Assembly: GCF_000016665.1 (NCBI RefSeq)
Contig: NC_009523.1
Coordinates: 5,517,501 to 5,581,500, forward strand
DNA length: 64,000 nucleotides
From: Roseiflexus sp. RS-1
GTDB taxonomy: Bacteria; Chloroflexota; Chloroflexia; Chloroflexales; Roseiflexaceae
Reading direction: 5' to 3'
Part shown: one piece after another, positions 1 through 64,000 of the stretch
Numbering within the stretch: the first letter of the stretch is position 1
Layout of the letters: the number at the start of each line of letters is the position of its first letter
Notes under the pieces: model-generated
Seen by the model: only the letters and a program-made list of their open reading frames with translations
The model's database searches: none
Told to the model about the DNA's origin: nothing
Position numbers and translations under genes: made by a program

Positions 1-789
1 TCGCTCACTGCCAGGATCGACCAGGGATAGCGCGAAGGAATCGCAGGGAATGAGCGATGCTACCGCCTGATGAATAGCCCGGTAGAGGTGCGGCAGATCG
101 AGGATCGCGCCGATCTGTTGACTGGCGTTGAACAGCGCCGCCCGGCGCTCCGCTTCCTGAATGGCTGCCTGATAGTGCCGGAGGCGCTCAATGGTCAGTC
201 CTATTTGCCTGCCAATAACCGTCAGAATGTTCAGGTCGTGAACCGTAAATGGTTCATCGCGTCCGATACGATAGACCGCGAGGACGCCGATCGGTCGCCC
301 ATCGGCAACGACCGGCACACCAACGACGGCGCGTACATCGTGCTCAACAAGTTCGCGCAGCGCGCGCTCGCTGCGATGATAGCCGTTCACCAGCGCTGGC
401 AAACGTTCGTCAATGATCTTCCAGGCAAGCGAAGAACTGCGGGGGAGATGCAGCCCCTGCAATGCCTCTGGCACCCCGAAGGTGTAGCGAAACTCCAGTT
501 TCTCACCGTCCGGTGTGATCAGCGGGAGTGCGCCAGCGTCTGCTTCGACCAGGTCAACAACCAGACGCATCAATTCAGGCATGATGCTCTCAATGTCGTG
601 TGCACTGTGCAACAGTTGCGTCAGGAGATTGAGCTGTCGTTCGCGTTTGAGCGTCTGCGCAACCGATTTGTGCTCGACGCCATCGCCAGTATCGGCAACA
701 ACCCGGATATGGGCTGCGCTGTTCACAGCACGCGCCTGAAGCAAAGCATCGGCGGATTGCCGTGTTTCGCTGTGACCTGCCTGGGTCAT
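1..789 (-). CDS. GAF-domain signalling protein, N-terminal part (cut by window edge)
   Basis: An open frame runs from an ATG at 789 to the left edge without a stop, giving 263 N-terminal residues. After a polar leader of about 50 residues, residues 52-195 look like a GAF domain: a helix, then a beta core with a GVPVVADGRPIGVLAVY segment and a closing helix ending in LTIERL. A linker helix (AAIQEAERRAAL) leads into what appears to be a second GAF domain. GAF domains bind small ligands or chromophores and usually sit in histidine kinases, cyclases or phosphatases. The output domain lies outside the window, so the activity is unknown. The architecture resembles the large GAF protein at the right edge. 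GC and codon use match the host. Confidence 0.8.
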   Translation of the reverse strand, partial: MTQAGHSETRQSADALLQARAVNSAAHIRVVADTGDGVEHKSVAQTLKRERQLNLLTQLLHSAHDIESIMPELMRLVVDLVEADAGALPLITPDGEKLEFRYTFGVPEALQGLHLPRSSSLAWKIIDERLPALVNGYHRSERALRELVEHDVRAVVGVPVVADGRPIGVLAVYRIGRDEPFTVHDLNILTVIGRQIGLTIERLRHYQAAIQEAERRAALFNASQQIGAILDLPHLYRAIHQAVASLIPCDSFALSLVDPGSER

Positions 790-925
790 AGATGCAAACT
801 TTCCGTGCCTCTGTCGATACCGGGTGCCGTGGATTTTTGAGCGAGCTCGCCGCCTGTGATGTTCCATGCTACTATGCCCGACGGTATTCGTCCATAGCCG
901 CTCGTATAGTCAGGATGACGAGTTG

Positions 926-2170
926 ATGACAGACGCACGGAACCCGGTGCTCCTTCCACCTGCACAGCGACGACGCGGCGCAGTGGTGATGCTGGTGATT
1001 ACTTTCCTCATGTGGGGCGGATTCTTCATGGTTATCCCCCTTATATCGATACGCTACGTTGATGACCTGGGATGGTCGGCGGGAGCGATAGGACTGGTGC
1101 TGGCGATCCGTCAGTTAACGCAGCAGGGATTGACCGTTTTCGGCGGCGCGCTGGCAGACCGGTTCGGCGCGAAGGGATTGATCGTCGTCGGCATGTTCAT
1201 TCGTGCGGTCAGTTTCAGTGCGCTGGCGCTTGCGTCAACCTATCCGCTGCTGATGATCAGCGCGCTCATGGCGGCGATTGGCGGCGCATTGTTCGATTCG
1301 CCATCGTCGGCGGCGATGGTTGCGCTTACGCGACCGGAAGAGCGCAACCGGTACTTTGCAGTGCTGGGAGTCGTGCGCAACCTGGGGATGTCCCTCGGTC
1401 CGCTGGCGGGCGCAGTGTTGCTACGGATCGATTTTGCCTTTGTTGCGCTTGCGGCGGCTGGCTGTTTCTTCATCGCTGCGGCTGTGACGTTGCTGCTCTT
1501 GCCGCCGGTGCAGGTTGCAACCGAACGCGGTGAACTGCTGGCGGGCATTCTGCTTGCGCTGCGCGACCGGCGCTTCATGGCGTTCAATGTGCTGCTGATG
1601 GGATACTGGTTCATGTGGGTGCAGATGACCATCTCGCTTCCCCTGGCGGCGCGCACGCTTGCCGGGACTGCTGATGCCGTGAGCTGGCTCTACGCCCTGA
1701 ATGCAGGAATGGGCATCGTGTTGCAGTATCCGGTGGTGCGCATCGCCGAACGCTGGTTGCGCCCGCTCCCGGTGTTGCTGATCGGCATTGCGCTGATGGC
1801 ATTGGGGTTGGGCAGCGTGGCGCTTGCCAGTACGACCGGGCTGCTGCTGGCGAGTGTGGCGATCTTTTCATTTGGCGCCTTGCTGGCTGCGCCGGGACAA
1901 CAGACGGTCGCTGCCGAACTGGCGAATCCGACGGCGCTTGGCTCGTACTTCGGCGTCAGCGCACTGGCGCTGGCGCTGGGCGGCGGGATCGGGAATTATG
2001 CCGGGGGGGCGTTGTACAGCCTGGGATACCACATTGGCGCACCAGCACTCCCCTGGCTGGTCTGTCTGGTGGTCGGCATCGGCTCGGCAATCGGTCTGGC
2101 GCTGCTCGATCGCCACCTTACCCGTCATCCGGCGAATGTTGCCGATGCAGCCGTGTCCTATCGCGACTGA
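926..2170 (+). CDS. MFS family transporter
   Basis: A 414-residue polytopic membrane protein of the major facilitator superfamily, predicted to move a small solute or drug across the cytoplasmic membrane by proton coupling. The segment GGALADRFGAKG after the second helix matches MFS motif A (GxLaDRxGxrr), and about 12 hydrophobic helices can be counted. The frame is open from an ATG at 866, but the first 20 residues are polar and unlike MFS N-termini. The ATG at 926 puts a normal short cytoplasmic tail before helix 1, so it is preferred. The substrate cannot be told from sequence. It stands alone, with a short gap before the next gene. Confidence 0.85.
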   Translation: MTDARNPVLLPPAQRRRGAVVMLVITFLMWGGFFMVIPLISIRYVDDLGWSAGAIGLVLAIRQLTQQGLTVFGGALADRFGAKGLIVVGMFIRAVSFSALALASTYPLLMISALMAAIGGALFDSPSSAAMVALTRPEERNRYFAVLGVVRNLGMSLGPLAGAVLLRIDFAFVALAAAGCFFIAAAVTLLLLPPVQVATERGELLAGILLALRDRRFMAFNVLLMGYWFMWVQMTISLPLAARTLAGTADAVSWLYALNAGMGIVLQYPVVRIAERWLRPLPVLLIGIALMALGLGSVALASTTGLLLASVAIFSFGALLAAPGQQTVAAELANPTALGSYFGVSALALALGGGIGNYAGGALYSLGYHIGAPALPWLVCLVVGIGSAIGLALLDRHLTRHPANVADAAVSYRD

Positions 2171-2263
2171 AACGTTGCATTTTTGTTATCTGCCGTATCC
2201 TCATAGGTGCGTTCATCGTTCCCTTTATGCTGGAAGATCGCAGGAATGCACGGGAGCGGCGAT

Positions 2264-3910
2264 ATGGAAGCATATCAGTCAGATCCGCTGGTCAGTCCCA
2301 TCCGTCGCCGCGGATGGCGCGAGATCGTGCGCTTTGCGCCCCTTACCGCGCAACCGCACATCGCGCTGGTCATCTCCCGTCGCGGGCGAGTTATTTCCAT
2401 TATTCCCGCGAATACGCGCCGAACTCTCTCGGATTATCTCGACTGGCCATTCGAATACCGTGAAGTGGATCTGCGCGAACGTCTGCTCGAACTCAACCTG
2501 CGCCTCGACTCGTGTGATGTCGGGTATGCGTTCACTGCTGTGCTGCGGCTTGTCTATCAGGTGGTGCGACCCGAGCGCATCGCCGTCGAGCACGCCGACG
2601 TGCTGCACGAATTCGAGGCGGCAATCGTTCAGCGCGCGCGTGCCATTGCGCAGAAACTCGGTATCGAACAGAGCGGATTGCTCAAAGAATACCTCCTCGA
2701 AGCGCTCATGAGCGGCAATGAACTGCCGCAGCGGTTCGATCAGTTGGGGCTGGCGTTACGACGCGCCGATGTGGCCATCGAACTTGATCATCACGCCCGC
2801 GAGTTCGCCGAGACAGTGTATGAGCAATTCCGTGATCGTCCGCTGATCTTGTCACTTGTGCTCGAAAGCAGCCAGCCCGGTGCGACGTTTACAGTACGAG
2901 TCGGCGGTTTCTACCGCTTGCGCTCACGCGATGGCGAACTGCACACACCAGCAACCGCTGAACCGATTATTCACGCCGCAGTGCACCGCTCGCTGCACCG
3001 GGTCGCTGCGCGCTTCGCCCCGCATCAGGAACGGGACGCAATCACAGCGATGACCGATGAGTTGTGGCACGATACGGTGCTCAAAGCCACACTTGCCGCC
3101 AGTAATCTCGAACTGCTGCGACCTGCCGTGCAGATTCTTGCGCATCCGCCTGCGCTGGATGCACCTGCGCTGCGCCCGATGCTGTCCGACTCGCAGACTA
3201 TCGGGGCACGACAGGCGGCAGATGCGCGAGGTCCCGTACAACACGATGACATCGGCGCCGATCAGCCCCTCCCATCAGCGCACCATACTGCATCGATCAG
3301 CCCGATTTGGGAAGATGAGCGCACCAACGTCGAAGAGACAGGAAACGAAACGTCTGCATGGCGAATGGTCGCACCAGAAACATGCGCTCCGGCGTGTGAC
3401 GCTGATCCTCGGAACGACAATCAGCATGTCCCGACGCATGTCTCCCCCATGCACGACGACGAGGACGGGCGCGACGATCCTCCTGAATGGGTCGCCTGGC
3501 GAGCTGCGCTTGATCAGGCGCAAACAGCAGATGGCGATGTCTCACTGCCATGGGCGGCGCCGCCGCTATGGAGCGGCGAGACCTCACGGCTCGAGATTGT
3601 GGCGCGCTGGGTCGAACTGTTGAGCACTCAAGAGGCATGGGCATTCCAGTACACCGCGCGAACGATCGCAGAACGTCCAGAAACAATCGAGACGATCATC
3701 TGTGGGTTGACCGACGATCCAACGCTCTGCAATCACGCAGCCGACCCTCGATGCCGCCTTTTGCTCGCAGAAACGCTGAAGAGCATTCTGGAGATGAACG
3801 AAGAGAACCTGTTTATTGCCGGGCAGTCATCGGAGCGTCATCTTTCGCATTCGCAGGAAGAGTCGGGCTGGCGCACTGTCGATGAATCCAATACGCCTTT
3901 GTCGTCTTGA
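2264..3910 (+). CDS. hypothetical protein
   Basis: A 548-residue soluble protein that I do not recognise. The N-terminal half (about residues 1-290) is compact, alpha/beta-like and rich in Arg and Glu, starting MEAYQSDPLVSPIRRRG. The middle (about 310-420) is polar and low in hydrophobics, probably a disordered linker. The last 110 residues form another small helical segment. There is no signal peptide or membrane helix. The frame is open from 2207, but the ATG at 2264 follows a GGGAG box seven bases upstream and removes an odd leader. The SH3-containing gene follows after 16 bases on the same strand, so the two may be co-transcribed. Confidence 0.6.
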   Translation: MEAYQSDPLVSPIRRRGWREIVRFAPLTAQPHIALVISRRGRVISIIPANTRRTLSDYLDWPFEYREVDLRERLLELNLRLDSCDVGYAFTAVLRLVYQVVRPERIAVEHADVLHEFEAAIVQRARAIAQKLGIEQSGLLKEYLLEALMSGNELPQRFDQLGLALRRADVAIELDHHAREFAETVYEQFRDRPLILSLVLESSQPGATFTVRVGGFYRLRSRDGELHTPATAEPIIHAAVHRSLHRVAARFAPHQERDAITAMTDELWHDTVLKATLAASNLELLRPAVQILAHPPALDAPALRPMLSDSQTIGARQAADARGPVQHDDIGADQPLPSAHHTASISPIWEDERTNVEETGNETSAWRMVAPETCAPACDADPRNDNQHVPTHVSPMHDDEDGRDDPPEWVAWRAALDQAQTADGDVSLPWAAPPLWSGETSRLEIVARWVELLSTQEAWAFQYTARTIAERPETIETIICGLTDDPTLCNHAADPRCRLLLAETLKSILEMNEENLFIAGQSSERHLSHSQEESGWRTVDESNTPLSS

Positions 3911-3926
3911 TGTGCACGAGGCGCAT

Positions 3927-4943
3927 ATGTCTCCCTTCTCACCGATTGTTACCGTGTCTGGTTCGCCATCGATCATCATCGCTCTGCTGCTCAGCGCAGT
4001 AGTGCTGCTGGAACTGGAGCGAATCTGGACGCGCACGCGCCGGTTTGCCGGGAAGCCGGTCGGAGCGCCTGCTTTTGTGCTGGATGGACTGGCGATCGCT
4101 GCCGCCCTGTTCGCATTCGTCGGATGTGCGGTGGCGCTGATGCAGATCATGATCGAAGCGGCGTCATACATGTTTGAGCGCACAACAGGTCTGGTGGGAC
4201 AGATCGATGGAACCACAGCGGGGCTTGCGATCGGCAGCCTGATTGCACTCCTGGTTTCGATGATCGTGATCCGTCATCTGTCTTCCCGCACCGCCGCACC
4301 ACCGCGCGAACCGATGCGCCCGGAGATAGTTCCGGAAGGACGCATCATTCGCCCCGAACCGGCGCCGCCGATTGCCGGTGCACTGCCGGTTCTGTCGGGC
4401 AATGTCGCTGAGTCAGAGGAGGAACCGCCGCTCGTAATGCTGCGAACGCGCCGTCCATCTCAACGACCTGTGCCACACCCTGTTCAGATGCCGACAGTGG
4501 AACAGATGCTGACGCCACCCCAACCCAAACCTCGACGGTTGCAGCGGATCGTCGTGATGGCGGCAACGCTGCTGGTGGTTGGTGCAACCGGCTTTGTGTA
4601 CCGCGATGCCATCATCCAGACAGTTGCCGCCTGGCAGTTGCCGATAACAAGCCGTCCGATCTCCGAGCCGCCAGAAGATGTCGTCTCGCCAACGACCCTC
4701 CCTGCCACTCCGCAGGTTGACGTGCAGGCAGCGCCAACCGCTGCACCGCAGATATGGTCTGTCGCTGTCGAGCGCCTGAACCTGCGCGCCGGTCCTGGCA
4801 TCGATTATCCGGTCGTTACAACATTGAAGCGCGGCGACGACGTCATTGATCTGGGAGAAACCGCAGGCAGCGGTGAAGACAGGTGGGTGCGGGTGCGGGC
4901 GGGGACGCAGGAAGGCTGGGTCTTCCGCGCCTTCCTGCGGTAG
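3927..4943 (+). CDS. membrane protein with C-terminal bacterial SH3-like domain
   Basis: A 338-residue protein. Three hydrophobic helices occupy about residues 13-30, 48-75 and 95-113. A long Pro/Arg-rich cytoplasmic stretch follows, then a fourth helix near 212-230 and a Pro/Thr-rich linker. The final 60 residues carry the hallmarks of a bacterial SH3 domain (ERLNLRAGPGIDYPVV, then WVRVR and GWVFRAFLR). Such domains often bind peptidoglycan or peptide ligands outside the membrane, so a role at the cell envelope is likely. The open frame extends upstream to 3816, overlapping the previous gene. The ATG at 3927 is chosen because it starts just after that gene ends and directly precedes the first helix. 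Confidence 0.7.
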   Translation: MSPFSPIVTVSGSPSIIIALLLSAVVLLELERIWTRTRRFAGKPVGAPAFVLDGLAIAAALFAFVGCAVALMQIMIEAASYMFERTTGLVGQIDGTTAGLAIGSLIALLVSMIVIRHLSSRTAAPPREPMRPEIVPEGRIIRPEPAPPIAGALPVLSGNVAESEEEPPLVMLRTRRPSQRPVPHPVQMPTVEQMLTPPQPKPRRLQRIVVMAATLLVVGATGFVYRDAIIQTVAAWQLPITSRPISEPPEDVVSPTTLPATPQVDVQAAPTAAPQIWSVAVERLNLRAGPGIDYPVVTTLKRGDDVIDLGETAGSGEDRWVRVRAGTQEGWVFRAFLR

Positions 4944-4946
4944 CGC

Positions 4947-5699
4947 CTACCTGCCCATCGCCTTGAGCGCCTGCAAGCAGCGGCGCACACACTCAAGCGG
5001 AGGGTAGGCGTAACTTTCCTGTTCGACGATATACCACTCAGTCCCGCCAATCGTCTCGCACAACTCGAACACCTCCGCCCACGGCACATCGCCTTCGCCG
5101 ATCAGCGCAGCATCGTTCGTTGCCGAGTACTCCTTCAGATGGACGGTTTTGGCGCGACCGGGATACCGGCGCAGGAATGGCGCCGCCTGCGCGCCGCCGT
5201 GCAGCGCATTTCCGGTATCGAACTGCATGATGACATCATCGGTGGTATTGCCGAAAAGCGTATCCCATGGCAGTTCACCCTCCATCGGGACGAACTCGAT
5301 ATGGTGATTATGGTAACCGGTGCGCATCCCATATGGCTTGAGCGCAACCGCAATCTCGTTGAGCGTCGCAGCCGTCTTCAACCAGGCAGCGCGCGAGCTG
5401 CGCCACTGTTCCGCCAGACCGGGCACGACCAGTGTGGTATTGCCCAGGATCTGATGAAACTCAACCGTGCGCTCACGTTCGTCGCCGAGCAGCGTTTCGA
5501 TGCCGACATGCGCTCCGGCGACCTTTAAGCCATACGCATCGAGCCAGTTGCGGATTGTGCGAGCATCGTGACCATAGTACCCGGCAAATTCGACCCCCTC
5601 ATACCCCATATCCGCGACTGCGGCGAGCACCCCTTGCAGATCGCGCGCAGCATCCTCGCGCACAGAGTACAATTGCAGAGCGATCGGAATCCGCGCCAT
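4947..5699 (-). CDS. sugar phosphate isomerase/epimerase (xylose-isomerase-like TIM barrel)
   Basis: A 250-residue AP-endonuclease-2/xylose-isomerase-like TIM barrel, the family of sugar and inositol isomerases and epimerases. Supporting signs are the N-terminal strand IALQLYSVRE, the early GYEGVEFAGYYG, a metal-site-like GYHNHHIEF, FDTGNAL and a C-terminal EQESY that probably supplies the metal-binding glutamate. The substrate is not evident. The ATG at 5699 follows an AAGGATAGGG region and gives the normal N-terminus; the frame is open further to 5765. It lies 69 bases downstream of the PLP enzyme gene on the same strand, so they may form an operon. Its 3' end converges with the SH3 gene, separated by three bases. 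Confidence 0.8.
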   Translation of the reverse strand: MARIPIALQLYSVREDAARDLQGVLAAVADMGYEGVEFAGYYGHDARTIRNWLDAYGLKVAGAHVGIETLLGDERERTVEFHQILGNTTLVVPGLAEQWRSSRAAWLKTAATLNEIAVALKPYGMRTGYHNHHIEFVPMEGELPWDTLFGNTTDDVIMQFDTGNALHGGAQAAPFLRRYPGRAKTVHLKEYSATNDAALIGEGDVPWAEVFELCETIGGTEWYIVEQESYAYPPLECVRRCLQALKAMGR

Positions 5700-5768
5700 T
5701 GGCGACCCTATCCTTTCCATTGGAGCATGTTGCCCGCTCTGGCAACCCGGAGCATTGTACCGCACCTG

Positions 5769-6734
5769 TCAAACGCTCATGTCGATCACGGTTCGCAACG
5801 TTGCCAGGCTCACATTACTGCCACAGATCACGATCGCTGCCGTCTTGCCGCGCATCTCGTCTTTGAGTCGCAGATACCCTGCGACCGCAACCCCCGCCGA
5901 CCCTTCAACCAGGGTGTGCTGGGTTTCGATCATCAGACGCATCGCAGCGGCAATTTCATCTTCGGACACCAGCACCCACTCGTCAACCAGTGTCCGGCAG
6001 AGATCGAGCGTTATCGCGTCCGGTTCCACTCCGCCCGCTGTACCGTCCGACAGGGTCGGCAGAATGGGCGGAGACACAACTTCGCCAGCCAGCACCGACT
6101 CGTACATCGCTGGCGAATTGATCGGCGAACACCCGATAATCCGCACATCAGGCTGCACTGCCTTCATATAGGTCGCAATGCCGCTGATCAACCCCCCGCC
6201 GCCAACCGCGACCAGGATGGCATCGAGCCGATCAATCTGACGCGCCAGTTCCACACCGATCGTTCCCTGCCCGCCAATGACCAGCGGGTCGTTGTAGGGC
6301 GAAATGTAGGTCAGCCCATGTTCGGTGGCATAGGCCCGCGCATACCTTTCGGCGACGACACAATCATCGCCATACATCCGCACATCGGCGCCAAAGTCGC
6401 GCATGGCATCTACCTTGACCGGCGAGGTGTCTTCAGGGACGAAGATCAGCGCCGGCGCACCGAGCGTCAGCGCGCCGTAGGCGACCGCCGCCCCATGATT
6501 CCCAGATGACGCCGCTACAATGCCACGTTCGCGGACGTGATGCGGCAGCGCCAGCAACACATTCAGCGCGCCGCGCACTTTGAACGATCCGGTCGGCTGG
6601 GTATTTTCCAGTTTCAGCAAAGCCCGGCCGCCTGTCAACGCGCCGAGCCGGATCGATTCATCGAGCGGGGTTGGACGGAGCGCGCGCCGCAGCCGCCGGG
6701 CAGCGCGCAACACCTCGTGCAGCAGGTCAGTCAT
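5769..6734 (-). CDS. threonine/serine dehydratase-like PLP enzyme (fold type II)
   Basis: A 321-residue PLP enzyme of the threonine ammonia-lyase/serine racemase group. SFKVRGA carries the Schiff-base lysine at residue 52, ASSGNHG is the substrate loop, and VGGGGLISG is the glycine-rich phosphate loop. There is no C-terminal ACT domain, so it resembles the short catabolic or EutB-type enzymes rather than long feedback-inhibited IlvA. The likely reaction is deamination of threonine or serine to a 2-oxo acid plus ammonia, but racemase or a related lyase activity is possible. It is divergent from dnaN across a 210-base intergenic region and probably co-transcribed with the downstream isomerase-like gene. 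Confidence 0.85.
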   Translation of the reverse strand: MTDLLHEVLRAARRLRRALRPTPLDESIRLGALTGGRALLKLENTQPTGSFKVRGALNVLLALPHHVRERGIVAASSGNHGAAVAYGALTLGAPALIFVPEDTSPVKVDAMRDFGADVRMYGDDCVVAERYARAYATEHGLTYISPYNDPLVIGGQGTIGVELARQIDRLDAILVAVGGGGLISGIATYMKAVQPDVRIIGCSPINSPAMYESVLAGEVVSPPILPTLSDGTAGGVEPDAITLDLCRTLVDEWVLVSEDEIAAAMRLMIETQHTLVEGSAGVAVAGYLRLKDEMRGKTAAIVICGSNVSLATLRTVIDMSV

Positions 6735-6829
6735 GTGTGCGTACCTTCATTGTTGCGTGCGGGAGTCATGATTCAATCGTGCATTGTATCGGTGAGTGAG
6801 CATTGCGTCAATGCACCCGCGAAAGATGG

Positions 6830-6835
6830 TATAAT
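6830..6835 (+). promoter_or_regulatory. candidate -10 box upstream of dnaN
   Basis: A perfect TATAAT lies 110 bases before the dnaN start, in the divergent gap. A TTGCGT upstream is 21 bases away, too far for a standard -35, so only the -10 match is supported. Confidence 0.4.
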
Positions 6836-6944
6836 AACAACCCCAGGTTTTTGCGCGCCGCTGGCGGTTCGCTCCCATTGCGGGCGCCTGGAGGTTGTGC
6901 CCTGCTCGTCATGGTTTTCTCACGAGCATCTCAAGGAGTCGCTC

Positions 6945-8078
6945 ATGAAGCTTTCGTGCCTTCAGGAAAATCTGAAACGCGGTCTGGCAATCGTCAGTCA
7001 CGCCGTCGCCGGGAAAAGCACCCTGCCGGTGCTCAGCAACATCCTGCTTGCCAGCGACGATGGGCGCCTGAAACTGGCGGCGACCAATCTCGAAATCGGG
7101 ATCACCTGCTGGATCGGCGCCAAAATCGAGGACGAGGGCGCCGTGACCGTTCCGGCAAAATTGTTGAGCGACGTGGTCGGCAGCCTGCCAAACGACCGGA
7201 TCGATCTGACGCTCGATGTGCGCACTCAGACGCTGAACCTGAAGTGTGCCCGCTTCGAGACCAACATCAAAGGCACGGAAGCCGGTGAGTTTCCAACGAT
7301 CCCTACGATCGACGACCGCACGCCGGCTGCGATCTTCCCACCGGCGCTGCTCCGTGAGACGATTGAACAGGTGGCGTTCGCGGCAGCGACGGAAGAAACC
7401 CGCCCTGTCCTTCAGGGTGTGCAACTCCGCCTGCGCGACAACCGCGCTATCTTTGCCGCCGCCGATGGTTTCCGTCTGGCGCAGCGGATTATCGAACTGC
7501 CGGAACCGATTGTTCAACAGCAGGAACTGATCATTCCGGCGCGCGCGCTGACCGAACTGGCACGGATCGTCGATGACGATGAAAGCCCCGTCGAAATGAT
7601 GATCACGCCCGGCGGCGGGCAGGTCCTCTTCCATACCAGTACCGTCGATCTGGTGTCGCGCCTGATCGAAGGCAGGTTCCCCGATGTTGATCGGGTTATC
7701 CCACAGCAGTATCAGACACGCGCCGTTCTCGACCGCCAGGAGTTGACCAAAGCCGTCAAACTGGCATCCTTCTTCGCCGTCGCTTCCTCGAATATCGTGC
7801 GACTGCACATGGAACCGGGCGGCGAGATGGGACCAGGACGGATCACCATTAGTGCGAATGCGGTCGAGGTTGGTGACAACAAAGGGCAGATCGATGCAAC
7901 GATCCAGGGCGACGGGGGGCAGATTGCGCTGAACGTCAAATTCCTGTCCGATGCAATCGCTGCGATTCCCACGCCGCAAATCGCGCTGGAAACGCAATCG
8001 CCGCAGCATCCGGCAGTCTTCAAGCCTGTCGGCGCTGATGGCTATATCCACATCGTCATGCCGATGACGGTGCGCTGA
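6945..8078 (+). CDS. dnaN: DNA polymerase III sliding clamp, beta subunit
   Basis: A 377-residue beta clamp, which dimerises into a ring on DNA and tethers DNA polymerase III. The length fits the family. The N-terminus (MKLSCLQENLKRGLAIVSHAV, then STLPVLSNIL), the central FPTIP and ADGFRLA segments, and the C-terminal YIHIVMPM are typical of the three-domain clamp. The start at 6945 is set by an AAGGAG box (6933-6938) seven bases upstream; the frame is open further upstream but that part is unlike DnaN. dnaA and recF are not next to it, so it lies outside the common dnaA-dnaN-recF order. A small membrane-protein gene follows after eight bases. Confidence 0.95.
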   Translation: MKLSCLQENLKRGLAIVSHAVAGKSTLPVLSNILLASDDGRLKLAATNLEIGITCWIGAKIEDEGAVTVPAKLLSDVVGSLPNDRIDLTLDVRTQTLNLKCARFETNIKGTEAGEFPTIPTIDDRTPAAIFPPALLRETIEQVAFAAATEETRPVLQGVQLRLRDNRAIFAAADGFRLAQRIIELPEPIVQQQELIIPARALTELARIVDDDESPVEMMITPGGGQVLFHTSTVDLVSRLIEGRFPDVDRVIPQQYQTRAVLDRQELTKAVKLASFFAVASSNIVRLHMEPGGEMGPGRITISANAVEVGDNKGQIDATIQGDGGQIALNVKFLSDAIAAIPTPQIALETQSPQHPAVFKPVGADGYIHIVMPMTVR

Positions 8079-8086
8079 CGTTTGTA

Positions 8087-8431
8087 ATGGACCTGCTGCG
8101 CACATACTGGCGCTGGCTGGCGTTGATTGCCGTGGTTGCGGTGCTGACGAACAGCCGCAACCTGCCCTGGCCCTTCGTGACACTGGTTCTGGGGGTGACG
8201 GCGGGTTATCTGCTGCGCGAAGGATGGCGTGTCTGGCGGCGTGCGGGCGGACCTCCAACCCGCAGCAAAGTGACCTACTGGCGCGGTCAGCGGATCGAAG
8301 TCGGCGCGCCGCGTGCCGGTCCTGCACTGCCCGACGTGCGCAGCATCGGTCCTGCGCTGATCTATCTCGTTCCGGGTCTCATTTTCGCGCTGGTCGCCGT
8401 GGCAATCGTGCTGCGCAGCGTGGGGTTGTAA
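8087..8431 (+). CDS. small membrane protein
   Basis: A 114-residue protein with hydrophobic helices near residues 9-25, 29-43 and 88-110, and a basic cytoplasmic loop between the second and third. No family is recognised. It starts eight bases after dnaN, so it is probably translated from the same transcript, though no functional link to replication is implied. Confidence 0.6.
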   Translation: MDLLRTYWRWLALIAVVAVLTNSRNLPWPFVTLVLGVTAGYLLREGWRVWRRAGGPPTRSKVTYWRGQRIEVGAPRAGPALPDVRSIGPALIYLVPGLIFALVAVAIVLRSVGL

Positions 8432-8447
8432 ATCTTATTCAACTCTA

Positions 8448-8720
8448 TTGTTGCCGGCAACACTCCTCGTTACACCACTGGTGTGGAGCCACTATATCAT
8501 CCACGTTGGACTGCTCAGGTTGACGCGGCTCGAACAGGTTCTGTTTCTGGCAGGAGGCGGACTGATCTTTCTGAGCAGTCTGAACCTGCTTCCAAATCAG
8601 AGTGCGGCGGTGGCGTACGGTCCTGTCCTGGCAGCGCTGGTGTTACTGTGGTATCGCGCCTGGCGCAATGGTCTTGATCTGTCTGTCGAACACGCCCACT
8701 CCTCCTCCATACCCGACTAA
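8448..8720 (+). pseudogene. remnant of a polytopic glycosyltransferase (GT87/DUF2029-like C-terminus)
   Basis: A 90-residue open frame beginning at a TTG reads LLVTPLVWSHYIIHVGLLRL and continues with two more hydrophobic helices and a short polar tail. The phrase 'sPlvWsHy' followed by paired helices is characteristic of the C-terminal end of GT87 (DUF2029) membrane glycosyltransferases. The rest of such a protein (over 300 residues) is absent upstream, where the 114-residue membrane gene and dnaN lie. It is best read as a gene fragment, though a short expressed membrane protein cannot be excluded. Confidence 0.5.
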
Positions 8721-8943
8721 AACGCCGTACCCCCTGGTTCTATTCTTCATCAGTACTACCTTCTCTCTTGTCTTCTCCTTGCCATCGTCGTATGCTGTCA
8801 ATAGTCGGAGAAGTGTGCCACGACACAGGCGAGCGAAGCGAGGGGCGTAAGAGGCGAGCGGCGCGAGGTGAGGGGCGCGAGGTGTGAGGGGTTGGAAGGT
8901 CGTTGCACGTTGCACGTGGGAAGGTTCCCCAACCCCTGACTGA
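8721..8943. other. intergenic, G-rich degenerate repeats
   Basis: No gene is seen. From about 8825 to 8895 the plus strand is a run of imperfect purine-rich units such as GAGGGGCG and GCGAGGTG. A short doubled GTTGCAC motif follows near 8900, before the heptamer array begins. Confidence 0.5.
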
Positions 8944-9034
8944 TTCCTGGTTCTCAGTTCCTGGTTCTCGGTTCTCAGTTCTCGGTTCCTGGTTCCTGGT
9001 TCTCGGTTCTCAGTTCTCGGTTCTTGGTTCTCAG
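8944..9034 (+). repeat. heptanucleotide array, TTCTCGG family (13 units)
   Basis: Thirteen uninterrupted 7-base units of the form TTC-Y-Y-N-G (TTCCTGG, TTCTCAG, TTCTCGG, TTCTTGG) lie end to end and finish about ten bases before the start of the next gene. The same family occurs in opposite orientation at 23276-23394. Confidence 0.9.
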
Positions 9035-9044
9035 GGAATGGAGC

Positions 9045-10907
9045 ATGCCATTCATGACAACGACCAACGATTTGCTCCAGCAAGGTATTGCGGCAGCGCG
9101 CTCCGGACAGCGCGCCCTGGCACGGCAACTCTTCGTTCGCGTCATCCAGGCGGATCAGTACAACGACGAGGCGTGGGTCTGGCTTGCAGGTGTGGTGGAT
9201 GACCCTGCTGATATGCGGCGCTGTCTGCAGCAGGCGCTGCGGATCAATCCGTTGAACCCACATGCGCGTCAGGGAATTGCGTGGCTCGATCAACAAGCAA
9301 GGCAGGCGCAGAAGACCTCATCATCCGCAGGCGCCCCGCCTGACGGTCAGGCATCATCGGTGTCCCCATCGTCTATGGCGCGTCCGACGCCGTCCCAGGA
9401 AGCGAATCAGCCGCCACAGGCATCGTCTGATGCAGATCGAGGGCTTTTCCAACTGCCCCCTGCGACGAACGGTCCGTCGCCAGCATCTCAGTCGAGCGCG
9501 TCGGCAAAACCGGCATCCGCTCGCGACTCTCGCCTGTCTGACAGTCCTGCGTCTGCTGCTGGCAAAACGTCCGCTGACGGAACCGTTGAAAAGCCTGCTC
9601 GTCGTTTCTCGCTCTTCGGCAAGCCCAAACCTACTCCCGCTGCCGCCGCCCCGTCCGACGCCCCGCGTCCAGCCAACCAACCCGCCCGCCGCTTCGCCCT
9701 CTTCGGCAAGCCCAAACCCGCCGCCGACGCTCCCGCTCCCGCGTCCGACGCCCCGCGTCCAGCCAACCAACCCGCCCGCCGGTTCGCCTTCTTCGGCAAA
9801 CCTGAACCCGCCGCCGACGCCGCCAGCGCTGCTCCAGCACCCAACACCGCCCAACCGACAGACCAACCCGCCCGCCGGTTTGCGCTCTTCAGCAAGCCCA
9901 AACCGACCGCTGCCGCAATGGTCGCCACGGCAGCGGCTGGCGCAGCAGGCGCGACAATGACTGCACCGGTTGCCACACCAGCGCCGAAATCACGCCGGAA
10001 AGAGAAAGAACTACCACCAGAGGAAGGCGACCCCACGCGCGACCGCTGCCCGTACTGCGGCGAACTGAACAAGCCGGATCGGGCATGGTGCCGCCGTTGC
10101 GACCGCAGCCTGATGATTCGCGGTCCGGCGCGCGCGCAGCGTTCTCCCTGGCTGTCGATCCTTGGCATTCTGTGGGTTCTCGGCGGCGTGTTGGGGATTC
10201 TGGGGGCTATCGCAGGGTTGATTGGCGCGCTCGTGTTGTACAACTCGGTGAGGGGCAGTCTTTCCGATTTTCCGCTCATCATTGTGGTGGTCTGTGTGAT
10301 CATCGCCCTGGTCTATGGGGGGCAAATTGCGATTGCGCGCGCAATGCTGAACCGCGCCCGTTGGGCATACTGGATTATTGCCGTACTGACCGCGCTGCAA
10401 CTCGGCGGATCGCTGCTTGGCGCGCTCGGCGCCGCTGCGACAATCCGCGACGCCATCGCTCAGGCACAGGCGCTTCTGCCTTCATCAGAAGCCGCAACTG
10501 CTGCCGCTGCGGTCACCGGCATCTTTGGGACAGTTGTGCTGATCGATGTTGGCATCAAGGCATTCTTTATGCTGCTGGTCGGGTTGAGCTGGCGCGATTT
10601 CTACGGACCCAAGGAGCGTTTCGTTTCTGAGGTACACGGCTCGACCGACTACGAACTGTTCAACACCGGTCTGGCGCTGCAGCGCAAAGGCATGTGGTGG
10701 ATGGCGATGAAACAGTGGGAGGCGGCAGTCGCCAATTCGCCACGTGATACCGATTACCTCCACGCACTGACGGTCGCCTATGCGAAACTTGGCGAATGGG
10801 AGAAGGCGCGCGAAACTATCGCAAAGGCGATCAAAGTCGCCCCCGATAACCCGGCGCTGAAACAGGTTCAGGAGCGGATTGAACGCACAATTGCAGCACA
10901 GGGGTGA
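9045..10907 (+). CDS. TPR / zinc-ribbon membrane protein with internal repeats
   Basis: A protein of about 620 residues. Residues 1-90 form a TPR-like helical domain (ARQLFVRVIQADQYNDEAW). A Pro/Ala/Ser-rich stretch then contains four copies of a motif like PARRFALFGKPKP spaced about 30 residues apart (9594-9906). Next comes a zinc ribbon CPYCGELNKPDRAWCRRC, several hydrophobic helices and a C-terminal TPR (YLHALTVAYAKLGEWEKA). This suggests a membrane-anchored scaffold, but no catalytic domain is seen. The frame is open from a TTG at 9024 inside the repeat array. The ATG at 9045 has a GGGA box seven bases upstream and is preferred; an ATG at 9054 is also possible. Confidence 0.75.
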   Translation: MPFMTTTNDLLQQGIAAARSGQRALARQLFVRVIQADQYNDEAWVWLAGVVDDPADMRRCLQQALRINPLNPHARQGIAWLDQQARQAQKTSSSAGAPPDGQASSVSPSSMARPTPSQEANQPPQASSDADRGLFQLPPATNGPSPASQSSASAKPASARDSRLSDSPASAAGKTSADGTVEKPARRFSLFGKPKPTPAAAAPSDAPRPANQPARRFALFGKPKPAADAPAPASDAPRPANQPARRFAFFGKPEPAADAASAAPAPNTAQPTDQPARRFALFSKPKPTAAAMVATAAAGAAGATMTAPVATPAPKSRRKEKELPPEEGDPTRDRCPYCGELNKPDRAWCRRCDRSLMIRGPARAQRSPWLSILGILWVLGGVLGILGAIAGLIGALVLYNSVRGSLSDFPLIIVVVCVIIALVYGGQIAIARAMLNRARWAYWIIAVLTALQLGGSLLGALGAAATIRDAIAQAQALLPSSEAATAAAAVTGIFGTVVLIDVGIKAFFMLLVGLSWRDFYGPKERFVSEVHGSTDYELFNTGLALQRKGMWWMAMKQWEAAVANSPRDTDYLHALTVAYAKLGEWEKARETIAKAIKVAPDNPALKQVQERIERTIAAQG

Positions 10908-10968
10908 TAACGTTCGCCGTGAAGTCCGAAGGTGCGCCATGAACGTCGAATGCTCTCCCTGGCGCAGG

Positions 10969-10989
10969 GGGCGCAGCTGCGCTGCGCCC
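10969..10989. terminator. GC-rich hairpin between convergent genes
   Basis: A perfect 9-base inverted repeat (GGGCGCAGC / GCTGCGCCC) with a three-base loop lies between two convergent genes. There is no T-tract, so intrinsic termination is plausible but not proven. Confidence 0.5.
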
Positions 10990-11009
10990 GTATAGTGTGC
11001 AGCGTTCGA

Positions 11010-12077
11010 TCACTGTTCTACTTCGATCATCGCAACAGGGTACTCGTCTGTGCCTGTCATCCGACTGCGCTCGTCGGTCAGCGCCGCATCGGGATGACGC
11101 ACATCGTACCAACCGACACGCCAGGAGTAGCGACCGGGCAACGTATCAGGCGGCACAACCACATCGAAGGTCTCTTCGACGACATCGCCCTCCCGCCATT
11201 CCCACGCCGGTCGCAGTGCGTAGCCGGGCACATGGACAAACCGCGCGCCTGCGACTCCCTCCAGCCGACTCACCGCGACATACTGTGCGCCTGGCGGCAA
11301 CGCCTCGCGCACCCGCCACACAAACGTCGCCCGTAACCGGCGCGGCGCGATCGTATCAACCTGTGCGCGCACCAGGTCGAACGGTCCGAACCGTTGCAAC
11401 ACTGGTGCGCCATTGTCAGGAATGAGCGACAGGCGGTTGACCAACGCGCGATCAGGGGCAGCGTCACGCGCGAACAGCAACAATCCATCCTCCATATCGA
11501 CCAGCGCAAATGCTGGATCGCTCAGAAGGGTTGTGATCGCGTCGCGGTCATAGTCGAGACCGCCGCCATACCCGTCATCGAGGTGCAGGTACCAGTCGAA
11601 GAGCGCATCAGGCAGCGCATACTGCACCTGCGGCAACAGCGATGGCAGGCGTTCGGCGCGCGCCTCAAACGGGTAGCGCACCAGATACACGGTTTCGCGG
11701 TTCACGAGATGGGTAGCGACGAAGGTCGAAGCGGCGAGCGGCGCATCGGGCGGTACACGGGTTGCCAGAAATGATGCCAGGCGCGCGTCACGTGGAGTAA
11801 CACCGTAGATTGATCGGTCGAAGCCATACCCCGGCACACCGGACCAGAACAACGGATTGAGCGGCGTATTGACCAGCAATGCGCTGAAGATTGCCGTCAC
11901 TGCGACGGTAAAGCCGAGATCGCCGCGCCACGAACGTCGCGCGCGCCGGGTCGCATCCGATGGTTGGGTCAACGCAATTGTAAGGATTACAGCATTTCTC
12001 AGATATGTTGACTGTCGTCCATATCTGCGATATTGCACGAGGCGCCAGCCTGCAGCGGAGTGGTTAACCTGCTCCAA
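11010..12077 (-). pseudogene. truncated DUF2079 membrane protein, C-terminal part only
   Basis: A 355-residue frame whose residues from about 47 onward align with the last 300 or so residues of the full-length DUF2079 protein just upstream. Shared blocks include RRSWRGDL, PLNPLFWSGVPG, VPPDAPLAAS, ALFDW, EDGLLLF, AVSRLEGV and DERSRM. The membrane-spanning N-terminal half of the family is missing, and the first 46 residues have no counterpart. Composition is GC-rich and host-like, whereas the intact paralogue is AT-rich. This looks like the native gene, beheaded when the AT-rich block entered. It could still be expressed as an extracytoplasmic domain, but more likely it is a relic. Confidence 0.7.
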
Positions 12078-12110
12078 CAGGTCAAACCTCTATGAGAATG
12101 ACTATAATAC

Positions 12111-14102
12111 CTAACGTATAGTGATAGTATCAATCACAACTTCATTACCGATGCGACTACGTTGATCGGTCGCGTATGCGTCAGTGTGTGTTGGATCATA
12201 CCACGCCGTGATCCAGCGATAGTTTCCAGGAGGTAGATCGGCAGGAAGGCGAATTTCAAACTGCTCCACGACAACGTGGTCTGTTGGCCATGTATTTGTT
12301 GGTTTCAGGAAAGCGCTCGGCAAATGGACGACTCTGCCGCCATCTACCCCTTCCAGACGACTAACGGCGATGAGGCGTCGATCTATCGAATCTCCTACCA
12401 ACTTCCAGGAAAAATAAGCACGGAATAACCGATTTTCTGACGAATCTATCCGGGCTTCGAGCAGTCGCACAGGACCGAAATCAGCTATCTGTTTTTGTGT
12501 TAGTTTATAACCTTTCACAAACTCGATCTTCTGAAGCAATGATTCTTCGGCAGTTACGCCCCTCTTAAAGAGAAGAAGTCCGTCCTCCTGGTAGATCAAA
12601 CCGAAATTAGAATTGTTCAGCAGGATTGATATTTCCTTCGCCTCATAATCAACTCCTCCGACCATACGACCATTTATAGTGGTTCTCCAGTCAAATAGAG
12701 CATCAGCGACAGCATAATCGATTTTATCGATAATAATGGGGAGTCGCACCCCACCAGGATCGTCTGGATAGCGCAGAACGTAGAGCTCAGAACGTCCCGC
12801 CACGTGACTTCCAAGAAACATTGAAGCGGCTATAGGGGAGCCTGGTGGCACGTGGTTGGTCAGGAATCGTGACTTTACAAAATCACGCGATGTTATGCCA
12901 TAAGAAGCCTGATCGACTCCTAAACCTGGTAAACCGACCCAAAAAGTTGGGTTTAGCGGTATATCGACCAGAGCTGCGCTTGTGAGAACAGTAGTTACGG
13001 TACAGAATACCAGGTCGGAACGCCAGCTCCTTTGGAAGGAATTAAGGGTTTTGACCGAGGATTTCACCATGTTTCCCGAAGCAGAGATTATACCGTTCTT
13101 TTGATCTACCTTTACCAGATGGCAAAGCTTTTCAGCACCTTCAATAACAGATAAAACTATAAATGGCACCACCAGCGCATAGTGATGGTAAGCATAATGG
13201 TAGGTCGTACCAGGACCAGTACTGATGAGCACAGCAAACAGAATAGGAGTAGATACAAAAAGCCATCGCCACCCGCGCCATGCCAAAAGCAACACCGGAC
13301 CAACGACTACCAGAGCATTGAGCAATCGCTCACCGACAGTACTCAGCAATGTATCAAACGCCCCGAAGTACTGCTCTACATAATTGTTGTGAATGCGACT
13401 TCCACCAGCATCTTCAAAGAGGGGGCGCAGGACAAAAAAAACCAACGCACCATAGGCTACTGCAGATACACTTGTCACCAGACCGACACGGCGTTGTCCG
13501 CCCCACAGAAAGAAATAAGCGCCTATTGCTGCCACAGCGACAGCAACATACACTTTACACAGGAGGCACAAACCCGCCCAGACAACCGCTGACCACCTAC
13601 TACGTCGCTCAAGAGCATCGACTAACCAGAGAATCATAGGCATGGCCAGTGTATCGCCATGGAAGTCGAAGAGGACGGCGGTAAGGGCAACCGGGTAGAG
13701 CAGGTAGATCAGCACAATACTACGTGCAGCCAGCACACTATCCAGTCGACGTAGCGCAATCGCATACGCTGGAAAAGCGCCACTTGCCGCCAATAATGTC
13801 TGTCCAATCAACAGTACTCGTGGATCAGGCCATAGAGCAATCAATGGGGCAAACGCATAATAGATAAGTTCAAAGTGCCCTGCAAGTCGCGAGACGTTTC
13901 CTTGAGGAGATGTTACTATGAGCGGTTCACCTCTAAGTGTTGAAGCAATCGCCTGATACATAGTCCCTAAATCAAGAACACCTGCGTTGAAACCCATGTA
14001 ACGGGCTATACTCAACCAACCGATCATCACTAGATAGATGATCACTGCTACCCAGAGCACAGGGTCATGAATAACATTACGACTAAGAGGTGATATTCGC
14101 AT
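12111..14102 (-). CDS. DUF2079 polytopic membrane protein
   Basis: A 663-residue protein. The N-terminal half carries many hydrophobic helices and a GT-C-like first loop; the C-terminal 300 residues are soluble and probably outside the membrane. DUF2079 proteins are common in Chloroflexota and Cyanobacteria and resemble GT-C glycosyltransferases in topology, but their reaction is not established. Its setting next to a methyltransferase, an LPG-synthase-like protein and glycosyltransferases points to surface-glycan work. Codon use is AT-rich compared with flanking genes, a sign of transfer. It is last in a tight minus-strand run, nine bases after the methyltransferase gene. Confidence 0.75.
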   Translation of the reverse strand: MRISPLSRNVIHDPVLWVAVIIYLVMIGWLSIARYMGFNAGVLDLGTMYQAIASTLRGEPLIVTSPQGNVSRLAGHFELIYYAFAPLIALWPDPRVLLIGQTLLAASGAFPAYAIALRRLDSVLAARSIVLIYLLYPVALTAVLFDFHGDTLAMPMILWLVDALERRSRWSAVVWAGLCLLCKVYVAVAVAAIGAYFFLWGGQRRVGLVTSVSAVAYGALVFFVLRPLFEDAGGSRIHNNYVEQYFGAFDTLLSTVGERLLNALVVVGPVLLLAWRGWRWLFVSTPILFAVLISTGPGTTYHYAYHHYALVVPFIVLSVIEGAEKLCHLVKVDQKNGIISASGNMVKSSVKTLNSFQRSWRSDLVFCTVTTVLTSAALVDIPLNPTFWVGLPGLGVDQASYGITSRDFVKSRFLTNHVPPGSPIAASMFLGSHVAGRSELYVLRYPDDPGGVRLPIIIDKIDYAVADALFDWRTTINGRMVGGVDYEAKEISILLNNSNFGLIYQEDGLLLFKRGVTAEESLLQKIEFVKGYKLTQKQIADFGPVRLLEARIDSSENRLFRAYFSWKLVGDSIDRRLIAVSRLEGVDGGRVVHLPSAFLKPTNTWPTDHVVVEQFEIRLPADLPPGNYRWITAWYDPTHTDAYATDQRSRIGNEVVIDTITIR

Positions 14103-14111
14103 ATAATATAA

Positions 14112-15023
14112 TTATGTCGAACGTCGAGCAATGACACGAATAACGCCACTTGAGCGGAGAAGCATCGATAAAATACCGAGGGGAGCAAAAGCGGCTACTG
14201 CCAGAGGATTGGTATAGTGCATCAATTGCGCAAGCCCTTTGTATCCGTTTCTGGCGAGCCAAAATCGAACACTGCCGATCCATATGTTAGGAGCTGCACT
14301 GTGAATAACTCGCTCAATATGTAATCCCGCAATCTCGAAAATTCTTGTCAGTGTATGCTGTGGAAAAAGAAAGAAATGTCGAGGAATCTGGTATCCATAC
14401 CAATCGGGACCAAATATACGTGATGTATGTGAGTCGATGTTAGGAACGGTAATAATACAGTATCCTTCAGGTTTCAGGATATTTGCAACTGTTTTCATAG
14501 TTAGCACTGGGTCAGGCAAATGCTCGAGTACGTGGCGCATGATTACCATATCGAAACTTCTCGCCGGAAGATTCAAGTTTTCTAATTGACCGACGAGAAA
14601 ATTCAGATTGTACCTGTCTTTTGCAATCTTTGCAATCTCGGAGTTAATATCGACGCCAGTCAGAAATTTACGTCCATTTTTGCGTAGTTCGTGGAGAAAC
14701 TCTCCTGTGGAAGCACCTATCTCAATAATATTGCTACTTGGCGATGTCCTTCCTATAATTTCTGCAATTTCAGGTCTCCACGCAATTTTTCTCATCATCA
14801 TTACAAAAAATCGTCTCTTTGTTACATAACTTTCATAAGTAGACGGATATATCTCTGCTATCTCCTCTGGAGTATCTGGGCGCGGACTAAGGTAAACCAG
14901 ACCGCAAATACGGCATTGGTATAGGTAATAAATACGGTTATCAAGAGTACTATCCCGATCGGTTCCTGCACAAACCAGGCGTCGCTCAGAGCTATGACAT
15001 AGGATACAAACCATCTCTTTCAT
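14112..15023 (-). CDS. class I SAM-dependent methyltransferase with N-terminal zinc-binding motif
   Basis: A 303-residue protein. The N-terminus has two CxxC pairs (CILC at residues 5-8 and CRIC near 36-39), as in glycan-cluster methyltransferases of the Methyltransf_23 type. The Rossmann core follows: NIIEIGASTGEFLHEL (motif I), DINSEIA, RSFDMVIMRHVLEHLPDP (motif IV and after) and LKPEGYCIITVPN. It probably O- or N-methylates a sugar or lipid-linked glycan in the cytoplasm. Its start overlaps the stop of the upstream gene by four bases (ATGA), so the two are translationally coupled. AT-rich composition matches the imported block. The acceptor substrate is unknown. Confidence 0.85.
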   Translation of the reverse strand: MKEMVCILCHSSERRLVCAGTDRDSTLDNRIYYLYQCRICGLVYLSPRPDTPEEIAEIYPSTYESYVTKRRFFVMMMRKIAWRPEIAEIIGRTSPSSNIIEIGASTGEFLHELRKNGRKFLTGVDINSEIAKIAKDRYNLNFLVGQLENLNLPARSFDMVIMRHVLEHLPDPVLTMKTVANILKPEGYCIITVPNIDSHTSRIFGPDWYGYQIPRHFFLFPQHTLTRIFEIAGLHIERVIHSAAPNIWIGSVRFWLARNGYKGLAQLMHYTNPLAVAAFAPLGILSMLLRSSGVIRVIARRST

Positions 15024-16000
15024 AAGAATCTCTCTCTTTCCGAAAATTTGGAAACAGCTGACGATATATTATTTCGTCGATGTCCAAGGGCAAAGAGTAT
15101 TCCCCCGATAATCCCGGTGATATTCCGTGTGATGTGCATAAAAATTGAAAGGAATAAAGCCTCAACAGACCCAATTCCAGCCATGCCGAGAAGAAAGATC
15201 ATTGTATTGTCCTGCAAACCCAGTCCATTTATTGAAATGGGCAAAACTATAACTGCCATGACTATAGGAATTACCACAAAGTAAACAGCCATTTCCGCAT
15301 TTATCCCAAATGATTTACCTGCACAGAAAAAAGAGACGCATATGGCTATTTGTCGCAACATAGATATGATTGACGCAAGGATTAAGATTTTTGGATCACC
15401 CTGCAGTCTTGCAATGCTTTGATCGATCTTAGAAATTGATCCTCCGAATCTCTTTCTTATCGATAGAGGTATGAAACTGATCATTTTCTCGAAAGCGCGA
15501 CGATTAAGAATTAAGAAAATAAAAAATGAAATAATCAGCAAAGTCACCACCAAAGATCCCATGATAATACGATTATCTCGTAGGCTGGACAAGAAAAAAA
15601 GCGAAACAATTCCTATAACGGTAGTAATGATCATACCGATCATTCTATCAATTAGTACGGAAGAAGCTGCTGCTTCTCGATTTAAGGTATTCTCGGCAAC
15701 CATTATCATTTTCGACACATCTCCACCGACTGATGACGGAAGAAACATACCGAAAAATGTACTGACTAGATTAATATAAAATAGATCAAGGAATGACTTA
15801 TGAACACCCATGCCGTTGATAATGACCTTCCAGCGCCAAACTATCGTTAATAACGCAAATATATTCATTAAGATGGCCAGAACCATCCATATCGGACTAA
15901 TTTGAATCAAAAGATCATCTTTTTCCGAAAAGTCTACCTGGTTTATCAACAAAACGAACAGGAAAATCGTAAACAAGACTCTCAGAATCGTTTTTTTCAT
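15020..16000 (-). CDS. LPG-synthase-like flippase-domain membrane protein
   Basis: A 326-residue polytopic protein of the lysylphosphatidylglycerol synthase transmembrane (UPF0104/AglD) family. Typical marks are the N-terminal helix ending in INQVDFSEK, FLDLFYINLVSTFFGMFLPSSVGGDVSKM, and the later ILPISINGLGLQDNTMIFLL. Eight or so hydrophobic helices are visible, and the cytoplasmic synthase domain is absent. Family members in glycan clusters are thought to help flip or transfer lipid-linked sugars. It lies between the GT4 gene (31 bases upstream) and the methyltransferase (4-base overlap) in one operon. AT-rich, probably imported with them. Confidence 0.85.
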   Translation of the reverse strand: MKKTILRVLFTIFLFVLLINQVDFSEKDDLLIQISPIWMVLAILMNIFALLTIVWRWKVIINGMGVHKSFLDLFYINLVSTFFGMFLPSSVGGDVSKMIMVAENTLNREAAASSVLIDRMIGMIITTVIGIVSLFFLSSLRDNRIIMGSLVVTLLIISFFIFLILNRRAFEKMISFIPLSIRKRFGGSISKIDQSIARLQGDPKILILASIISMLRQIAICVSFFCAGKSFGINAEMAVYFVVIPIVMAVIVLPISINGLGLQDNTMIFLLGMAGIGSVEALFLSIFMHITRNITGIIGGILFALGHRRNNISSAVSKFSERERFL

Positions 16001-16031
16001 CTGCTATCTCCAAAATTTGATGACAAAAATT

Positions 16032-17225
16032 TCAATTTAATCCTTTTCTAGAAAGAAGAACGTCGTATATATCGTTAATTTCTCTCCCGATCCTGTGCCA
16101 GGAAAAATAACGCTCTGCGCGCTCACGAGCGCGTCTACCGAGATCGGATCGGAGATGTGGATCGCTTCCCAAAGTGATAATCTGATCAGCAAAAGCTTGC
16201 ACATCACCGGTTACGGCATAGACTCCTGTATCAGCGAGGGTTGCAATGTTGCCAGGAAGATCGAAAGCCACTGTCGGCAGAGCACAAGCCATATAGTTGA
16301 GCAATTTACCATTTCCTTCCATTGATGTAAGTTTGGGCGCCACTGCCAGATCACCGAGTGAAAGATAGCGTGCTGCTTGCGTGTAGTCGATGCGTCCTGG
16401 TAAACAAACATGGTCAGAGACGCCCAAATTGTGTGCCTTTACGCGGTAGTATTCTTCATTAGGATAGCCCATAATGAGAAAGTACGCGTCCGGCAGGAAT
16501 TTCAACACGCGAGGAATTGCATCAATAAGAAGATCAATACCCTGATAGGGGCTTAGCACGCCGAGATAGACGATTATGGTGCGATTACGCTGTATTTGCA
16601 GGTTATTGTAGAGATCATCCAAATCCTCTTTTTTGTGGGGTCTAAAACTCTGAAGGTCAACGCCGTAATTAACGCTAAAAACCTTCCCGGAGTCGAATAT
16701 AAAAAGTTTTTGAAGGGTTTCCTTAATATAATTCCACATAAGAATTCCGTCTACGTGCGATATGATCTTCTGTTCAAGTTTGCGAAAAAGCAAATAGGGT
16801 ATGCTACCTTTACGAACAAAATTGTGATTGAGCATCTCGCCGGTCAAACTTCCTTGAAGGTCAAGCAAGAGGGGAACACGAAGCATACGGGCTACAATGA
16901 TAGAAAGACCGGCACCTTCGTGAAGGTGAGCATGGATAATGTGTGGCTTATACTGTCGTGCCACTTGAAGCACACGTATCATCAGGAGAAAGTCAAGGTA
17001 GAGTTTATGCCAGGATGGTCCTGCTGAGCGTTTGCGATACCATGGAACTGGAGGAATACGGTAGGTGGGAATTTCACCGATATCACGGCCCAGGTGATAT
17101 GTGACAATAACAACACTATTGCCATTTAGTTGCTGTGAACGAGCAACCTCATAAATCTGAACGTGGCAACCACGGTCAGAGAAATAGGGGGTCGGCGCTA
17201 CCATAAGTATACGTTTTCGAGACAT
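16032..17225 (-). CDS. glycosyltransferase family 4
   Basis: A 397-residue GT-B glycosyltransferase of the GT4 (group 1) type. The N-terminal domain begins RILMVAPTPYFSDRGCHVQIYE with the glycine-containing acceptor loop, followed by HIIHAHLHEGAGLS. The C-terminal nucleotide-sugar domain has VYLGVLSPYQGIDLLIDA and the E-x7-E region as SMEGNGKLLNYMACALPTVAFD. It transfers a sugar from a nucleotide donor to a growing glycan on the cytoplasmic side; donor and acceptor are unknown. The frame is open to 17330, overlapping the upstream gene, but the ATG at 17225 gives the standard N-terminus. It is the first gene wholly inside the AT-rich block. Confidence 0.9.
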   Translation of the reverse strand: MSRKRILMVAPTPYFSDRGCHVQIYEVARSQQLNGNSVVIVTYHLGRDIGEIPTYRIPPVPWYRKRSAGPSWHKLYLDFLLMIRVLQVARQYKPHIIHAHLHEGAGLSIIVARMLRVPLLLDLQGSLTGEMLNHNFVRKGSIPYLLFRKLEQKIISHVDGILMWNYIKETLQKLFIFDSGKVFSVNYGVDLQSFRPHKKEDLDDLYNNLQIQRNRTIIVYLGVLSPYQGIDLLIDAIPRVLKFLPDAYFLIMGYPNEEYYRVKAHNLGVSDHVCLPGRIDYTQAARYLSLGDLAVAPKLTSMEGNGKLLNYMACALPTVAFDLPGNIATLADTGVYAVTGDVQAFADQIITLGSDPHLRSDLGRRARERAERYFSWHRIGREINDIYDVLLSRKGLN

Positions 17226-17268
17226 CTCAGACTTTTGATCTCTACGTGTTGCTTCTAGAAATCTAGAG

Positions 17269-18288
17269 TTACTCTTCAGGTCGATTGATCTCTTCGCGTA
17301 CTGTGTAGATTGGCACGTTTCGCCCCTCATAGTATACTCGGATGATCAATTCTCCGAGTAGCCCCATTCCAAGAAATTGCACACCAATGAGAACCATTAG
17401 CACTGCAAGCAGTAACAAAGGACGATCGCCAATCGCCTGTAAAAGTACAAGACGAACATACCCAAGATAGAACAACATACCCGTCCCAATAGCGCCACTA
17501 ATCAAACCTATGCTGCCAAACACTTGCATAGGACGAGTCGAGTATGACAGTAAAAATCGCACGGTCACCAGGTCGAGCAGGACGCGCAGGGTACGGTTGA
17601 TGCCGTACTTCGATTTGCCGAAACGACGAGGAGCGTGACGCACCGGCAGTTCGGTCACCGCAACCCCCTGCCAGCTGGCGATTGCCGGGATGAAGCGGTG
17701 CAACTCGCCATAGAGACGGATGCCGCGCACCACGTCGCGGCGGTACGCTTTGAGCGAACAACCGTAATCGTGCAGATGGACGCCGGTTGCCCACGAGATC
17801 AGGCGATTGGCGATCATCGACGGCAGTCGCCGGTTGAGAAACGGATCGCGGCGGCGCTCGCGCCATCCGCTCACGACATCGTATCCCTCCTCGATCTTTG
17901 CGAGCAACGCGGCAATATCCGCCGGATCGTTCTGCAGATCCGCGTCGATCGTCACCACCACATCGCCGCGCGCCCGGTCGAACCCGGCGGAGAATGCCGC
18001 CGTTTGCCCGAAGTTGCGCCGGAAACGCACCACCCGCAACCGCCGGTCGCGCCGCGCCAGATCGCGCAACAGAGCGAAACTCCGGTCACGGCTGCCATCA
18101 TCGACGGCAATGATTTCGTAGGGGAGTCCGAGATTCTCCAGTTCCACCGTCAACCGCCGGTAGAGATGCGGGATGCTCTCTTCCTCGTTGTACACCGGCA
18201 CCACCACCGAGAGATGCGGAACAGGCGCGTCGTCCGGTTCCTGCACTGCTCTGGCGTATGGTTCGTGGGCTGTAACCATTTCCGTCAT
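17269..18288 (-). CDS. GT2 glycosyltransferase with two C-terminal membrane helices (GtrB/ArnC/DPM1-like)
   Basis: A 339-residue polyprenyl-phosphate sugar transferase-like GT2 enzyme, which would load a sugar onto undecaprenyl phosphate for use outside the membrane. Signs are LSVVVPVYNEEESIPHLY, the DDGSRD loop, RNFGQTAAFSAG, the DADLQNDP metal site, and two C-terminal helices (VFGSIGLISGAIGTGMLF and a second near residues 290-320). The coding DNA for most of the protein is GC-rich, but the last 90 codons (17269 to about 17545) are distinctly AT-richer, so the gene looks recombinant. The ATG at 18288 is chosen over a TTG at 18327 that lies inside a heptamer array. Confidence 0.9.
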   Translation of the reverse strand: MTEMVTAHEPYARAVQEPDDAPVPHLSVVVPVYNEEESIPHLYRRLTVELENLGLPYEIIAVDDGSRDRSFALLRDLARRDRRLRVVRFRRNFGQTAAFSAGFDRARGDVVVTIDADLQNDPADIAALLAKIEEGYDVVSGWRERRRDPFLNRRLPSMIANRLISWATGVHLHDYGCSLKAYRRDVVRGIRLYGELHRFIPAIASWQGVAVTELPVRHAPRRFGKSKYGINRTLRVLLDLVTVRFLLSYSTRPMQVFGSIGLISGAIGTGMLFYLGYVRLVLLQAIGDRPLLLLAVLMVLIGVQFLGMGLLGELIIRVYYEGRNVPIYTVREEINRPEE

Positions 18289-18321
18289 AGGTTCTGGCGA
18301 CCCGTCTGCGCTTTGCTGAGC

Positions 18322-18384
18322 CTTCAACCTTCAACCCCAAACCCTCAACCTTCAACCCTCAACCCTCAACCTTCAACCTTCAAC
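18322..18384 (+). repeat. heptanucleotide array, TTCAACC family (9 units)
   Basis: Nine consecutive 7-base units (CTTCAAC, CCTCAAC, CCCAAAC) fill the gap between the GT2 gene and the upstream PIG-V-like gene. Confidence 0.9.
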
Positions 18385-18386
18385 CC

Positions 18387-19634
18387 TTATGGCACAAACG
18401 CATTGCGCACATACATCGACGCGATCAGCGCCCACAGCAGCGCATTGCAGACCAGCGTGAGCCACAGAACAACCGGCGACCGCGCCCATCGCGCCAGTTG
18501 AATGAAGAGCGGAAAAATGATCGTGAACCGGCGAATGATTCCCATATAGGGCCACAATGGATAGACGATCGACAGGTTCAGCGCCGCCAGGGTCAGGCTA
18601 TAGATCGCATAACTTCGTCGCACGCGCACGGCGGCTGCCAGGGTCAGCGCCAGCATGATCAGCATGACCAGGACGTTGAGAAGCAGGTAGAAATACGGTC
18701 GCTGACGCAACTGGTCGAGCGCATAGCCAAAATTGACCCAGGGCCAGCTAAACGTTTCTCCCCACACATCAGCATACGATGGCGTCACCAGCAGGGCGCC
18801 GATGAGTGTATCGGGCCTGTACCACAAAAATGCAACATCGCCGAGGGTTGCACGGTATACGATCCATCCCAGCAGCGCCAGCGGCGTCAGCGCCAGACCG
18901 GCCAGCGGACCGGACACCACTCGCACCCCATGCATGCGCATAGCATCCCTGTGTTGCTGCCACAGTTCCCACAGCAACGGCAGCACAACCACCACTCCGG
19001 GTTGTTTGGTCAACGCTGCGGCGCCCCCGGCTGCTCCGGCAAGCCACCAGCGCCCGCGTCGCGCTGCGTACAACGCTGCAACGATGCTCAACAACAGGAG
19101 GGATTCGGTGTACGGCAGCAGGAATGAAAAACCGAGCGGACTGCCGATCAGAAACAGTGTTGTGCGCTGCGCCGTGGCTTCATCGTCATCAAGCGCGACG
19201 AGACGGTAGAGCAGCGCAAGCATCGTCACACAGCACACGTGCGCGATCAACCAGGCTGCCAGCAGGTATTCACCCCCGAACATTCGCCCCAGGAGACCGG
19301 TCAGCAACGGGTAGAGAGGGTGAAATGCAGTGTCACCCGGACGATGCCCATAACCGTGCTGTGCAATACCAATATACCAGATGACGTCATAGCGCAAAAG
19401 CGGCAGCAGCACCACACGTTCCAGCCACGTCCACAGCGGCGCCGACGGGGGCCAGACCGCGACCGAGGCTTCTTCCACCCACTTCGGGTAGACCAATGAA
19501 ACCCAGGCATTCCAGAGCACGAAGAGCGCACAATAGCCAGCATACAGCCGCAGCGCCCAACGCCACGCCATTGCAGGCTTCTGCGCAGTCTGCGCGACAG
19601 ATCGATCAATCCCGATGTCGGTCGTGACCTCCAT
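18387..19634 (-). CDS. PIG-V-like GT-C mannosyltransferase
   Basis: A 415-residue polytopic membrane protein resembling PIG-V/GPI mannosyltransferase 2 homologues of bacteria. After the first helix, RYDVIWYIGIAQHGYG and then AFHPLYPLL reproduce the family's first-loop signature, with an acidic residue before the WY pair. About ten helices follow. GT-C enzymes use polyprenyl-phosphate sugars and act on the outer face of the membrane, which fits the neighbouring GT2 that would make such donors. The ATG at 19634 starts a short polar N-terminus; the frame is open to 19721. GC-rich, host-like. The gene ends three bases from the heptamer array. Confidence 0.8.
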   Translation of the reverse strand: MEVTTDIGIDRSVAQTAQKPAMAWRWALRLYAGYCALFVLWNAWVSLVYPKWVEEASVAVWPPSAPLWTWLERVVLLPLLRYDVIWYIGIAQHGYGHRPGDTAFHPLYPLLTGLLGRMFGGEYLLAAWLIAHVCCVTMLALLYRLVALDDDEATAQRTTLFLIGSPLGFSFLLPYTESLLLLSIVAALYAARRGRWWLAGAAGGAAALTKQPGVVVVLPLLWELWQQHRDAMRMHGVRVVSGPLAGLALTPLALLGWIVYRATLGDVAFLWYRPDTLIGALLVTPSYADVWGETFSWPWVNFGYALDQLRQRPYFYLLLNVLVMLIMLALTLAAAVRVRRSYAIYSLTLAALNLSIVYPLWPYMGIIRRFTIIFPLFIQLARWARSPVVLWLTLVCNALLWALIASMYVRNAFVP

Positions 19635-20012
19635 CAGAGCTTGCTCACTCCTGTGGTTGACTGTGATCAGGAATTGTACACCGGGGCACAGAGGCGTAGG
19701 GATGTCGTGGTTTCGCACCAACCGCCAGGCTGTTCACCATGCGAAGGCGCGTCCCGGTGTTCAACCTGCAAGCGCTGCACTGACGTCTTCTCTGCCGCCC
19801 CCATTCCTGTTACCGCTTGTTGCAGTTTCTACCTTCAGTATAACGTTGTTGCACCTGGAGAAGAGTCGCAGAATTGCATCAATCCGTATGCAAAACCGCC
19901 ATCATTGGAGACGCTGCGGCAGCGTCTGCGCGGGAACCACACGCTGCACTCCGTCGTGGTGCAGGTTCTGGCAGCGAGTCTGCGAGGGAGTGTCGTTCTG
20001 CAACCGGATCGA
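19635..20012. other. intergenic region without a supported gene
   Basis: About 380 bases between the PIG-V-like gene and hepT. Open frames exist on the plus strand, but their translations show no family features and run into the neighbours' antisense. No repeat array or clear promoter was found. Confidence 0.5.
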
Positions 20013-20426
20013 TCACAGGAACCGTGCGAATATCCGCTGGAATGTTTCAAGATCGTCGATATTTTCCTGCAAGACCCGAAAAACAATGCTTCTATCGATC
20101 TTTAGATAGTCGTGGACGAGGATATTGCGAAAACCGATCATCTTAATCCAGGTTTCCTCCTGGGATGCGTCTATCAATCCACCTTCACGTAATCGATGAG
20201 GGATATCGCTATACCAATCAACATTTCCCAGCCCCGATTCGGCCACAACGTGATTGCCCAGATCGTTGATCGATTCGATAGCCAGTTGAAGAAAGCGCTC
20301 TGCACTCCCGTATCGCTCCGGGTTACTGACAAACTCATCATACGAATACTTTTGCAACTGGCGGAGAATAGCCAGATACTTATCCAGTTTCTCCAGCCTC
20401 TTGCGGATGACGTCGGGTCTGACCAT
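20013..20426 (-). CDS. HepT-like HEPN toxin (DUF86)
   Basis: A 137-residue all-helical HEPN-domain protein. The C-terminal RNILVHDY (R-x4-H-x-Y) is the RNase active-site motif of the HepT family, and RFLQLAIESINDLGNHV is the typical central helix. In studied MntA-HepT pairs HepT is an RNase-like toxin, and MntA neutralises it by adding AMP to the tyrosine of this motif. The ATG at 20426 starts MVRPDVIRKRLEKLDKYL, the normal N-terminus. It overlaps the upstream mntA-like gene by 47 bases, as expected for a toxin-antitoxin operon. It sits in the polysaccharide locus as likely mobile or stabilising cargo. Confidence 0.88.
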   Translation of the reverse strand: MVRPDVIRKRLEKLDKYLAILRQLQKYSYDEFVSNPERYGSAERFLQLAIESINDLGNHVVAESGLGNVDWYSDIPHRLREGGLIDASQEETWIKMIGFRNILVHDYLKIDRSIVFRVLQENIDDLETFQRIFARFL

Positions 20427-20826
20427 GCAAGATCCTCTGTTTATACGCCTGTCGCTGGACATCCAGGTATGGCCGAAAATCCAGGAACTGACGCACGATT
20501 CTGGAAAAATACGCTCCCCGATCAAAGTCTTCCGTCTGATAGATCAACCGGTTATGGCGCACCACCTCGTGCTTCAACACGATATTATCAGTGTCGAGGA
20601 TGACCAGATCAACCCGACAGAATCCCGCGCGCGCCAGATCGGTCAGAATATCGAGGCGCGGCAACTCGCCCGCACCCGGTCGCGGCACTATCGCCAGATC
20701 GAGGTCGCTCTCTGCGTGAAGCCTGCCGGTGACCGCTGAACCAAACAGGTAGACTGCCTGAATATCCGGGTATGTTCTGAAGATGTCAGACAATCGTTCC
20801 AGTTCGGGAAACATATCTGGTTTCAT
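20380..20826 (-). CDS. MntA-like nucleotidyltransferase antitoxin
   Basis: A 148-residue minimal nucleotidyltransferase. GSAVTGRLHAESDLDL matches the GS-x10-D-x-D motif in which the aspartates hold the catalytic metals. In the MntA-HepT systems this protein AMPylates the HEPN toxin. It is the upstream gene of the pair, and its last 47 bases overlap hepT in another frame. Its 5' end lies next to a heptamer array, and the DNA around its start codon is partly duplicated about 160 bases upstream (20976-21012). GC-rich, host-like. Confidence 0.88.
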   Translation of the reverse strand: MKPDMFPELERLSDIFRTYPDIQAVYLFGSAVTGRLHAESDLDLAIVPRPGAGELPRLDILTDLARAGFCRVDLVILDTDNIVLKHEVVRHNRLIYQTEDFDRGAYFSRIVRQFLDFRPYLDVQRQAYKQRILHGQTRRHPQEAGETG

Positions 20827-20854
20827 ACGCGCACGGGAGAGAACACACCGAAAA

Positions 20855-20962
20855 ACGTTGAACGTTCAAGGTTCAAATGTTCAAGGTTCAACGTTCAAGG
20901 TTCAAGGTTCAAATGTTCAAGGTTCAAATGTTCAAGGTTCAACGTTCAAATGTTCAACGTTC
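20855..20962 (+). repeat. TTCAAGG/TTCAACG heptamer-rich array
   Basis: Tandem 7-base units (GTTCAAC, GTTCAAG) mixed with 8- to 10-base variants such as GTTCAAATG, just upstream of the mntA-like gene. Confidence 0.85.
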
Positions 20963-21019
20963 ATCATTATCATTATATCTGGTTTCGAGCAAGCACGAGA
21001 GAGAACACACCGTCATCAC

Positions 21020-21287
21020 AACGTTCAACGTTCCAACGTTCAACCTTCAACCTTCAAACCTTCAACCGTCCAGCGCCCAACGTTCAACCTTCAAACCTTC
21101 AAACCTTCAAACCTTCAACCTTCAACCTTCAACCTTCAACCTTCAACCCTTCAACCTTCAACCCTTCAACCTTCAACCTTCAACCTTCAACCCTTCAACC
21201 TTCAACCCTTCAACCTTCAACCTTCAACCTTCAACCTTCAACCCTTCAACCCTTCAACCCTTCAACCTTTCAACCCTTCAACCTTCA
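21020..21287 (+). repeat. long TTCAACC heptamer array
   Basis: About 265 bases of CTTCAAC, CTTCAAA and 8-base CCTTCAAC units. The left end of the neighbouring amidotransferase gene lies in it: the stop codon of that gene is made from the repeat. It is separated from the array at 20855-20962 by a 55-base spacer that carries the duplicated segment. Confidence 0.9.
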
Positions 21288-23275
21288 TCCCCCCACACCC
21301 GCAGCCACACCTCCAGGCTGATCCAGCGCCACACCTGGCGCGTATCGCCGCCATGCGCGCACCACTCTTCCACAGCGTGACGCACTACAGGCAGATCAAG
21401 GTACGCGCCGCAGGCAGCCCCATCAGCAAACAGATCGGGACGCGCCGCCAGCAGGTCGCGTTGCCAGGCGTCCTCCGGCGTCTCGAAGCCAACTTTATCA
21501 CTGCGCCAGGCGATAGCGTCCGGCAACAACCCTTCCATCGCCTGCCGATGCACCCATTTTGTCCATCCCCGGCGAATGCGCAGATGCGGTGCGCACTGGA
21601 ACACGAACTCGACCAGACGATGATCGAGGAACGGGACCCGCGCTTCGATGCTGAATGCCATCGAGTTGCGGTCTTCATACCGTAAGAGGTGCGGCAGGCT
21701 GCTTGCCATCACCGCATCGCGCAAATGATGGTCGAGCGTTTCCTGTTCGCACCAGGAAGGAATATCTACCAGATCGACGCGACGGTATGCATCGGCGAAA
21801 TCGGGGCGCAGAACAGTTGATCGCGCGCGCAGGAATTGTCGCCCGACATACGCCAGTTCGACAGCAGGCGCTGGCAGGGCGAAGATCAGCGCATTGCGCA
21901 GCAGCGGCAATGCTGGCTGACCGCTGCGCGCACTCAGGGCAACGACTTCGGCAAGCAACGTGGCGCCACGTCCTCCGCGCAGCAGATCGCCGAGATAGCG
22001 CGCATAGGGACGGTAGCCCGCCAGCAACTCATCGGCGCCCTGCCCATCGAGCAGCACGGTGACACCGCGTTCACGCGCCAACCCCATGACGCACCACTGC
22101 GCGAAAATGCTGGTCGATTGAAACGGCTCGTCCTGGTGCCATGTCAACCGCTCAAGATCCGCCAGCAAACGCTCAACCGTGGGAACCACAAAGTGACCGT
22201 CGGCAGTCGTGGCGCGCAACACGCGCTCGATGTGGCGTCGCTCGTTATAGCGCCCCTCACTCTCATACACCGCGCTGAACGTCTTCTGCCGCTCTCCGAT
22301 CTGCGCTGCCGAGAGTCCGTCCTGGCTCATGAGGCGGTTGACAGCGCAAACGATAGATGACGAGTCGATGCCGCCGCTTAAGCAGGTGCCGATCGCGACA
22401 TCGGAGCGCAGTTCGAGCCGCACAGCATCGATGAAGAGGTCGCGGTACGCTGCAATGATCGTTTCCGGCGCCTGGACGCGATGGTGACCATCCGGCAGGG
22501 CGACGTCGTAGTAGCGACGCGGCGCGGCAGGCGATCCATCCGTAATCCGCATGCAATGCCCTGGCGGGAGCGAACGCACCCCGGCAAAAAAGGTCGCACC
22601 GTGCTGTGGATCGGGCAGGCGTCCATCGACAAGGAACTGATAGATGGCAAGCGGCTCCGGGGTGAAAGGCAGCGCGTGTCGCCCGACCAGCGCCTTGATC
22701 TCGGAGGCGAAGGCGAAGGTCTGACCGGTTGCCACATAGTAGAGCGGCTTGACCCCAAAGCGGTCGCGCGCCAGAAAGAGTTCGCGCCGCTCACGATCCC
22801 AGATCGCAAACGCCCACATCCCGTTCAGACGATCCAGGCATGCCTCGTCCCACTGCGCATATGCCGCCAGAATGACCTCCGTATCGCCGCCGCTGCGAAA
22901 GCGATGCCCAAGGCGCTGCAACTCTTCGCGCAGTTCGATGTAGTTGTAAATCTCGCCGTTGAACACGATCCAGAAGCGCCCATCGGCGCTGACCATTGGT
23001 TGATGACCGGCGGGCGACAGGTCGAGGATCGCAAGGCGGCGAAACCCGAACGCCAGACTACACCCTATGCCATGCGCCTGATCGAGCGGCGGCAGCGCCA
23101 GACGCGGATCGGTCTCGGCGCCAGCATACGGCGCACACCACCCTTCCTCTGGCGACGCCAGCAGATACCCCTCATCGTCCGGTCCACGATGACGCAACCG
23201 GCTCGTCGCGGTTTGCACTGCCGCCAGATCGACCGGTCGCCCGTCACGATGCCAGATGCCGTAGATGCCGCACAT
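21278..23275 (-). CDS. asparagine synthase-like glutamine amidotransferase
   Basis: A 665-residue AsnB-type enzyme. The N-terminal Ntn glutaminase domain starts at Cys2 (MCGIYGIW), with RRLAILDLSPAGHQP and FNGEIYNY. The C-terminal synthetase domain has the ATP pyrophosphatase loop LSGGIDSSS. It hydrolyses glutamine and moves ammonia to an adenylated carboxylate. In surface-polysaccharide clusters such paralogues (for example WbpS) are thought to amidate uronic-acid sugars, a likely job here because the locus encodes a di-N-acetyl uronic acid pathway. The start must be 23275 to expose Cys2. That ATG touches a heptamer array directly, and the stop codon lies in another array. Confidence 0.88.
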   Translation of the reverse strand: MCGIYGIWHRDGRPVDLAAVQTATSRLRHRGPDDEGYLLASPEEGWCAPYAGAETDPRLALPPLDQAHGIGCSLAFGFRRLAILDLSPAGHQPMVSADGRFWIVFNGEIYNYIELREELQRLGHRFRSGGDTEVILAAYAQWDEACLDRLNGMWAFAIWDRERRELFLARDRFGVKPLYYVATGQTFAFASEIKALVGRHALPFTPEPLAIYQFLVDGRLPDPQHGATFFAGVRSLPPGHCMRITDGSPAAPRRYYDVALPDGHHRVQAPETIIAAYRDLFIDAVRLELRSDVAIGTCLSGGIDSSSIVCAVNRLMSQDGLSAAQIGERQKTFSAVYESEGRYNERRHIERVLRATTADGHFVVPTVERLLADLERLTWHQDEPFQSTSIFAQWCVMGLARERGVTVLLDGQGADELLAGYRPYARYLGDLLRGGRGATLLAEVVALSARSGQPALPLLRNALIFALPAPAVELAYVGRQFLRARSTVLRPDFADAYRRVDLVDIPSWCEQETLDHHLRDAVMASSLPHLLRYEDRNSMAFSIEARVPFLDHRLVEFVFQCAPHLRIRRGWTKWVHRQAMEGLLPDAIAWRSDKVGFETPEDAWQRDLLAARPDLFADGAACGAYLDLPVVRHAVEEWCAHGGDTRQVWRWISLEVWLRVWGDEG

Positions 23276-23394
23276 AAGAACCAAGAACCAAGAACTGAGA
23301 ACTGAGAACCAAGAACTGAGAACTGAGAACTGAGAACCAGGAACCGAGAACTGAGAACCGAGAACCGGGAACTGAGAACCGAGAACTGAGAACC
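23276..23394 (-). repeat. heptanucleotide array, TTCTCGG family (17 units)
   Basis: Seventeen perfect 7-base units (on the plus strand AAGAACC, GAGAACT, GAGAACC, GGGAACT) begin at the base next to the start codon of the amidotransferase gene, where a ribosome-binding site should be. The family is the reverse complement of the array at 8944-9034. Confidence 0.92.
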
Positions 23395-23453
23395 GGGTTC
23401 AATTTTCAACCGTCCCACCTTCAACCTTCGCACTTTGCCTCGGTGGTAAACAT

Positions 23454-23810
23454 CTATGCCAGGGCTATACCTTCTCGGGTAGCCTGTCTGATAAAGAGGT
23501 TGCCTTCAGCCAGCATACGATCAATCTCCTCACGGGTATAAGGAAACACATCCACACCCACTGGCAATCCTACCGGCAGATAACGTGGGATGCGTTCCAG
23601 AAACGGCTGGGTGGACGATGACAGAATCACCAGCAGGTCGGCATCGCTACCAGGAGCCGCTTCGCCGCGCGCCAGAGAACCAAACAAGAGCACCTGTTCA
23701 ATCTCCGGATGGCTCGCCCTCATCTGACGCGCGACGGCTTTGAGTTTCTCCATCACGCGCTGCGAGTCCAGCCAGTATATTTTCACAGAACTGGAGGATC
23801 GCCCCGGCAT
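23454..23810 (-). CDS. MNT-type minimal nucleotidyltransferase (orphan)
   Basis: A 118-residue nucleotidyltransferase-fold protein. LFGSLARGEAAPGSDADLLV has the GS-x10-D-x-D active-site motif. Such proteins usually pair with a HEPN partner as antitoxins, but no HEPN frame was recognised beside it, so it is either an orphan or has lost its partner at the edge of the AT-rich block just upstream. The ATG at 23810 has a GGAGAGGAG box eight bases upstream; an internal GTG at 23786 would give a shorter product. It is distinct in sequence from the MntA-like protein at 20380-20826. Confidence 0.8.
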   Translation of the reverse strand: MPGRSSSSVKIYWLDSQRVMEKLKAVARQMRASHPEIEQVLLFGSLARGEAAPGSDADLLVILSSSTQPFLERIPRYLPVGLPVGVDVFPYTREEIDRMLAEGNLFIRQATREGIALA

Positions 23811-23932
23811 CTTGAATACTCCTCTCCGCTTCAGGAAGGGTATAGTAATCCATTGGCGTACCCTTCGTTCCGATGTATGCGTGACTTCTGTACTTTCTCA
23901 AACGCTCTTTTGTGGAACACGAGCGTACCCGA

Positions 23933-25195
23933 TCAAATGCCTGATGACGCAGACGCAGGAATCCATTCGAGGCGACGTTCTCGTTGCGTCCACCAGGAAT
24001 ACAGTTGCCCCACTGAACATCCCCAGGCATTTCGACGCGCGGCTTCCTCTAAAAGCGTCTCGTATACCGACCACCATTTGTCATCATTAAGATAGTTCGG
24101 ATGCCAGTTAAGTGTCAGGCAACCTCCCACCTTAGCAACCCGATCCAACAATTGCACACAGTGATGAATTGCCAGTTCAAGGTTATACTCAAGCGCATTT
24201 GTTGTAAAGAGAGCACCATCCATAATGTGCATAGGAATCTCAAGAACGGGTAGAGAAGACTGTGATTCGTGATCCCAACACCAATATGGGAAAGAAGTTC
24301 CAGCACGGAATCCGATATTTCGGTTGAATCCTTGAGTAGAGTCACACAATAACCCCGCTTCGGCCTGTAAACGCGGTGTACGGAGAATATCATAATGTAA
24401 CCAATGCTGCCTTATGCTAATAACTCTTTCTCCGATTACTCTTTCGATCTGAGACCGTTCATCGCCAAGAATTCCTGGTTCAGTAGCAGAATAATAACTT
24501 CCATGCAGTCCTACATCCCATCCGGCCCGCTGAATAACCTGCATCATATCTCGCACTCTCATCGAGCGACCAGCGAAACGAACGTGGTCATCAAAATGGT
24601 ACGCTGCGTCCCAAACAGATGGTTTGGCAACATGCGAAGGAAAGAAGAAAAAAGTAGATCGAAAGCCATAGCGATCCTCAAGTTTCAACCAATCCTCGTA
24701 ATGCCACAACGGATCTATTCTTGTTTTCGATAAAGGGATCGTTAGGGCACGTAGCGATCCTATCATCCGTCTAACCTTTTCCATCTTCTTTCCAGAAGAT
24801 CGAACTACACGATACCAAACCCTGAAAAGCTCAGGCACCGTGTGGTATTGTGACACCAGATCAACATCGTGTGTCAGACAAAGTGCAAAAGAGCGTCTCT
24901 CTGGCCAGAGAGGCATCCATGGCCACTCAGGATGTTCTTGCATGAGACGATGGCGCAGTTCAGCCAGGGATTCATCAATCCAGGGATAGTAGAGTTTACC
25001 TTCGCGCTGGGACTCAGAAAAAGTCCATTCCCAATTGCCCCACCGATCAAGGATATACAATTGTTTTTCCGGCAATCGTGATAACTCTCTAAAAACAACT
25101 TGCTCGTGTCGATCGTCGATCTCTACGCCACGTATACCCAAAACCGAGTCGACAAAGAGTTGAACGTATTCGGAGATCTTGGTTGCTTTTACCAT
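23933..25195 (-). CDS. polysaccharide deacetylase-like protein (NodB fold)
   Basis: A 420-residue protein. The catalytic part (about residues 100-390) has the NodB-like signs FALCLTHDVDL (the aspartate pair after the histidine), WDVGLHGSYYSA (HGS-type metal motif) and RQHWLHYD. The N-terminal 95 residues form a separate domain (VFRELSRLPEKQLYILDRWG). Family members remove acetyl groups from sugar polymers or their precursors. This form, with a THDVD motif and extra N-terminal domain, is common in surface-glycan clusters, where the exact substrate is not known. Its start overlaps the stop of the ATP-grasp gene by seven bases. AT-rich composition marks it as part of the second imported block. 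Confidence 0.8.
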   Translation of the reverse strand: MVKATKISEYVQLFVDSVLGIRGVEIDDRHEQVVFRELSRLPEKQLYILDRWGNWEWTFSESQREGKLYYPWIDESLAELRHRLMQEHPEWPWMPLWPERRSFALCLTHDVDLVSQYHTVPELFRVWYRVVRSSGKKMEKVRRMIGSLRALTIPLSKTRIDPLWHYEDWLKLEDRYGFRSTFFFFPSHVAKPSVWDAAYHFDDHVRFAGRSMRVRDMMQVIQRAGWDVGLHGSYYSATEPGILGDERSQIERVIGERVISIRQHWLHYDILRTPRLQAEAGLLCDSTQGFNRNIGFRAGTSFPYWCWDHESQSSLPVLEIPMHIMDGALFTTNALEYNLELAIHHCVQLLDRVAKVGGCLTLNWHPNYLNDDKWWSVYETLLEEAARRNAWGCSVGQLYSWWTQRERRLEWIPASASSGI

Positions 25196-26211
25196 TTTTT
25201 TGAAGTACTTCGATGTATCAGTAAGCGCTTAGCAAAAGATATCAAAAAACGAGGAGTTCTAGACACCAGAGTCCTGATAAACCAACCTTCTTCAGTGTAA
25301 ACACTTCCTTTACTCGTGATTTCGAATAAGCGAGAAATCACGAAAGGAACCCCCCTTAAGAATGCGCGCTCCAGGAATATCATCCTTTCGACGGGTCTTG
25401 GTTGATAATCAATATCAAAGAGTAAGTACACAAAACTAGGATTATTCCGAAATGTGAACTCACAAGAAGCCCAAAACTTAGCATTCAACTCCATGAAAAC
25501 AAAATCTTCCCTCCTTGGACAATACTTATACTCGCATAATCCCCATCCCGAGTAACCCAAACCAGATATCAACTCTTCTGAATACTCAAGCAACCTTTTA
25601 TTATTATAGTTCTCTATAATCACTGCAGATCCACCGCAATCCGGATAACTTTCGACCTCATGGTGTACATGATACGTTAGTATCTTCCCACGATCCGCCA
25701 AAAAAGACACGCCGTATGTACCTCTGCTCTCTATTAACTCCTGAAACATTAGACTTTTTAGGTCTGATCTGGGAACATCACTTTTTCTTCGAGCTATACC
25801 CCTTATTCCACCACCTATTTCGTAGTACTGCTTATAAAAAAACGGAACCATTGAAACTTCTTCCAATTCGTGCCAAGTTACAGGAGAAGGTATACCGATC
25901 TGCTCTACCTGCTTTAACATCCAAAACTTATCATATACACGAATTGCACTTTGAGTAAGCGCTACCTGACCGAGATATACATCTTGTCTCTCAAGCAAGT
26001 ACTTTGTCGAAGCAGCACCCGTCGGTATCAAGCATCCATCAGTATCAAATAGATCAACTTCACGCAGCGGAAAGACCGATTTATACCTCCTATCAACAAG
26101 ACTCATACCTTCCATGACCAAGCCATGCAGATCTGCCTTTTTGTAGCGAGCCAGCCAGGAAGCAATAGTGTACGATTGATCTAAATATGGTTCAAAAATG
26201 TAGTATCTCAT
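25189..26211 (-). CDS. ATP-grasp family ligase
   Basis: A 340-residue protein with an ATP-grasp layout: an N-terminal pre-ATP domain (IFEPYLDQSYTIASWLARY), a lysine-containing strand (FFYKQYYEIGGGIRGI) for ATP, FQELIESRGTYGVSF, and the metal-binding WGLCEYKYC and FVFMELNAKFWAS near the end of the fold. Enzymes of this type join a carboxylate to an amine through an acyl phosphate. In this setting it may decorate a sugar acid with an amino acid, which is inference. Before an IS element inserted, its start lay six bases after the stop of the methyltransferase gene now at 27126. Strongly AT-rich. Confidence 0.75.
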   Translation of the reverse strand: MRYYIFEPYLDQSYTIASWLARYKKADLHGLVMEGMSLVDRRYKSVFPLREVDLFDTDGCLIPTGAASTKYLLERQDVYLGQVALTQSAIRVYDKFWMLKQVEQIGIPSPVTWHELEEVSMVPFFYKQYYEIGGGIRGIARRKSDVPRSDLKSLMFQELIESRGTYGVSFLADRGKILTYHVHHEVESYPDCGGSAVIIENYNNKRLLEYSEELISGLGYSGWGLCEYKYCPRREDFVFMELNAKFWASCEFTFRNNPSFVYLLFDIDYQPRPVERMIFLERAFLRGVPFVISRLFEITSKGSVYTEEGWFIRTLVSRTPRFLISFAKRLLIHRSTSKKW

Positions 26212-26220
26212 AATCGCTTA

Positions 26221-27125
26221 GAGCGTGATCAAAAACTAACATCTCGGATAGAGCCGATTCAGGAGCATTGCAATAGAACCGAGATAAAGAAAGGCTTCGC
26301 TTGATTCTGGGTTGCGGTTGTTGCGGCGAATAATTATTCGCCGCAACAACCGATTGCGTCCCGCCCACGCAATCGAGCGTTCCACCACCCATCGCTTCGG
26401 AATGACCGCACATCCCTTTTGTCCGGGCGGTTTTTCAATACTATTCAGGCGTATCGTCGTGTTCTGTTGCATCCATTCATCTAACCCTTGTTTATACCCC
26501 TCATCTACGCGAATCTCGCGCATCCGGGGAAATGATTGATGATGCGCGGCGAGAAGCCACTCGGCGCCTTCAGTATCCGAAATATCGGCGGGATGTGCCA
26601 ACACGCGCACCAAGAACCCATTGGTGTCAACCCAGAATTGCCGTTTGCGCCCATTGACCTTTTTTTCCCCCATCGTAGCTGCGCTCTCCGCCTGCTTCGG
26701 ACGGATTGGGAGTCCAGGACGCTGATGGACGGCTCCGGGTCGCGATTCAGCGCTTGTCACGCCGGTTTGCGCAGCGCATCATTGATTTTGATGAAGGTTC
26801 CATCACGATTCCATTTGTCGAAATAGTACCGAACGGAGCTCATTGGCGGAAAATCTTTTGGAAGCATGCGCCATTGACAGCCCGTGCGATGGTTGTCCAG
26901 CAGGGCGTTGACGATCGCGCGGCGATCGATGTCGGTCGGACGCCCGCCGTTGGGCGACGGCGCGGCGACAAGTGGCGCGATGGCGGCCCAGTGCGCATCG
27001 GTCAGATCGGTCGCATAATTGGTTGGATAGGATCGACGTGCACGTCGTGGCATACCAGATTGCTCCTCATCAGAACGACATGGTCACCATCATGATACCA
27101 CAAATCCGGTTTTCTGATCGCCCTC
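26221..27125 (-). mobile_element. IS5-family (IS1031-like) insertion sequence, 905 bp
   Basis: The element has imperfect terminal inverted repeats (GAGCGTGATCAAAAAC at the left end; GAGGGCGATCAGAAAAC read inward from the right end). It is flanked by a direct TTA at 26218-26220 and 27126-27128, a 3-base TNA duplication as is usual for the IS1031 subgroup. It carries one decayed transposase gene. The right TTA is the stop codon, read on the minus strand, of the adjacent methyltransferase gene, so the insertion left both operon genes intact. Confidence 0.88.
26236..27053 (-). pseudogene. IS5-family transposase, inactivated by a stop and frameshifts
   Basis: The start (MPRRARRSYPTNYATDLTDAHW) and the first 98 residues (to ALRKPA) are typical of the IS5 Orf1/DUF4096 domain. 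A TGA at 26757-26759 ends this frame, yet reading on in the same frame gives RDPEPSISVLDSQSV, the expected first catalytic-aspartate region. Just after SQSV the frame moves (EAGGERSYDGGKK continues in another frame, consistent with a small deletion). At a run of five G and seven A it moves again into GEKKVNGRKRQFWVDT, which then runs to VVERSIAWAGRNRLL and the end. The A7 shift might be programmed, but the stop and the missing bases look like decay. Confidence 0.85.
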
Positions 27126-27845
27126 TTAGTAAAGTTCGATAATACACACAATCCTTTCAGTTTCTTCCCAGGGTTGAAAATTATAGAGCCGAGGAACCAA
27201 AAGTTGTGCGAAAGAACTCAGAGGATTGGGAACATTATTTACTACCCCGCTATACAAGCAGTCCATCTTTCCACCGAACTTCCGAAAATATACATTCTTA
27301 TACAAAATTCCCGAAGAGCTAACGATATCCAAAACTTCACGTCTCTTAAGGAATCTAATGTTATAAAGAGAGTCGTAAGATGAAAGGCTCCTAAAGTGAG
27401 CCACAAGTCCTTGATTTTCCCCATTATGGACAAACGAAACGACATACCTCCGTGTTATCCGAACTTGCTCCCGAATAAGAGAATACAGATCTCTATCATC
27501 GCTGTAACAAATCCAAAATCCGTTCGAAAACGTTACATCGAAAGAACGATCCATAAATGGAAGACAAAAGGCGTTTGCGCTAAACAACGGTAGATTAGAG
27601 TTAAAAAAACGATCATTTACCAACTTTAGAGCTTCTAGCTCAAAGTCACAAGCTAATATATTAAACCCTCTTTGTGCAAGATACAAACTATCTCTACAAC
27701 TACCCGATGCTATTTCCAAAAATGTTAGACTCTTCGAAAAGAAAGTCTCTATCCAATAACCACAACGAGGTCTGGCTCTCAAATAGCCATCAATATGACG
27801 TCGCCAGGCTTCAGTCCAGAACTTTTTTGATCGTAGCTCGTTCAT
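27126..27845 (-). CDS. class I SAM-dependent methyltransferase
   Basis: A 239-residue Rossmann-fold methyltransferase. FLEIASGSCRDSLYLAQRGFNILACDFE is motif I plus the acidic residue that holds the SAM ribose, and FCLPFMDRSFDVTFSNGFWICY is the motif IV region. The C-terminal half is less typical and ends IVCIIELY. Its substrate is unknown; the operon suggests a sugar or amino-sugar acceptor. Its stop codon coincides with the target duplication of the IS element. It was originally followed within six bases by the ATP-grasp gene. AT-rich. Confidence 0.8.
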   Translation of the reverse strand: MNELRSKKFWTEAWRRHIDGYLRARPRCGYWIETFFSKSLTFLEIASGSCRDSLYLAQRGFNILACDFELEALKLVNDRFFNSNLPLFSANAFCLPFMDRSFDVTFSNGFWICYSDDRDLYSLIREQVRITRRYVVSFVHNGENQGLVAHFRSLSSYDSLYNIRFLKRREVLDIVSSSGILYKNVYFRKFGGKMDCLYSGVVNNVPNPLSSFAQLLVPRLYNFQPWEETERIVCIIELY

Positions 27846-27885
27846 GTGATCGACCGCCTATCGACTGACGCATCCATCCGTAAAC

Positions 27886-28677
27886 TTAATCGACAGAATA
27901 AAGCCCTAAGATAGATAAAGGCACCTTTCTACCAAGAATCGACAGTAATATTTTCTTTAGATAATTCCTGACACTTTGGCTCGTCCTATTCTGATAAATA
28001 GCATCCCTCGGAACCTGATGCAATCTATAGCCGCACGATGGACAAACCATAAAAGGAGGCCACGAACGGATGGGAAATTTAGACAAAAAACCCTCGAAGT
28101 GCAACTCAGATCTTTCACCTATTTTCTTAGTCCCAATCAACCTTGAATTGGGGAAAAGTTTTACCATGTTATCATCTCGAAATGACCTCATATGGTAACA
28201 AGGATGGGAAGTCGCACCACAGTAAGGACACTTGACAAACCTCCGCTTCTCATCGAAAGGTACCTCGATAAGTATATACCTTTTGGATACTCTTTCAAAC
28301 TCAGAAAGTGCTTTTTCATATGAACCATAAGGAAGATGTTCTATAACCTCGCATGAAACAACAAGATCGAAATTTTTGTCTGGAAACGGAAGAGCAGATG
28401 CTTCGCCCTTACGCATATCGATACCATGTCTTTTAGCATACTCTATCTTCGAGTCTGTTATCTCGATACCAACTCCCTTTATACCACGCTTTCGCCAAGC
28501 AGTCTCAAGAAGATGTCCAAAACCAGCGCCTACATCCAAAACAGATTCTACATCCTGTGGAATCATATCAATAATTTGATCAATTCGCTCTAACTGACCA
28601 GTAGAGAGAAAAAAGTCCACGTATTCTTCTACTGACATGTCTCCAAAATTTGCGTAGTAATCATTGTGATACATCAC
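27886..28677 (-). CDS. class I SAM-dependent methyltransferase with C-terminal zinc motifs
   Basis: A 263-residue methyltransferase. SVLDVGAGFGHLLETA is motif I, GIEITDSKIEYAK holds the ribose-binding acidic residue, and FPDKNFDLVVSCEVIEHLPYG is the later core. The C-terminal region has two CxxC pairs (CPYCGATSHPC and CPSCGY), probably binding zinc and unusual for a small glycan methyltransferase. The start overlaps the stop of the flippase gene by four bases, so translation is coupled. AT-rich and part of the second imported block. Confidence 0.85.
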   Translation of the reverse strand: MMYHNDYYANFGDMSVEEYVDFFLSTGQLERIDQIIDMIPQDVESVLDVGAGFGHLLETAWRKRGIKGVGIEITDSKIEYAKRHGIDMRKGEASALPFPDKNFDLVVSCEVIEHLPYGSYEKALSEFERVSKRYILIEVPFDEKRRFVKCPYCGATSHPCYHMRSFRDDNMVKLFPNSRLIGTKKIGERSELHFEGFLSKFPIRSWPPFMVCPSCGYRLHQVPRDAIYQNRTSQSVRNYLKKILLSILGRKVPLSILGLYSVD

Positions 28678-29957
28678 TTTACCTCCAAGTTAACGAGATT
28701 AAGCCAAAACAGAACGAGATACATAACTAACATAACGAACGAACTCGCAAGAACCGTAATCTCGATGCTCATATTCATTTCACTACAAACCACTATTGCC
28801 ACTACCAAAAACGCACAGCGGAGAATGTCCCAGATTAACTGCCAATGTTGTTTCCGATGAACCACCAGATGAGAAAGAGTCGGTATTGCAATATGTCCAA
28901 GGAGAAGTGGCGCTAATGCGGCAAGAACATAACCTGCTCTATACCAATCTTCCCCGAACACAAAGCCCACGTAAAAGGGGCCTAGTAAAGCAATTAGGGC
29001 AACCAGCACAGCTATGGCTAACAAGTGCCGGATAGTTCTCATATACAGCTTTCTAAGACCTGATCGATCATATTTTATTAGATTGGCAGCTTCTGCCCAA
29101 AAACTTTGTGAAATAGCAGAAGTAATGACATCAACTGGAGTTAGAACAACACGATACATAAAAGCATACCAACCGACTTCTGTTGCACTATAGTATACCG
29201 AGAGTAAAAAAGGAACAATCGTAAGACTAGCGGTATTAACGATGGCAACAAAAGTGGAAGCAACCGAATCTCGCCAAAAGCTTCTCAAACTAGACCTTAA
29301 GCGCGCAAAAGATAGTCTTCTAAGAAGGTTCTTTAATCTGGCATGGTAAGTGAGAATACTTAGACCTACCAAACTAGACAAAAGAGTACTACCGATCAAG
29401 GCAGTAACCCCCATTTTCGCAAAACCCCCAAAGAGCAAAGAAATCGTCCCTGTAATGCTTTGATATACTCTAACCTTGCTAGTGTGTTCAAAGTTTGCCT
29501 CTCGCACGTACCATGCCTGCAACAATTGCTGAAAACCGCTGGTCAACAAAAGAACAGGCAGAAACCAAAGAAAAGGGTTTATGTTCTGAAAATAGGGTGT
29601 ACATCTACCATCACAGAACCAAACAAAAACAAATAGCGATGAACTAACCAAAGAAAGGGTCAACAGACCAACGAACAAAAGAATAAACGCCTGACAGCGA
29701 GATCTTGTATTTGGGATAGACCAATCTAATTTCAATGAAGAGAAAGAGAGAAAGAAAGAAAGTATTGAGTTTATTACCGCTAGTACCCCAAAATCTGCGG
29801 GGCTGTACATTCTGGTTATTATTGGCGCAAAAGCGAATGATATTACCTGAGCGAGAACATTTGCCTTTACTGCTAGAACGGTATTTCTCCGAAAACGCAA
29901 ATTTTCACCAAAAACTGATGAGTACAGGGAAGAAGAAATTTTCTTAACCGCTTTCAT
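28674..29957 (-). CDS. Wzx-type polysaccharide flippase (MOP superfamily)
   Basis: A 427-residue protein with about twelve hydrophobic helices, the pattern of O-antigen translocases. The N-terminus AVKANVLAQVISFAFAPIITRMYSPADFGVLAVI matches the polysaccharide biosynthesis protein family, in which 'lltRlyspedfGl' is typical. It moves undecaprenyl-linked oligosaccharide units to the outer face of the membrane, where a polymerase or ligase takes over. It is the first gene of the AT-rich run flippase - methyltransferase - methyltransferase - ATP-grasp - deacetylase. No obvious Wzy polymerase was recognised nearby. Confidence 0.88.
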   Translation of the reverse strand: MKAVKKISSSLYSSVFGENLRFRRNTVLAVKANVLAQVISFAFAPIITRMYSPADFGVLAVINSILSFFLSFSSLKLDWSIPNTRSRCQAFILLFVGLLTLSLVSSSLFVFVWFCDGRCTPYFQNINPFLWFLPVLLLTSGFQQLLQAWYVREANFEHTSKVRVYQSITGTISLLFGGFAKMGVTALIGSTLLSSLVGLSILTYHARLKNLLRRLSFARLRSSLRSFWRDSVASTFVAIVNTASLTIVPFLLSVYYSATEVGWYAFMYRVVLTPVDVITSAISQSFWAEAANLIKYDRSGLRKLYMRTIRHLLAIAVLVALIALLGPFYVGFVFGEDWYRAGYVLAALAPLLLGHIAIPTLSHLVVHRKQHWQLIWDILRCAFLVVAIVVCSEMNMSIEITVLASSFVMLVMYLVLFWLNLVNLEVK

Positions 29958-30270
29958 CGAAAGAACCCTAATAACCGGTAAGTCTCAAAAGAAAAACAGT
30001 TTATAAGAAAAGAGATCTGAAAATTTGCCTGTGTGCCGCATAACAATTTGATAAACCAAAGCCTACACTTCCAGTAGAACCAAATGATGGTTCAAAACAC
30101 CCCACTCTGGCAAGAAGAATATTAAACGCAGTCCTTCATATCATAGCATCTACTCTACCGAACAAAGATTGCGGAATTGAATCAACCTGTATGCAACATG
30201 ATCAACCCCTGCTCCACCAACCAGGCGCCGACAGGTCGCCCTGGCGCTTCCCCGCCGTTCGGTCGCCGCG
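29958..30270. other. intergenic region upstream of the flippase operon
   Basis: About 310 bases, AT-rich up to roughly 30150 and GC-rich beyond, so it marks the right edge of the second AT-rich block. It should hold the promoter for the leftward flippase operon, but no convincing -35/-10 pair was found and no gene is supported. Confidence 0.5.
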
Positions 30271-31143
30271 CTACGTCTCGCCCCGCAATCGGCGCAGTTC
30301 CGCCTCAAGGTCACGCATGCGCGCTTCGAGCTCTGCTCGCGCCGCTGCTTCTCGCCGCGCTTGTTCCTCCGCCTCGGCACGGGCGCGCGCTTCGACCTCC
30401 GTGTGCGCCGCCGTTTCCCGTTGCGCACGCTCCTCAGCCGCTGCTGCCTGCCGCACTGCCGTCGCATAGTCACCGAACGCCGCGCCGCGCTCGTCGTAGC
30501 ACACCACGTGATCCCCTGCCACCCCCAGCCACAGATTGGCGATGGCCAGATGCACCCGCCCCGCCGCGTCCGGCGCGCGCCGCCGATAGACCCCTCCCGC
30601 CAGCCGGTAGTCCAGCAACCGCACCCGCCGCGCCCCGCCCCGCCCGATGCGGTCGACAATCACATATTGCGCCACCCCCGCCCGCGCGTCGTGCGCCACC
30701 TTCCGCTTCAGGTCGTTCACCCGCGTCTCCGGCGACGTGATCTCGATAATCAGCGCCGGGCGCGCCCCCTCGACCGCCACGTCGAACGTGCTCCAGTCCT
30801 GGCGTTCGGCGATGCCGGGGATGACCATCACATCCGGCCCGTGCGGGCGCAGGTCGGGGACGTCCCACGCGATGCGCACGTCGCTGAGCACAATCGCTGC
30901 GCCGGACGCCTCCAGCCGTGCGCGCAGCACGGCGGTGAGGTACATCCGGTCGGTTTCGTGACGGTCGCTGTGCACGATGAAATCTCCCACGTCCGGGTGC
31001 AGCACGTCGTCGAGGGTCAGCGGAACCTGTTCGAGATGCTGGGGGTCGTCGGGCGTCGGGCGCAACACGTAGCGCCACCCGTAGCGGAAGGGGTCGTCTG
31101 CGGGCGCGATAGGCGGTGATGGCTTGGCGGTAGTTTGCGTCAC
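30271..31143 (-). CDS. Uma2 family PD-(D/E)xK nuclease-like protein
   Basis: A 290-residue protein of the Uma2/DUF820 family, which has a restriction-endonuclease-like fold and is greatly expanded in Chloroflexota and Cyanobacteria; its biological role is not settled. The core has GPDVMVIPG (catalytic D), ALIIEITSPETR (E) and NDLKRKVAHD (K), then QYVIVD. The last 65 residues are a Glu/Arg/Ala-rich coiled coil with many 'AEAEEQARREA'-like units. The GTG at 31143 has a GGGAGG box about eight bases upstream and is preferred to an ATG at 31164. It is only distantly related to the six tandem copies at 47-52 kb. Confidence 0.85.
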   Translation of the reverse strand: MTQTTAKPSPPIAPADDPFRYGWRYVLRPTPDDPQHLEQVPLTLDDVLHPDVGDFIVHSDRHETDRMYLTAVLRARLEASGAAIVLSDVRIAWDVPDLRPHGPDVMVIPGIAERQDWSTFDVAVEGARPALIIEITSPETRVNDLKRKVAHDARAGVAQYVIVDRIGRGGARRVRLLDYRLAGGVYRRRAPDAAGRVHLAIANLWLGVAGDHVVCYDERGAAFGDYATAVRQAAAAEERAQRETAAHTEVEARARAEAEEQARREAAARAELEARMRDLEAELRRLRGET

Positions 31144-31283
31144 AACGGCGCCTCCCTGACGCATTGGTTGATCGCGCGGATCATCGCCATTAGATGCACC
31201 AGTGTCATGTCATTGTAGCACAACTCAGGCATGCGCCGCGCCAGGCGATGACTGCGCACGGTCGCGGAACGGCGCGGCGACGG

Positions 31284-33035
<1,752 letters not shown>

Positions 33036-33048
33036 ATTCATCCCCTGC

Positions 33049-33270
33049 GTTCCAACGTTCAACGTTCAACGTTCCAACCTTCAACGTTCAACGTTCCAAC
33101 CTTCAACGTTCCAACCTTCAACGTTCCAACCTTCAACGTTCAACGTTCAACGTTCCAACCTTCAACGTTCCAACGTTCAACGTTCCAACCTTCAACGTTC
33201 CAACCTTCAACGTTCCAACCTTCAACGTTCAACGTTCAACGTTCCAACCTTCAACGTTCAACCTTCAACT
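33049..33270 (+). repeat. TTCAACG/TTCCAACC array
   Basis: Around 220 bases of GTTCAAC (7) and GTTCCAAC (8) units alternate with CTTCAAC. The array fills the gap upstream of the S23-like gene and encodes the last residues of the acetyltransferase (ELKVER). Confidence 0.9.
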
Positions 33271-33874
33271 CCTCCTCCTCCCCCCAATCCTCACACCGCA
33301 CCACCTCCGGCGCAACCAGACGATACCGCCATCCGCTCCCCGGACAAACCATGAGTCCGTCAGCGTCAGGATCAGGCAGGCGAAATCCGTGACGACTCAT
33401 CCATCCGCGGCGGCGTGCCGGAACACCCAGCATCAGCGCATAGTCCGGCACATCGCCACGCACCACGGCGCCGGCGCCAATGAAGGCGTAGCGTCCAATC
33501 GTCGCGCCGCAGACAATCGTTGCATTGGCGCCGATCGTGGCGCCGCGCCGCACCAGGGTGCGCAGAAACTCGGCACGGCGATTGATTTCAGCGCGTGGAT
33601 TGACCACATTCGTGAAAACACACGACGGCCCGCAGAAGACGAAATCTTCCAGTTCGACGCCGGTGTAGAGCGAGACGTTGTTCTGAATCTTGCAGCCATT
33701 GCCGATAATTACATCGCTGGCAACCAGGACGTTCTGCCCCAGCACACAGTTCGCGCCAATCCGCGCCCCCGCCATCACGTGGCAGAAGTGCCAGATTTTC
33801 GTGCCCGCGCCAATCTCACACGGCTCGTCGATGATTGCGGTCGGGTGAACAAAGAACGAGCGATCGCCCGCCAT
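33251..33874 (-). CDS. WbpD/WlbB-like N-acetyltransferase (left-handed beta helix)
   Basis: A 207-residue hexapeptide-repeat acyltransferase. From residue 10 the repeats run [23 protein letters not shown] and on through [45 protein letters not shown] is typical of UDP-2-acetamido-3-amino-2,3-dideoxy-glucuronate N-acetyltransferases, which use acetyl-CoA to finish UDP-GlcNAc3NAcA. It sits between the WbpI-like and WbpE-like genes, which supports the assignment. Its C-terminal residues are coded by the heptamer array that follows it. GC-rich, host-like. Confidence 0.85.
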
Positions 33875-33898
33875 CTCAACTCCTTTTCAGTGCTCTAT

Positions 33899-34156
33899 AA
33901 CGTTCAACGTTCCCGCGTTTCAACGTTCAACGTTCCCACGTTCAACGTTCAACGTTCCCGCGTTTCAACGTTCAACGCTCCCACGGTTCAACGTTCAACC
34001 TTCCTACGGTTCAACGTTCCCACATTTCAACGTTCAACCTTCAACCTTCAACCTTCCAACGCTCAACGTTCCCACATTTCAACGTTCAACCTGCAACCTT
34101 CAACCTTCCAACGTTCAACGTTCCCACGTTTCAACCTTCAACCTTCAACCTTCCCA
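33899..34156 (+). repeat. TTCAACG/TTCCCACG array
   Basis: About 255 bases of GTTCAAC units mixed with 7- to 9-base variants (GTTCCCACG, GTTTCAAC). It lies between the acetyltransferase and the 2-epimerase genes and supplies the C-terminal GRLKVEG and stop codon of the latter. Confidence 0.9.
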
Positions 34157-35213
34157 CCCCCTCCAGCGCTGCCACGCACCGCTCAGCCGCGTGACCATCG
34201 CCATAGAGCGGCGGACGCGGCATCGACGGGTATGGTTGCCGCGCTGCAGCAACGATCTGTTCAGGATCGGCGCCGACCAGGGTATTCCATCCATGCGTCA
34301 CTGTTTCGACCCACTCCGTCTCATCACGCAACGTGACACACGGGACTCCCAGCCAGTACGCTTCTTTCTGTACACCGCCCGAATCGGTCAGGATGACGCG
34401 CGCGCTGCGCATAAGCGCAACCATACTCAGGTAGCCAACCGGTTCGATCAGACGCACATGATCCGGGGGCGTCCATCCAATCGTGGCAATGGCGCGGCGT
34501 GCACGTGGATGCACAGGGAAGATGACCATCATCTCAAGCGATGAGAGACCGGTCAAAATACCGCGCAGACGCGCCGGATCGTCAGTATTCTCGGCGCGAT
34601 GAACGGTCGCCAGGGCATAGGCGCCGGATTCCACGCCCGGTATGTCCGGCAGAGCGGCATCCGCCCGTTCAACCGCAAGGCGCAGCACATCCGCCATCAC
34701 ATCGCCGACCAGCGCAACCCTGTGGGTGATCCCTTCGCGCGCCAGGTTATCGACCGCCGTCTGGCTCGGGCAGAGAAGGAGATCGGAGACATGATCGGTC
34801 AAAACCCGGTTGATCTCTTCCGGCATAGCGCGGTTGAAACTGCGCAGACCGGCTTCAACGTGGGCGACTGGAATGTGTAACTTTGCCGCAGCCAGCGCGC
34901 CGGCAAGTGTTGAGTTGGTGTCGCCGTAGACCAGCGTCCAGTCGGGACGTTCCGCCAGCAACACCTCTTCGATCCCCGCCAGCATTGCGCCGGTTTGCGC
35001 TCCGTGGCTCGCCGAACCGACCGCCAGATTCACATCCGGTTCAGGGATATCCAGTTCTTGAAAGAATACTGCCGACATGCTGGCGTCGTAGTGCTGCCCG
35101 GTGTGCACCAGCACTTCACGATGACGTTGCCGCAAGACGCGACTGATGGCGGCAGCCTTGATAAATTGCGGGCGTGCGCCGACGATGGTGACGATGGTGA
35201 GTGGTTTGCTCAT
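34131..35213 (-). CDS. UDP-N-acetylglucosamine 2-epimerase family (WbpI-like)
   Basis: A 360-residue non-hydrolysing 2-epimerase. Family marks are VGARPQFIKAAAI, HTGQHYDASMS, VYGDTNSTLAGALAA, HVEAGLRSFNRAMPEEINR and TDSGGVQKEAYWLGVPCVTLR. In its gene context it would invert C2 of UDP-2,3-diacetamido-glucuronic acid to give UDP-ManNAc3NAcA (WbpI), though the simpler WecB reaction on UDP-GlcNAc is also possible. The ATG at 35213 follows the stop of the WbpB-like gene by four bases. The last seven residues are repeat-encoded. Confidence 0.88.
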   Translation of the reverse strand: MSKPLTIVTIVGARPQFIKAAAISRVLRQRHREVLVHTGQHYDASMSAVFFQELDIPEPDVNLAVGSASHGAQTGAMLAGIEEVLLAERPDWTLVYGDTNSTLAGALAAAKLHIPVAHVEAGLRSFNRAMPEEINRVLTDHVSDLLLCPSQTAVDNLAREGITHRVALVGDVMADVLRLAVERADAALPDIPGVESGAYALATVHRAENTDDPARLRGILTGLSSLEMMVIFPVHPRARRAIATIGWTPPDHVRLIEPVGYLSMVALMRSARVILTDSGGVQKEAYWLGVPCVTLRDETEWVETVTHGWNTLVGADPEQIVAAARQPYPSMPRPPLYGDGHAAERCVAALEGVGRLKVEG

Positions 35214-35217
35214 ACTC

Positions 35218-36222
35218 CTACGACTCCACTTCGACGAGCAGCGGCACCGGTTCACCGTTCGTCACCAGGGAGCGCTGCGCTGCCTGCAATACCCGCAACA
35301 CGCGCAACCCACTTTCACCATCGGTCAGTGGCGGTTCGCGGGTCATGATCGCGCGCAAAAACGCTTCACACTCCAGGCGCAACGGCTCGGTGGGATCGAA
35401 GGGGACGCGCTCACCGGCGCCACGCACCGGCACCGGCTCCCCTTCGCGCACTTCGACACGCTGATCGTACAGCACCAGTTCCTTTGCCACATCGTCAAAA
35501 CTCGCCATCTTCTGCGAGCCGATGACGACCAGACGTTGCTCTTTGAACGGGTGCAGCCAGGAGACATGGATATGCGCACGCACACCGTTGTCGAACAGCA
35601 GATTCGTCACGGTCACATCGGCGATGTTGGGCTGAATGTAGTTGCCTCCGGCTGCGGAAACCTGAACCGGCATCGCGCCGAGCAATCGGAGAATGACAGC
35701 GATGTCGTGCGGCGCGAAACTCCAGAGGATGTTCTCTTCACGCCGCACTTTTCCGAGACTCAGTCGATTGGAGTAGATGTAGTGGATGACGCCAAGATCG
35801 CCGTTGCGCACCATCTCGATCAACCGTACCACCGCCGGATGATATTCGAGCACATGCCCGACCATGAGGATGCGGCGCTGTTCGCGTGCAATCTGCACCA
35901 ACCGCGCGCCCTGGGCATATGTCAGCGCCAGCGGTTTCTCAACAAACACATCGCGCCCGGTCTCCAGGGCATGGCGCGCAATCTCGTAGTGGGTCGCCGC
36001 TGGCGTCGCAATCACGACGGCGCCGGTGGTGACTTCATCAAGACTGGCAACTACCGGAACGTTCGGTGCGATCTGCATTGCCGCCGCGCGTCCGGCTTCG
36101 GTCGAATCACACACCATCGCCAGTGCGCCAAGATGGTAGAAGTTGCGCACCAGGTTCTTGCCCCAGTAGCCGCAACCGATGACGGCAACGGCGGGCATGG
36201 AAGGGATGTAGGTTGTGCCCAT
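35218..36222 (-). CDS. Gfo/Idh/MocA oxidoreductase (WbpB-like)
   Basis: A 335-residue NAD-dependent sugar dehydrogenase. AVIGCGYWGKNLVRNF is the Rossmann glycine loop, VFVEKPLAL the conserved EKP motif, and SFAPHDIAVILRLLG the catalytic-histidine region. WbpB oxidises C3 of UDP-GlcNAc uronic acid, making the ketone that WbpE then aminates. The order WbpB - WbpI - WbpD - WbpE on one strand supports this assignment. The ATG at 36222 follows an AAGGAG box; the frame is open upstream to 36312. The first pathway enzyme, a UDP-GlcNAc 6-dehydrogenase (WbpA), is not in the window. Confidence 0.87.
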   Translation of the reverse strand: MGTTYIPSMPAVAVIGCGYWGKNLVRNFYHLGALAMVCDSTEAGRAAAMQIAPNVPVVASLDEVTTGAVVIATPAATHYEIARHALETGRDVFVEKPLALTYAQGARLVQIAREQRRILMVGHVLEYHPAVVRLIEMVRNGDLGVIHYIYSNRLSLGKVRREENILWSFAPHDIAVILRLLGAMPVQVSAAGGNYIQPNIADVTVTNLLFDNGVRAHIHVSWLHPFKEQRLVVIGSQKMASFDDVAKELVLYDQRVEVREGEPVPVRGAGERVPFDPTEPLRLECEAFLRAIMTREPPLTDGESGLRVLRVLQAAQRSLVTNGEPVPLLVEVES

Positions 36223-36236
36223 GATGCTCCTTAACC

Positions 36237-36264
36237 TTGCACTTCGCTTTATAGCGAAATGCAA
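36237..36264. other. hairpin in the leader of the WbpB-like gene
   Basis: TTGCA-C-TTCGCT / AGCGAA-A-TGCAA form a 12-base stem with one mismatch and a TTAT loop, ending 15 bases before the start codon. A half copy (TTTTGCACTTCGCTGTAG) lies near 36348. No T-tract follows on the minus strand. It may be an attenuator or a small dispersed repeat. Confidence 0.5.
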
Positions 36265-36387
36265 AATGATTGAGCCACGTGCGTGCCGGGTGCGCGGGCG
36301 TCTCGCCCGCATGACCGTATGAAGCGCGCAATTCCGAAGGTCAACTGTTTTGCACTTCGCTGTAGATGCGTCACCCTGTCAATTCTA

Positions 36388-37677
36388 CTACTCTATCGAA
36401 GCAACGCCGACGAAGCGCTCCAGAAACCGCTCCAGGCGACGAGTCTGTTCCTCGCGCGATAATCCTGCCGCAACCGACGCTGGCAGGTCGGGAATGTCGG
36501 CGCCGCGTTCCTTTGCTTCCAGCCAGCGCGCCAGGTGATTGGCGATCTCCGCTGGATCGGATAATACTATCCCTGCCTGTCGTTCGCGGATCAGTGCTGC
36601 CGCCACATTGTCCGCCGGTCCGATCGCCAGGATTGGGCGGCGTGCGCCCAGATATTCGAACAGTTTGCCGGTGTACACCCCGCGTTCACGCGGATCGTTC
36701 CACAGGAGCAGCAGTAAGACGTCGGCGGCGCGCTGCTGTGCAAGGGCGTCGGCGTAGGGAACCGGACCATGACAGACGACCATCTGCTCCACTCCCTGAT
36801 CCTGCGCCTCCGCGAGCGCGTACCCGGCGCCATTCCCATAGAAACTGACCCGCACTCGCTCTGCACGTTCACCGAGATGGCGCAGCGCTGCAAAGAGAGG
36901 CGCCGCGCTCTGGTGATCAGGATAGACCACGCCGGTGTACACGATGTGCAGTATCCCGCCGCTGGCAGGCAACCGTTGCGGCGGATAATCCCCCGGATCG
37001 AAGCCGTTGAGCACCACACCGACCGGCTTTCCGGATCGCCATTCGAGCGTCTGCGCCAGCGGCGCCGAAACGGTCACCAACCCGGCGGCGCTCTGAAGAA
37101 TCCGGCGTTCCAGCCAGGCATCGAGCGCCTTTCGCCAGAGGGGAAAGGGGTAGTAATGATTGTCGGTCCACAGATCGCGCAGTTCACCAACCCACGGGAC
37201 GCCATACTGCCGATGAAGGGCATGCGCCAGCAGGAGGGTCGTTGGCGGAGCGCTGCTTGCCAGCAGAACGTCCGGTTGCCAGCGTTGCCACAACCGCCGC
37301 GCTGCTGCCAGAGCAAAGGGGTACCATCCGATGGCTTCATCGGGAAAGGCGCAGAGTGTGCGATAGGCGATCATCATCTGGCGCAGCCAGCGCATCTGGC
37401 GCGTTTGCGCTTGTTGCGCCACCGTCTGCACGAATGCCGCTTGCTGACGCATGCGCTGCACCTGCGAGGAAAGCCAGCAGGTATCAATCCGTCGAGTGCG
37501 GATAACGGCGTCGGGCGGGATTTCCAGCGGCAGGTTCGCAGCGAACGGCAGACGCTGCGCGGTCAGCACGCGCACCTCGTGCCCGTGCTGCCAGAGATAC
37601 TTCGCCGTTTTTCCCGTGCGAACGGCGGCGACAATGTTGTGGGGCGGAAAGTAGTATGAAATCAACAGGATGCGCAT
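36388..37677 (-). CDS. glycosyltransferase family 4 (copy A of a paralogous pair)
   Basis: A 429-residue GT-B enzyme. The start MRILLISYYFPPHNIVAAVRTGKTAKYL carries the PP-N-acceptor loop of this GT4 subgroup, and LASSAPPTTLLLAHAL, ELRDLWTDNHYY and VVLNGFDPGDYPP are landmarks. GVYTGKLFEYLGARRPILAIGP is the donor-binding E-rich region. It is clearly paralogous to the GT4 at 39318-40619; most landmark segments are nearly identical. The pair flanks a GT-C gene. A GGAAGGGAG region precedes the ATG. Sugar specificity is unknown. Confidence 0.9.
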   Translation of the reverse strand: MRILLISYYFPPHNIVAAVRTGKTAKYLWQHGHEVRVLTAQRLPFAANLPLEIPPDAVIRTRRIDTCWLSSQVQRMRQQAAFVQTVAQQAQTRQMRWLRQMMIAYRTLCAFPDEAIGWYPFALAAARRLWQRWQPDVLLASSAPPTTLLLAHALHRQYGVPWVGELRDLWTDNHYYPFPLWRKALDAWLERRILQSAAGLVTVSAPLAQTLEWRSGKPVGVVLNGFDPGDYPPQRLPASGGILHIVYTGVVYPDHQSAAPLFAALRHLGERAERVRVSFYGNGAGYALAEAQDQGVEQMVVCHGPVPYADALAQQRAADVLLLLLWNDPRERGVYTGKLFEYLGARRPILAIGPADNVAAALIRERQAGIVLSDPAEIANHLARWLEAKERGADIPDLPASVAAGLSREEQTRRLERFLERFVGVASIE

Positions 37678-37721
37678 GCTTTCTCCCTTCCTGTTCGCTC
37701 CGCCACAGCCCCGCCGCCGGT

Positions 37722-39302
37722 TTATTTCCTTACCCGTTCGTACACGGTGTACCGCCCGTCCTGCATGACTTCGCGGAAAGCGCCCGACGCGAGCGCCGTG
37801 TCATACAGGCGGTTGCCCGCCGCAAACCGCCCCACCACCAGGTAGGAAGGGTAGACCGCCGGCGGTTCATACGCAACCGGCGTGTCCTGCCCCAGCAGAC
37901 TGCGCCGGTTCAACTCGACGTGCGTCTGATCCGGCGGATAGTGGTACCGGCGGTCGAGCAGGAAGTGCAATTCGCTTTCGTAGGTTTCGATCAGGGCGTC
38001 AGGCGGCGTCTGCGTGTTCAGGAATGCAGCCACCCGAACGGCAGCGCGCTCATCGGCGGTGAAATGCTGCCAGTACGACAGCATCGTCAGCGGCGCTGTC
38101 GTCGCCGCCAGCAACATCGCCAGCCATGCCCCCGCGCTCCACTGCGTCAATCGTCGCGTCCTGAGCGGGGCAACCAGCCCCTCCACCACGAATGCCGGGC
38201 GAAATCCATTCGTCAGGTCGTGCACCAGCGCCGCAGTAAACATGCCCGCAACGAACGTCGCCGGGAAGAGGTACCGCGGCACGCCGACCGATAGCAGGGC
38301 AAACCAGGCGAACCAGCTGCCTGCCAGGGCGAGCAGTGCAGCGCGCAGTACGATCCGCGCGCCACGATCATCATCGCTTGCCGGATTGGTTGCTCGCACA
38401 TCCTTCAGGAGACGCCATGCGGCGTACCCCAACCCGATCAGCGTCGGAATCCCGCCGATCAGGATCATCTGGAGGGCGAACAACCGGTTCGATAGATTGG
38501 GCACGAACGCGGTCACGTCATAGATGCCGCTGACCGGCGTGCCGGGCAGGGTGCGCCCCGTAACCGGCAGCATTACAATCTGCAACACCCATGGACGCGC
38601 CAGGTACGCCAGCAGCGCCCCTCCCGCCACCAGTGCGGCTGCACGCCAGCGATGCATCAGCAGCGCCACGCCTGTCGCGCCCGCCATCGAGACGACCCAG
38701 AACGGCAATGTTTGCGCTTTGGCAAGCGACGCAAGCGCCCAGAGCAGCGCCGCCGGCGCGATCCAGAACGCTCGTCCGCGCACTGCCGCGTCCAGACAGA
38801 GATACCCGCCCATCAAGAAAAGGAGCATCGGCATCTCACCCAGCGCCTGCCTCCCGGTCAGAAGCGCATTCAACTGCGGATGCGCCGTGAGCAACAGGAG
38901 CGCGCCGGGCGTTCCCCACGCCACCCGCCGGTCGTAGAGCCGCGCAGCCAGAACGAACATCAGCGCCAGCGCCGCAGCCGCCGCTGCCAGGCTGACGAGT
39001 CGCCCCTGCCAGAGACCCACGCCAAAGACCTGAAAACTCAACGCGACCGGCAACGTTACCACCGGCGACGCTTCCAGCCCGCCGGGCGCAGGTTGACCGT
39101 CGAGCAAGCGACCATAGTGCCCGCGCTCAACGACATTGCGCGCCACCGAAAGCGTCCATCCCTCGTCCCACCAGAACTCAGGACCCTCCAGGTTCCAGAG
39201 ACCGATGAGCAATGTTGCGGCAGCGATCAGCAACGCTGCGCGAACAGTGGACAACGGGCGCCCAACAGCATCGGTTCGACCGGCAGAGGTGATGTGGTTC
39301 AT
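37722..39302 (-). CDS. GT-C membrane glycosyltransferase (ArnT/GT39-like)
   Basis: A 526-residue polytopic protein. Helix 1 is followed by EFWWDEGWTLSVARN, the first extracytoplasmic loop with the catalytic DE pair of GT39/GT83-type enzymes. QVFGVGLWQGRLVSL and GRQALGEMPMLLFLMGGYL follow, as in the PMT_2 family. About ten helices precede a soluble C-terminal domain (LLDRRYHYPPDQTHVELNRRS). It would transfer a sugar from a polyprenyl phosphate donor outside the membrane. It is set between the two paralogous GT4 genes with short gaps, so all three are probably one operon. Confidence 0.85.
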   Translation of the reverse strand: MNHITSAGRTDAVGRPLSTVRAALLIAAATLLIGLWNLEGPEFWWDEGWTLSVARNVVERGHYGRLLDGQPAPGGLEASPVVTLPVALSFQVFGVGLWQGRLVSLAAAAAALALMFVLAARLYDRRVAWGTPGALLLLTAHPQLNALLTGRQALGEMPMLLFLMGGYLCLDAAVRGRAFWIAPAALLWALASLAKAQTLPFWVVSMAGATGVALLMHRWRAAALVAGGALLAYLARPWVLQIVMLPVTGRTLPGTPVSGIYDVTAFVPNLSNRLFALQMILIGGIPTLIGLGYAAWRLLKDVRATNPASDDDRGARIVLRAALLALAGSWFAWFALLSVGVPRYLFPATFVAGMFTAALVHDLTNGFRPAFVVEGLVAPLRTRRLTQWSAGAWLAMLLAATTAPLTMLSYWQHFTADERAAVRVAAFLNTQTPPDALIETYESELHFLLDRRYHYPPDQTHVELNRRSLLGQDTPVAYEPPAVYPSYLVVGRFAAGNRLYDTALASGAFREVMQDGRYTVYERVRK

Positions 39303-39317
39303 CGGGAAGCCCTATCA

Positions 39318-40619
39318 TCAACCCGGCGATGGTTTGCCGACAATCTGTATCAGAAACCACTCCAGGCGACGAGTCTGTTCCTCACGCGACAATCCTGCCG
39401 CAACCGACGCTGGCAGGTCGGGAATACCACCACACTCCTTTGCATCCAGCCAGCGGATAAGTTGCCCGGCAATCTCATCAGGATCGGCGGAGACCATCCC
39501 CGCCTGGCGCTCACGGATCAGGTCAGCCGCAACGTTATCGGCGGGACCGATCCCCAGAATCGGGCGGCGCGCCCCCAGGTACTCGAAGAGTTTGCCGGTG
39601 TACACCCCGCGTTCACGCGGATCGTTCCAGAGGAGCAACAGCACCACATCGGCGGCGCGCTGGAGACCCAGCGCTTCCCGATATGGCACCGCATCTTTCA
39701 CCTCCAGCACATGGGCTACACCGTAATGCTGCGCCTCTGACATGATGGACACCATCCCCTGAACACCCCAGCCGTAGAACGTGACCCGCACCTGCCCGGC
39801 GCGTGATCCAAGGCGCTGCAATGCGGCGAAGAGCGGCGCGGCGCTCCGTTTGCCTGCATACACATTGCCGGTGTACACAATGCGCAGGAATCGATCCGGC
39901 TGCAACCGTTGTACAGGCGGGTAGTCGGCTGGATCGAAACCGTTCAGCACCACACATACCGGCATATCGTAGCGCAGGCGCAGCATTTGCGCCAGCGGCT
40001 CAGAGACAGTGACCAGACCCGCAGCAGTGCGCAGTGTCCGGCGCTCGATCCACGTTTCCAGCACCCGCCGCCACGTGGGAAAGGTATAGTAGTGATTATC
40101 CGTCCAGAGATCGCGCAACTCACCGACCCAGGGCACACCATGCCGCTGCCGCAGTGCAGCGGCAATCAGCAGCGATGTTGGAGGTCCGCTGCTGGCAACG
40201 ATTACATCTGGGCGCCACTCTTTCAATAAACGCTCTCCTTGTGCCCATCCAAATGGAAACCAGCCAATCGCATCATCAGGAAACGCCAGCAGGATACGAT
40301 AGATGTCCAGCAGCCGGATTGCCAGATGGTACGGGGATCGCAGTGGTTGCGCGCCGCCAACGAGACCGGCAACGCTGGCGCCTCGACCACGACAACGGGT
40401 GGCAAGCGTGTGGGGCCAGCTGATATCAAGCCAGCGCGTGGCAGAGATGCGCTCCTGCGGAAATTCAACGGGCAGATCGACCGGATATGGGAGCGGTCGA
40501 GCCGTTACGACCCGAACGTCGTGCCCGAACCGATGCAGGTATGTTGCCGTCTTTCCGGCGCGAACTGAAGCAATGATGTTGTACGGCGGAAAGAAATAGG
40601 AAAGAAACAGAATGCGCAC
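39318..40619 (-). CDS. glycosyltransferase family 4 (copy B of a paralogous pair)
   Basis: A 433-residue GT-B enzyme starting at GTG (RILFLSYFFPPYNIIASVRAGKT). VASSGPPTSLLIAAAL, ELRDLWTDNHYYTFP and GVYTGKLFEYLGARRPILGIGP match copy A almost residue for residue; the middle of the acceptor domain differs most. This suggests duplication followed by a change of acceptor. An AAAGG region lies just before the GTG. The frame is open upstream to 40676, but that extension overlaps no conserved sequence. Confidence 0.88.
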   Translation of the reverse strand: MRILFLSYFFPPYNIIASVRAGKTATYLHRFGHDVRVVTARPLPYPVDLPVEFPQERISATRWLDISWPHTLATRCRGRGASVAGLVGGAQPLRSPYHLAIRLLDIYRILLAFPDDAIGWFPFGWAQGERLLKEWRPDVIVASSGPPTSLLIAAALRQRHGVPWVGELRDLWTDNHYYTFPTWRRVLETWIERRTLRTAAGLVTVSEPLAQMLRLRYDMPVCVVLNGFDPADYPPVQRLQPDRFLRIVYTGNVYAGKRSAAPLFAALQRLGSRAGQVRVTFYGWGVQGMVSIMSEAQHYGVAHVLEVKDAVPYREALGLQRAADVVLLLLWNDPRERGVYTGKLFEYLGARRPILGIGPADNVAADLIRERQAGMVSADPDEIAGQLIRWLDAKECGGIPDLPASVAAGLSREEQTRRLEWFLIQIVGKPSPG

Positions 40620-40721
40620 TGCCTTTGCTCTTCCTGCTACGTCGTGCGGCGAGCGACAATCACATATGCGCCGCATGTCAACTCATCGCGGGTAATGGTC
40701 TTTGAATAAATAATCCGCCAT

Positions 40722-40776
40722 AGCCCGCGCAGGCGGGCTTCGCCCTGGCTAGCCGAGGGCTTCAGCCCCACGGCTA
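40722..40776. repeat. double-hairpin palindromic element
   Basis: Two adjacent palindromes: AGCCCGC / GCGGGCT (40722-40739, 4-base loop), and TAGCCG-A-GGGC / GCCC-CA-CGGCTA (40750-40776). They lie between the GT4 and methyltransferase genes. The form resembles dispersed REP-like elements; termination or mRNA protection is also possible. Confidence 0.7.
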
Positions 40777-40809
40777 GCGCGGTATAGTGGAATAAATTCT
40801 CAATCTCCA

Positions 40810-41553
40810 TTACCCGCGCGCGGCAAGTTCGGCTTCGATCTCCGGCGTCAGCAGATGTTCCCCTTCGCTCATGTGACAGTAGTGCCGGAGCACGTCGAAG
40901 TGCCTGGTGAACACCGCGAGATAATCACGAATGCGCCATTCGTTCAGCGGCACGCTGAAGGGCAGGCGTCGCTGCCGCAGATGATCCCACGGTTCGACCC
41001 CCGGCGGCACATGGCGGAGCGGCACTTCGGCGAAACTCAGGTTATGCCCGCCAGATGGCGCAGTGAAGACATGGATCGCCGCCCACACCACGCCACCAGG
41101 TTTCAGCACCCGCGCGACTTCCGCAACGACTGCCGGCACGTCAAGGAAGTGCTCAAATGCTGCCACCGACGTCACAAGATCGAAGGTCGCGTCCGGGAAC
41201 GGCAGGTGCCCGACATCGCCGCAGACCAGTGCATCGGGGCGCATTGCCGACGGCGGCAGGCGCAACCGGTCGGCATAGAGCGCACGCGCAACAGCGTAGG
41301 CGCGCCCTTGCCACGAATGTTCTGGGCGATTGACGAGATCGATGCCGATCACCCGATGCCCCTGTGCGCGCAGGATCGCGTACTGTGGACGCAGCCGACC
41401 ATTCGCCAGGTCGAGGATCGTCAGCGGATGCGAGAAATCCACCAGACCGGCGAGATCCGCACGTCGGCTCGCGTCCAGGTCCGCCTCGCCGCGCGAACGG
41501 TCGCCGCGCCAGACCTGCCATGCGTAGCGGGGATAGTCGAGGAATTGGGGCAT
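40810..41553 (-). CDS. class I SAM-dependent methyltransferase
   Basis: A 247-residue methyltransferase. TILDLANGRLRPQYAILRAQGHRVIGIDLVNRP covers motif I and the ribose-binding aspartate. VCGDVGHLPFPDATFDLVTSVAAFEHFLDVPA is the Methyltransf_11 core, followed by VLKPGGVVWAAIHVF. It probably methylates a sugar of the glycan, but the acceptor is not identifiable. It stands between two GT4 genes on the same strand, with a gap of about 190 bases on the upstream side before the hairpin element. Confidence 0.85.
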   Translation of the reverse strand: MPQFLDYPRYAWQVWRGDRSRGEADLDASRRADLAGLVDFSHPLTILDLANGRLRPQYAILRAQGHRVIGIDLVNRPEHSWQGRAYAVARALYADRLRLPPSAMRPDALVCGDVGHLPFPDATFDLVTSVAAFEHFLDVPAVVAEVARVLKPGGVVWAAIHVFTAPSGGHNLSFAEVPLRHVPPGVEPWDHLRQRRLPFSVPLNEWRIRDYLAVFTRHFDVLRHYCHMSEGEHLLTPEIEAELAARG

Positions 41554-41616
41554 AGCATTATTTACTCCGAAACAATCGCTGGGGCTTGATGATCGATGGC
41601 ATCAGCGCGTATTGCA

Positions 41617-42945
41617 CTACAATTTGTCTTTTGTCTCCACTTCAACCAGCGTATCGAACATCCGCGCCAGATCGCCGGTCAGACTACGTCGATCAAAGCG
41701 TTGCACACGCGGATCGACGCGGGTGGGCAGTTCATTGGAGCGCCAGCGCTCATGAAACCGCTCCAACGCACGACAGATGCCCTCAACATCATCTGGCGCA
41801 ACCACAATGCCGGCGTCGAGTTCCTCGATCAACTCTGCCGCCGCCGAGCGACCCGTTAGTGCCAGAACAGGTCGTCCGCTGGCAAGATATTCAAACAGTT
41901 TACTGGTGGTGACGCTGGCAGCGTTTGCAGATGTCACCAGCAACAGCACATCGGCGCTGAACTGCCGTTGAAGCGCTTCACGATGAGAAAGCGGACCTTC
42001 AACAGTCACGCATCCCTGACAACCGGTTCGGGTCAGCATATCGCGTTCTGATGCATTCAGGCGCCCGACGAAACACACGTCCAGGTCTGCCAGAATCGGT
42101 GATTGCTGCTGATGGAGACGATCCAGCGCTGCAAGAAATCCATTGATAGTTGTTTGACTTCGGCTGTACGCCAGCGAGCCGGTATGGATAATACGCAATC
42201 GCTCTCCCTTCACATACGATTGCAATCCGGCAATATCGGCGGAATCATACCCGTTGCTGATGACGGCAATTCTGCCTGCCGTCGCTGGATATCTGCGGCG
42301 GAGATCGTCGGCGATCACCCGATTGACGGTCACAATCCGATCCGCACTGAGCACGACAGCACGTTCAAGGGTGCGTTCGATGCGTAGACGCGCCGGTGAG
42401 GTGAACATAACTGGGTTTGGCGGCTCAAATGTCCATCCATCACGGAAATCGGCGACCCAGGGCAATCCCGACATCCGCTTCAGCGCCAGCGCTGCAAGAT
42501 GCGCCGAAGGCGGCGGCGAACTGCTGAAGATGACACCGAAAGCGCCGGAGCGCAAGAGCGCTCTGCCACGCAGGACTGCGCCAGGAACCCATCCAATATG
42601 GATGTCGGGGATCAAGACGTGTTCCAGCACGCGACTCAGACGACTGTCCGGCGTTATCATCGGCGACAATCGATCACCCAAATCTACGCTTCGTGCGCAA
42701 TAAACGCGGCGCGCGAGCCAGCGTCCCACATCGAGGATATCTGGAGCGCGAAAAATCAGACGGGCGTCATCATCGGCGCAGGCGCCGTAACTGGAAGTCG
42801 TCAGCACGACTGGACGATATCCGTACTGCGGTAGATAGCGGGCGAACGCTCCAAGCCGACGCGTACCTGGATTCTCGATTGGTGTGTAATAGTAACCAAC
42901 CATCAGAACCGAGCGTTCTGGACGATGCGTGCGCATTCCTGTCAT
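41617..42945 (-). CDS. glycosyltransferase family 4
   Basis: A 442-residue GT-B enzyme. SVLMVGYYYTPIENPGTRRLGAFARYLPQYG opens the acceptor domain and FSSSPPPSAHLAALAL marks it as a relative of the WbuB-like GT4 group. ISNGYDSADIAG and SVTTSKLFEYLASGRPVLALTG belong to the donor domain. The ATG at 42945 overlaps the TGA of the upstream GT2 by four bases and has a GAGGAAG box, so the pair is coupled. The frame is open 17 codons further upstream, but that start has less support. Confidence 0.88.
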   Translation of the reverse strand: MTGMRTHRPERSVLMVGYYYTPIENPGTRRLGAFARYLPQYGYRPVVLTTSSYGACADDDARLIFRAPDILDVGRWLARRVYCARSVDLGDRLSPMITPDSRLSRVLEHVLIPDIHIGWVPGAVLRGRALLRSGAFGVIFSSSPPPSAHLAALALKRMSGLPWVADFRDGWTFEPPNPVMFTSPARLRIERTLERAVVLSADRIVTVNRVIADDLRRRYPATAGRIAVISNGYDSADIAGLQSYVKGERLRIIHTGSLAYSRSQTTINGFLAALDRLHQQQSPILADLDVCFVGRLNASERDMLTRTGCQGCVTVEGPLSHREALQRQFSADVLLLVTSANAASVTTSKLFEYLASGRPVLALTGRSAAAELIEELDAGIVVAPDDVEGICRALERFHERWRSNELPTRVDPRVQRFDRRSLTGDLARMFDTLVEVETKDKL

Positions 42946-43937
42946 TGCTTCCTCTGCGCCTGCGTACCATCTGCGGAAGGGTCGCTCAAAATCCATTTCC
43001 AGAGATAGAGATAGGCGCGGGCATGCCCTTTGTATCCAAACAATCCTTCAGCGAGTAAGAACGTAATTCCTCGCATCAACCATCCAAACGAGGTCACAAT
43101 GCGCAGAACACGAGCGTCCTGGTCGGTAAGGTGATGATAGCGACGAAAGTAGCGCAGTGCACTGAAGTATTCGCTCTGTTTTGCCCAGACTTTGACTTTG
43201 CTGATCGATTGATCCCCGATATGCGTAATAGTCGCCTCTGCGACATACCCCACCTGCCAGCCATAACATGCCATGCGATGACACCATTCAATATCTTCGT
43301 AGTAGAAATCGACCGCTTCATCGAAAAGCCCGGTCTGCTCAAAAGCCGTCCGCCGCACCAGCATACATGCGCCGCTGATGCACGGCGCCAGACCACTCCG
43401 CCGACGCGCGACGCTCATCTGCTGATACAACAGCCATAGTCGTCCTATTGGAAAACCAGGATCAGCGATCGATTGCGTCAGGAGATACTCCCGAGGCGTC
43501 AGAACTGGACGTGCACAAACTGCCTGCACCCATCCATCGCGCCCGACTAGACGCGGACCTGCCATCCCATATGATGGAGTTTCGATCATGACGTTCAGTA
43601 GTGTTGTCAAAGCGCCGGGATGCACGAGCGTATCATTATTGAGCACCAGAACAAATACCCCGCTCGTCTGTCGAATGCCAAGATTGTAATTCCGGGAAAA
43701 TCCCTGGCGTGTCGGAGACTCGATAATCTTCACTGAAGGAAAGCGTTCACGCACCTGCGCCACGCATCCATCGCGTGACCGATTATCGACCAGAATGATT
43801 TCGTGCTCTGGGAGAGCGTCAACGAGCCGGGCGAGTGTCGCGAGATCCGGCGGATGAGCGAAAAGTGACTCCAGGCAACGCAGCGTATCGGCGCATCCGT
43901 CACTGTTAACGATGACGGTTGATAGGAGTGGTCTCAT
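42942..43937 (-). CDS. glycosyltransferase family 2 (rhamnosyltransferase-like)
   Basis: A 331-residue GT-A enzyme. STVIVNSDGCADTLRCLESLF opens the fold, ILVDNRSRDG is the nucleotide loop, FVLVLNNDTLVHPGAL holds the metal-binding DxD-like NND, and FDEAVDFYYEDIEWCHRM is the ED-containing acceptor region typical of rhamnosyl and related transferases. A C-terminal amphipathic segment may touch the membrane. The ATG at 43937 gives the canonical start; the frame is open to 44018. It is coupled by a 4-base overlap to the downstream GT4. Confidence 0.9.
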   Translation of the reverse strand: MRPLLSTVIVNSDGCADTLRCLESLFAHPPDLATLARLVDALPEHEIILVDNRSRDGCVAQVRERFPSVKIIESPTRQGFSRNYNLGIRQTSGVFVLVLNNDTLVHPGALTTLLNVMIETPSYGMAGPRLVGRDGWVQAVCARPVLTPREYLLTQSIADPGFPIGRLWLLYQQMSVARRRSGLAPCISGACMLVRRTAFEQTGLFDEAVDFYYEDIEWCHRMACYGWQVGYVAEATITHIGDQSISKVKVWAKQSEYFSALRYFRRYHHLTDQDARVLRIVTSFGWLMRGITFLLAEGLFGYKGHARAYLYLWKWILSDPSADGTQAQRKQ

Positions 43938-43956
43938 CGTGTACCGCCCATCATTC

Positions 43957-44040
43957 TCAGTCCGACGGATAGAGCACGCCGCGCACACCACGCCAGTAGA
44001 GCGCCAGCGCGTGATCAAGCAGCGTTTTTGCCAGACGCAT
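43957..44040 (-). other. short coding-like remnant
   Basis: Between the GT4 and GT2 genes the minus strand reads MRLAKTLLDHALALYWRGV and eight more residues to a TGA. The frame is also open upstream through the end of the GT4 gene in a second frame. It looks protein-like (an amphipathic helix) but is only 27 codons from its ATG. It could be the tail of a lost gene or a short peptide. Confidence 0.3.
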
Positions 44041-44072
44041 CGCAGGCGAACGTATCACCGCTGGCGAAATGG

Positions 44073-45185
44073 TCAGGGGGTCGGCGCACAGCAATTGTTC
44101 GTCAACACCTGTTCCCACCTTTCCACCATACGCTCGACGCTAAACTCTGTTCGTGCACGCTCATATGCAGCTGCACCACGTCGCCGCGCTTCTGGTCGAT
44201 TCGCCAACGCTTCGCCCAGAGCGCCCGCCAGAGAGCCGACATGATCTGCCTGCACTAACCAGCCATGAATCCCATCAGCAATCAGTTCGCTGTTGCCGTC
44301 AACCTCGGTCGCAACAATCGGGCATCCTGCGGCCATTGCTTCAAGCAGCGCATTGGGCGCTCCCTCGAAGCGCGATGGTTGAACATACACATCGAGCGCC
44401 CCCAACCATTGGGGGACATCTCTGCGATATCCAACCAGATGAACCCGTCTATCGATACCCAGGCATCGAGCCTGCCTGTGCAGATGCTCCCGCTCTTCCC
44501 CTGCGCCTGCCACGATGAGATGCACATTTACGAGTGGAAGTTGAGCCAGTGCATCGAGAAGCACATCGAACCCTTTTTGGTATGTCAACCGCCCGATGCT
44601 ACCAATAATCATGGCATCCTCCGGCACGCCAAATCGGGCGCAAAGCGCTGTGCGTGGTAGAGCACGTTCGTATGACGACACATCGACACCGTTCGGGATA
44701 TGGACAAGCCGGTCAGGAGGAGCGCCTTCTCCAGCGACCGCGAATGCAGCAACCCGACGACTGTTCAGGACGACTGCATCCACAAGAGGCATCGTCGCCC
44801 GCACGAGAAGCAACTGCCAGAGAGCATACTGCCGGTTGCGCGCTCGAATTGATGAAATGAGACGCGGTATATGCGCCAGGCGTGCTGTAATGCGCCCAAT
44901 GACATCGGACCAGAAGAGCATTGTTACTGCCGCATCGAAGCGCTCTCGCTGCATCCAGTGCACGATATCGACAATGCCATAGCCGCCTGCCAGACCTGCC
45001 TTGCCTGCAATTTTTACATCTGCGCCCGCTGCCCGCAGACTATCGAGCATAGGCGCATCGAAAGAGTCGTTGAGACAAAGCGTGGTAACTCGATGGCGGC
45101 GCCTGGTCAAACCCATCGTCAGTTGACAGAGAACGCGCTGCGTCCCATCGGATCGGAGGTGGTCGATGCAAAAAAGGACTTTCAT
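44073..45185 (-). CDS. glycosyltransferase family 4
   Basis: A 370-residue GT-B enzyme starting MKVLFCIDHLRSDGTQRVLCQL. HIPNGVDVSSYERA, GSIGRLTYQKGFDVLLDAL and the ExxxxxxxE donor region SRFEGAPNALLEAMAAGCPIVA with TEVDG are classic GT4 signs. It is followed by GWLVQADHVGSLAGAL. It would extend the glycan from a nucleotide sugar of unknown identity. Its start lies four bases after the stop of the second amidotransferase gene, so they share an operon. Confidence 0.9.
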   Translation of the reverse strand: MKVLFCIDHLRSDGTQRVLCQLTMGLTRRRHRVTTLCLNDSFDAPMLDSLRAAGADVKIAGKAGLAGGYGIVDIVHWMQRERFDAAVTMLFWSDVIGRITARLAHIPRLISSIRARNRQYALWQLLLVRATMPLVDAVVLNSRRVAAFAVAGEGAPPDRLVHIPNGVDVSSYERALPRTALCARFGVPEDAMIIGSIGRLTYQKGFDVLLDALAQLPLVNVHLIVAGAGEEREHLHRQARCLGIDRRVHLVGYRRDVPQWLGALDVYVQPSRFEGAPNALLEAMAAGCPIVATEVDGNSELIADGIHGWLVQADHVGSLAGALGEALANRPEARRRGAAAYERARTEFSVERMVERWEQVLTNNCCAPTP

Positions 45186-45189
45186 CGCT

Positions 45190-47094
45190 TTACAGATACG
45201 GTTTGTAACGCTCCCCCCACACTCCGAACAAGAGCAACGCCCACAGGCGCTTCCCGTGGTTGATCCGACCGCTGTCGTGCTCGGTCAGCAAGCGAGCAAT
45301 CGCCTCAGGACGGAACCATCTGTGCAGCACGGGATTGTCCAGCAGTCGTTCACGCGCCCATGCGCGCAACTCGCCGCGCAACCATTGCCCCACCGGGACG
45401 CTGAATCCCTGTTTGCCGCGCGCTGCAATAGCGGGCGGCAGCTTGTCGCCGAAAGCGGCTTTGAGCAACCATTTTGTTTGCCTGCCGCGCACCTTGAAGC
45501 GCTCCGGCAGCCGCGCCGTCCATTCGACCCACCAGTCATCAAGAAATGGTGCACGCACCTCAACGGCATGCGCCATGCTCATGCGGTCGGTCTTTGGTAG
45601 CAGATCGCCCGCCAGATAGGTGACATGATCGGCGTAGAGCGTCCGATCCAGGCGATTTGCAGCATGCGCCTCGTCGTAGGCAGTGGCGATGACATCTGCC
45701 GTATCGATATGCGCAAATGCATTGCGCCATTGGTCGGTATAGAGCGCCAGTTTTGCTTCGTGGCTGAAGTACGAACCCCAGCGCACCAGCGACGCTTTGG
45801 GGTTCGTCGCCGACCACTGCGCCAGGCGTTTCAGTCCGGTAATGGGGCTGCGATCCTCCGGTATCCACGCCGGATCGGGCAGTATGCCGACCGCTGCTGG
45901 CACGGCTCGCCGGGTGATCCACGCTGGCAGCGCTGCGTATGGTCGCAGCAACCCATCGAGCGCGTAGCGCTGATACCCCGCCAGCGTCTCATCGCCGCCA
46001 TCGCCGCACAGCGCCACAGTCACATGCTTCCGCGTCTGACGCGACAACTCAAACAATGGCAATGCCGCCGGGTCTGCCAGCGGTTCGTCACAGGCGTCGA
46101 TCACTGCTTCAATCGTTGCTGTCAGATCGGCGGGACGGAAGATGAACTCGTGATGGTCGGTCGCATACCGTTCAGCGACAGCGCGCGCGTACTGCGTCTC
46201 GGAGAAGCGCGGCTCACTGAAGCCTATCGAGAAGGTTTTGACCGGCGCGCTCGTCTGTTCTGCCATCAGCGCCACGATGATCGATGAGTCGATGCCGCCG
46301 CTCAGAAAGGCGCCCAGCGGCACCTCGGCGATCAGGCGCCGCGCAACCGCTTCGCGGAGCAGGATGCGCGCCTGCTCAACCACTTCGCCGTCGCTCAAAC
46401 GCAGTTTCGGCTCGAAGTCGAGTTGCCACCAGCGTTCGATGCGCGGCGGGTGATTGGCTTCAAAGACCAGTTTGTGCGCAGCCGGCAACTGAAAGATTCC
46501 GGCAAACATGGTCAGCGGGTCTGGCGTGTACTGGAGCGTCAGGTAGTGGTGCAGCGCCAGCGGCTCGACCCGTCGCTCGACCCAGGGCGCAGTCAGGATA
46601 CACTTCGCTTCCGATCCCCACAGCAACCCGTGCGCCGGATGATGCCACCAGTAGAGCGGTTTCTTCCCCATGCGGTCGCGCGCGAGCAGCAACCGTTGCC
46701 TGCGCCGATCCCATAGCGCAAATGCAAACATCCCATTGAAGCGCAGTAGCGCATCATCACCCCACTCTTCGTAGCCGTGAACGATAACTTCGGTATCGCT
46801 GGAGGTGGCGAAGCGATGCCCGCGCTGCTCCAGATCGCGGCGCAGTTCCTGAAAATTGAAGATTTCGCCATTGAACGTGACCAGCACCTGCCCATCTTCA
46901 CTGCTGATCGGTTGATCCCCGCCGCGCACATCGATGATTGCCAGGCGTCGCATCGCCATGCCGAACCCGCCATCGATATAGAACCCGTCGCTGTCGGGAC
47001 CGCGATGAATGATGCGCGCGTTCATGCGCCGCAGCAGGTCGGCATCGACCGGTTGGGCAAGATCGGGTGACGCTATGCCGCAGATGCCGCACAT
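45190..47094 (-). CDS. asparagine synthase-like glutamine amidotransferase (second copy)
   Basis: A 634-residue AsnB-type enzyme. Cys2 starts the glutaminase domain (MCGICGIASPDLAQ), with RRLAIIDVRGGDQP and FNGEIFNFQ. The synthetase domain has LGAFLSGGIDSSIIVALM and LCGDGGDETLAGYQRYA. Reaction and role are as proposed for the copy at 21-23 kb: amidation of a carboxylate, either free aspartate or a uronic acid in the glycan. The two copies are not close relatives, so one may be the housekeeping enzyme. The next gene downstream is a GT4, which favours a glycan role here. Confidence 0.9.
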   Translation of the reverse strand: MCGICGIASPDLAQPVDADLLRRMNARIIHRGPDSDGFYIDGGFGMAMRRLAIIDVRGGDQPISSEDGQVLVTFNGEIFNFQELRRDLEQRGHRFATSSDTEVIVHGYEEWGDDALLRFNGMFAFALWDRRRQRLLLARDRMGKKPLYWWHHPAHGLLWGSEAKCILTAPWVERRVEPLALHHYLTLQYTPDPLTMFAGIFQLPAAHKLVFEANHPPRIERWWQLDFEPKLRLSDGEVVEQARILLREAVARRLIAEVPLGAFLSGGIDSSIIVALMAEQTSAPVKTFSIGFSEPRFSETQYARAVAERYATDHHEFIFRPADLTATIEAVIDACDEPLADPAALPLFELSRQTRKHVTVALCGDGGDETLAGYQRYALDGLLRPYAALPAWITRRAVPAAVGILPDPAWIPEDRSPITGLKRLAQWSATNPKASLVRWGSYFSHEAKLALYTDQWRNAFAHIDTADVIATAYDEAHAANRLDRTLYADHVTYLAGDLLPKTDRMSMAHAVEVRAPFLDDWWVEWTARLPERFKVRGRQTKWLLKAAFGDKLPPAIAARGKQGFSVPVGQWLRGELRAWARERLLDNPVLHRWFRPEAIARLLTEHDSGRINHGKRLWALLLFGVWGERYKPYL

Positions 47095-47105
47095 ACCGCT
47101 GGCTC

Positions 47106-47855
47106 CTATGTCGCTTCGGCGTCCGGGTCAATCCCCAGCGCGCGCAACCGCGCTGCCAGGCGCTCCGCCCGCGCTCGCTCTGCCTCCGCCCGCTGCCGCT
47201 CCGCTTCCGCCAGTTCCGCCCCGGTCGGGATGACGTTCCCCTCTCGATCACACCAGCGCAGCCAGACCGCTTTCACCCCTTCGTATTCTCCCTCCCACAA
47301 CCGCACCCCCAGACCGATGTCCTCCAGCCAGCCCCCCGCACACGGCGCATACGTCCGCCCGCGCAACTCGTAGCACCGCAGCACCTCCTCCCCCAGCACC
47401 CGCTGCGGGTCGAACACCACGTAGTACGCCACCCCCAATTGCGCGTAGCGCTCCCGCTTGGACCCCAGTTCGCCCCCCTCCCGGTTCGACACGATCTCCA
47501 CCACCGCGTCCGGCGGCTTGCCGAAGCGCCAGATGAAGTACGACCGGTTCGGCTTGGGCCACAGGTCCGCCGCCAGTTCCACGTCCAGGCTCACCAGCGC
47601 GTCCGGCACGATGGCGGGCTGTCCCTCGCCGTAGAACACCCCCACATTCGCCGCCGCCAGCAGCGGTCGTCCCAGGCGTTCCGCCATTCGTGCGCTGTAG
47701 AGCGGCTCGGTCAGCAGGCGCTGCTGCTTTTCGGAGAAGAAATTGTCCACCGGCGCATCATCCTCGGTCACGAACTGGTCATAGTCCGGCAGATACTCCG
47801 CCGGCGGCGGTTTGGTCGGGTCCACCTCCGGCGCGGTCGCCGCAGTCACGGTCAT
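47106..47855 (-). CDS. Uma2 family nuclease-like protein, tandem copy 1 (2 heptads)
   Basis: A 249-residue member of a six-gene tandem array. The conserved part carries the PD-(D/E)xK signs: a PD pair in QPAIVPDALVSL, E in DAVVEIVSN and K in GSKRERYAQ, then AYYVVFDPQ. After TGAEL come two 7-residue units (AEAERQR, AEAERAR), then the shared end AERLAARLRALGIDPDAE. Its N-terminus lacks one residue found in copies 2-5, and its 53-base upstream spacer differs from theirs, so it is an outer member of the array. The ATG at 47855 has GGAGG seven bases upstream. The cellular role of Uma2 proteins is unsettled. Confidence 0.88.
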   Translation of the reverse strand: MTVTAATAPEVDPTKPPPAEYLPDYDQFVTEDDAPVDNFFSEKQQRLLTEPLYSARMAERLGRPLLAAANVGVFYGEGQPAIVPDALVSLDVELAADLWPKPNRSYFIWRFGKPPDAVVEIVSNREGGELGSKRERYAQLGVAYYVVFDPQRVLGEEVLRCYELRGRTYAPCAGGWLEDIGLGVRLWEGEYEGVKAVWLRWCDREGNVIPTGAELAEAERQRAEAERARAERLAARLRALGIDPDAEAT

Positions 47856-47908
47856 GCTCGTCCCTCCTTCCACGCGCGCCCTGCCCTGCTTCAGACGCAG
47901 ATTGCCGC

Positions 47909-48766
47909 CTATATCCCTTCGGCGTCCGGGTCAATCCCCAGCGCGCGCAACCGCGCCGCCAGGCGCTCCGCCCGCTGCCGCTCCGCTTCCGCGCGCTGGC
48001 GGGCTTCCTCCGCGCGCCGCTGCTCTTCCTCCGCCCGCGCCCGCTCCGCTTCCGCGCGCTGGCGGGCTTCCTCCGCGCGCCGCTGCTCTTCCTCCGCCCG
48101 CTGCCGCTCCGCTTCCGCCAGTTCCGCCCCGGTCGGGATCACGTTCCCCTCCTGATCACACCAGCGCAGCCAGACCGTCCTCACCCCTTCGTACTCCCCC
48201 TCCCATAACCGCACCCCCAATCCTACATCTCCCAGCCAGCCCCCCGCGCACGGCGCATACGTCCGCCCGCGCAACTCGTAGCACCGCAGCACCTCCTCCC
48301 CCAGCAACCGCTGCGGGTCGAACACCACATAGTACGCCACCCCCAATTGCGCGTAGCGCTCCCGCTTGGACCCCAGTTCGCCCCCCTCCCGGTTCGACAC
48401 GATCTCCACCACCGCGTCCGGCGGCTTGCCGAAGCGCCAGATGAAGTACGACCGGTTCGGCTTGGGCCACAGGTCCGCCGCCAGTTCCACGTCCAGGCTC
48501 ACCAGCGCGTCCGGCACGATGGCGGGCTGTCCCTCGCCGTAGAACACCCCCACATTCGCCGCCGCCAGCAGCGGTCGTCCCAGGCGTTCCGCCATTCGTG
48601 CGCTGTAGAGCGGCTCGGTCAGCAGGCGCTGCTGCTTTTCGGAGAAGAAATTGTCCACCGGCGCATCATCCTCGGTCACGAACTGGTCATAGTCCGGCAG
48701 ATACTCCGCCGGCGGCGGTTTGGTCGGGTCCACCTCCGGCGCGGTCGCCGGAATAGTCACCGTCAT
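47909..48766 (-). CDS. Uma2 family nuclease-like protein, tandem copy 2 (7 heptads)
   Basis: A 285-residue copy. Residues 1-205 are nearly identical to the other copies: catalytic-type D86, E121 and K134 lie in the PD-(D/E)xK pattern. Seven 7-residue units follow TGAEL (mixtures of AEAERQR, AEEEQRR and AEEARQR), predicted to form a coiled coil. The start has the AAGGAGGGACGAGG leader common to the array. The upstream spacer of 59 bases is the first of four that look identical. Confidence 0.9.
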   Translation of the reverse strand: MTVTIPATAPEVDPTKPPPAEYLPDYDQFVTEDDAPVDNFFSEKQQRLLTEPLYSARMAERLGRPLLAAANVGVFYGEGQPAIVPDALVSLDVELAADLWPKPNRSYFIWRFGKPPDAVVEIVSNREGGELGSKRERYAQLGVAYYVVFDPQRLLGEEVLRCYELRGRTYAPCAGGWLGDVGLGVRLWEGEYEGVRTVWLRWCDQEGNVIPTGAELAEAERQRAEEEQRRAEEARQRAEAERARAEEEQRRAEEARQRAEAERQRAERLAARLRALGIDPDAEGI

Positions 48767-48825
48767 CCTCGTCCCTCCTTCCGCCCGTTTCTCGCTCTGC
48801 TTCGGGCACAGATCGCCGCATCCGC

Positions 48826-49557
48826 CTACAGCGCTTCGGCGTCCGGGTCAATCCCCAGTGCGCGCAACCGCGCCGCCAGGCGCTCCGCTCGCGCTCGCTC
48901 CGCTTCCGCCAGTTCCGCCCCGGTCGGGATCACGTTCCCCTCCTGATCACACCAGCGCAGCCAGACCGCTTTCACCCCTTCGTATTCCCCCTCCCACAAC
49001 CGCACCCCCAGACCGATGTCCTCCAGCCAGCCCCCCGCGCACGGCGCATACGTCCGTCCGCGCAACTCGTAGCACCGCAGCACCTCCTCCCCCAGCAACC
49101 GCTGCGGGTCGAACACCACATAGTACGCCACCCCCAATTGCGCGTAGCGCTCCCGCTTGGACCCCAGTTCGCCCCCCTCCCGGTTCGACACGATCTCCAC
49201 CACCGCGTCCGGCGGCTTGCCGAAGCGCCAGATGAAGTACGACCGGTTCGGCTTGGGCCACAGGTCCGCCGCCAGTTCCACGTCCAGGCTCACCAGCGCG
49301 TCCGGCACGATGGCGGGCTGTCCCTCGCCGTAGAACACCCCCACATTCGCCGCCGCCAGCAGCGGTCGTCCCAGGCGTTCCGCCATTCGTGCGCTGTAGA
49401 GCGGCTCGGTCAGCAGGCGCTGCTGCTTTTCGGAGAAGAAATTGTCCACCGGCGCATCATCCTCGGTCACGAACTGGTCATAGTCCGGCAGATACTCCGC
49501 CGGCGGCGGTTTGGTCGGGTCCACCTCCGGCGCGGTCGCCGGAATAGTCACCGTCAT
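48826..49557 (-). CDS. Uma2 family nuclease-like protein, tandem copy 3 (1 heptad)
   Basis: A 243-residue copy and the shortest of the array. It keeps the whole PD-(D/E)xK core, with one 7-residue unit (AEAERAR) before the shared C-terminal cap AERLAARLRALG. It shows that the coiled-coil extension is dispensable for keeping the frame. Same leader and 59-base spacers as its neighbours. Confidence 0.9.
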   Translation of the reverse strand: MTVTIPATAPEVDPTKPPPAEYLPDYDQFVTEDDAPVDNFFSEKQQRLLTEPLYSARMAERLGRPLLAAANVGVFYGEGQPAIVPDALVSLDVELAADLWPKPNRSYFIWRFGKPPDAVVEIVSNREGGELGSKRERYAQLGVAYYVVFDPQRLLGEEVLRCYELRGRTYAPCAGGWLEDIGLGVRLWEGEYEGVKAVWLRWCDQEGNVIPTGAELAEAERARAERLAARLRALGIDPDAEAL

Positions 49558-49616
49558 CCTCGTCCCTCCTTCCGCCCGTTTCTCGCTCTGCTTCGGGCAC
49601 AGATCGCCGCATCCGC

Positions 49617-50411
49617 CTACAGCGCTTCGGCGTCCGGATCAATCCCCAGCGCGCGCAACCGCGCCGCCAGGCGCTCCGCTCGCGCTCGCTCCGCCTCGGC
49701 GCGCTGCTGCTCCGCCTCCGCCCGCGCTCGCTCTGCCTCCGCCCGCTGCCGCTCCGCTTCCGCCAGTTCCGCCCCGGTCGGGATGACGTTCCCTTCCTGG
49801 TCACACCAGCGCAGCCAGACCGCCGTCACCCCTTCGTATTCTCCTTCCCATAACCGCACCCCCAGACCGATGTCCCCCAGCCAGTTCTCCGCGCACGGCG
49901 CATACGTCCGTCCGCGCAACTCGTAGCACCGCAGCGCCTCCTCCCCCAGCAACCGCTGCGGGTCGAACACCACGTAGTACGCCACCCCCAATTGCGCGTA
50001 GCGCTCCCGCTTGGACCCCAGTTCGCCCCCCTCCCGGTTCGACACAATCTCCACCACCGCGTCCGGCGGCTTGCCGAAGCGCCAGATGAAGTACGACCGG
50101 TTCGCCTTGGGCCACAGGTCCGCCGCCAGTTCCACGTCCAGGCTCACCAGCGCGTCCGGCACGATGGCGGGCTGTCCCTCGCCGTAGAACACTCCCACGT
50201 TCGCCGCCGCCAGCAGCGGTCGTCCCAGGCGTTCCGCCACCCGTGCGCTGTAGAGCGGCTCGGTCAGCAGGCGCTGCTGCTTTTCGGAGAAGAAATTGTC
50301 CACCGGCGCATCATCCTCGGTCACGAACTGGTCATAGTCCGGCAGATACTCCGCCGGCGGCGGTTTGGTCGGGTCCACCTCCGGCGCGGTCGCCGGAATA
50401 GTCACCGTCAT
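49617..50411 (-). CDS. Uma2 family nuclease-like protein, tandem copy 4 (4 heptads)
   Basis: A 264-residue copy with four 7-residue units (AEAERQR, AEAERAR, AEAEQQR, AEAERAR). The core differs at a few points from copies 2 and 3 (WPKANRS for WPKPNRS, and CAENWLGD for CAGGWLGD), variants shared with copy 6, so segments appear to have been exchanged between copies. Catalytic residues are intact. Confidence 0.9.
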   Translation of the reverse strand: MTVTIPATAPEVDPTKPPPAEYLPDYDQFVTEDDAPVDNFFSEKQQRLLTEPLYSARVAERLGRPLLAAANVGVFYGEGQPAIVPDALVSLDVELAADLWPKANRSYFIWRFGKPPDAVVEIVSNREGGELGSKRERYAQLGVAYYVVFDPQRLLGEEALRCYELRGRTYAPCAENWLGDIGLGVRLWEGEYEGVTAVWLRWCDQEGNVIPTGAELAEAERQRAEAERARAEAEQQRAEAERARAERLAARLRALGIDPDAEAL

Positions 50412-50470
50412 CCTCGTCCCTCCTTCCGCCCGTTTCTCGCTCTGCTTCGGGCACAGATCGCCGCATCCGC

Positions 50471-51475
50471 CTACAGCGCTTCGGCGTCCGGATCAATCCC
50501 CAGCGCGCGCAACCGCGCCGCCAGGCGCTCCGCTCGCGCCCGCTCCGCTGCGGCCTGCTGGCGGGCTTCTTCCGCGCGCCGCTGCGCTTCCTTCACTCGT
50601 TGCCGCTCCGCCTCGGCGCGCCGCTGCTCTTCTTCTGCTCGCTGCCGCTCTGCTGCGGCCTGCTGGCGGGCTTCCTCCGCGCGCCGCTGCGCTTCCTCCG
50701 CCCGCGCTCGCTCCGCCTCGGCGCGCCGCTGCGCTTCCTCCGCCCGCGCTCGCTCCGCTTCTGCGCGCCGCTGCTCCTCCTCCGCCCGTTGCCGCTCCGC
50801 TTCCGCCCGCGCTCGCTCCGCTTCCGCCAGTTCCGCCCCGGTCGGGATGACGTTTCCCTCTCGATCACACCAGCGCAGCCAGACCGTCCTCACCCCTTCG
50901 TACTCCCCCTCCCACAACCGCACCCCCAGACCGATATCCTCCAGCCAGCCCCCCGTGCACGGCGCATACGTCCGCCCGCGCAACTCGTAGCACCGCAGCA
51001 TCTCCTCCCCCAGCACCCGCTGCGGGTCGAACACCACGTAGTACGCTACTCCCAATTGCGCGTACCGCTCCCGCTTGGACCCCAGTTCGCCCCCCTCCCG
51101 GTTCGACACAATCTCCACCACCGCGTCCGGCGGCTTGCCGAAGCGCCAGATGAAGTACGACCGGTTCGGCTTGGGCCACAGGTCCGCCGCCAGTTCCACG
51201 TCCAGGCTCACCAGCGCGTCCGGCACGATGGCGGGCTGCCCCTCGCCGTAGAACACCCCCACATTCGCCGCCGCCAGCAGCGGTCGTCCCAGGCGTTCCG
51301 CCATTCGTGCGCTGTAGAGCGGCTCGGTCAGCAGGCGCTGCTGCTTTTCGGAGAAGAAATTGTCCACCGGCGCATCATCCTCGGTCACGAACTGGTCATA
51401 GTCCGGCAGATACTCCGCCGGCGGCGGTTTGGTCGGGTCCACCTCCGGCGCGGTCGCCGGAATAGTCACCGTCAT
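50471..51475 (-). CDS. Uma2 family nuclease-like protein, tandem copy 5 (14 heptads)
   Basis: A 334-residue copy and the longest, with fourteen 7-residue units. The array includes variant units AEEARQQ, AAAERQR and VKEAQRR, and parts of it repeat as two- or three-unit blocks, pointing to stepwise slippage. The predicted coiled coil of about 100 residues could drive oligomerisation. The PD-(D/E)xK core is intact and the leader and spacer are as in the other copies. Confidence 0.9.
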   Translation of the reverse strand: MTVTIPATAPEVDPTKPPPAEYLPDYDQFVTEDDAPVDNFFSEKQQRLLTEPLYSARMAERLGRPLLAAANVGVFYGEGQPAIVPDALVSLDVELAADLWPKPNRSYFIWRFGKPPDAVVEIVSNREGGELGSKRERYAQLGVAYYVVFDPQRVLGEEMLRCYELRGRTYAPCTGGWLEDIGLGVRLWEGEYEGVRTVWLRWCDREGNVIPTGAELAEAERARAEAERQRAEEEQRRAEAERARAEEAQRRAEAERARAEEAQRRAEEARQQAAAERQRAEEEQRRAEAERQRVKEAQRRAEEARQQAAAERARAERLAARLRALGIDPDAEAL

Positions 51476-51534
51476 CCTCGTCCCTCCTTCCGCCCGTTTC
51501 TCGCTCTGCTTCGGGCACAGATCGCCGCATCCGC

Positions 51535-52431
51535 CTACAGCGCTTCGGCGTCCGGGTCAATCCCCAGTGCGCGCAACCGCGCCGCCAGGCGCTCCGCTCG
51601 CACCCGCTCCTCCTCCGCCCGTTGCCGCTCCGCTGCGGCCTGCTGGCGGGCTTCCTCCGCGCGCCGCTGCTCTTCCTCCGCCCGTTGCCGCTCCGCTGCG
51701 GCCTGCTGGCGGGCTTCCTCCGCGCGCCGCTGCTCTTCCTCCGCCCGTTGCCGCTCCGCTTCCGCCCGCGCTCGCTCCGCCGCCGCCAGTTCCGCCCCGG
51801 TCGGGATGACGTTCCCCTCTCGATCACACCAGCGCAGCCAGACCGCCTTCACCCCTTCGTATTCCCCTTCCCATAACCGCACCCCCAGACCGATGTCCCC
51901 CAGCCAGTTCTCCGCACACGGCGCATACGTCCGCCCGCGCAACTCGTAGCACCGCAGCGCCTCCTCCCCCAGCAACCGCTGCGGGTCGAACACCACGTAG
52001 TACGCCACCCCCAATTGCGCGTAGCGCTCCCGCTTGGACCCCAGTTCGCCCCCTTCGCGGTTCGACACAATCTCCACCACTGCGTCCGGCGGCTTGCCGA
52101 AGCGCCAGATGAAGTACGACCGGTTCGCCTTGGGCCACAGGTCCGCCGCCAGCGCCACGTCCAGGCTCACCAGCGCATCCGGCACAATCGCAGGCTGCCC
52201 CTCGCCGTAGAACACCCCCACATTCGCCGCCGCCAGCAGCGGTCGTCCCAGGCGTTCCGCCATTCGTGCGCTGTAGAGCGGCTCGGTCAGCAGGCGCTGC
52301 TGCTTTTCGGAGAAGAAATTGTCCACCGGCGCATCATCCTCGGTCACGAACTGGTCATAGTCCGGCAGAAACTCCGCCGGTGGCGGTTTGGTCGGGTCTA
52401 CCTCCGGCGCGGTCGCCGCAGTTATGGTCAT
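51535..52431 (-). CDS. Uma2 family nuclease-like protein, tandem copy 6 (9 heptads)
   Basis: A 298-residue copy at the promoter-proximal end of the array. The N-terminus (MTITAATAPEVDP) is one residue shorter than in copies 2-5 and resembles copy 1, so copies 1 and 6 may be the older ends of the array. Nine 7-residue units end in AEEERVR. The core variants WPKANRS and CAENWLGD match copy 4. Its first 77 bases overlap, in another frame, the end of the upstream GT4 gene. Confidence 0.9.
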   Translation of the reverse strand: MTITAATAPEVDPTKPPPAEFLPDYDQFVTEDDAPVDNFFSEKQQRLLTEPLYSARMAERLGRPLLAAANVGVFYGEGQPAIVPDALVSLDVALAADLWPKANRSYFIWRFGKPPDAVVEIVSNREGGELGSKRERYAQLGVAYYVVFDPQRLLGEEALRCYELRGRTYAPCAENWLGDIGLGVRLWEGEYEGVKAVWLRWCDREGNVIPTGAELAAAERARAEAERQRAEEEQRRAEEARQQAAAERQRAEEEQRRAEEARQQAAAERQRAEEERVRAERLAARLRALGIDPDAEAL

Positions 52432-53635
52432 GCTCGTCCCTCCTCGCCTTATGATCTTGCAGGGATTCTACCACGCACGCCGTTCCGTGGACATCCCGGT
52501 TCAGCATCCGGTCGAAAATCTCCAGATAGCGCGCCGCGACTGCATCCCACGACATCCGCTCCGCGCGACGCCGTGACGCTGCCCCCATCTGCCGCACCAC
52601 CTCACGGTTCGCGGCAAGATACGCCAGGTGCTGCGCAAGGGTCTCGACATCACCCCACGCAAAGGTCAACCCATTCTCCCCCTCCTGCACCAGTTCCGCA
52701 GTGCCTCCGGTGCGGGTGACCACCAGCGGCAACCCGGCCGCCATTGCTTCGAGCGTCGCCACACTCATCCCCTCGTTGTACGACGGCAGCACAAAGACAT
52801 CAGCCGCAGCATAATGGTCGGCAATCCGTTCGCGCGGCACGTACCCGGCAAACGTCACCTGATCGGCGATCCCCAGACGATCGGCTTCGGCGCGATATGC
52901 CTGCGCTGCATCACCAGTCCCGACGAATTCGACCGTCGCGGTCACACCGGCATCGCGCAGACGACGCAATGCCGCCAGCAGATGGCGTTGCCCTTTGCGC
53001 TCGATCAGGCGCGCCACGCAGATGATCCGCAGCGGACCATTGTTGCGCGGCGCCGCCATCCGAAACGCGCGCACATCAACGCCATTCGGCGCCAGCACTG
53101 GCGCGATAGACGGATCGACCCGGCGGATCATCGCAGCTTCTCCGTCACACTTCGCCACAACGAGCGTCGCATTTCGCCACACTGATCGAATGATCGGCGT
53201 CAGTATCGGATAGAGCCGCGCGTAGCGCTCCTCGAAACCGGGGATATCCGGTCCGCTCACCCGCACCAGATACGGCAATCCGCAGAGACGGCGCAACGCC
53301 AGCGCGACCGAACCGGCAGGTACAGCGCTCCAGGCAAAGCAGAAGTCATACGGCAGCACCCGATGGCGCGCCAGCGCCGCTGGCAATGCCAGCGCCGCAT
53401 ACGTGAGCAACTCACGGTTCGATGAGTGGTGGATATCGTGGTTATCGACCGGAACCTTGTACAGGCGGATGCGTTCGCTGAACTGCTCCCGTTCTGGCGT
53501 GCGTCCCAGAGCTGCTGTGAACAGGTCGATCTCCAGATCGGCAACATGCGCCAACCGCTGCAACAGCGCCTGATTGACCGAGCCTGTTCCACCGCCGAGC
53601 GGCGGGAACTCATTGTTGAGCATCAGAATACGCAC
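52355..53635 (-). CDS. glycosyltransferase family 4 with run-on C-terminus
   Basis: A 426-residue GT-B enzyme starting at GTG (RILMLNNEFPPLGGGTGSVNQAL). APNGVDVRAF, CVARLIERKGQRHLLAALRRL and SYNEGMSVATLEAMAAGLPLVVTRTGG are GT4 landmarks. The normal fold ends near YLEIFDRMLNR. The last 25-30 residues (from about DHKARRDEHDHNCG) are read from the leader and 5' end of Uma2 copy 6 in another frame. The native stop therefore seems to have been lost when the Uma2 array arrived. The enzyme is probably still functional, since the tail lies beyond the catalytic fold. Confidence 0.87.
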   Translation of the reverse strand: MRILMLNNEFPPLGGGTGSVNQALLQRLAHVADLEIDLFTAALGRTPEREQFSERIRLYKVPVDNHDIHHSSNRELLTYAALALPAALARHRVLPYDFCFAWSAVPAGSVALALRRLCGLPYLVRVSGPDIPGFEERYARLYPILTPIIRSVWRNATLVVAKCDGEAAMIRRVDPSIAPVLAPNGVDVRAFRMAAPRNNGPLRIICVARLIERKGQRHLLAALRRLRDAGVTATVEFVGTGDAAQAYRAEADRLGIADQVTFAGYVPRERIADHYAAADVFVLPSYNEGMSVATLEAMAAGLPLVVTRTGGTAELVQEGENGLTFAWGDVETLAQHLAYLAANREVVRQMGAASRRRAERMSWDAVAARYLEIFDRMLNRDVHGTACVVESLQDHKARRDEHDHNCGDRAGGRPDQTATGGVSAGL

Positions 53636-53653
53636 AACTTCGCCTCTTACACC

Positions 53654-53702
53654 GTTCAACCTGCAACCCGCAACCTGCAACCTTCAACCTTCAACCCTCA
53701 AC
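53654..53702 (+). repeat. heptanucleotide array, TTCAACC family (7 units)
   Basis: Seven perfect 7-base units (GTTCAAC, CTGCAAC, CCGCAAC, CTTCAAC, CCTCAAC) fill the gap between the GT4 and GT2 genes. The stop codon of the GT2 gene is formed by the end of the array. Confidence 0.9.
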
Positions 53703-54792
53703 CCATCCTCCCCGTCACACGTCGAACCACATACAGCGGGCGTTGTTTCACTTCTTCATAAATACGCCCCACATATTCACCAATGACGCCGATGGTGATC
53801 AGTTGAATGCCTGCCAGGAAGAAAATAGCCACGATCAACGTTGGAAATCCAGGCGGCGTCAACCCAAACGCCAGGCGCTGCACGGTATAGAGGATCGCCA
53901 GTGCAATCGACACGGCAGAAACAATGAAGCCAAGAATGGTGATGATCCGCAGCGGCACAAAACTGAACGCCACGATTCCGTCGATCGCCAGATAGGTCAA
54001 TCGGCTCAACGTATACTTCGGCTTTCCGGCATAACGTCCCTGCCGATCATACGGCAACCCGATCTGCTTCATCCCCACCCAACTGCGAATGCCGCGCACA
54101 AACCGGTTGCGTTCCGGCATGGCGGTCAACACATCCACCACCCGCCGGTCCATCAGGCAAAAATCGCCAGCATCGAGGGGAATATCAATATTGGCAATCC
54201 ATCGCAACAGGCGGTAGAACAGCGCATATGCCGCCCGCAGCAGCAGATTCTCCTTCCGGCTCGCGCGCACCGCGTAGACCACATCGTACCCCTCGCGCCA
54301 GCGTGCGATGAACTCCGGCAGCACCTCCGGCGGATCCTGCAAATCCGAATCCATCACAATCACGCCATCGCCGCGCGCATAGTCCAGCCCGGCGCTGATT
54401 GCGATCTGATGCCCGAAATTGCGCGCCAGTTCGACAACGACAACGCGCGGGTCGCGTTCTGCAAGGGCGTACAACACATCACGGCTCCCGTCGCGGCTCC
54501 CATCATCGACAAACACCAGTTCATACGAGTGGTTCCCGGCATCGAGCACGCGTACCAACCGTTCGTAGAGCGCAGGCAGGTTTTCGCGCTCGTTGAAGAC
54601 TGGCAAGACAACAGAGAGATGTGGACGCGACGGCGGCATGACGCCATTGTCGGAATGATCTATGAGCAACCCTGCCAGCCGGCGACAGAACGCCAGCGCC
54701 GCCTGAGGATCGTCGGTGGGAATCGCCATACGTGTATCGCGCGTCTCGTGCGTGCGCGATGCCTGTCCGACGCTGACATCACCTTCGGACAT
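53698..54792 (-). CDS. GT2 polyprenyl-phosphate glycosyltransferase with membrane anchor
   Basis: A 364-residue GtrB/DPM1-like enzyme. After an N-terminal polar extension of about 60 residues come LSVVLPVFNERENLPALYE, FVDDGSRDGSRD, ARNFGHQIAISAGLDYARGD and the metal-site DSDLQDPPEV. RFVRGIRSWVGMKQIGLPYDR and two C-terminal helices are typical of enzymes that make polyprenyl-phosphate-linked sugars for GT-C transferases. The ATG at 54792 has a GGAGGT box about nine bases upstream. The frame is open further to 54876, where it would overlap the upstream GT4 gene. Confidence 0.9.
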   Translation of the reverse strand: MSEGDVSVGQASRTHETRDTRMAIPTDDPQAALAFCRRLAGLLIDHSDNGVMPPSRPHLSVVLPVFNERENLPALYERLVRVLDAGNHSYELVFVDDGSRDGSRDVLYALAERDPRVVVVELARNFGHQIAISAGLDYARGDGVIVMDSDLQDPPEVLPEFIARWREGYDVVYAVRASRKENLLLRAAYALFYRLLRWIANIDIPLDAGDFCLMDRRVVDVLTAMPERNRFVRGIRSWVGMKQIGLPYDRQGRYAGKPKYTLSRLTYLAIDGIVAFSFVPLRIITILGFIVSAVSIALAILYTVQRLAFGLTPPGFPTLIVAIFFLAGIQLITIGVIGEYVGRIYEEVKQRPLYVVRRVTGRMG

Positions 54793-54844
54793 CCCCAGTC
54801 CACCTCCACGCGATTCGGTTGCCACTCTGTAGTATATGGCGATG

Positions 54845-56131
54845 TCAGGGTATGCGATTGATCGACATGGAGTCAAATTGATAATAAGACTGATTCACCG
54901 CCTGCGCATACGCCCGTTCAGCGATTGGGGCAAGCAGGTCCCAGGAGTACTGCCGGGCAGCGTACTGCGCACCAATGCCCAGGCGTTGTCGCAGGTCTGC
55001 ATCGCCGATCAGTCGCAGCACCGCCTCCGCCAGCGCCCCAGGATTCTCCGGCGGCACAAGCCAGCCACTGACCCCGTGCTCCAGATATTCGGCTGCCTGC
55101 CCCACCCGACTGGCGACAATCGGGAGACCGGCGCCCATCAATTCGAGCAGTTTTGCCAGACCGCGTGCACGGTTGATCAGCGTATCCCGCATCGGCATAA
55201 GCGCGACATCGGCTTCTGCCAGCGTCGCCGGGATGTGATCCGGCATCAACCAGCCACGATAATCGACGAAGGAAGCGAGACCGGTACGTTGAACCAGTCG
55301 CAGCAACTCGTTCTCCTCGCCACGTTCGCCCTTGCCGACGATAATCAGGCGCACATTCGGGCAACGGGCGGCAACCCCGACCAGCGCCGCAACGACCTCG
55401 CGCACATCGAGTTCCCAGAAGCGGGTGTAGAGGAGGAGGTTGAAGGTTGAAGGTTGAGGGTTGAAGGTTGAGGGTTGAAGGTTGAGGGTTGAAGGTTGAG
55501 GGTTGAAGGTTGAGGGTTGAAGGTTGAGGGTTGAAGGTTGAAGGTTGAAGGTTGAGGGTTGAAGGTTGAGGGTTGAGGGTCTGACGCCGTTGGGGAGGTA
55601 GAAGACGCGATCAGGCGCGATGCCCATGCTCCACACCAGCGTCTCGAGTGCGCGACTGGCAACGGTGATTGCGTCAGCGCGACGCAGCAGATCGCGCTCC
55701 TGCCAGGCAAATAGCCGCTTCGCCGCTGATGGATAGGGGAGCAGATCATTCCAGCCGCCGGGACCCTCCCAATCATCGGTATCCACCACCAGCGGCAGCG
55801 CCGGACGAAGGTGATGCAGCGCCAGCGCCGCCAGACCAGCGTACCCTTTCGGTTTGAAGAGATGCACAACATCAGGACGTTGCCGCAGCGTCGCTTGCAG
55901 CAGCGCCAGCGTCTGCTGCGCCACGCCTGGCGCTCGCGGCGCGGCAGTATGGATCACCGGCACTCCCTCATATTCGACGCACGTTGCAGCATCATCGGGG
56001 TTATGCACCGGCGGCGCAACGATGACCACCTGATGTCCGCGTCGCACGAGCGCCTGCGCCAGCGGCAACATACGCGCCGCCAGCGTCCCTTTCGGGCGGA
56101 TGCCAAATGGAGCAAGCATCACAATCCGCAT
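54845..56131 (-). CDS. glycosyltransferase family 4 containing a heptamer array in frame
   Basis: A 428-residue GT-B enzyme. RIVMLAPFGIRPKGTLAARMLPLAQALVRRG opens the acceptor domain, VHLFKPKGYAGL and VVDTDDWEGPGGWND follow. The hinge region YLPNGV runs straight into about 47 residues coded by 20 heptanucleotide units, read as PSTLNLQ and PSTFNLQ heptapeptides, before resuming at LLLYTRFWELDVREVVAAL. LMGAGLPIVASRVG is the donor region. The inserted tract lies between the two GT-B domains, where a flexible loop may be tolerated. It is the first gene of the minus-strand locus. Confidence 0.85.
   Translation of the reverse strand: MRIVMLAPFGIRPKGTLAARMLPLAQALVRRGHQVVIVAPPVHNPDDAATCVEYEGVPVIHTAAPRAPGVAQQTLALLQATLRQRPDVVHLFKPKGYAGLAALALHHLRPALPLVVDTDDWEGPGGWNDLLPYPSAAKRLFAWQERDLLRRADAITVASRALETLVWSMGIAPDRVFYLPNGVRPSTLNLQPSTFNLQPSTLNLQPSTFNPQPSTLNLQPSTFNPQPSTFNLLLYTRFWELDVREVVAALVGVAARCPNVRLIIVGKGERGEENELLRLVQRTGLASFVDYRGWLMPDHIPATLAEADVALMPMRDTLINRARGLAKLLELMGAGLPIVASRVGQAAEYLEHGVSGWLVPPENPGALAEAVLRLIGDADLRQRLGIGAQYAARQYSWDLLAPIAERAYAQAVNQSYYQFDSMSINRIP
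55438..55577 (-). repeat. heptanucleotide array inside a coding sequence (20 units)
   Basis: Twenty perfect 7-base units (plus strand GGTTGAA or GGTTGAG) lie within the GT4 gene. Three units make 21 bases, so the protein shows a seven-residue period. Confidence 0.95.
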
Positions 56132-56307
56132 ACACCAAACCAGTCACTCAGCGGACACGTCTGAATGCGCAGACGGCGCAATCCTGGACAGCCTTTGCAT
56201 CGTTTGCCGGGCATTATAGCCGCTGGCAATGCATACCGGAACAGCCCGGCTGCGCGCCGGGCAATTGCCACCGATGCCCATATTCTCGATCACAGCGGTG
56301 CGAATCC

Positions 56308-56336
56308 TCATCGTATGATGGTGCATCATACGATGA
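56308..56336. promoter_or_regulatory. perfect 13-base inverted repeat, candidate operator
   Basis: TCATCGTATGATG, a GTG loop, then its exact reverse complement. It ends 17 bases before the -35 box of the promoter for the V4R gene, in the divergent gap. The position suits an activator site or a shared operator; a transcription-stopping hairpin is less likely because no T-tract follows. Confidence 0.65.
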
Positions 56337-56352
56337 AACCCCGTGAACGCTG

Positions 56353-56381
56353 TTGACGATCCCTATCCCTTCGTGTACAAT
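56353..56381 (+). promoter_or_regulatory. sigma-70-type promoter for the V4R gene
   Basis: TTGACG (56353-56358), a 17-base spacer and TACAAT (56376-56381), each one mismatch from consensus. The start codon follows about 70 bases later. Confidence 0.7.
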
Positions 56382-56452
56382 GGTGCAAGCCATTGAAGTA
56401 ATGGCGATTGCTAACCAATCCTTTACTCCTGAGACCCGTAAGGAGCCGGGCA

Positions 56453-57100
56453 ATGCCTGACGAGCGTGGCAGCGCAGATGAACCTGAGGCGCGATACTAT
56501 CCTAACCTTATCGGCCGCCTGTATCTCATCAGCCTCGAAGACGTCATGGGCAGAAATGGCGTCAATGCGCTGTTGAATCTGGCCGGAACCCGGCATCTGG
56601 TCAATAACTACCCGCCGAACAATCTTAAGCGAGAATTTCCGTTCTCGGATTTGTCGGCGATCTCCAAAGCCACGGAGACGATGTACGGGCCGCGCGGCGC
56701 CCGTGGCATGGAGTTGCGCGCCGGGCGCTATGCATTCAACCTGGGGCTGAAAGAGTTCGGTCCGCTCCTCGGTATGGCTGACCTTGCGCTGAAGCTCATG
56801 CCGATGACGATGAAGATGAAGATCGTCCTCAACGCGACAGCGCAAACCTTCGACCGCTTCAGCGATCAACCGTCGCACGTCGAGGAGCGTAAAGGGCAAT
56901 TCCTCTACATTATCGATAAATGTCCGATCTGCTGGGGGCGCAAATCGGATCGTCCGGTCGGGCACCTGGCGCAGGGCATCCTTGAAGAAGCGCTGACCTG
57001 GGTGACGGGCGGGCATTCCTTCCGTATTGAACAGACCGAGTGCCAGGGTATGGGATGCGAACGCTGCATCTTTGCGATTGACAAAGATCCTGTTGACTGA
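56453..57100 (+). CDS. V4R (4-vinyl reductase) domain protein, BchJ-like
   Basis: A 215-residue protein of the V4R family. The C-terminal half has the expected cysteines: C157 and C160 (CPIC), then C197, C202 and C205 (CQGMGCERC), which probably bind zinc. V4R domains bind small hydrophobic molecules; BchJ of phototrophs, of about this length, affects bacteriochlorophyll synthesis, and other V4R domains sense aromatics. In a phototrophic Chloroflexota either role is possible, and no pigment genes lie next to it. The ATG at 56453 has AAGGAG eight bases upstream. It has its own promoter and palindrome upstream. Confidence 0.75.
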   Translation: MPDERGSADEPEARYYPNLIGRLYLISLEDVMGRNGVNALLNLAGTRHLVNNYPPNNLKREFPFSDLSAISKATETMYGPRGARGMELRAGRYAFNLGLKEFGPLLGMADLALKLMPMTMKMKIVLNATAQTFDRFSDQPSHVEERKGQFLYIIDKCPICWGRKSDRPVGHLAQGILEEALTWVTGGHSFRIEQTECQGMGCERCIFAIDKDPVD

Positions 57101-57439
57101 CCGTATCCTGGCGGAAGAGTCATAGCGCTTTTCGGAGGTGTGGTGTCTTGCGCAATGGAGAGGGGACGGGCACGCTCCGAACCTCCTGAGAAGCACACGG
57201 TGCGGTTGACCGACTACGTTGCGTCGCGTCTTCCACAGCGTGTGTTTCTTGTGATTCCCCGTCCCGCACAATAAAATTGCCTGGTTTTGGCGCGTTTCCA
57301 CGACTTCCCGACGCGTAATTCGACTGTAATCTCATGCCCTTGAAGGGACACTTCCCTATTCTGTATAGTACAGGGCAGAGACCGGAAGGAGGATCGCCCA
57401 CTCCATGATCTCCGGCCATCGTAGCGGGGAGTCACATCT
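57101..57439. other. intergenic region upstream of the beta-helix protein gene
   Basis: About 340 bases with no supported gene. Apart from the promoter-like pair at 57340-57369, no array or strong hairpin was seen. Confidence 0.5.
57340..57369 (+). promoter_or_regulatory. candidate sigma-70-type promoter
   Basis: TTGAAG (57340-57345), an 18-base spacer and TATAGT (57364-57369), about 70 bases before the start of the next gene. Confidence 0.5.
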
Positions 57440-58837
57440 ATGAAACGCATTATTATCCGCGAGCACACGCTCATCCCCCCGTTTGGCGAGCCGGCGCGCG
57501 ACCTGCGGGTGCTGAACAAGCCACTCTGGGTGCTGCAACGCGACTTGCTCGCGCCCTACTGCCGTGGCGCGCTGGAAGTCGATTCGCTCGAAGAGATTCC
57601 GCCTGGCAATGAAGAATTGTTCGTCTATCGCGACAATCTGTTTTTTAACGAATACCTGATCGCTGCGTTCATTCGCATGGCACGCTCGTCGGGACGCGCC
57701 TGCCGCATTGCGTTTGCACGAGACGACGCTGCAATTGTCACCCATGCCCTGCATCTGCAAGAAGGCATTCGCCTGGACGAGCGTCACGGCGTCTATGTCG
57801 CCGATATGTTCTACTTCCCGCGCGGTCCTGACGCCGATCCGGAGCCGCTGGTGATCGATACGCTTCCGCGTGAGATGGGGTACTACCATGTTCCCAGTTA
57901 TATGGCGCGGCACGGCGATCTGGTGTTTCAGGTGCCGATGCGCGCCTTCCTGTCAATCGAGAACTGGGTGCATCTCTTCCTGGCAAACTCGCCGTTCGGC
58001 GTCTTCTCGTGGGGACGCATCCACGAACAACTGGTGGAGGAAAGCTGGAAGGAAAAGATTGCCGTTTCGCTGACGACGCTTATAGAACGTCTCAATCCCT
58101 TTGCACCGCCCTGGCGCAACCATTTTCTGTCCTGCTCGCGCCTGGTGAAAATCGGCAAGAACTGCTCAATTGACCCGACGGCAATCATTCACGGACCGAC
58201 CGTGATCGGCAACAATGTCTATATCGGCGCTGGCGTAGTCATTACGAATAGTCTGATCGGCGATAATGTCAACATCATGCAGGGATCGCAGGTGATGTTG
58301 AGCGTAGTGAGCGACCGCTGCTACCTGCCGTTCAATGCCGGTCTGTTTATGACGACGCTGATGGAGAATTCGATGGTCGCCCAACTCAGCTGCCTGCAAC
58401 TATGCGTGGTGGGAAGGAATACGTTCATTGGCGCTGGCAATATCTTTACCGATTTCCATCTGCTGAATCGCCCGATCCGCACCTTCCATCGCTGGAAAGG
58501 CGCCGAGAAACCGGAACTGGTTGAGGTTGGACTGCCGGTGCTGGGGTCGGCAGTCGGGCATAATGTCAAAATCGGCAGCGGTTTTGTCGTCTACCCCGCA
58601 CGTATGATAGAATCTAATACCGTGCTGCTCTATTCAGCGCCGGACACCGCCATCGGGCACAACGTCGTGCATCTTGCCAGCGATGATGACGATGTGGACG
58701 AGAGTGGCGAGCCGCGCCGCACCGTCTATCGCTGGCCGCACCGTTACGATCTTGCGAACCAGAATGGCGATGATGAGCCGCACGGTCCGATGCTGGTGTC
58801 TATGTCGTTTGCGCCAACTGTTCCCGCGCGACGCTAG
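57440..58837 (+). CDS. left-handed beta-helix (hexapeptide repeat) protein
   Basis: A 465-residue protein. Residues 1-220 form a domain not recognised by motif (PARDLRVLNKPLWVLQRDLLAPYC). From about 230 on, hexapeptide repeats build a left-handed beta helix: CSIDPTAIIHGPTVIGNNVYIGAGVVITNSLIGDNV, and later FIGAGNIFTDFHLL and VGHNVKIGSGFVVYP. The layout resembles GlmU-like sugar-nucleotide enzymes, but no GxGTR/S-type nucleotidyltransferase loop is present, so an acyltransferase or a scaffold is as likely. A GGGAG box lies eight bases before the ATG. The response regulator gene follows after 11 bases, so they are probably co-transcribed. Confidence 0.7.
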   Translation: MKRIIIREHTLIPPFGEPARDLRVLNKPLWVLQRDLLAPYCRGALEVDSLEEIPPGNEELFVYRDNLFFNEYLIAAFIRMARSSGRACRIAFARDDAAIVTHALHLQEGIRLDERHGVYVADMFYFPRGPDADPEPLVIDTLPREMGYYHVPSYMARHGDLVFQVPMRAFLSIENWVHLFLANSPFGVFSWGRIHEQLVEESWKEKIAVSLTTLIERLNPFAPPWRNHFLSCSRLVKIGKNCSIDPTAIIHGPTVIGNNVYIGAGVVITNSLIGDNVNIMQGSQVMLSVVSDRCYLPFNAGLFMTTLMENSMVAQLSCLQLCVVGRNTFIGAGNIFTDFHLLNRPIRTFHRWKGAEKPELVEVGLPVLGSAVGHNVKIGSGFVVYPARMIESNTVLLYSAPDTAIGHNVVHLASDDDDVDESGEPRRTVYRWPHRYDLANQNGDDEPHGPMLVSMSFAPTVPARR

Positions 58838-58848
58838 GAGGCTATTCC

Positions 58849-59793
58849 GTGAGCAAAGAAAAAATCCTGGTCGTCGAAGACGCCCCCGACATCTCCAGTC
58901 TGTTGAAGATCTACTTTACGTCGCAGGGGTATGAAGTGATGACCGCGCTTCGCGGTCAGACCGCGCTCGAAATCTGTCGTAAGACGCCGCCCAATCTGGC
59001 GCTGCTCGATGTCAATCTGCCCGATATGGAAGGGTATGAGATCGGCAAGGCGCTCCGCCAGAGCGCACGAACGCGCCATATTCCAATCATCTTTCTGACG
59101 GCCCGCGGCGAGAAGCAGGATCGCCTCAAGGGGCTTGGCGAAGTTCAGGCAGAGTACTATATCGTCAAACCCTTCGATATCGAAGAGGTGCATACGATTG
59201 TCAAAGGCGCCCTCGACCGCGCACGTCAGAAGAACCTGACCCATCCGGTGACCAACCTGCCGACCGCCGAGTTGATCAATGAGCAGTACCGCGCCCTGCT
59301 GGCAACCAGCGGTTGGGCGCTGGCGATGGTGCATATCAACGGCTTCGAAACGTTCACCCAGTCGTATGGCGCGATGGTGGGCGAAGAGGTGTTGAAATTC
59401 ACCGCGCTGCTGATCAGTGAGGCGATCAATGAATTGGGACGTCCCGAAGATTTTGCCGGGCAGATGATCGTCGGTCCGTCGTTTGTTATCACATCGGCGC
59501 CTGATACTATTCAGGCTATCTGTCAGCGCCTGTGCGATCGGTTCGATGCGGATATCGGGTTGCACTACGATTACAAGGATCGCCGCAACGGCTACATCAC
59601 GATCCAGGGAGAGGACGGCAGCGTGCGCCAGTTGCCGTTGATGTCGCTTTCGATCGGCATCCTGACCAGCGACGACGGTCCGTTCTACGACATCCGCGAA
59701 CTCAGCGAGAGCGTCGAGGAAGTCCGGCAGCGCGCCCTCACCGAAGCCCGCGAGCAGGGACGCAAAAGCCATATGAGCATCGGACGGACGTGA
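58849..59793 (+). CDS. response regulator: receiver plus degenerate GGDEF domain
   Basis: A 314-residue protein starting at GTG with AGGAGG upstream. Residues 1-120 are a complete receiver domain: E10 and D11, phospho-acceptor D54 (ALLDVNLPD), T84 and K107 (VKPFD). Residues 125-300 have the length and ending (LSIGILTSDDG, then ALTEAREQGRKSHM) of a diguanylate cyclase GGDEF domain. The signature loop, however, is replaced by MIVGPSF, so it should not make cyclic-di-GMP. It may act by protein contacts. It lies between the beta-helix protein gene and the giant GAF gene, which may be part of the same signalling unit. Confidence 0.85.
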   Translation: MSKEKILVVEDAPDISSLLKIYFTSQGYEVMTALRGQTALEICRKTPPNLALLDVNLPDMEGYEIGKALRQSARTRHIPIIFLTARGEKQDRLKGLGEVQAEYYIVKPFDIEEVHTIVKGALDRARQKNLTHPVTNLPTAELINEQYRALLATSGWALAMVHINGFETFTQSYGAMVGEEVLKFTALLISEAINELGRPEDFAGQMIVGPSFVITSAPDTIQAICQRLCDRFDADIGLHYDYKDRRNGYITIQGEDGSVRQLPLMSLSIGILTSDDGPFYDIRELSESVEEVRQRALTEAREQGRKSHMSIGRT

Positions 59794-59856
59794 GAGATCA
59801 TCGGCGCAGGCGAATAAAAACCGTGCTGTCGCCGGGAGTGCAACAGGTCCCCATCA

Positions 59857-62800
59857 ATGGACGCCACAACTGTTACGTCACCGCAGGTCCGCGCATGGGA
59901 GATTCTCACGGGGTTGGCGGAATACGGCCGATCCGGATGCGGCAGTGCGCAGGACATGGTTCAGCGAATCGCCGAACTGGGGCAGGATCATTTACCCTGC
60001 CCGTGGGGCGTTGTTGCGGTGCAGTTCGCCGGAGCGATGGCGAGCGCCGGTTGGGGGATCAGTCCAGAGCGGCGGCAGCGCCTGATCGAGCGCACGGTTC
60101 CAATTCCTGACCAGACAATTGAACTTCCGCTCTATCATCGTGATGAACTGGCTGGCTTCCTCTGGCTCGGCATGCCCGCAGCCCACCACGAACAACTCGC
60201 GCCCGGTTTCCTCACAACGCTGCGCCATCAGATCGAACTCCTGATCACGCTGCTGCACCGCGATGCGGCAGCGCCGGCTGCGCATCTGGACGGATCGCGC
60301 GAACGCCTGTCGTTCGATCCAATTGAGACCCTGCGCGCCTTCAGTCTTCACCTGAGTTCCGGTCCTGCACCCGACGATCTTCCGGATGTGGTGGTCGAGT
60401 GGGCACAGCAACTCGTGCCCTGCACTGCCGCAGCGATCACCTGGATTGACCCTGAAACGGGACGCATCACGCAGGCGGCAGCAGTTGGCGCCGCCTTTGC
60501 GACGCCAGTGCATCCGTTCAACGACCACCAGACGTTGAGTGAGTGGGTCGCACAGTATCGGCGAGCGCTCCGTCTTGATGATATGCGCTCCGCCACCTTC
60601 GCCGATGGACGATCGATTGGGGCGTATCTGGCACTGCCGTTGCATGCGGGCGATCAGGTCTTTGGCGTTCTCGAACTGGTGGATGTGCAACCAGGACGCT
60701 TCGGCGAACAGGAGGAGCGCCTGTTGACCATCCTCGCAGCGCAGGCGGCGCAGGCGCTTGCCAGTGCGCAACGGTATGCAGCGGACGATGAACATCTTCA
60801 GACGCGCCTGGTGCAACTGCGGTCGCTGCAACGCATCAGTCGAGAATTGACATCGACGCTCTATCTCCACAACATCCTCGATTTTGCGCTGAAAGAGGCG
60901 CTGCGCGCCACCCGCGCCACCCATGGATACGTTGCACTGCGCGGTTATACGGTGGAGCGTGAAGCATTCGAGATGGAGCAGTCCGATGCGATCAGCGTCG
61001 CCATTACCCCGCAAACCTATATCGTCCTGCGTTCAGTCGGCGAAAATGGACCGGTGCGCCTGATCGTCGCCGGAGGGTACAGCATTGAAGAGGAAGGGCG
61101 ACTCATCAATGTTGCACTCGATGGTGGACGAACCATTGCAGAAGAGGTGATCGCCAGCGGCGAAGCGCGGGTCATCGATCATTTGGCGCACGATGATCGT
61201 CCGGCGCTGATCGGACCGTTCCCCCTGGCAACGCTGGCAGTGCCGATCTACTACGAAGAGCAGGTGGTCGGTGTCATTAATCTGCACAGCACGCGCGCGC
61301 ATGTTTTCGACCGCGACGCGCTCGATTTTATGCGCGCGGTTGCCGATCAGATTGCACTCGCCATCGGTAACGAAGAGCGATACCACGAACAGCGTCGCCA
61401 GCGCGACCTGCTTGCTCAACGCGCCACAACCCTCAACGAGGTGCTGCGCATCGGTCAGGAGATGCGCGCCGACCGTTCCCTCGACGATGTGCTGGAACAG
61501 ATCGCATTCAGCGTCGCCGAAACTGCGCGGTACCGCACAGTCGCGTTCTACCTGATCGACAACGATGATCGAACAACGGCATCGCTGGTTGCTGCCGCCG
61601 GGTTGCCGTTGACCGAGATCGAGCGTCTCCGCCTGCGTCGTTTGCCGATGTCCCTGATCGAGCGGTTGCTCGATCCGCAGTTTCGCGTCGGGCGAAGTTT
61701 CTTCGTGCCCGGTCGGCGTATGCGTGAGCTGTTCGATGAAGCCGATCAGCGTCTGCTGCCAACCCTCGAAACCGGTGAAGCACGCACGCCGGATGAGTGG
61801 CAGGCGGACGATCTTCTGATCATTCCCCTCTATCGCAGCCGGTCGCGTCTGGTCGGGATGATGGTGGTGGACGAGCCGTATGACCGTCATACTCCAACGC
61901 CGCGTTCGGTCGAAACGCTCGAAATCTTCGCCGATCAGGCGTCGATAGCCATCGAAAATGCCATGCTCCTGCGCGAAGCCCGATCGCAGGCGGAACAGAT
62001 GGCGTCACTCTACCGCGCCAGTACGGCAATGGTCTCGTCGCTCGACCTTGATGATCTGCTCGAACGGATCTATGCCGAGATCATCGCGCACGTCGGCGTT
62101 CCGTCGTTCTGCTTCGTTGCATCGTACAACCAGTCCCGCGATGAACTCCGCTTCGAGATGTTCAAGCGTGAGCGCGAGACGGCAACGCACCTGCATAAAC
62201 GCACTCTGCCACGGAGTGGACTCAGCGGATGGGTGATCGAGCACGGCGAAATGCTCTACATCAAGGACTACCTGGAAGAGCAGGATCGCCTGCCAGCGTC
62301 GCCGGTCAATCTGGGAGAAGCGATCCGCTCATGGGTCGGCATCCCGTTGATGCGTCAGAACCAGCCGATCGGCGTCCTTTCGGTGCAGAGTTTTGAGCCG
62401 CACGCTTTCAGCGAGCGCGATGTGCAGTGGTTGTCGACCATCGCAAACCAGCTTGCCGTTGCGCTATCGAACGCTCAACTCTTCGCCGAACGCGGACAAC
62501 GCATCAATGAACTGAACCTCATCAATCATATCGGGCATATTACCAGTTCGACGCTCGATATCGAGCGGATGTTCACCGGAGTCTACGAGGCGCTTGCCGG
62601 TTTCCTGCCGATCGATGTCTTTGCTGCGTGCCTCTATGAAGCGGAGCGCAATATCATCGGCAATGCGTTCATCGTCGCCGGCAACGAGCGCTCCTATCGC
62701 TACATCGGTCGCGCTCCATCACCGGAAAGTCTGCTCAGGCACGTTATCGCAGCACGGCAATCGGTGCGTCTGGAGGATATGTCCCCGGCGTCAGTCGAGG

Positions 62801-64000
62801 TCTGCCTGGACTTCATTCATCTCATTGACCCCGGACAAACCCCGGCATCGTGCGTCGGCGTGCCGCTGGTGGCGGGTGACAAGGAAGTTGTCGGGGTGCT
62901 GACATTGCAGAGTTCGACGCCACGCGCCTACAGCGACCGCGAACTCGCTTTCCTGAGCACAGTCGCCGTGCAGGTGGCGCTTGGCGTGCAGAACATCCGT
63001 CTGTTCACCGAAGCGCGCGATAGCGCGACTGCGCTCCAACGCAAAGTCAGCGAACTGTCGACGCTGCTGCGCACGGCGCAGGTGCTCAGTTCGTCGCTCA
63101 AGCCAGAGGATGTGTTGCAGTCGCTGATGGCAATCGTCGCCGGTCAACTACGCGTTGATACGGTAGCGCTCTGGAAGATCGACGCCGATGGGTTCCTTAC
63201 CCCGGCTGCCATGCAGGGCATTCCGTCGGAGATGGCGCGAGTTCTGCGCGTCCCACTGGGCAGGGGATTAACCGGGCGCGTCGCTGCCAGCGGACAACCG
63301 CTGGTGGTGGCGAATGTAGATGAAGATGGCACATCGCTCTACCCGGATTTCAATCGTGAGCATCAGTACACATCGTTTATGGGCGTGCCGGTTGTGTACC
63401 GCGAGCAGACGATCGGCGTGCTCAGCGTCATGACCGTTCAGGAGCGCGAGTTCGGCGCCGACGAAGTGGCGTTGCTTGCAGGTATCGCCGACCAGGCGGC
63501 GATTGCGCTGGAGAACGCGCGACTCTTCGCCGAACGCGAGCGGCGCATCGCGGAACTGACCACGCTGAACCGTATCAGTCAGGCGATCAATGTGTCGCTC
63601 AGCACCGAAGAGATCCTCGAAGCGCTCCATCGCGGCATGAGCGAGGTGCTCGATACCTCGCAATCCTTCATCGCTCTGTACGACGCGAAGACACGACGCC
63701 TGACGTTCCCGCTGGTCTATGAACATGGTCGCCGCGCGCCTGACCGGGAAAAAGAAGTCATTGTGATCGACGATCTGATGGGCGGGTTGACGCCGACGGT
63801 CATTCTTGAACGCCGACCGCTGCTGCTCCGCACGCAACAGGAAGTCGAAGCCGTCGCCCTCCTCCCCTACAACTGCGACGATCCGCCGATCTGCTCCTGG
63901 CTTGGCGTGCCGATCATTCAAGGCGACGAGATCTTCGGCGTGCTGAATGTGCAGAGCTACGAGCCGGGCAAGTTCGACCAGGATGCGCAGCGCTTCCTGG
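59857..64000 (+). CDS. giant multi-GAF signalling protein, N-terminal 1381 residues (cut by window edge)
   Basis: The frame is open from an ATG at 59857 (MDATTVTSPQVRAWEILTGL) to the right edge. After a 165-residue N-terminal region I count seven GAF-like modules at about residues 169-310, 324-500, 524-700, 716-874, 888-1044, 1066-1220 and 1234 to the edge. Each ends with a phrase such as PIGVLSVQSF and then a helix like LANQLAVALSNAQLFAE, and short coiled coils join them. The output domain is beyond the window; histidine kinase is the commonest in this family. No cysteine typical of phytochrome chromophore attachment was noted. It is 63 bases downstream of the response regulator gene, a plausible partner. 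Confidence 0.85.
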   Translation, partial: MDATTVTSPQVRAWEILTGLAEYGRSGCGSAQDMVQRIAELGQDHLPCPWGVVAVQFAGAMASAGWGISPERRQRLIERTVPIPDQTIELPLYHRDELAGFLWLGMPAAHHEQLAPGFLTTLRHQIELLITLLHRDAAAPAAHLDGSRERLSFDPIETLRAFSLHLSSGPAPDDLPDVVVEWAQQLVPCTAAAITWIDPETGRITQAAAVGAAFATPVHPFNDHQTLSEWVAQYRRALRLDDMRSATFADGRSIGAYLALPLHAGDQVFGVLELVDVQPGRFGEQEERLLTILAAQAAQALASAQRYAADDEHLQTRLVQLRSLQRISRELTSTLYLHNILDFALKEALRATRATHGYVALRGYTVEREAFEMEQSDAISVAITPQTYIVLRSVGENGPVRLIVAGGYSIEEEGRLINVALDGGRTIAEEVIASGEARVIDHLAHDDRPALIGPFPLATLAVPIYYEEQVVGVINLHSTRAHVFDRDALDFMRAVADQIALAIGNEERYHEQRRQRDLLAQRATTLNEVLRIGQEMRADRSLDDVLEQIAFSVAETARYRTVAFYLIDNDDRTTASLVAAAGLPLTEIERLRLRRLPMSLIERLLDPQFRVGRSFFVPGRRMRELFDEADQRLLPTLETGEARTPDEWQADDLLIIPLYRSRSRLVGMMVVDEPYDRHTPTPRSVETLEIFADQASIAIENAMLLREARSQAEQMASLYRASTAMVSSLDLDDLLERIYAEIIAHVGVPSFCFVASYNQSRDELRFEMFKRERETATHLHKRTLPRSGLSGWVIEHGEMLYIKDYLEEQDRLPASPVNLGEAIRSWVGIPLMRQNQPIGVLSVQSFEPHAFSERDVQWLSTIANQLAVALSNAQLFAERGQRINELNLINHIGHITSSTLDIERMFTGVYEALAGFLPIDVFAACLYEAERNIIGNAFIVAGNERSYRYIGRAPSPESLLRHVIAARQSVRLEDMSPASVEVCLDFIHLIDPGQTPASCVGVPLVAGDKEVVGVLTLQSSTPRAYSDRELAFLSTVAVQVALGVQNIRLFTEARDSATALQRKVSELSTLLRTAQVLSSSLKPEDVLQSLMAIVAGQLRVDTVALWKIDADGFLTPAAMQGIPSEMARVLRVPLGRGLTGRVAASGQPLVVANVDEDGTSLYPDFNREHQYTSFMGVPVVYREQTIGVLSVMTVQEREFGADEVALLAGIADQAAIALENARLFAERERRIAELTTLNRISQAINVSLSTEEILEALHRGMSEVLDTSQSFIALYDAKTRRLTFPLVYEHGRRAPDREKEVIVIDDLMGGLTPTVILERRPLLLRTQQEVEAVALLPYNCDDPPICSWLGVPIIQGDEIFGVLNVQSYEPGKFDQDAQRFL

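What the first reader, a model, noticed from the sequence alone, without database searches (positions are those of the whole stretch)
47106..52431. Six tandem Uma2 genes that differ mainly by coiled-coil heptad number (2, 7, 1, 4, 14, 9)
The six proteins share a near-identical PD-(D/E)xK core and C-terminal cap. Their lengths (249, 285, 243, 264, 334 and 298 residues) are explained by whole numbers of 7-residue units between TGAEL and AERLAARL. Spacers between copies 2-3, 3-4, 4-5 and 5-6 are 59 bases and look identical. This is a 21-base coding minisatellite varying across a young gene array, like a diversity-generating cassette for oligomer size or partner choice. All cores are intact, which argues that the copies are kept for use.
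Basis: partly seen in the sequence, partly recalled or inferred. Interest (0 to 1): 0.8.

Follow-up and report, generated by a model that had tools for sequence, protein, structure and literature searches.

The report
Six nuclease copies, different tail lengths
A hot-spring bacterium carries six side-by-side copies of a predicted DNA-cutting enzyme gene (Uma2) that differ mainly in how many 7-residue units make up a rod-like tail; the pattern is real and the enzymes look intact, but such length changes also occur in lone copies, so this is a vivid case of a general habit of the gene family rather than a new kind of system.

Summary
Cores are 93-99% identical and under purifying selection (dN/dS 0.11-0.28), and the predicted catalytic residues are intact in all six. 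Three related Roseiflexus assemblies show one Uma2 at the same place. Divergence between copies (dS 0.04-0.17) is below the neighbours' dS to the nearest relative (0.22), so the array is younger than that split or has been homogenised.

Two interpretations fail or weaken. The tail is not a classical coiled coil: it is a salt-bridged Ala/Glu/Arg helix without a hydrophobic seam, ending in a conserved leucine-bearing cap. Nor is the variation special to the array: single-copy Uma2 orthologs and other tandem Uma2 groups also change by 7 or 14 residues.

Most likely: tandem duplication plus a 21-bp coding minisatellite that sets rod length between nuclease and cap. Whether length matters, for example by Rpn-like length-matched pairing, is untested; an Rpn-like internal antitoxin is not supported.

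The parts
51535..52431 (-). Uma2 copy c1 (first in transcription order), 298 aa, 9 heptads
   Evidence: ORF and heptad split; Pfam Uma2 E 1.6e-15
50471..51475 (-). Uma2 copy c2, 334 aa, 14 heptads
49617..50411 (-). Uma2 copy c3, 264 aa, 4 heptads
48826..49557 (-). Uma2 copy c4, 243 aa, 1 heptad
47909..48766 (-). Uma2 copy c5, 285 aa, 7 heptads; modelled by AlphaFold2
47106..47855 (-). Uma2 copy c6, 249 aa, 2 heptads
51598..51786 (-). c1 heptad block (9 x 21 bp; a 63-bp higher-order unit twice)
50534..50827 (-). c2 heptad block (14 x 21 bp)
49680..49763 (-). c3 heptad block (4 x 21 bp)
48889..48909 (-). c4 heptad block (1 x 21 bp)
47972..48118 (-). c5 heptad block (7 x 21 bp; two near-copies of a 63-bp unit)
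47169..47210 (-). c6 heptad block (2 x 21 bp)
51476..51534 (-). 59-bp spacer c1-c2, with a GGAAGGAGGG ribosome-binding-like sequence before the next ATG
   Evidence: identical to the next three spacers
50412..50470 (-). 59-bp spacer c2-c3
49558..49616 (-). 59-bp spacer c3-c4
48767..48825 (-). 59-bp spacer c4-c5
47856..47908 (-). 53-bp spacer c5-c6, different sequence
52355..53680 (-). upstream glycosyltransferase (GT4) gene; its frame overlaps the start of c1 by 77 bases
   Evidence: Pfam Glycos_transf_1; syntenic in relatives
45190..47094 (-). downstream asparagine synthase gene, 11 bases after c6
   Evidence: Pfam Asn_synthase E 4e-100; syntenic in relatives

Best explanation
A single Uma2 gene, which in related Roseiflexus sits between a glycosyltransferase and (directly or one gene away from) an asparagine synthase gene, was duplicated head to tail to six copies in this lineage (or homogenised since an older duplication), probably by unequal crossing-over in the spacer/5' region. 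Each copy has three modules: a PD-(D/E)xK nuclease-fold core, a rod of 21-bp/7-residue Ala-Glu-Arg repeats that forms one continuous charged helix, and a conserved leucine-bearing cap (AERLAARLRALGIDPD). The rod gains and loses whole 21-, 42- and 63-bp units by slippage or unequal exchange, with or without gene duplication; whole heptads keep frame and roughly the helical phase of the cap. The proteins stay under purifying selection. Shown: anatomy, synteny, selection, whole-heptad rule, length change at single-copy loci. Inferred: unequal crossing-over and slippage as the mechanisms, nuclease activity, the rod acting as spacer between nuclease and a cap-mediated contact, and any use of the length differences.
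For: Anatomy and whole heptads in all six copies and six orthologs. One Uma2 at the same place in G001 (93% identical), G003 and G004. dS between copies 0.04-0.17 against 0.22-0.23 for neighbouring genes between this genome and G001. c2-c5 have no variable site in the first 120 nt of the gene and identical spacers but 14 variable sites in nt 541-600, as expected if the junction region was recently spread. Shared and tandem 21-mers within and between copies, with 63-bp higher-order duplications. dN/dS 0.11-0.28 in cores; pN/pS 0.39 in heptads with Ala at position 1 in 36 of 37. AlphaFold2: nuclease core plus one helix 213-275 with pLDDT about 94-98 over most of it; core aligns to Uma2/DUF820 crystal structures 9y1l, 6okh, 1wdj, 3ot2 at Z 10-13. 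Opposite-charge i+3/i+4 pairs far above shuffles (55 against 2 like-charge in c2, z 7.1) and no hydrophobic seam. Cap leucines invariant across phyla, and the cap is shared with a Uma2 whose core is only 37% identical.
Against: The recombination test on the six cores is not significant (PHI p 0.22; 0.044 with G001 added), so exchange between copies is inferred from spacers and repeat units, not proven. G001, G003 and G004 are draft metagenome assemblies in which a tandem array could collapse, and several relatives have contigs that end inside this gene, so ancestral copy number is uncertain. c1 is diverged enough (dS up to 0.17) that the first duplication may be near the age of the split from G001. 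The Arg-rich, Ala-containing composition could also oligomerise: de novo AEEERRR repeats aggregate and AEEAKKA dimerises (PMC5347031).
Confidence: 0.72

Rival explanations
1. Length code: heptad number decides which subunits pair, so the six proteins form separate length-matched homo-oligomers, as in the Rpn nucleases, where one extra repeat abolishes inhibition by an unmatched small partner. The array would then be a set of non-cross-reacting nucleases, perhaps anti-phage.
For: All six lengths differ. Rpn precedent: a nuclease with helix repeats whose number varies between strains, length-matched inhibition, tandem arrays and phage defence (PMC10327210). Cap leucines conserved across phyla. 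Weak match of the cores to the PADLOC candidate PDC-S03 (E about 1e-5).
Against: Length also drifts at single-copy loci with no sibling to avoid. The rod lacks a hydrophobic seam. No Rpn domain was matched, no internal start is conserved and no stand-alone cap protein was found in the genome.
Confidence: 0.2
2. Neutral length variation: the rod only has to be helical, any heptad number works, and the six lengths are slippage noise on redundant duplicates.
For: No fixed length among orthologs (3, 3, 7, 6, 8, 4). Similar changes at single-copy Uma2 genes (2 of 4 ortholog pairs) and in other tandem groups.
Against: Cores, heptad register and cap are all constrained, so the proteins are used; but that does not show that length is used. 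All six lengths being different at low dS is more change than 2 of 4 pairs at dS about 0.22, though the numbers are too small to test.
Confidence: 0.45
3. Selfish proliferation: Uma2 nucleases promote their own tandem duplication by cutting DNA (hypothesis of Feder and Bujnicki 2005), and the array is one product.
For: 51 Uma2 matches in this genome, several in tandem. The same pattern and hypothesis are published for cyanobacteria (PMC551604). Lineage-specific duplication here and a separate one in G001 C135.
Against: The locus is conserved in place across Roseiflexus species, and purifying selection over that time suggests a host-level role. I know of no shown nuclease activity for this subfamily.
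Confidence: 0.2
4. Rpn-like gene within a gene: an internal start just before the heptads makes a tail-only inhibitor of each full-length protein.
For: c4, c5 and the G001 ortholog have AGGAGG 5 nt before an in-frame GTG exactly at the start of the tail.
Against: The other four copies have GTC there and five more distant orthologs have GTC or CTG; the number of genes with any start plus Shine-Dalgarno sequence near the tail does not exceed synonymous shuffles (4 of 12; null mean 4.0 at 5-base and 2.0 at 6-base match, p 0.61 and 0.11).
Confidence: 0.05
5. Assembly artefact.
For: Near-identical tandem repeats are classic trouble spots; contigs of relatives break here.
Against: Single-contig genome; every copy has private substitutions and its own length; all frames are intact.
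Confidence: 0.05

Closest known systems
Uma2 / COG4636 / DUF820 family (Pfam PF05685)
   Same: Core fold, PD-ExX-K residues, genome-wide proliferation and tandem duplication (PMC551604); cassettes of paralogs, proposed solo toxin (PMC2701414)
   Different: Six-copy array against a reported longest run of four in that paper; long charged heptad tail and cap, which I did not find described ('coiled' does not occur in PMC551604) and which the solved Uma2 structures matched here (146-186 residues) do not contain
Rpn nucleases (PF04754, COG5464)
   Same: Works-like candidate: a nuclease with a helical tail whose repeat number varies, tandem arrays, horizontal spread (PMC10327210)
   Different: Different protein family; 7-residue charged repeats instead of 4-residue repeats with one hydrophobic residue; no conserved internal start; no stand-alone tail protein found
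EcoR124I / EcoR124II type I restriction enzymes (TAEL repeat number)
   Same: A repeat whose copy number changes spacing between parts (cited in PMC10327210)
   Different: Multi-subunit restriction enzyme; two or three 4-residue repeats, not one to fourteen heptads
Single alpha-helix (SAH) domains, e.g. myosin-6 and AEEEXXX designs
   Same: Heptads rich in Glu/Arg with i+3/i+4 salt bridges and no hydrophobic seam (PMC5347031)
   Different: Almost no Lys and much Ala here; Arg-rich designs aggregated and AEEAKKA dimerised, so a monomeric state is uncertain

Membership tests
Uma2 (PF05685) | Sequence match above the curated cut-off | tested here: met
   All six copies 55.9-57.6 bits against cut-off 27
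Uma2 (PF05685) | PD-ExX-K active-site pattern | tested here: met
   P84 D85, E120, S123, K133 (c1 numbering) invariant in all copies and in homologs from other phyla
Uma2 (PF05685) | PD-(D/E)xK fold as in solved Uma2/DUF820 structures | tested here: met
   AlphaFold2 model (pTM 0.68) aligns to 9y1l, 6okh, 1wdj, 3ot2 at Z 10.3-12.8
Uma2 (PF05685) | Nuclease activity | not testable with these tools
   Needs purified protein
Rpn toxin-antitoxin nucleases | Rpn (PF04754) domain | tested here: not met
   Pfam scan of all six reports only Uma2 at E <= 0.001
Rpn toxin-antitoxin nucleases | Internally translated tail protein | tested here: inconclusive
   Internal GTG plus SD at the tail start only in c4, c5 and G001; not above the synonymous-shuffle null. 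Translation itself was not tested
Rpn toxin-antitoxin nucleases | Repeat number varies in the tail helix | tested here: met
   1 to 14 heptads in copies, 3 to 8 in orthologs
Single alpha-helix domain | Charged, i+3/i+4 salt bridges, no hydrophobic seam | tested here: met
   35/0, 55/2 and 34/0 attractive/repulsive pairs in c1, c2, c5; z 5.8-7.1; at most one L/I/V/M/F/Y/W residue per rod
Single alpha-helix domain | Monomeric and helical in solution | not testable with these tools
   Needs AUC/CD; related Arg-rich designs were oligomeric (PMC5347031)
Classical coiled coil | Hydrophobic a/d seam along the heptads | tested here: not met
   Only Ala at position 1 (36 of 37) and variably at 2, 3, 4 and 6; one Val per c1 or c2 rod. 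An Ala-seam coil is not excluded

The most novel reading that the evidence does not exclude
The six copies form a length-coded set of nuclease subunits: each pairs only with partners of equal rod length, so adding or losing 21 bp instantly creates a new, non-cross-reacting enzyme in one tandem locus.
Probability: 0.13. Interest if true: 0.8.

Novelty: new variant of a known kind. Interest (0 to 1): 0.42.

Why it matters
Uma2 is a huge, functionally unassigned nuclease family. A set of six natural isoforms that share a core and differ mainly in rod length from 1 to 14 heptads is a ready-made experiment for asking what the tail does and whether repeat number sets partner choice, as shown for Rpn. 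It also warns that such heptads should not be called coiled coil by default.

Tried and rejected
Internal start before the tail (Rpn-like): present in c4, c5 and G001 only, not enriched over synonymous shuffles. Stand-alone cap protein in the genome: none found at this sensitivity; the query is low in complexity, so known Uma2 tails such as the one at genome position 1327481 were also missed. Viral contigs: no relative found. Plasmids: only distant cyanobacterial Uma2, 29-36% identity. PDB by single sequence: no Uma2 hit; by profile: 9y1l at E 0.005 and 6okh at 0.06. Recombination by PHI: not significant for the six copies. PADLOC: weak PDC-S03 matches only. NCBIfam: only sub-threshold charged-helix matches. 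Promoter and terminator scan: no promoter-like site and no terminator-like site on the coding strand.
Full report
Observation. Six Uma2 genes lie head to tail on the minus strand between an asparagine synthase gene (45190-47094) and a glycosyltransferase gene (52355-53680). In transcription order they are c1 (51535-52431, 9 heptads), c2 (50471-51475, 14), c3 (49617-50411, 4), c4 (48826-49557, 1), c5 (47909-48766, 7) and c6 (47106-47855, 2). The residues between TGAEL and AERLAARL are exact multiples of seven in every copy. The four spacers from c1 to c5 are 59 bp and identical; the last is 53 bp and different. Tandem Repeats Finder reports the 21-, 42-, 63- and 105-bp periods independently.

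Setting. The genome is one contig of 5,801,598 bases with 51 Uma2 matches. From memory this is the size of Roseiflexus sp. RS-1; no tool named it. In four other Roseiflexus assemblies (G001, G003, G004, G005) the GT4 gene is followed by this Uma2, with GT2 upstream wherever the contig reaches that far. In G001, G003 and G004 one Uma2 lies between GT4 and asparagine synthase, with an extra, membrane-protein-like gene in between in G003 and G004; in G005 the contig ends inside the Uma2 gene. The subfamily also occurs in other Chloroflexales and at about 50% identity in assemblies labelled Desulfobacterales, Kapaibacterium, Myxococcales and Deltaproteobacteria, mostly with a charged tail and the same cap motif.

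Age and selection. dS between copies is 0.04-0.17. The neighbouring genes differ between this genome and G001 by dS 0.22-0.23, and the Uma2 copies differ from G001 by 0.17-0.27. The array is therefore younger than that split, or has been homogenised since. dN/dS of the cores is 0.11-0.28, and the PD-ExX-K residues are invariant. The region from the spacer through the first 120 nt of c2-c5 has no variation while nt 541-600 has 14 variable sites, which fits recent unequal crossing-over at the junctions; a formal recombination test was not significant. One related assembly (G032) has a Uma2 next to asparagine synthase that reads PE in place of PD and is broken off after about 130 residues, so the locus can decay.

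The tail. Of 259 heptad residues, 31% are Ala, 29% Glu, 27% Arg and 12% Gln, with two Val and no Leu, Ile or Met. Position 1 is Ala in 36 of 37 heptads and position 7 Arg in 33, through several synonymous codons; overall pN/pS is 0.39. Opposite charges three or four residues apart outnumber like charges 55 to 2 in c2 (z 7.1 against shuffles). AlphaFold2 gives one unbroken helix from 213 to 275 in c5, with pLDDT about 94-98 over most of it. This is the signature of single alpha-helix domains, which are often mistaken for coiled coils; but Arg-rich AEEEXXX designs aggregate and the Ala-rich AEEAKKA design dimerises (PMC5347031), so both a monomeric rod and an Ala-seam dimer are open. Leucines appear only in the cap, where L269, L273, L276 and G277 (c5 numbering) are invariant across phyla. 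The cap peptide is shared with a Uma2 paralog whose core is only 37% identical. I infer a nuclease, a spacer rod and a binding cap.

Is the variation special to the array? No. Orthologs at this locus and elsewhere in the order have 3, 3, 7, 6, 8 and 4 heptads (G001, G003, G004, G033, G032, G030). Among single-copy tailed Uma2 genes with a complete ortholog in G001, two of four pairs differ in tail length (7 and 14 residues) and two do not. A three-gene and a two-gene tandem group elsewhere in this genome, and a G001-specific pair, also differ in tail length, by 14 or 7 residues where the caps are the same. Of the 27 other Uma2 genes whose tails I examined in this genome, 16 carry an Ala/Glu/Arg/Gln/Lys-rich run of 21 or more residues. 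The array is the largest and clearest case of a general process. Whether change is faster inside arrays cannot be judged from these numbers.

Mechanism. Shown: module layout, synteny, selection, whole-heptad rule, length change with and without duplication. Inferred: unequal crossing-over for copy number; slippage or unequal exchange for heptads; the rod as a spacer. The function of the length is open. The nearest worked precedent is Rpn: a nuclease with repeat-number variation in a tail helix, where one extra four-residue repeat abolishes inhibition unless both partners carry it, with tandem arrays and phage defence (PMC10327210). I tested the two Rpn features that sequence can show. An internal start at the tail exists in c4, c5 and G001 but not in the other nine genes, and starts with Shine-Dalgarno sequences near the tail are no more common than in synonymous shuffles. 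A stand-alone tail protein was not found in this genome. So membership in, or a copy of, the Rpn arrangement is not supported; length-matched pairing without an internal antitoxin is not excluded.

What is known. COG4636 was described as a proliferating, horizontally moving nuclease family with tandem duplications, up to four genes in a row in Crocosphaera (PMC551604), and as cassettes of paralogs and a possible solo toxin (PMC2701414). I found no report of the heptad tail or its length variation in the papers searched, but the library holds open-licence papers only. Solved Uma2 structures matched here (9y1l, 6okh, 1wdj, 3ot2, 3ijm) cover only the core.

Verdict. It remains a good natural test set for the function of Uma2 tails.

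Noticed in passing
window 52355-52431: The GT4 reading frame runs 77 bases into the start of c1. A similar overlap exists in G001, G003 and G005, but no such match in G004.
   Followed up: partly
window 53655-53703; also near 18321, 21079-21298 and 55430-55580: Short tandem 7/14-base repeats (TTCAACC/TGCAACC type), dispersed over the window, with related copies at the equivalent place in G001.
   Followed up: no
window 30571-30966 (minus strand): A further, solitary tailed Uma2 gene (297 aa) of a different subgroup, with its own Ala/Glu/Arg tail.
   Followed up: partly
L149:1356-3022 (G001 C135): A G001-specific tandem pair of another Uma2 that is single in this genome; the two copies differ by 7 residues in the tail.
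   Followed up: partly
L099:500-1350 (G032 C261): The broken Uma2 next to asparagine synthase is followed by two near-copies of a roughly 150-base GC-rich, hairpin-like repeat, possibly a small mobile element that disrupted the gene.
   Followed up: no
L019:3000-5600 (genome 4642587-4645153): Second tandem group of three Uma2 genes with variable tails; the middle copy carries a different cap (LRALGVDPD against ELRRLRGE), suggesting cap exchange.
   Followed up: partly
L087, L090, L093, L096, L097, L101, L102: In several related draft genomes the contig begins or ends inside this Uma2 gene or its tail, which hints at further multi-copy arrays hidden by short-read assembly.
   Followed up: no
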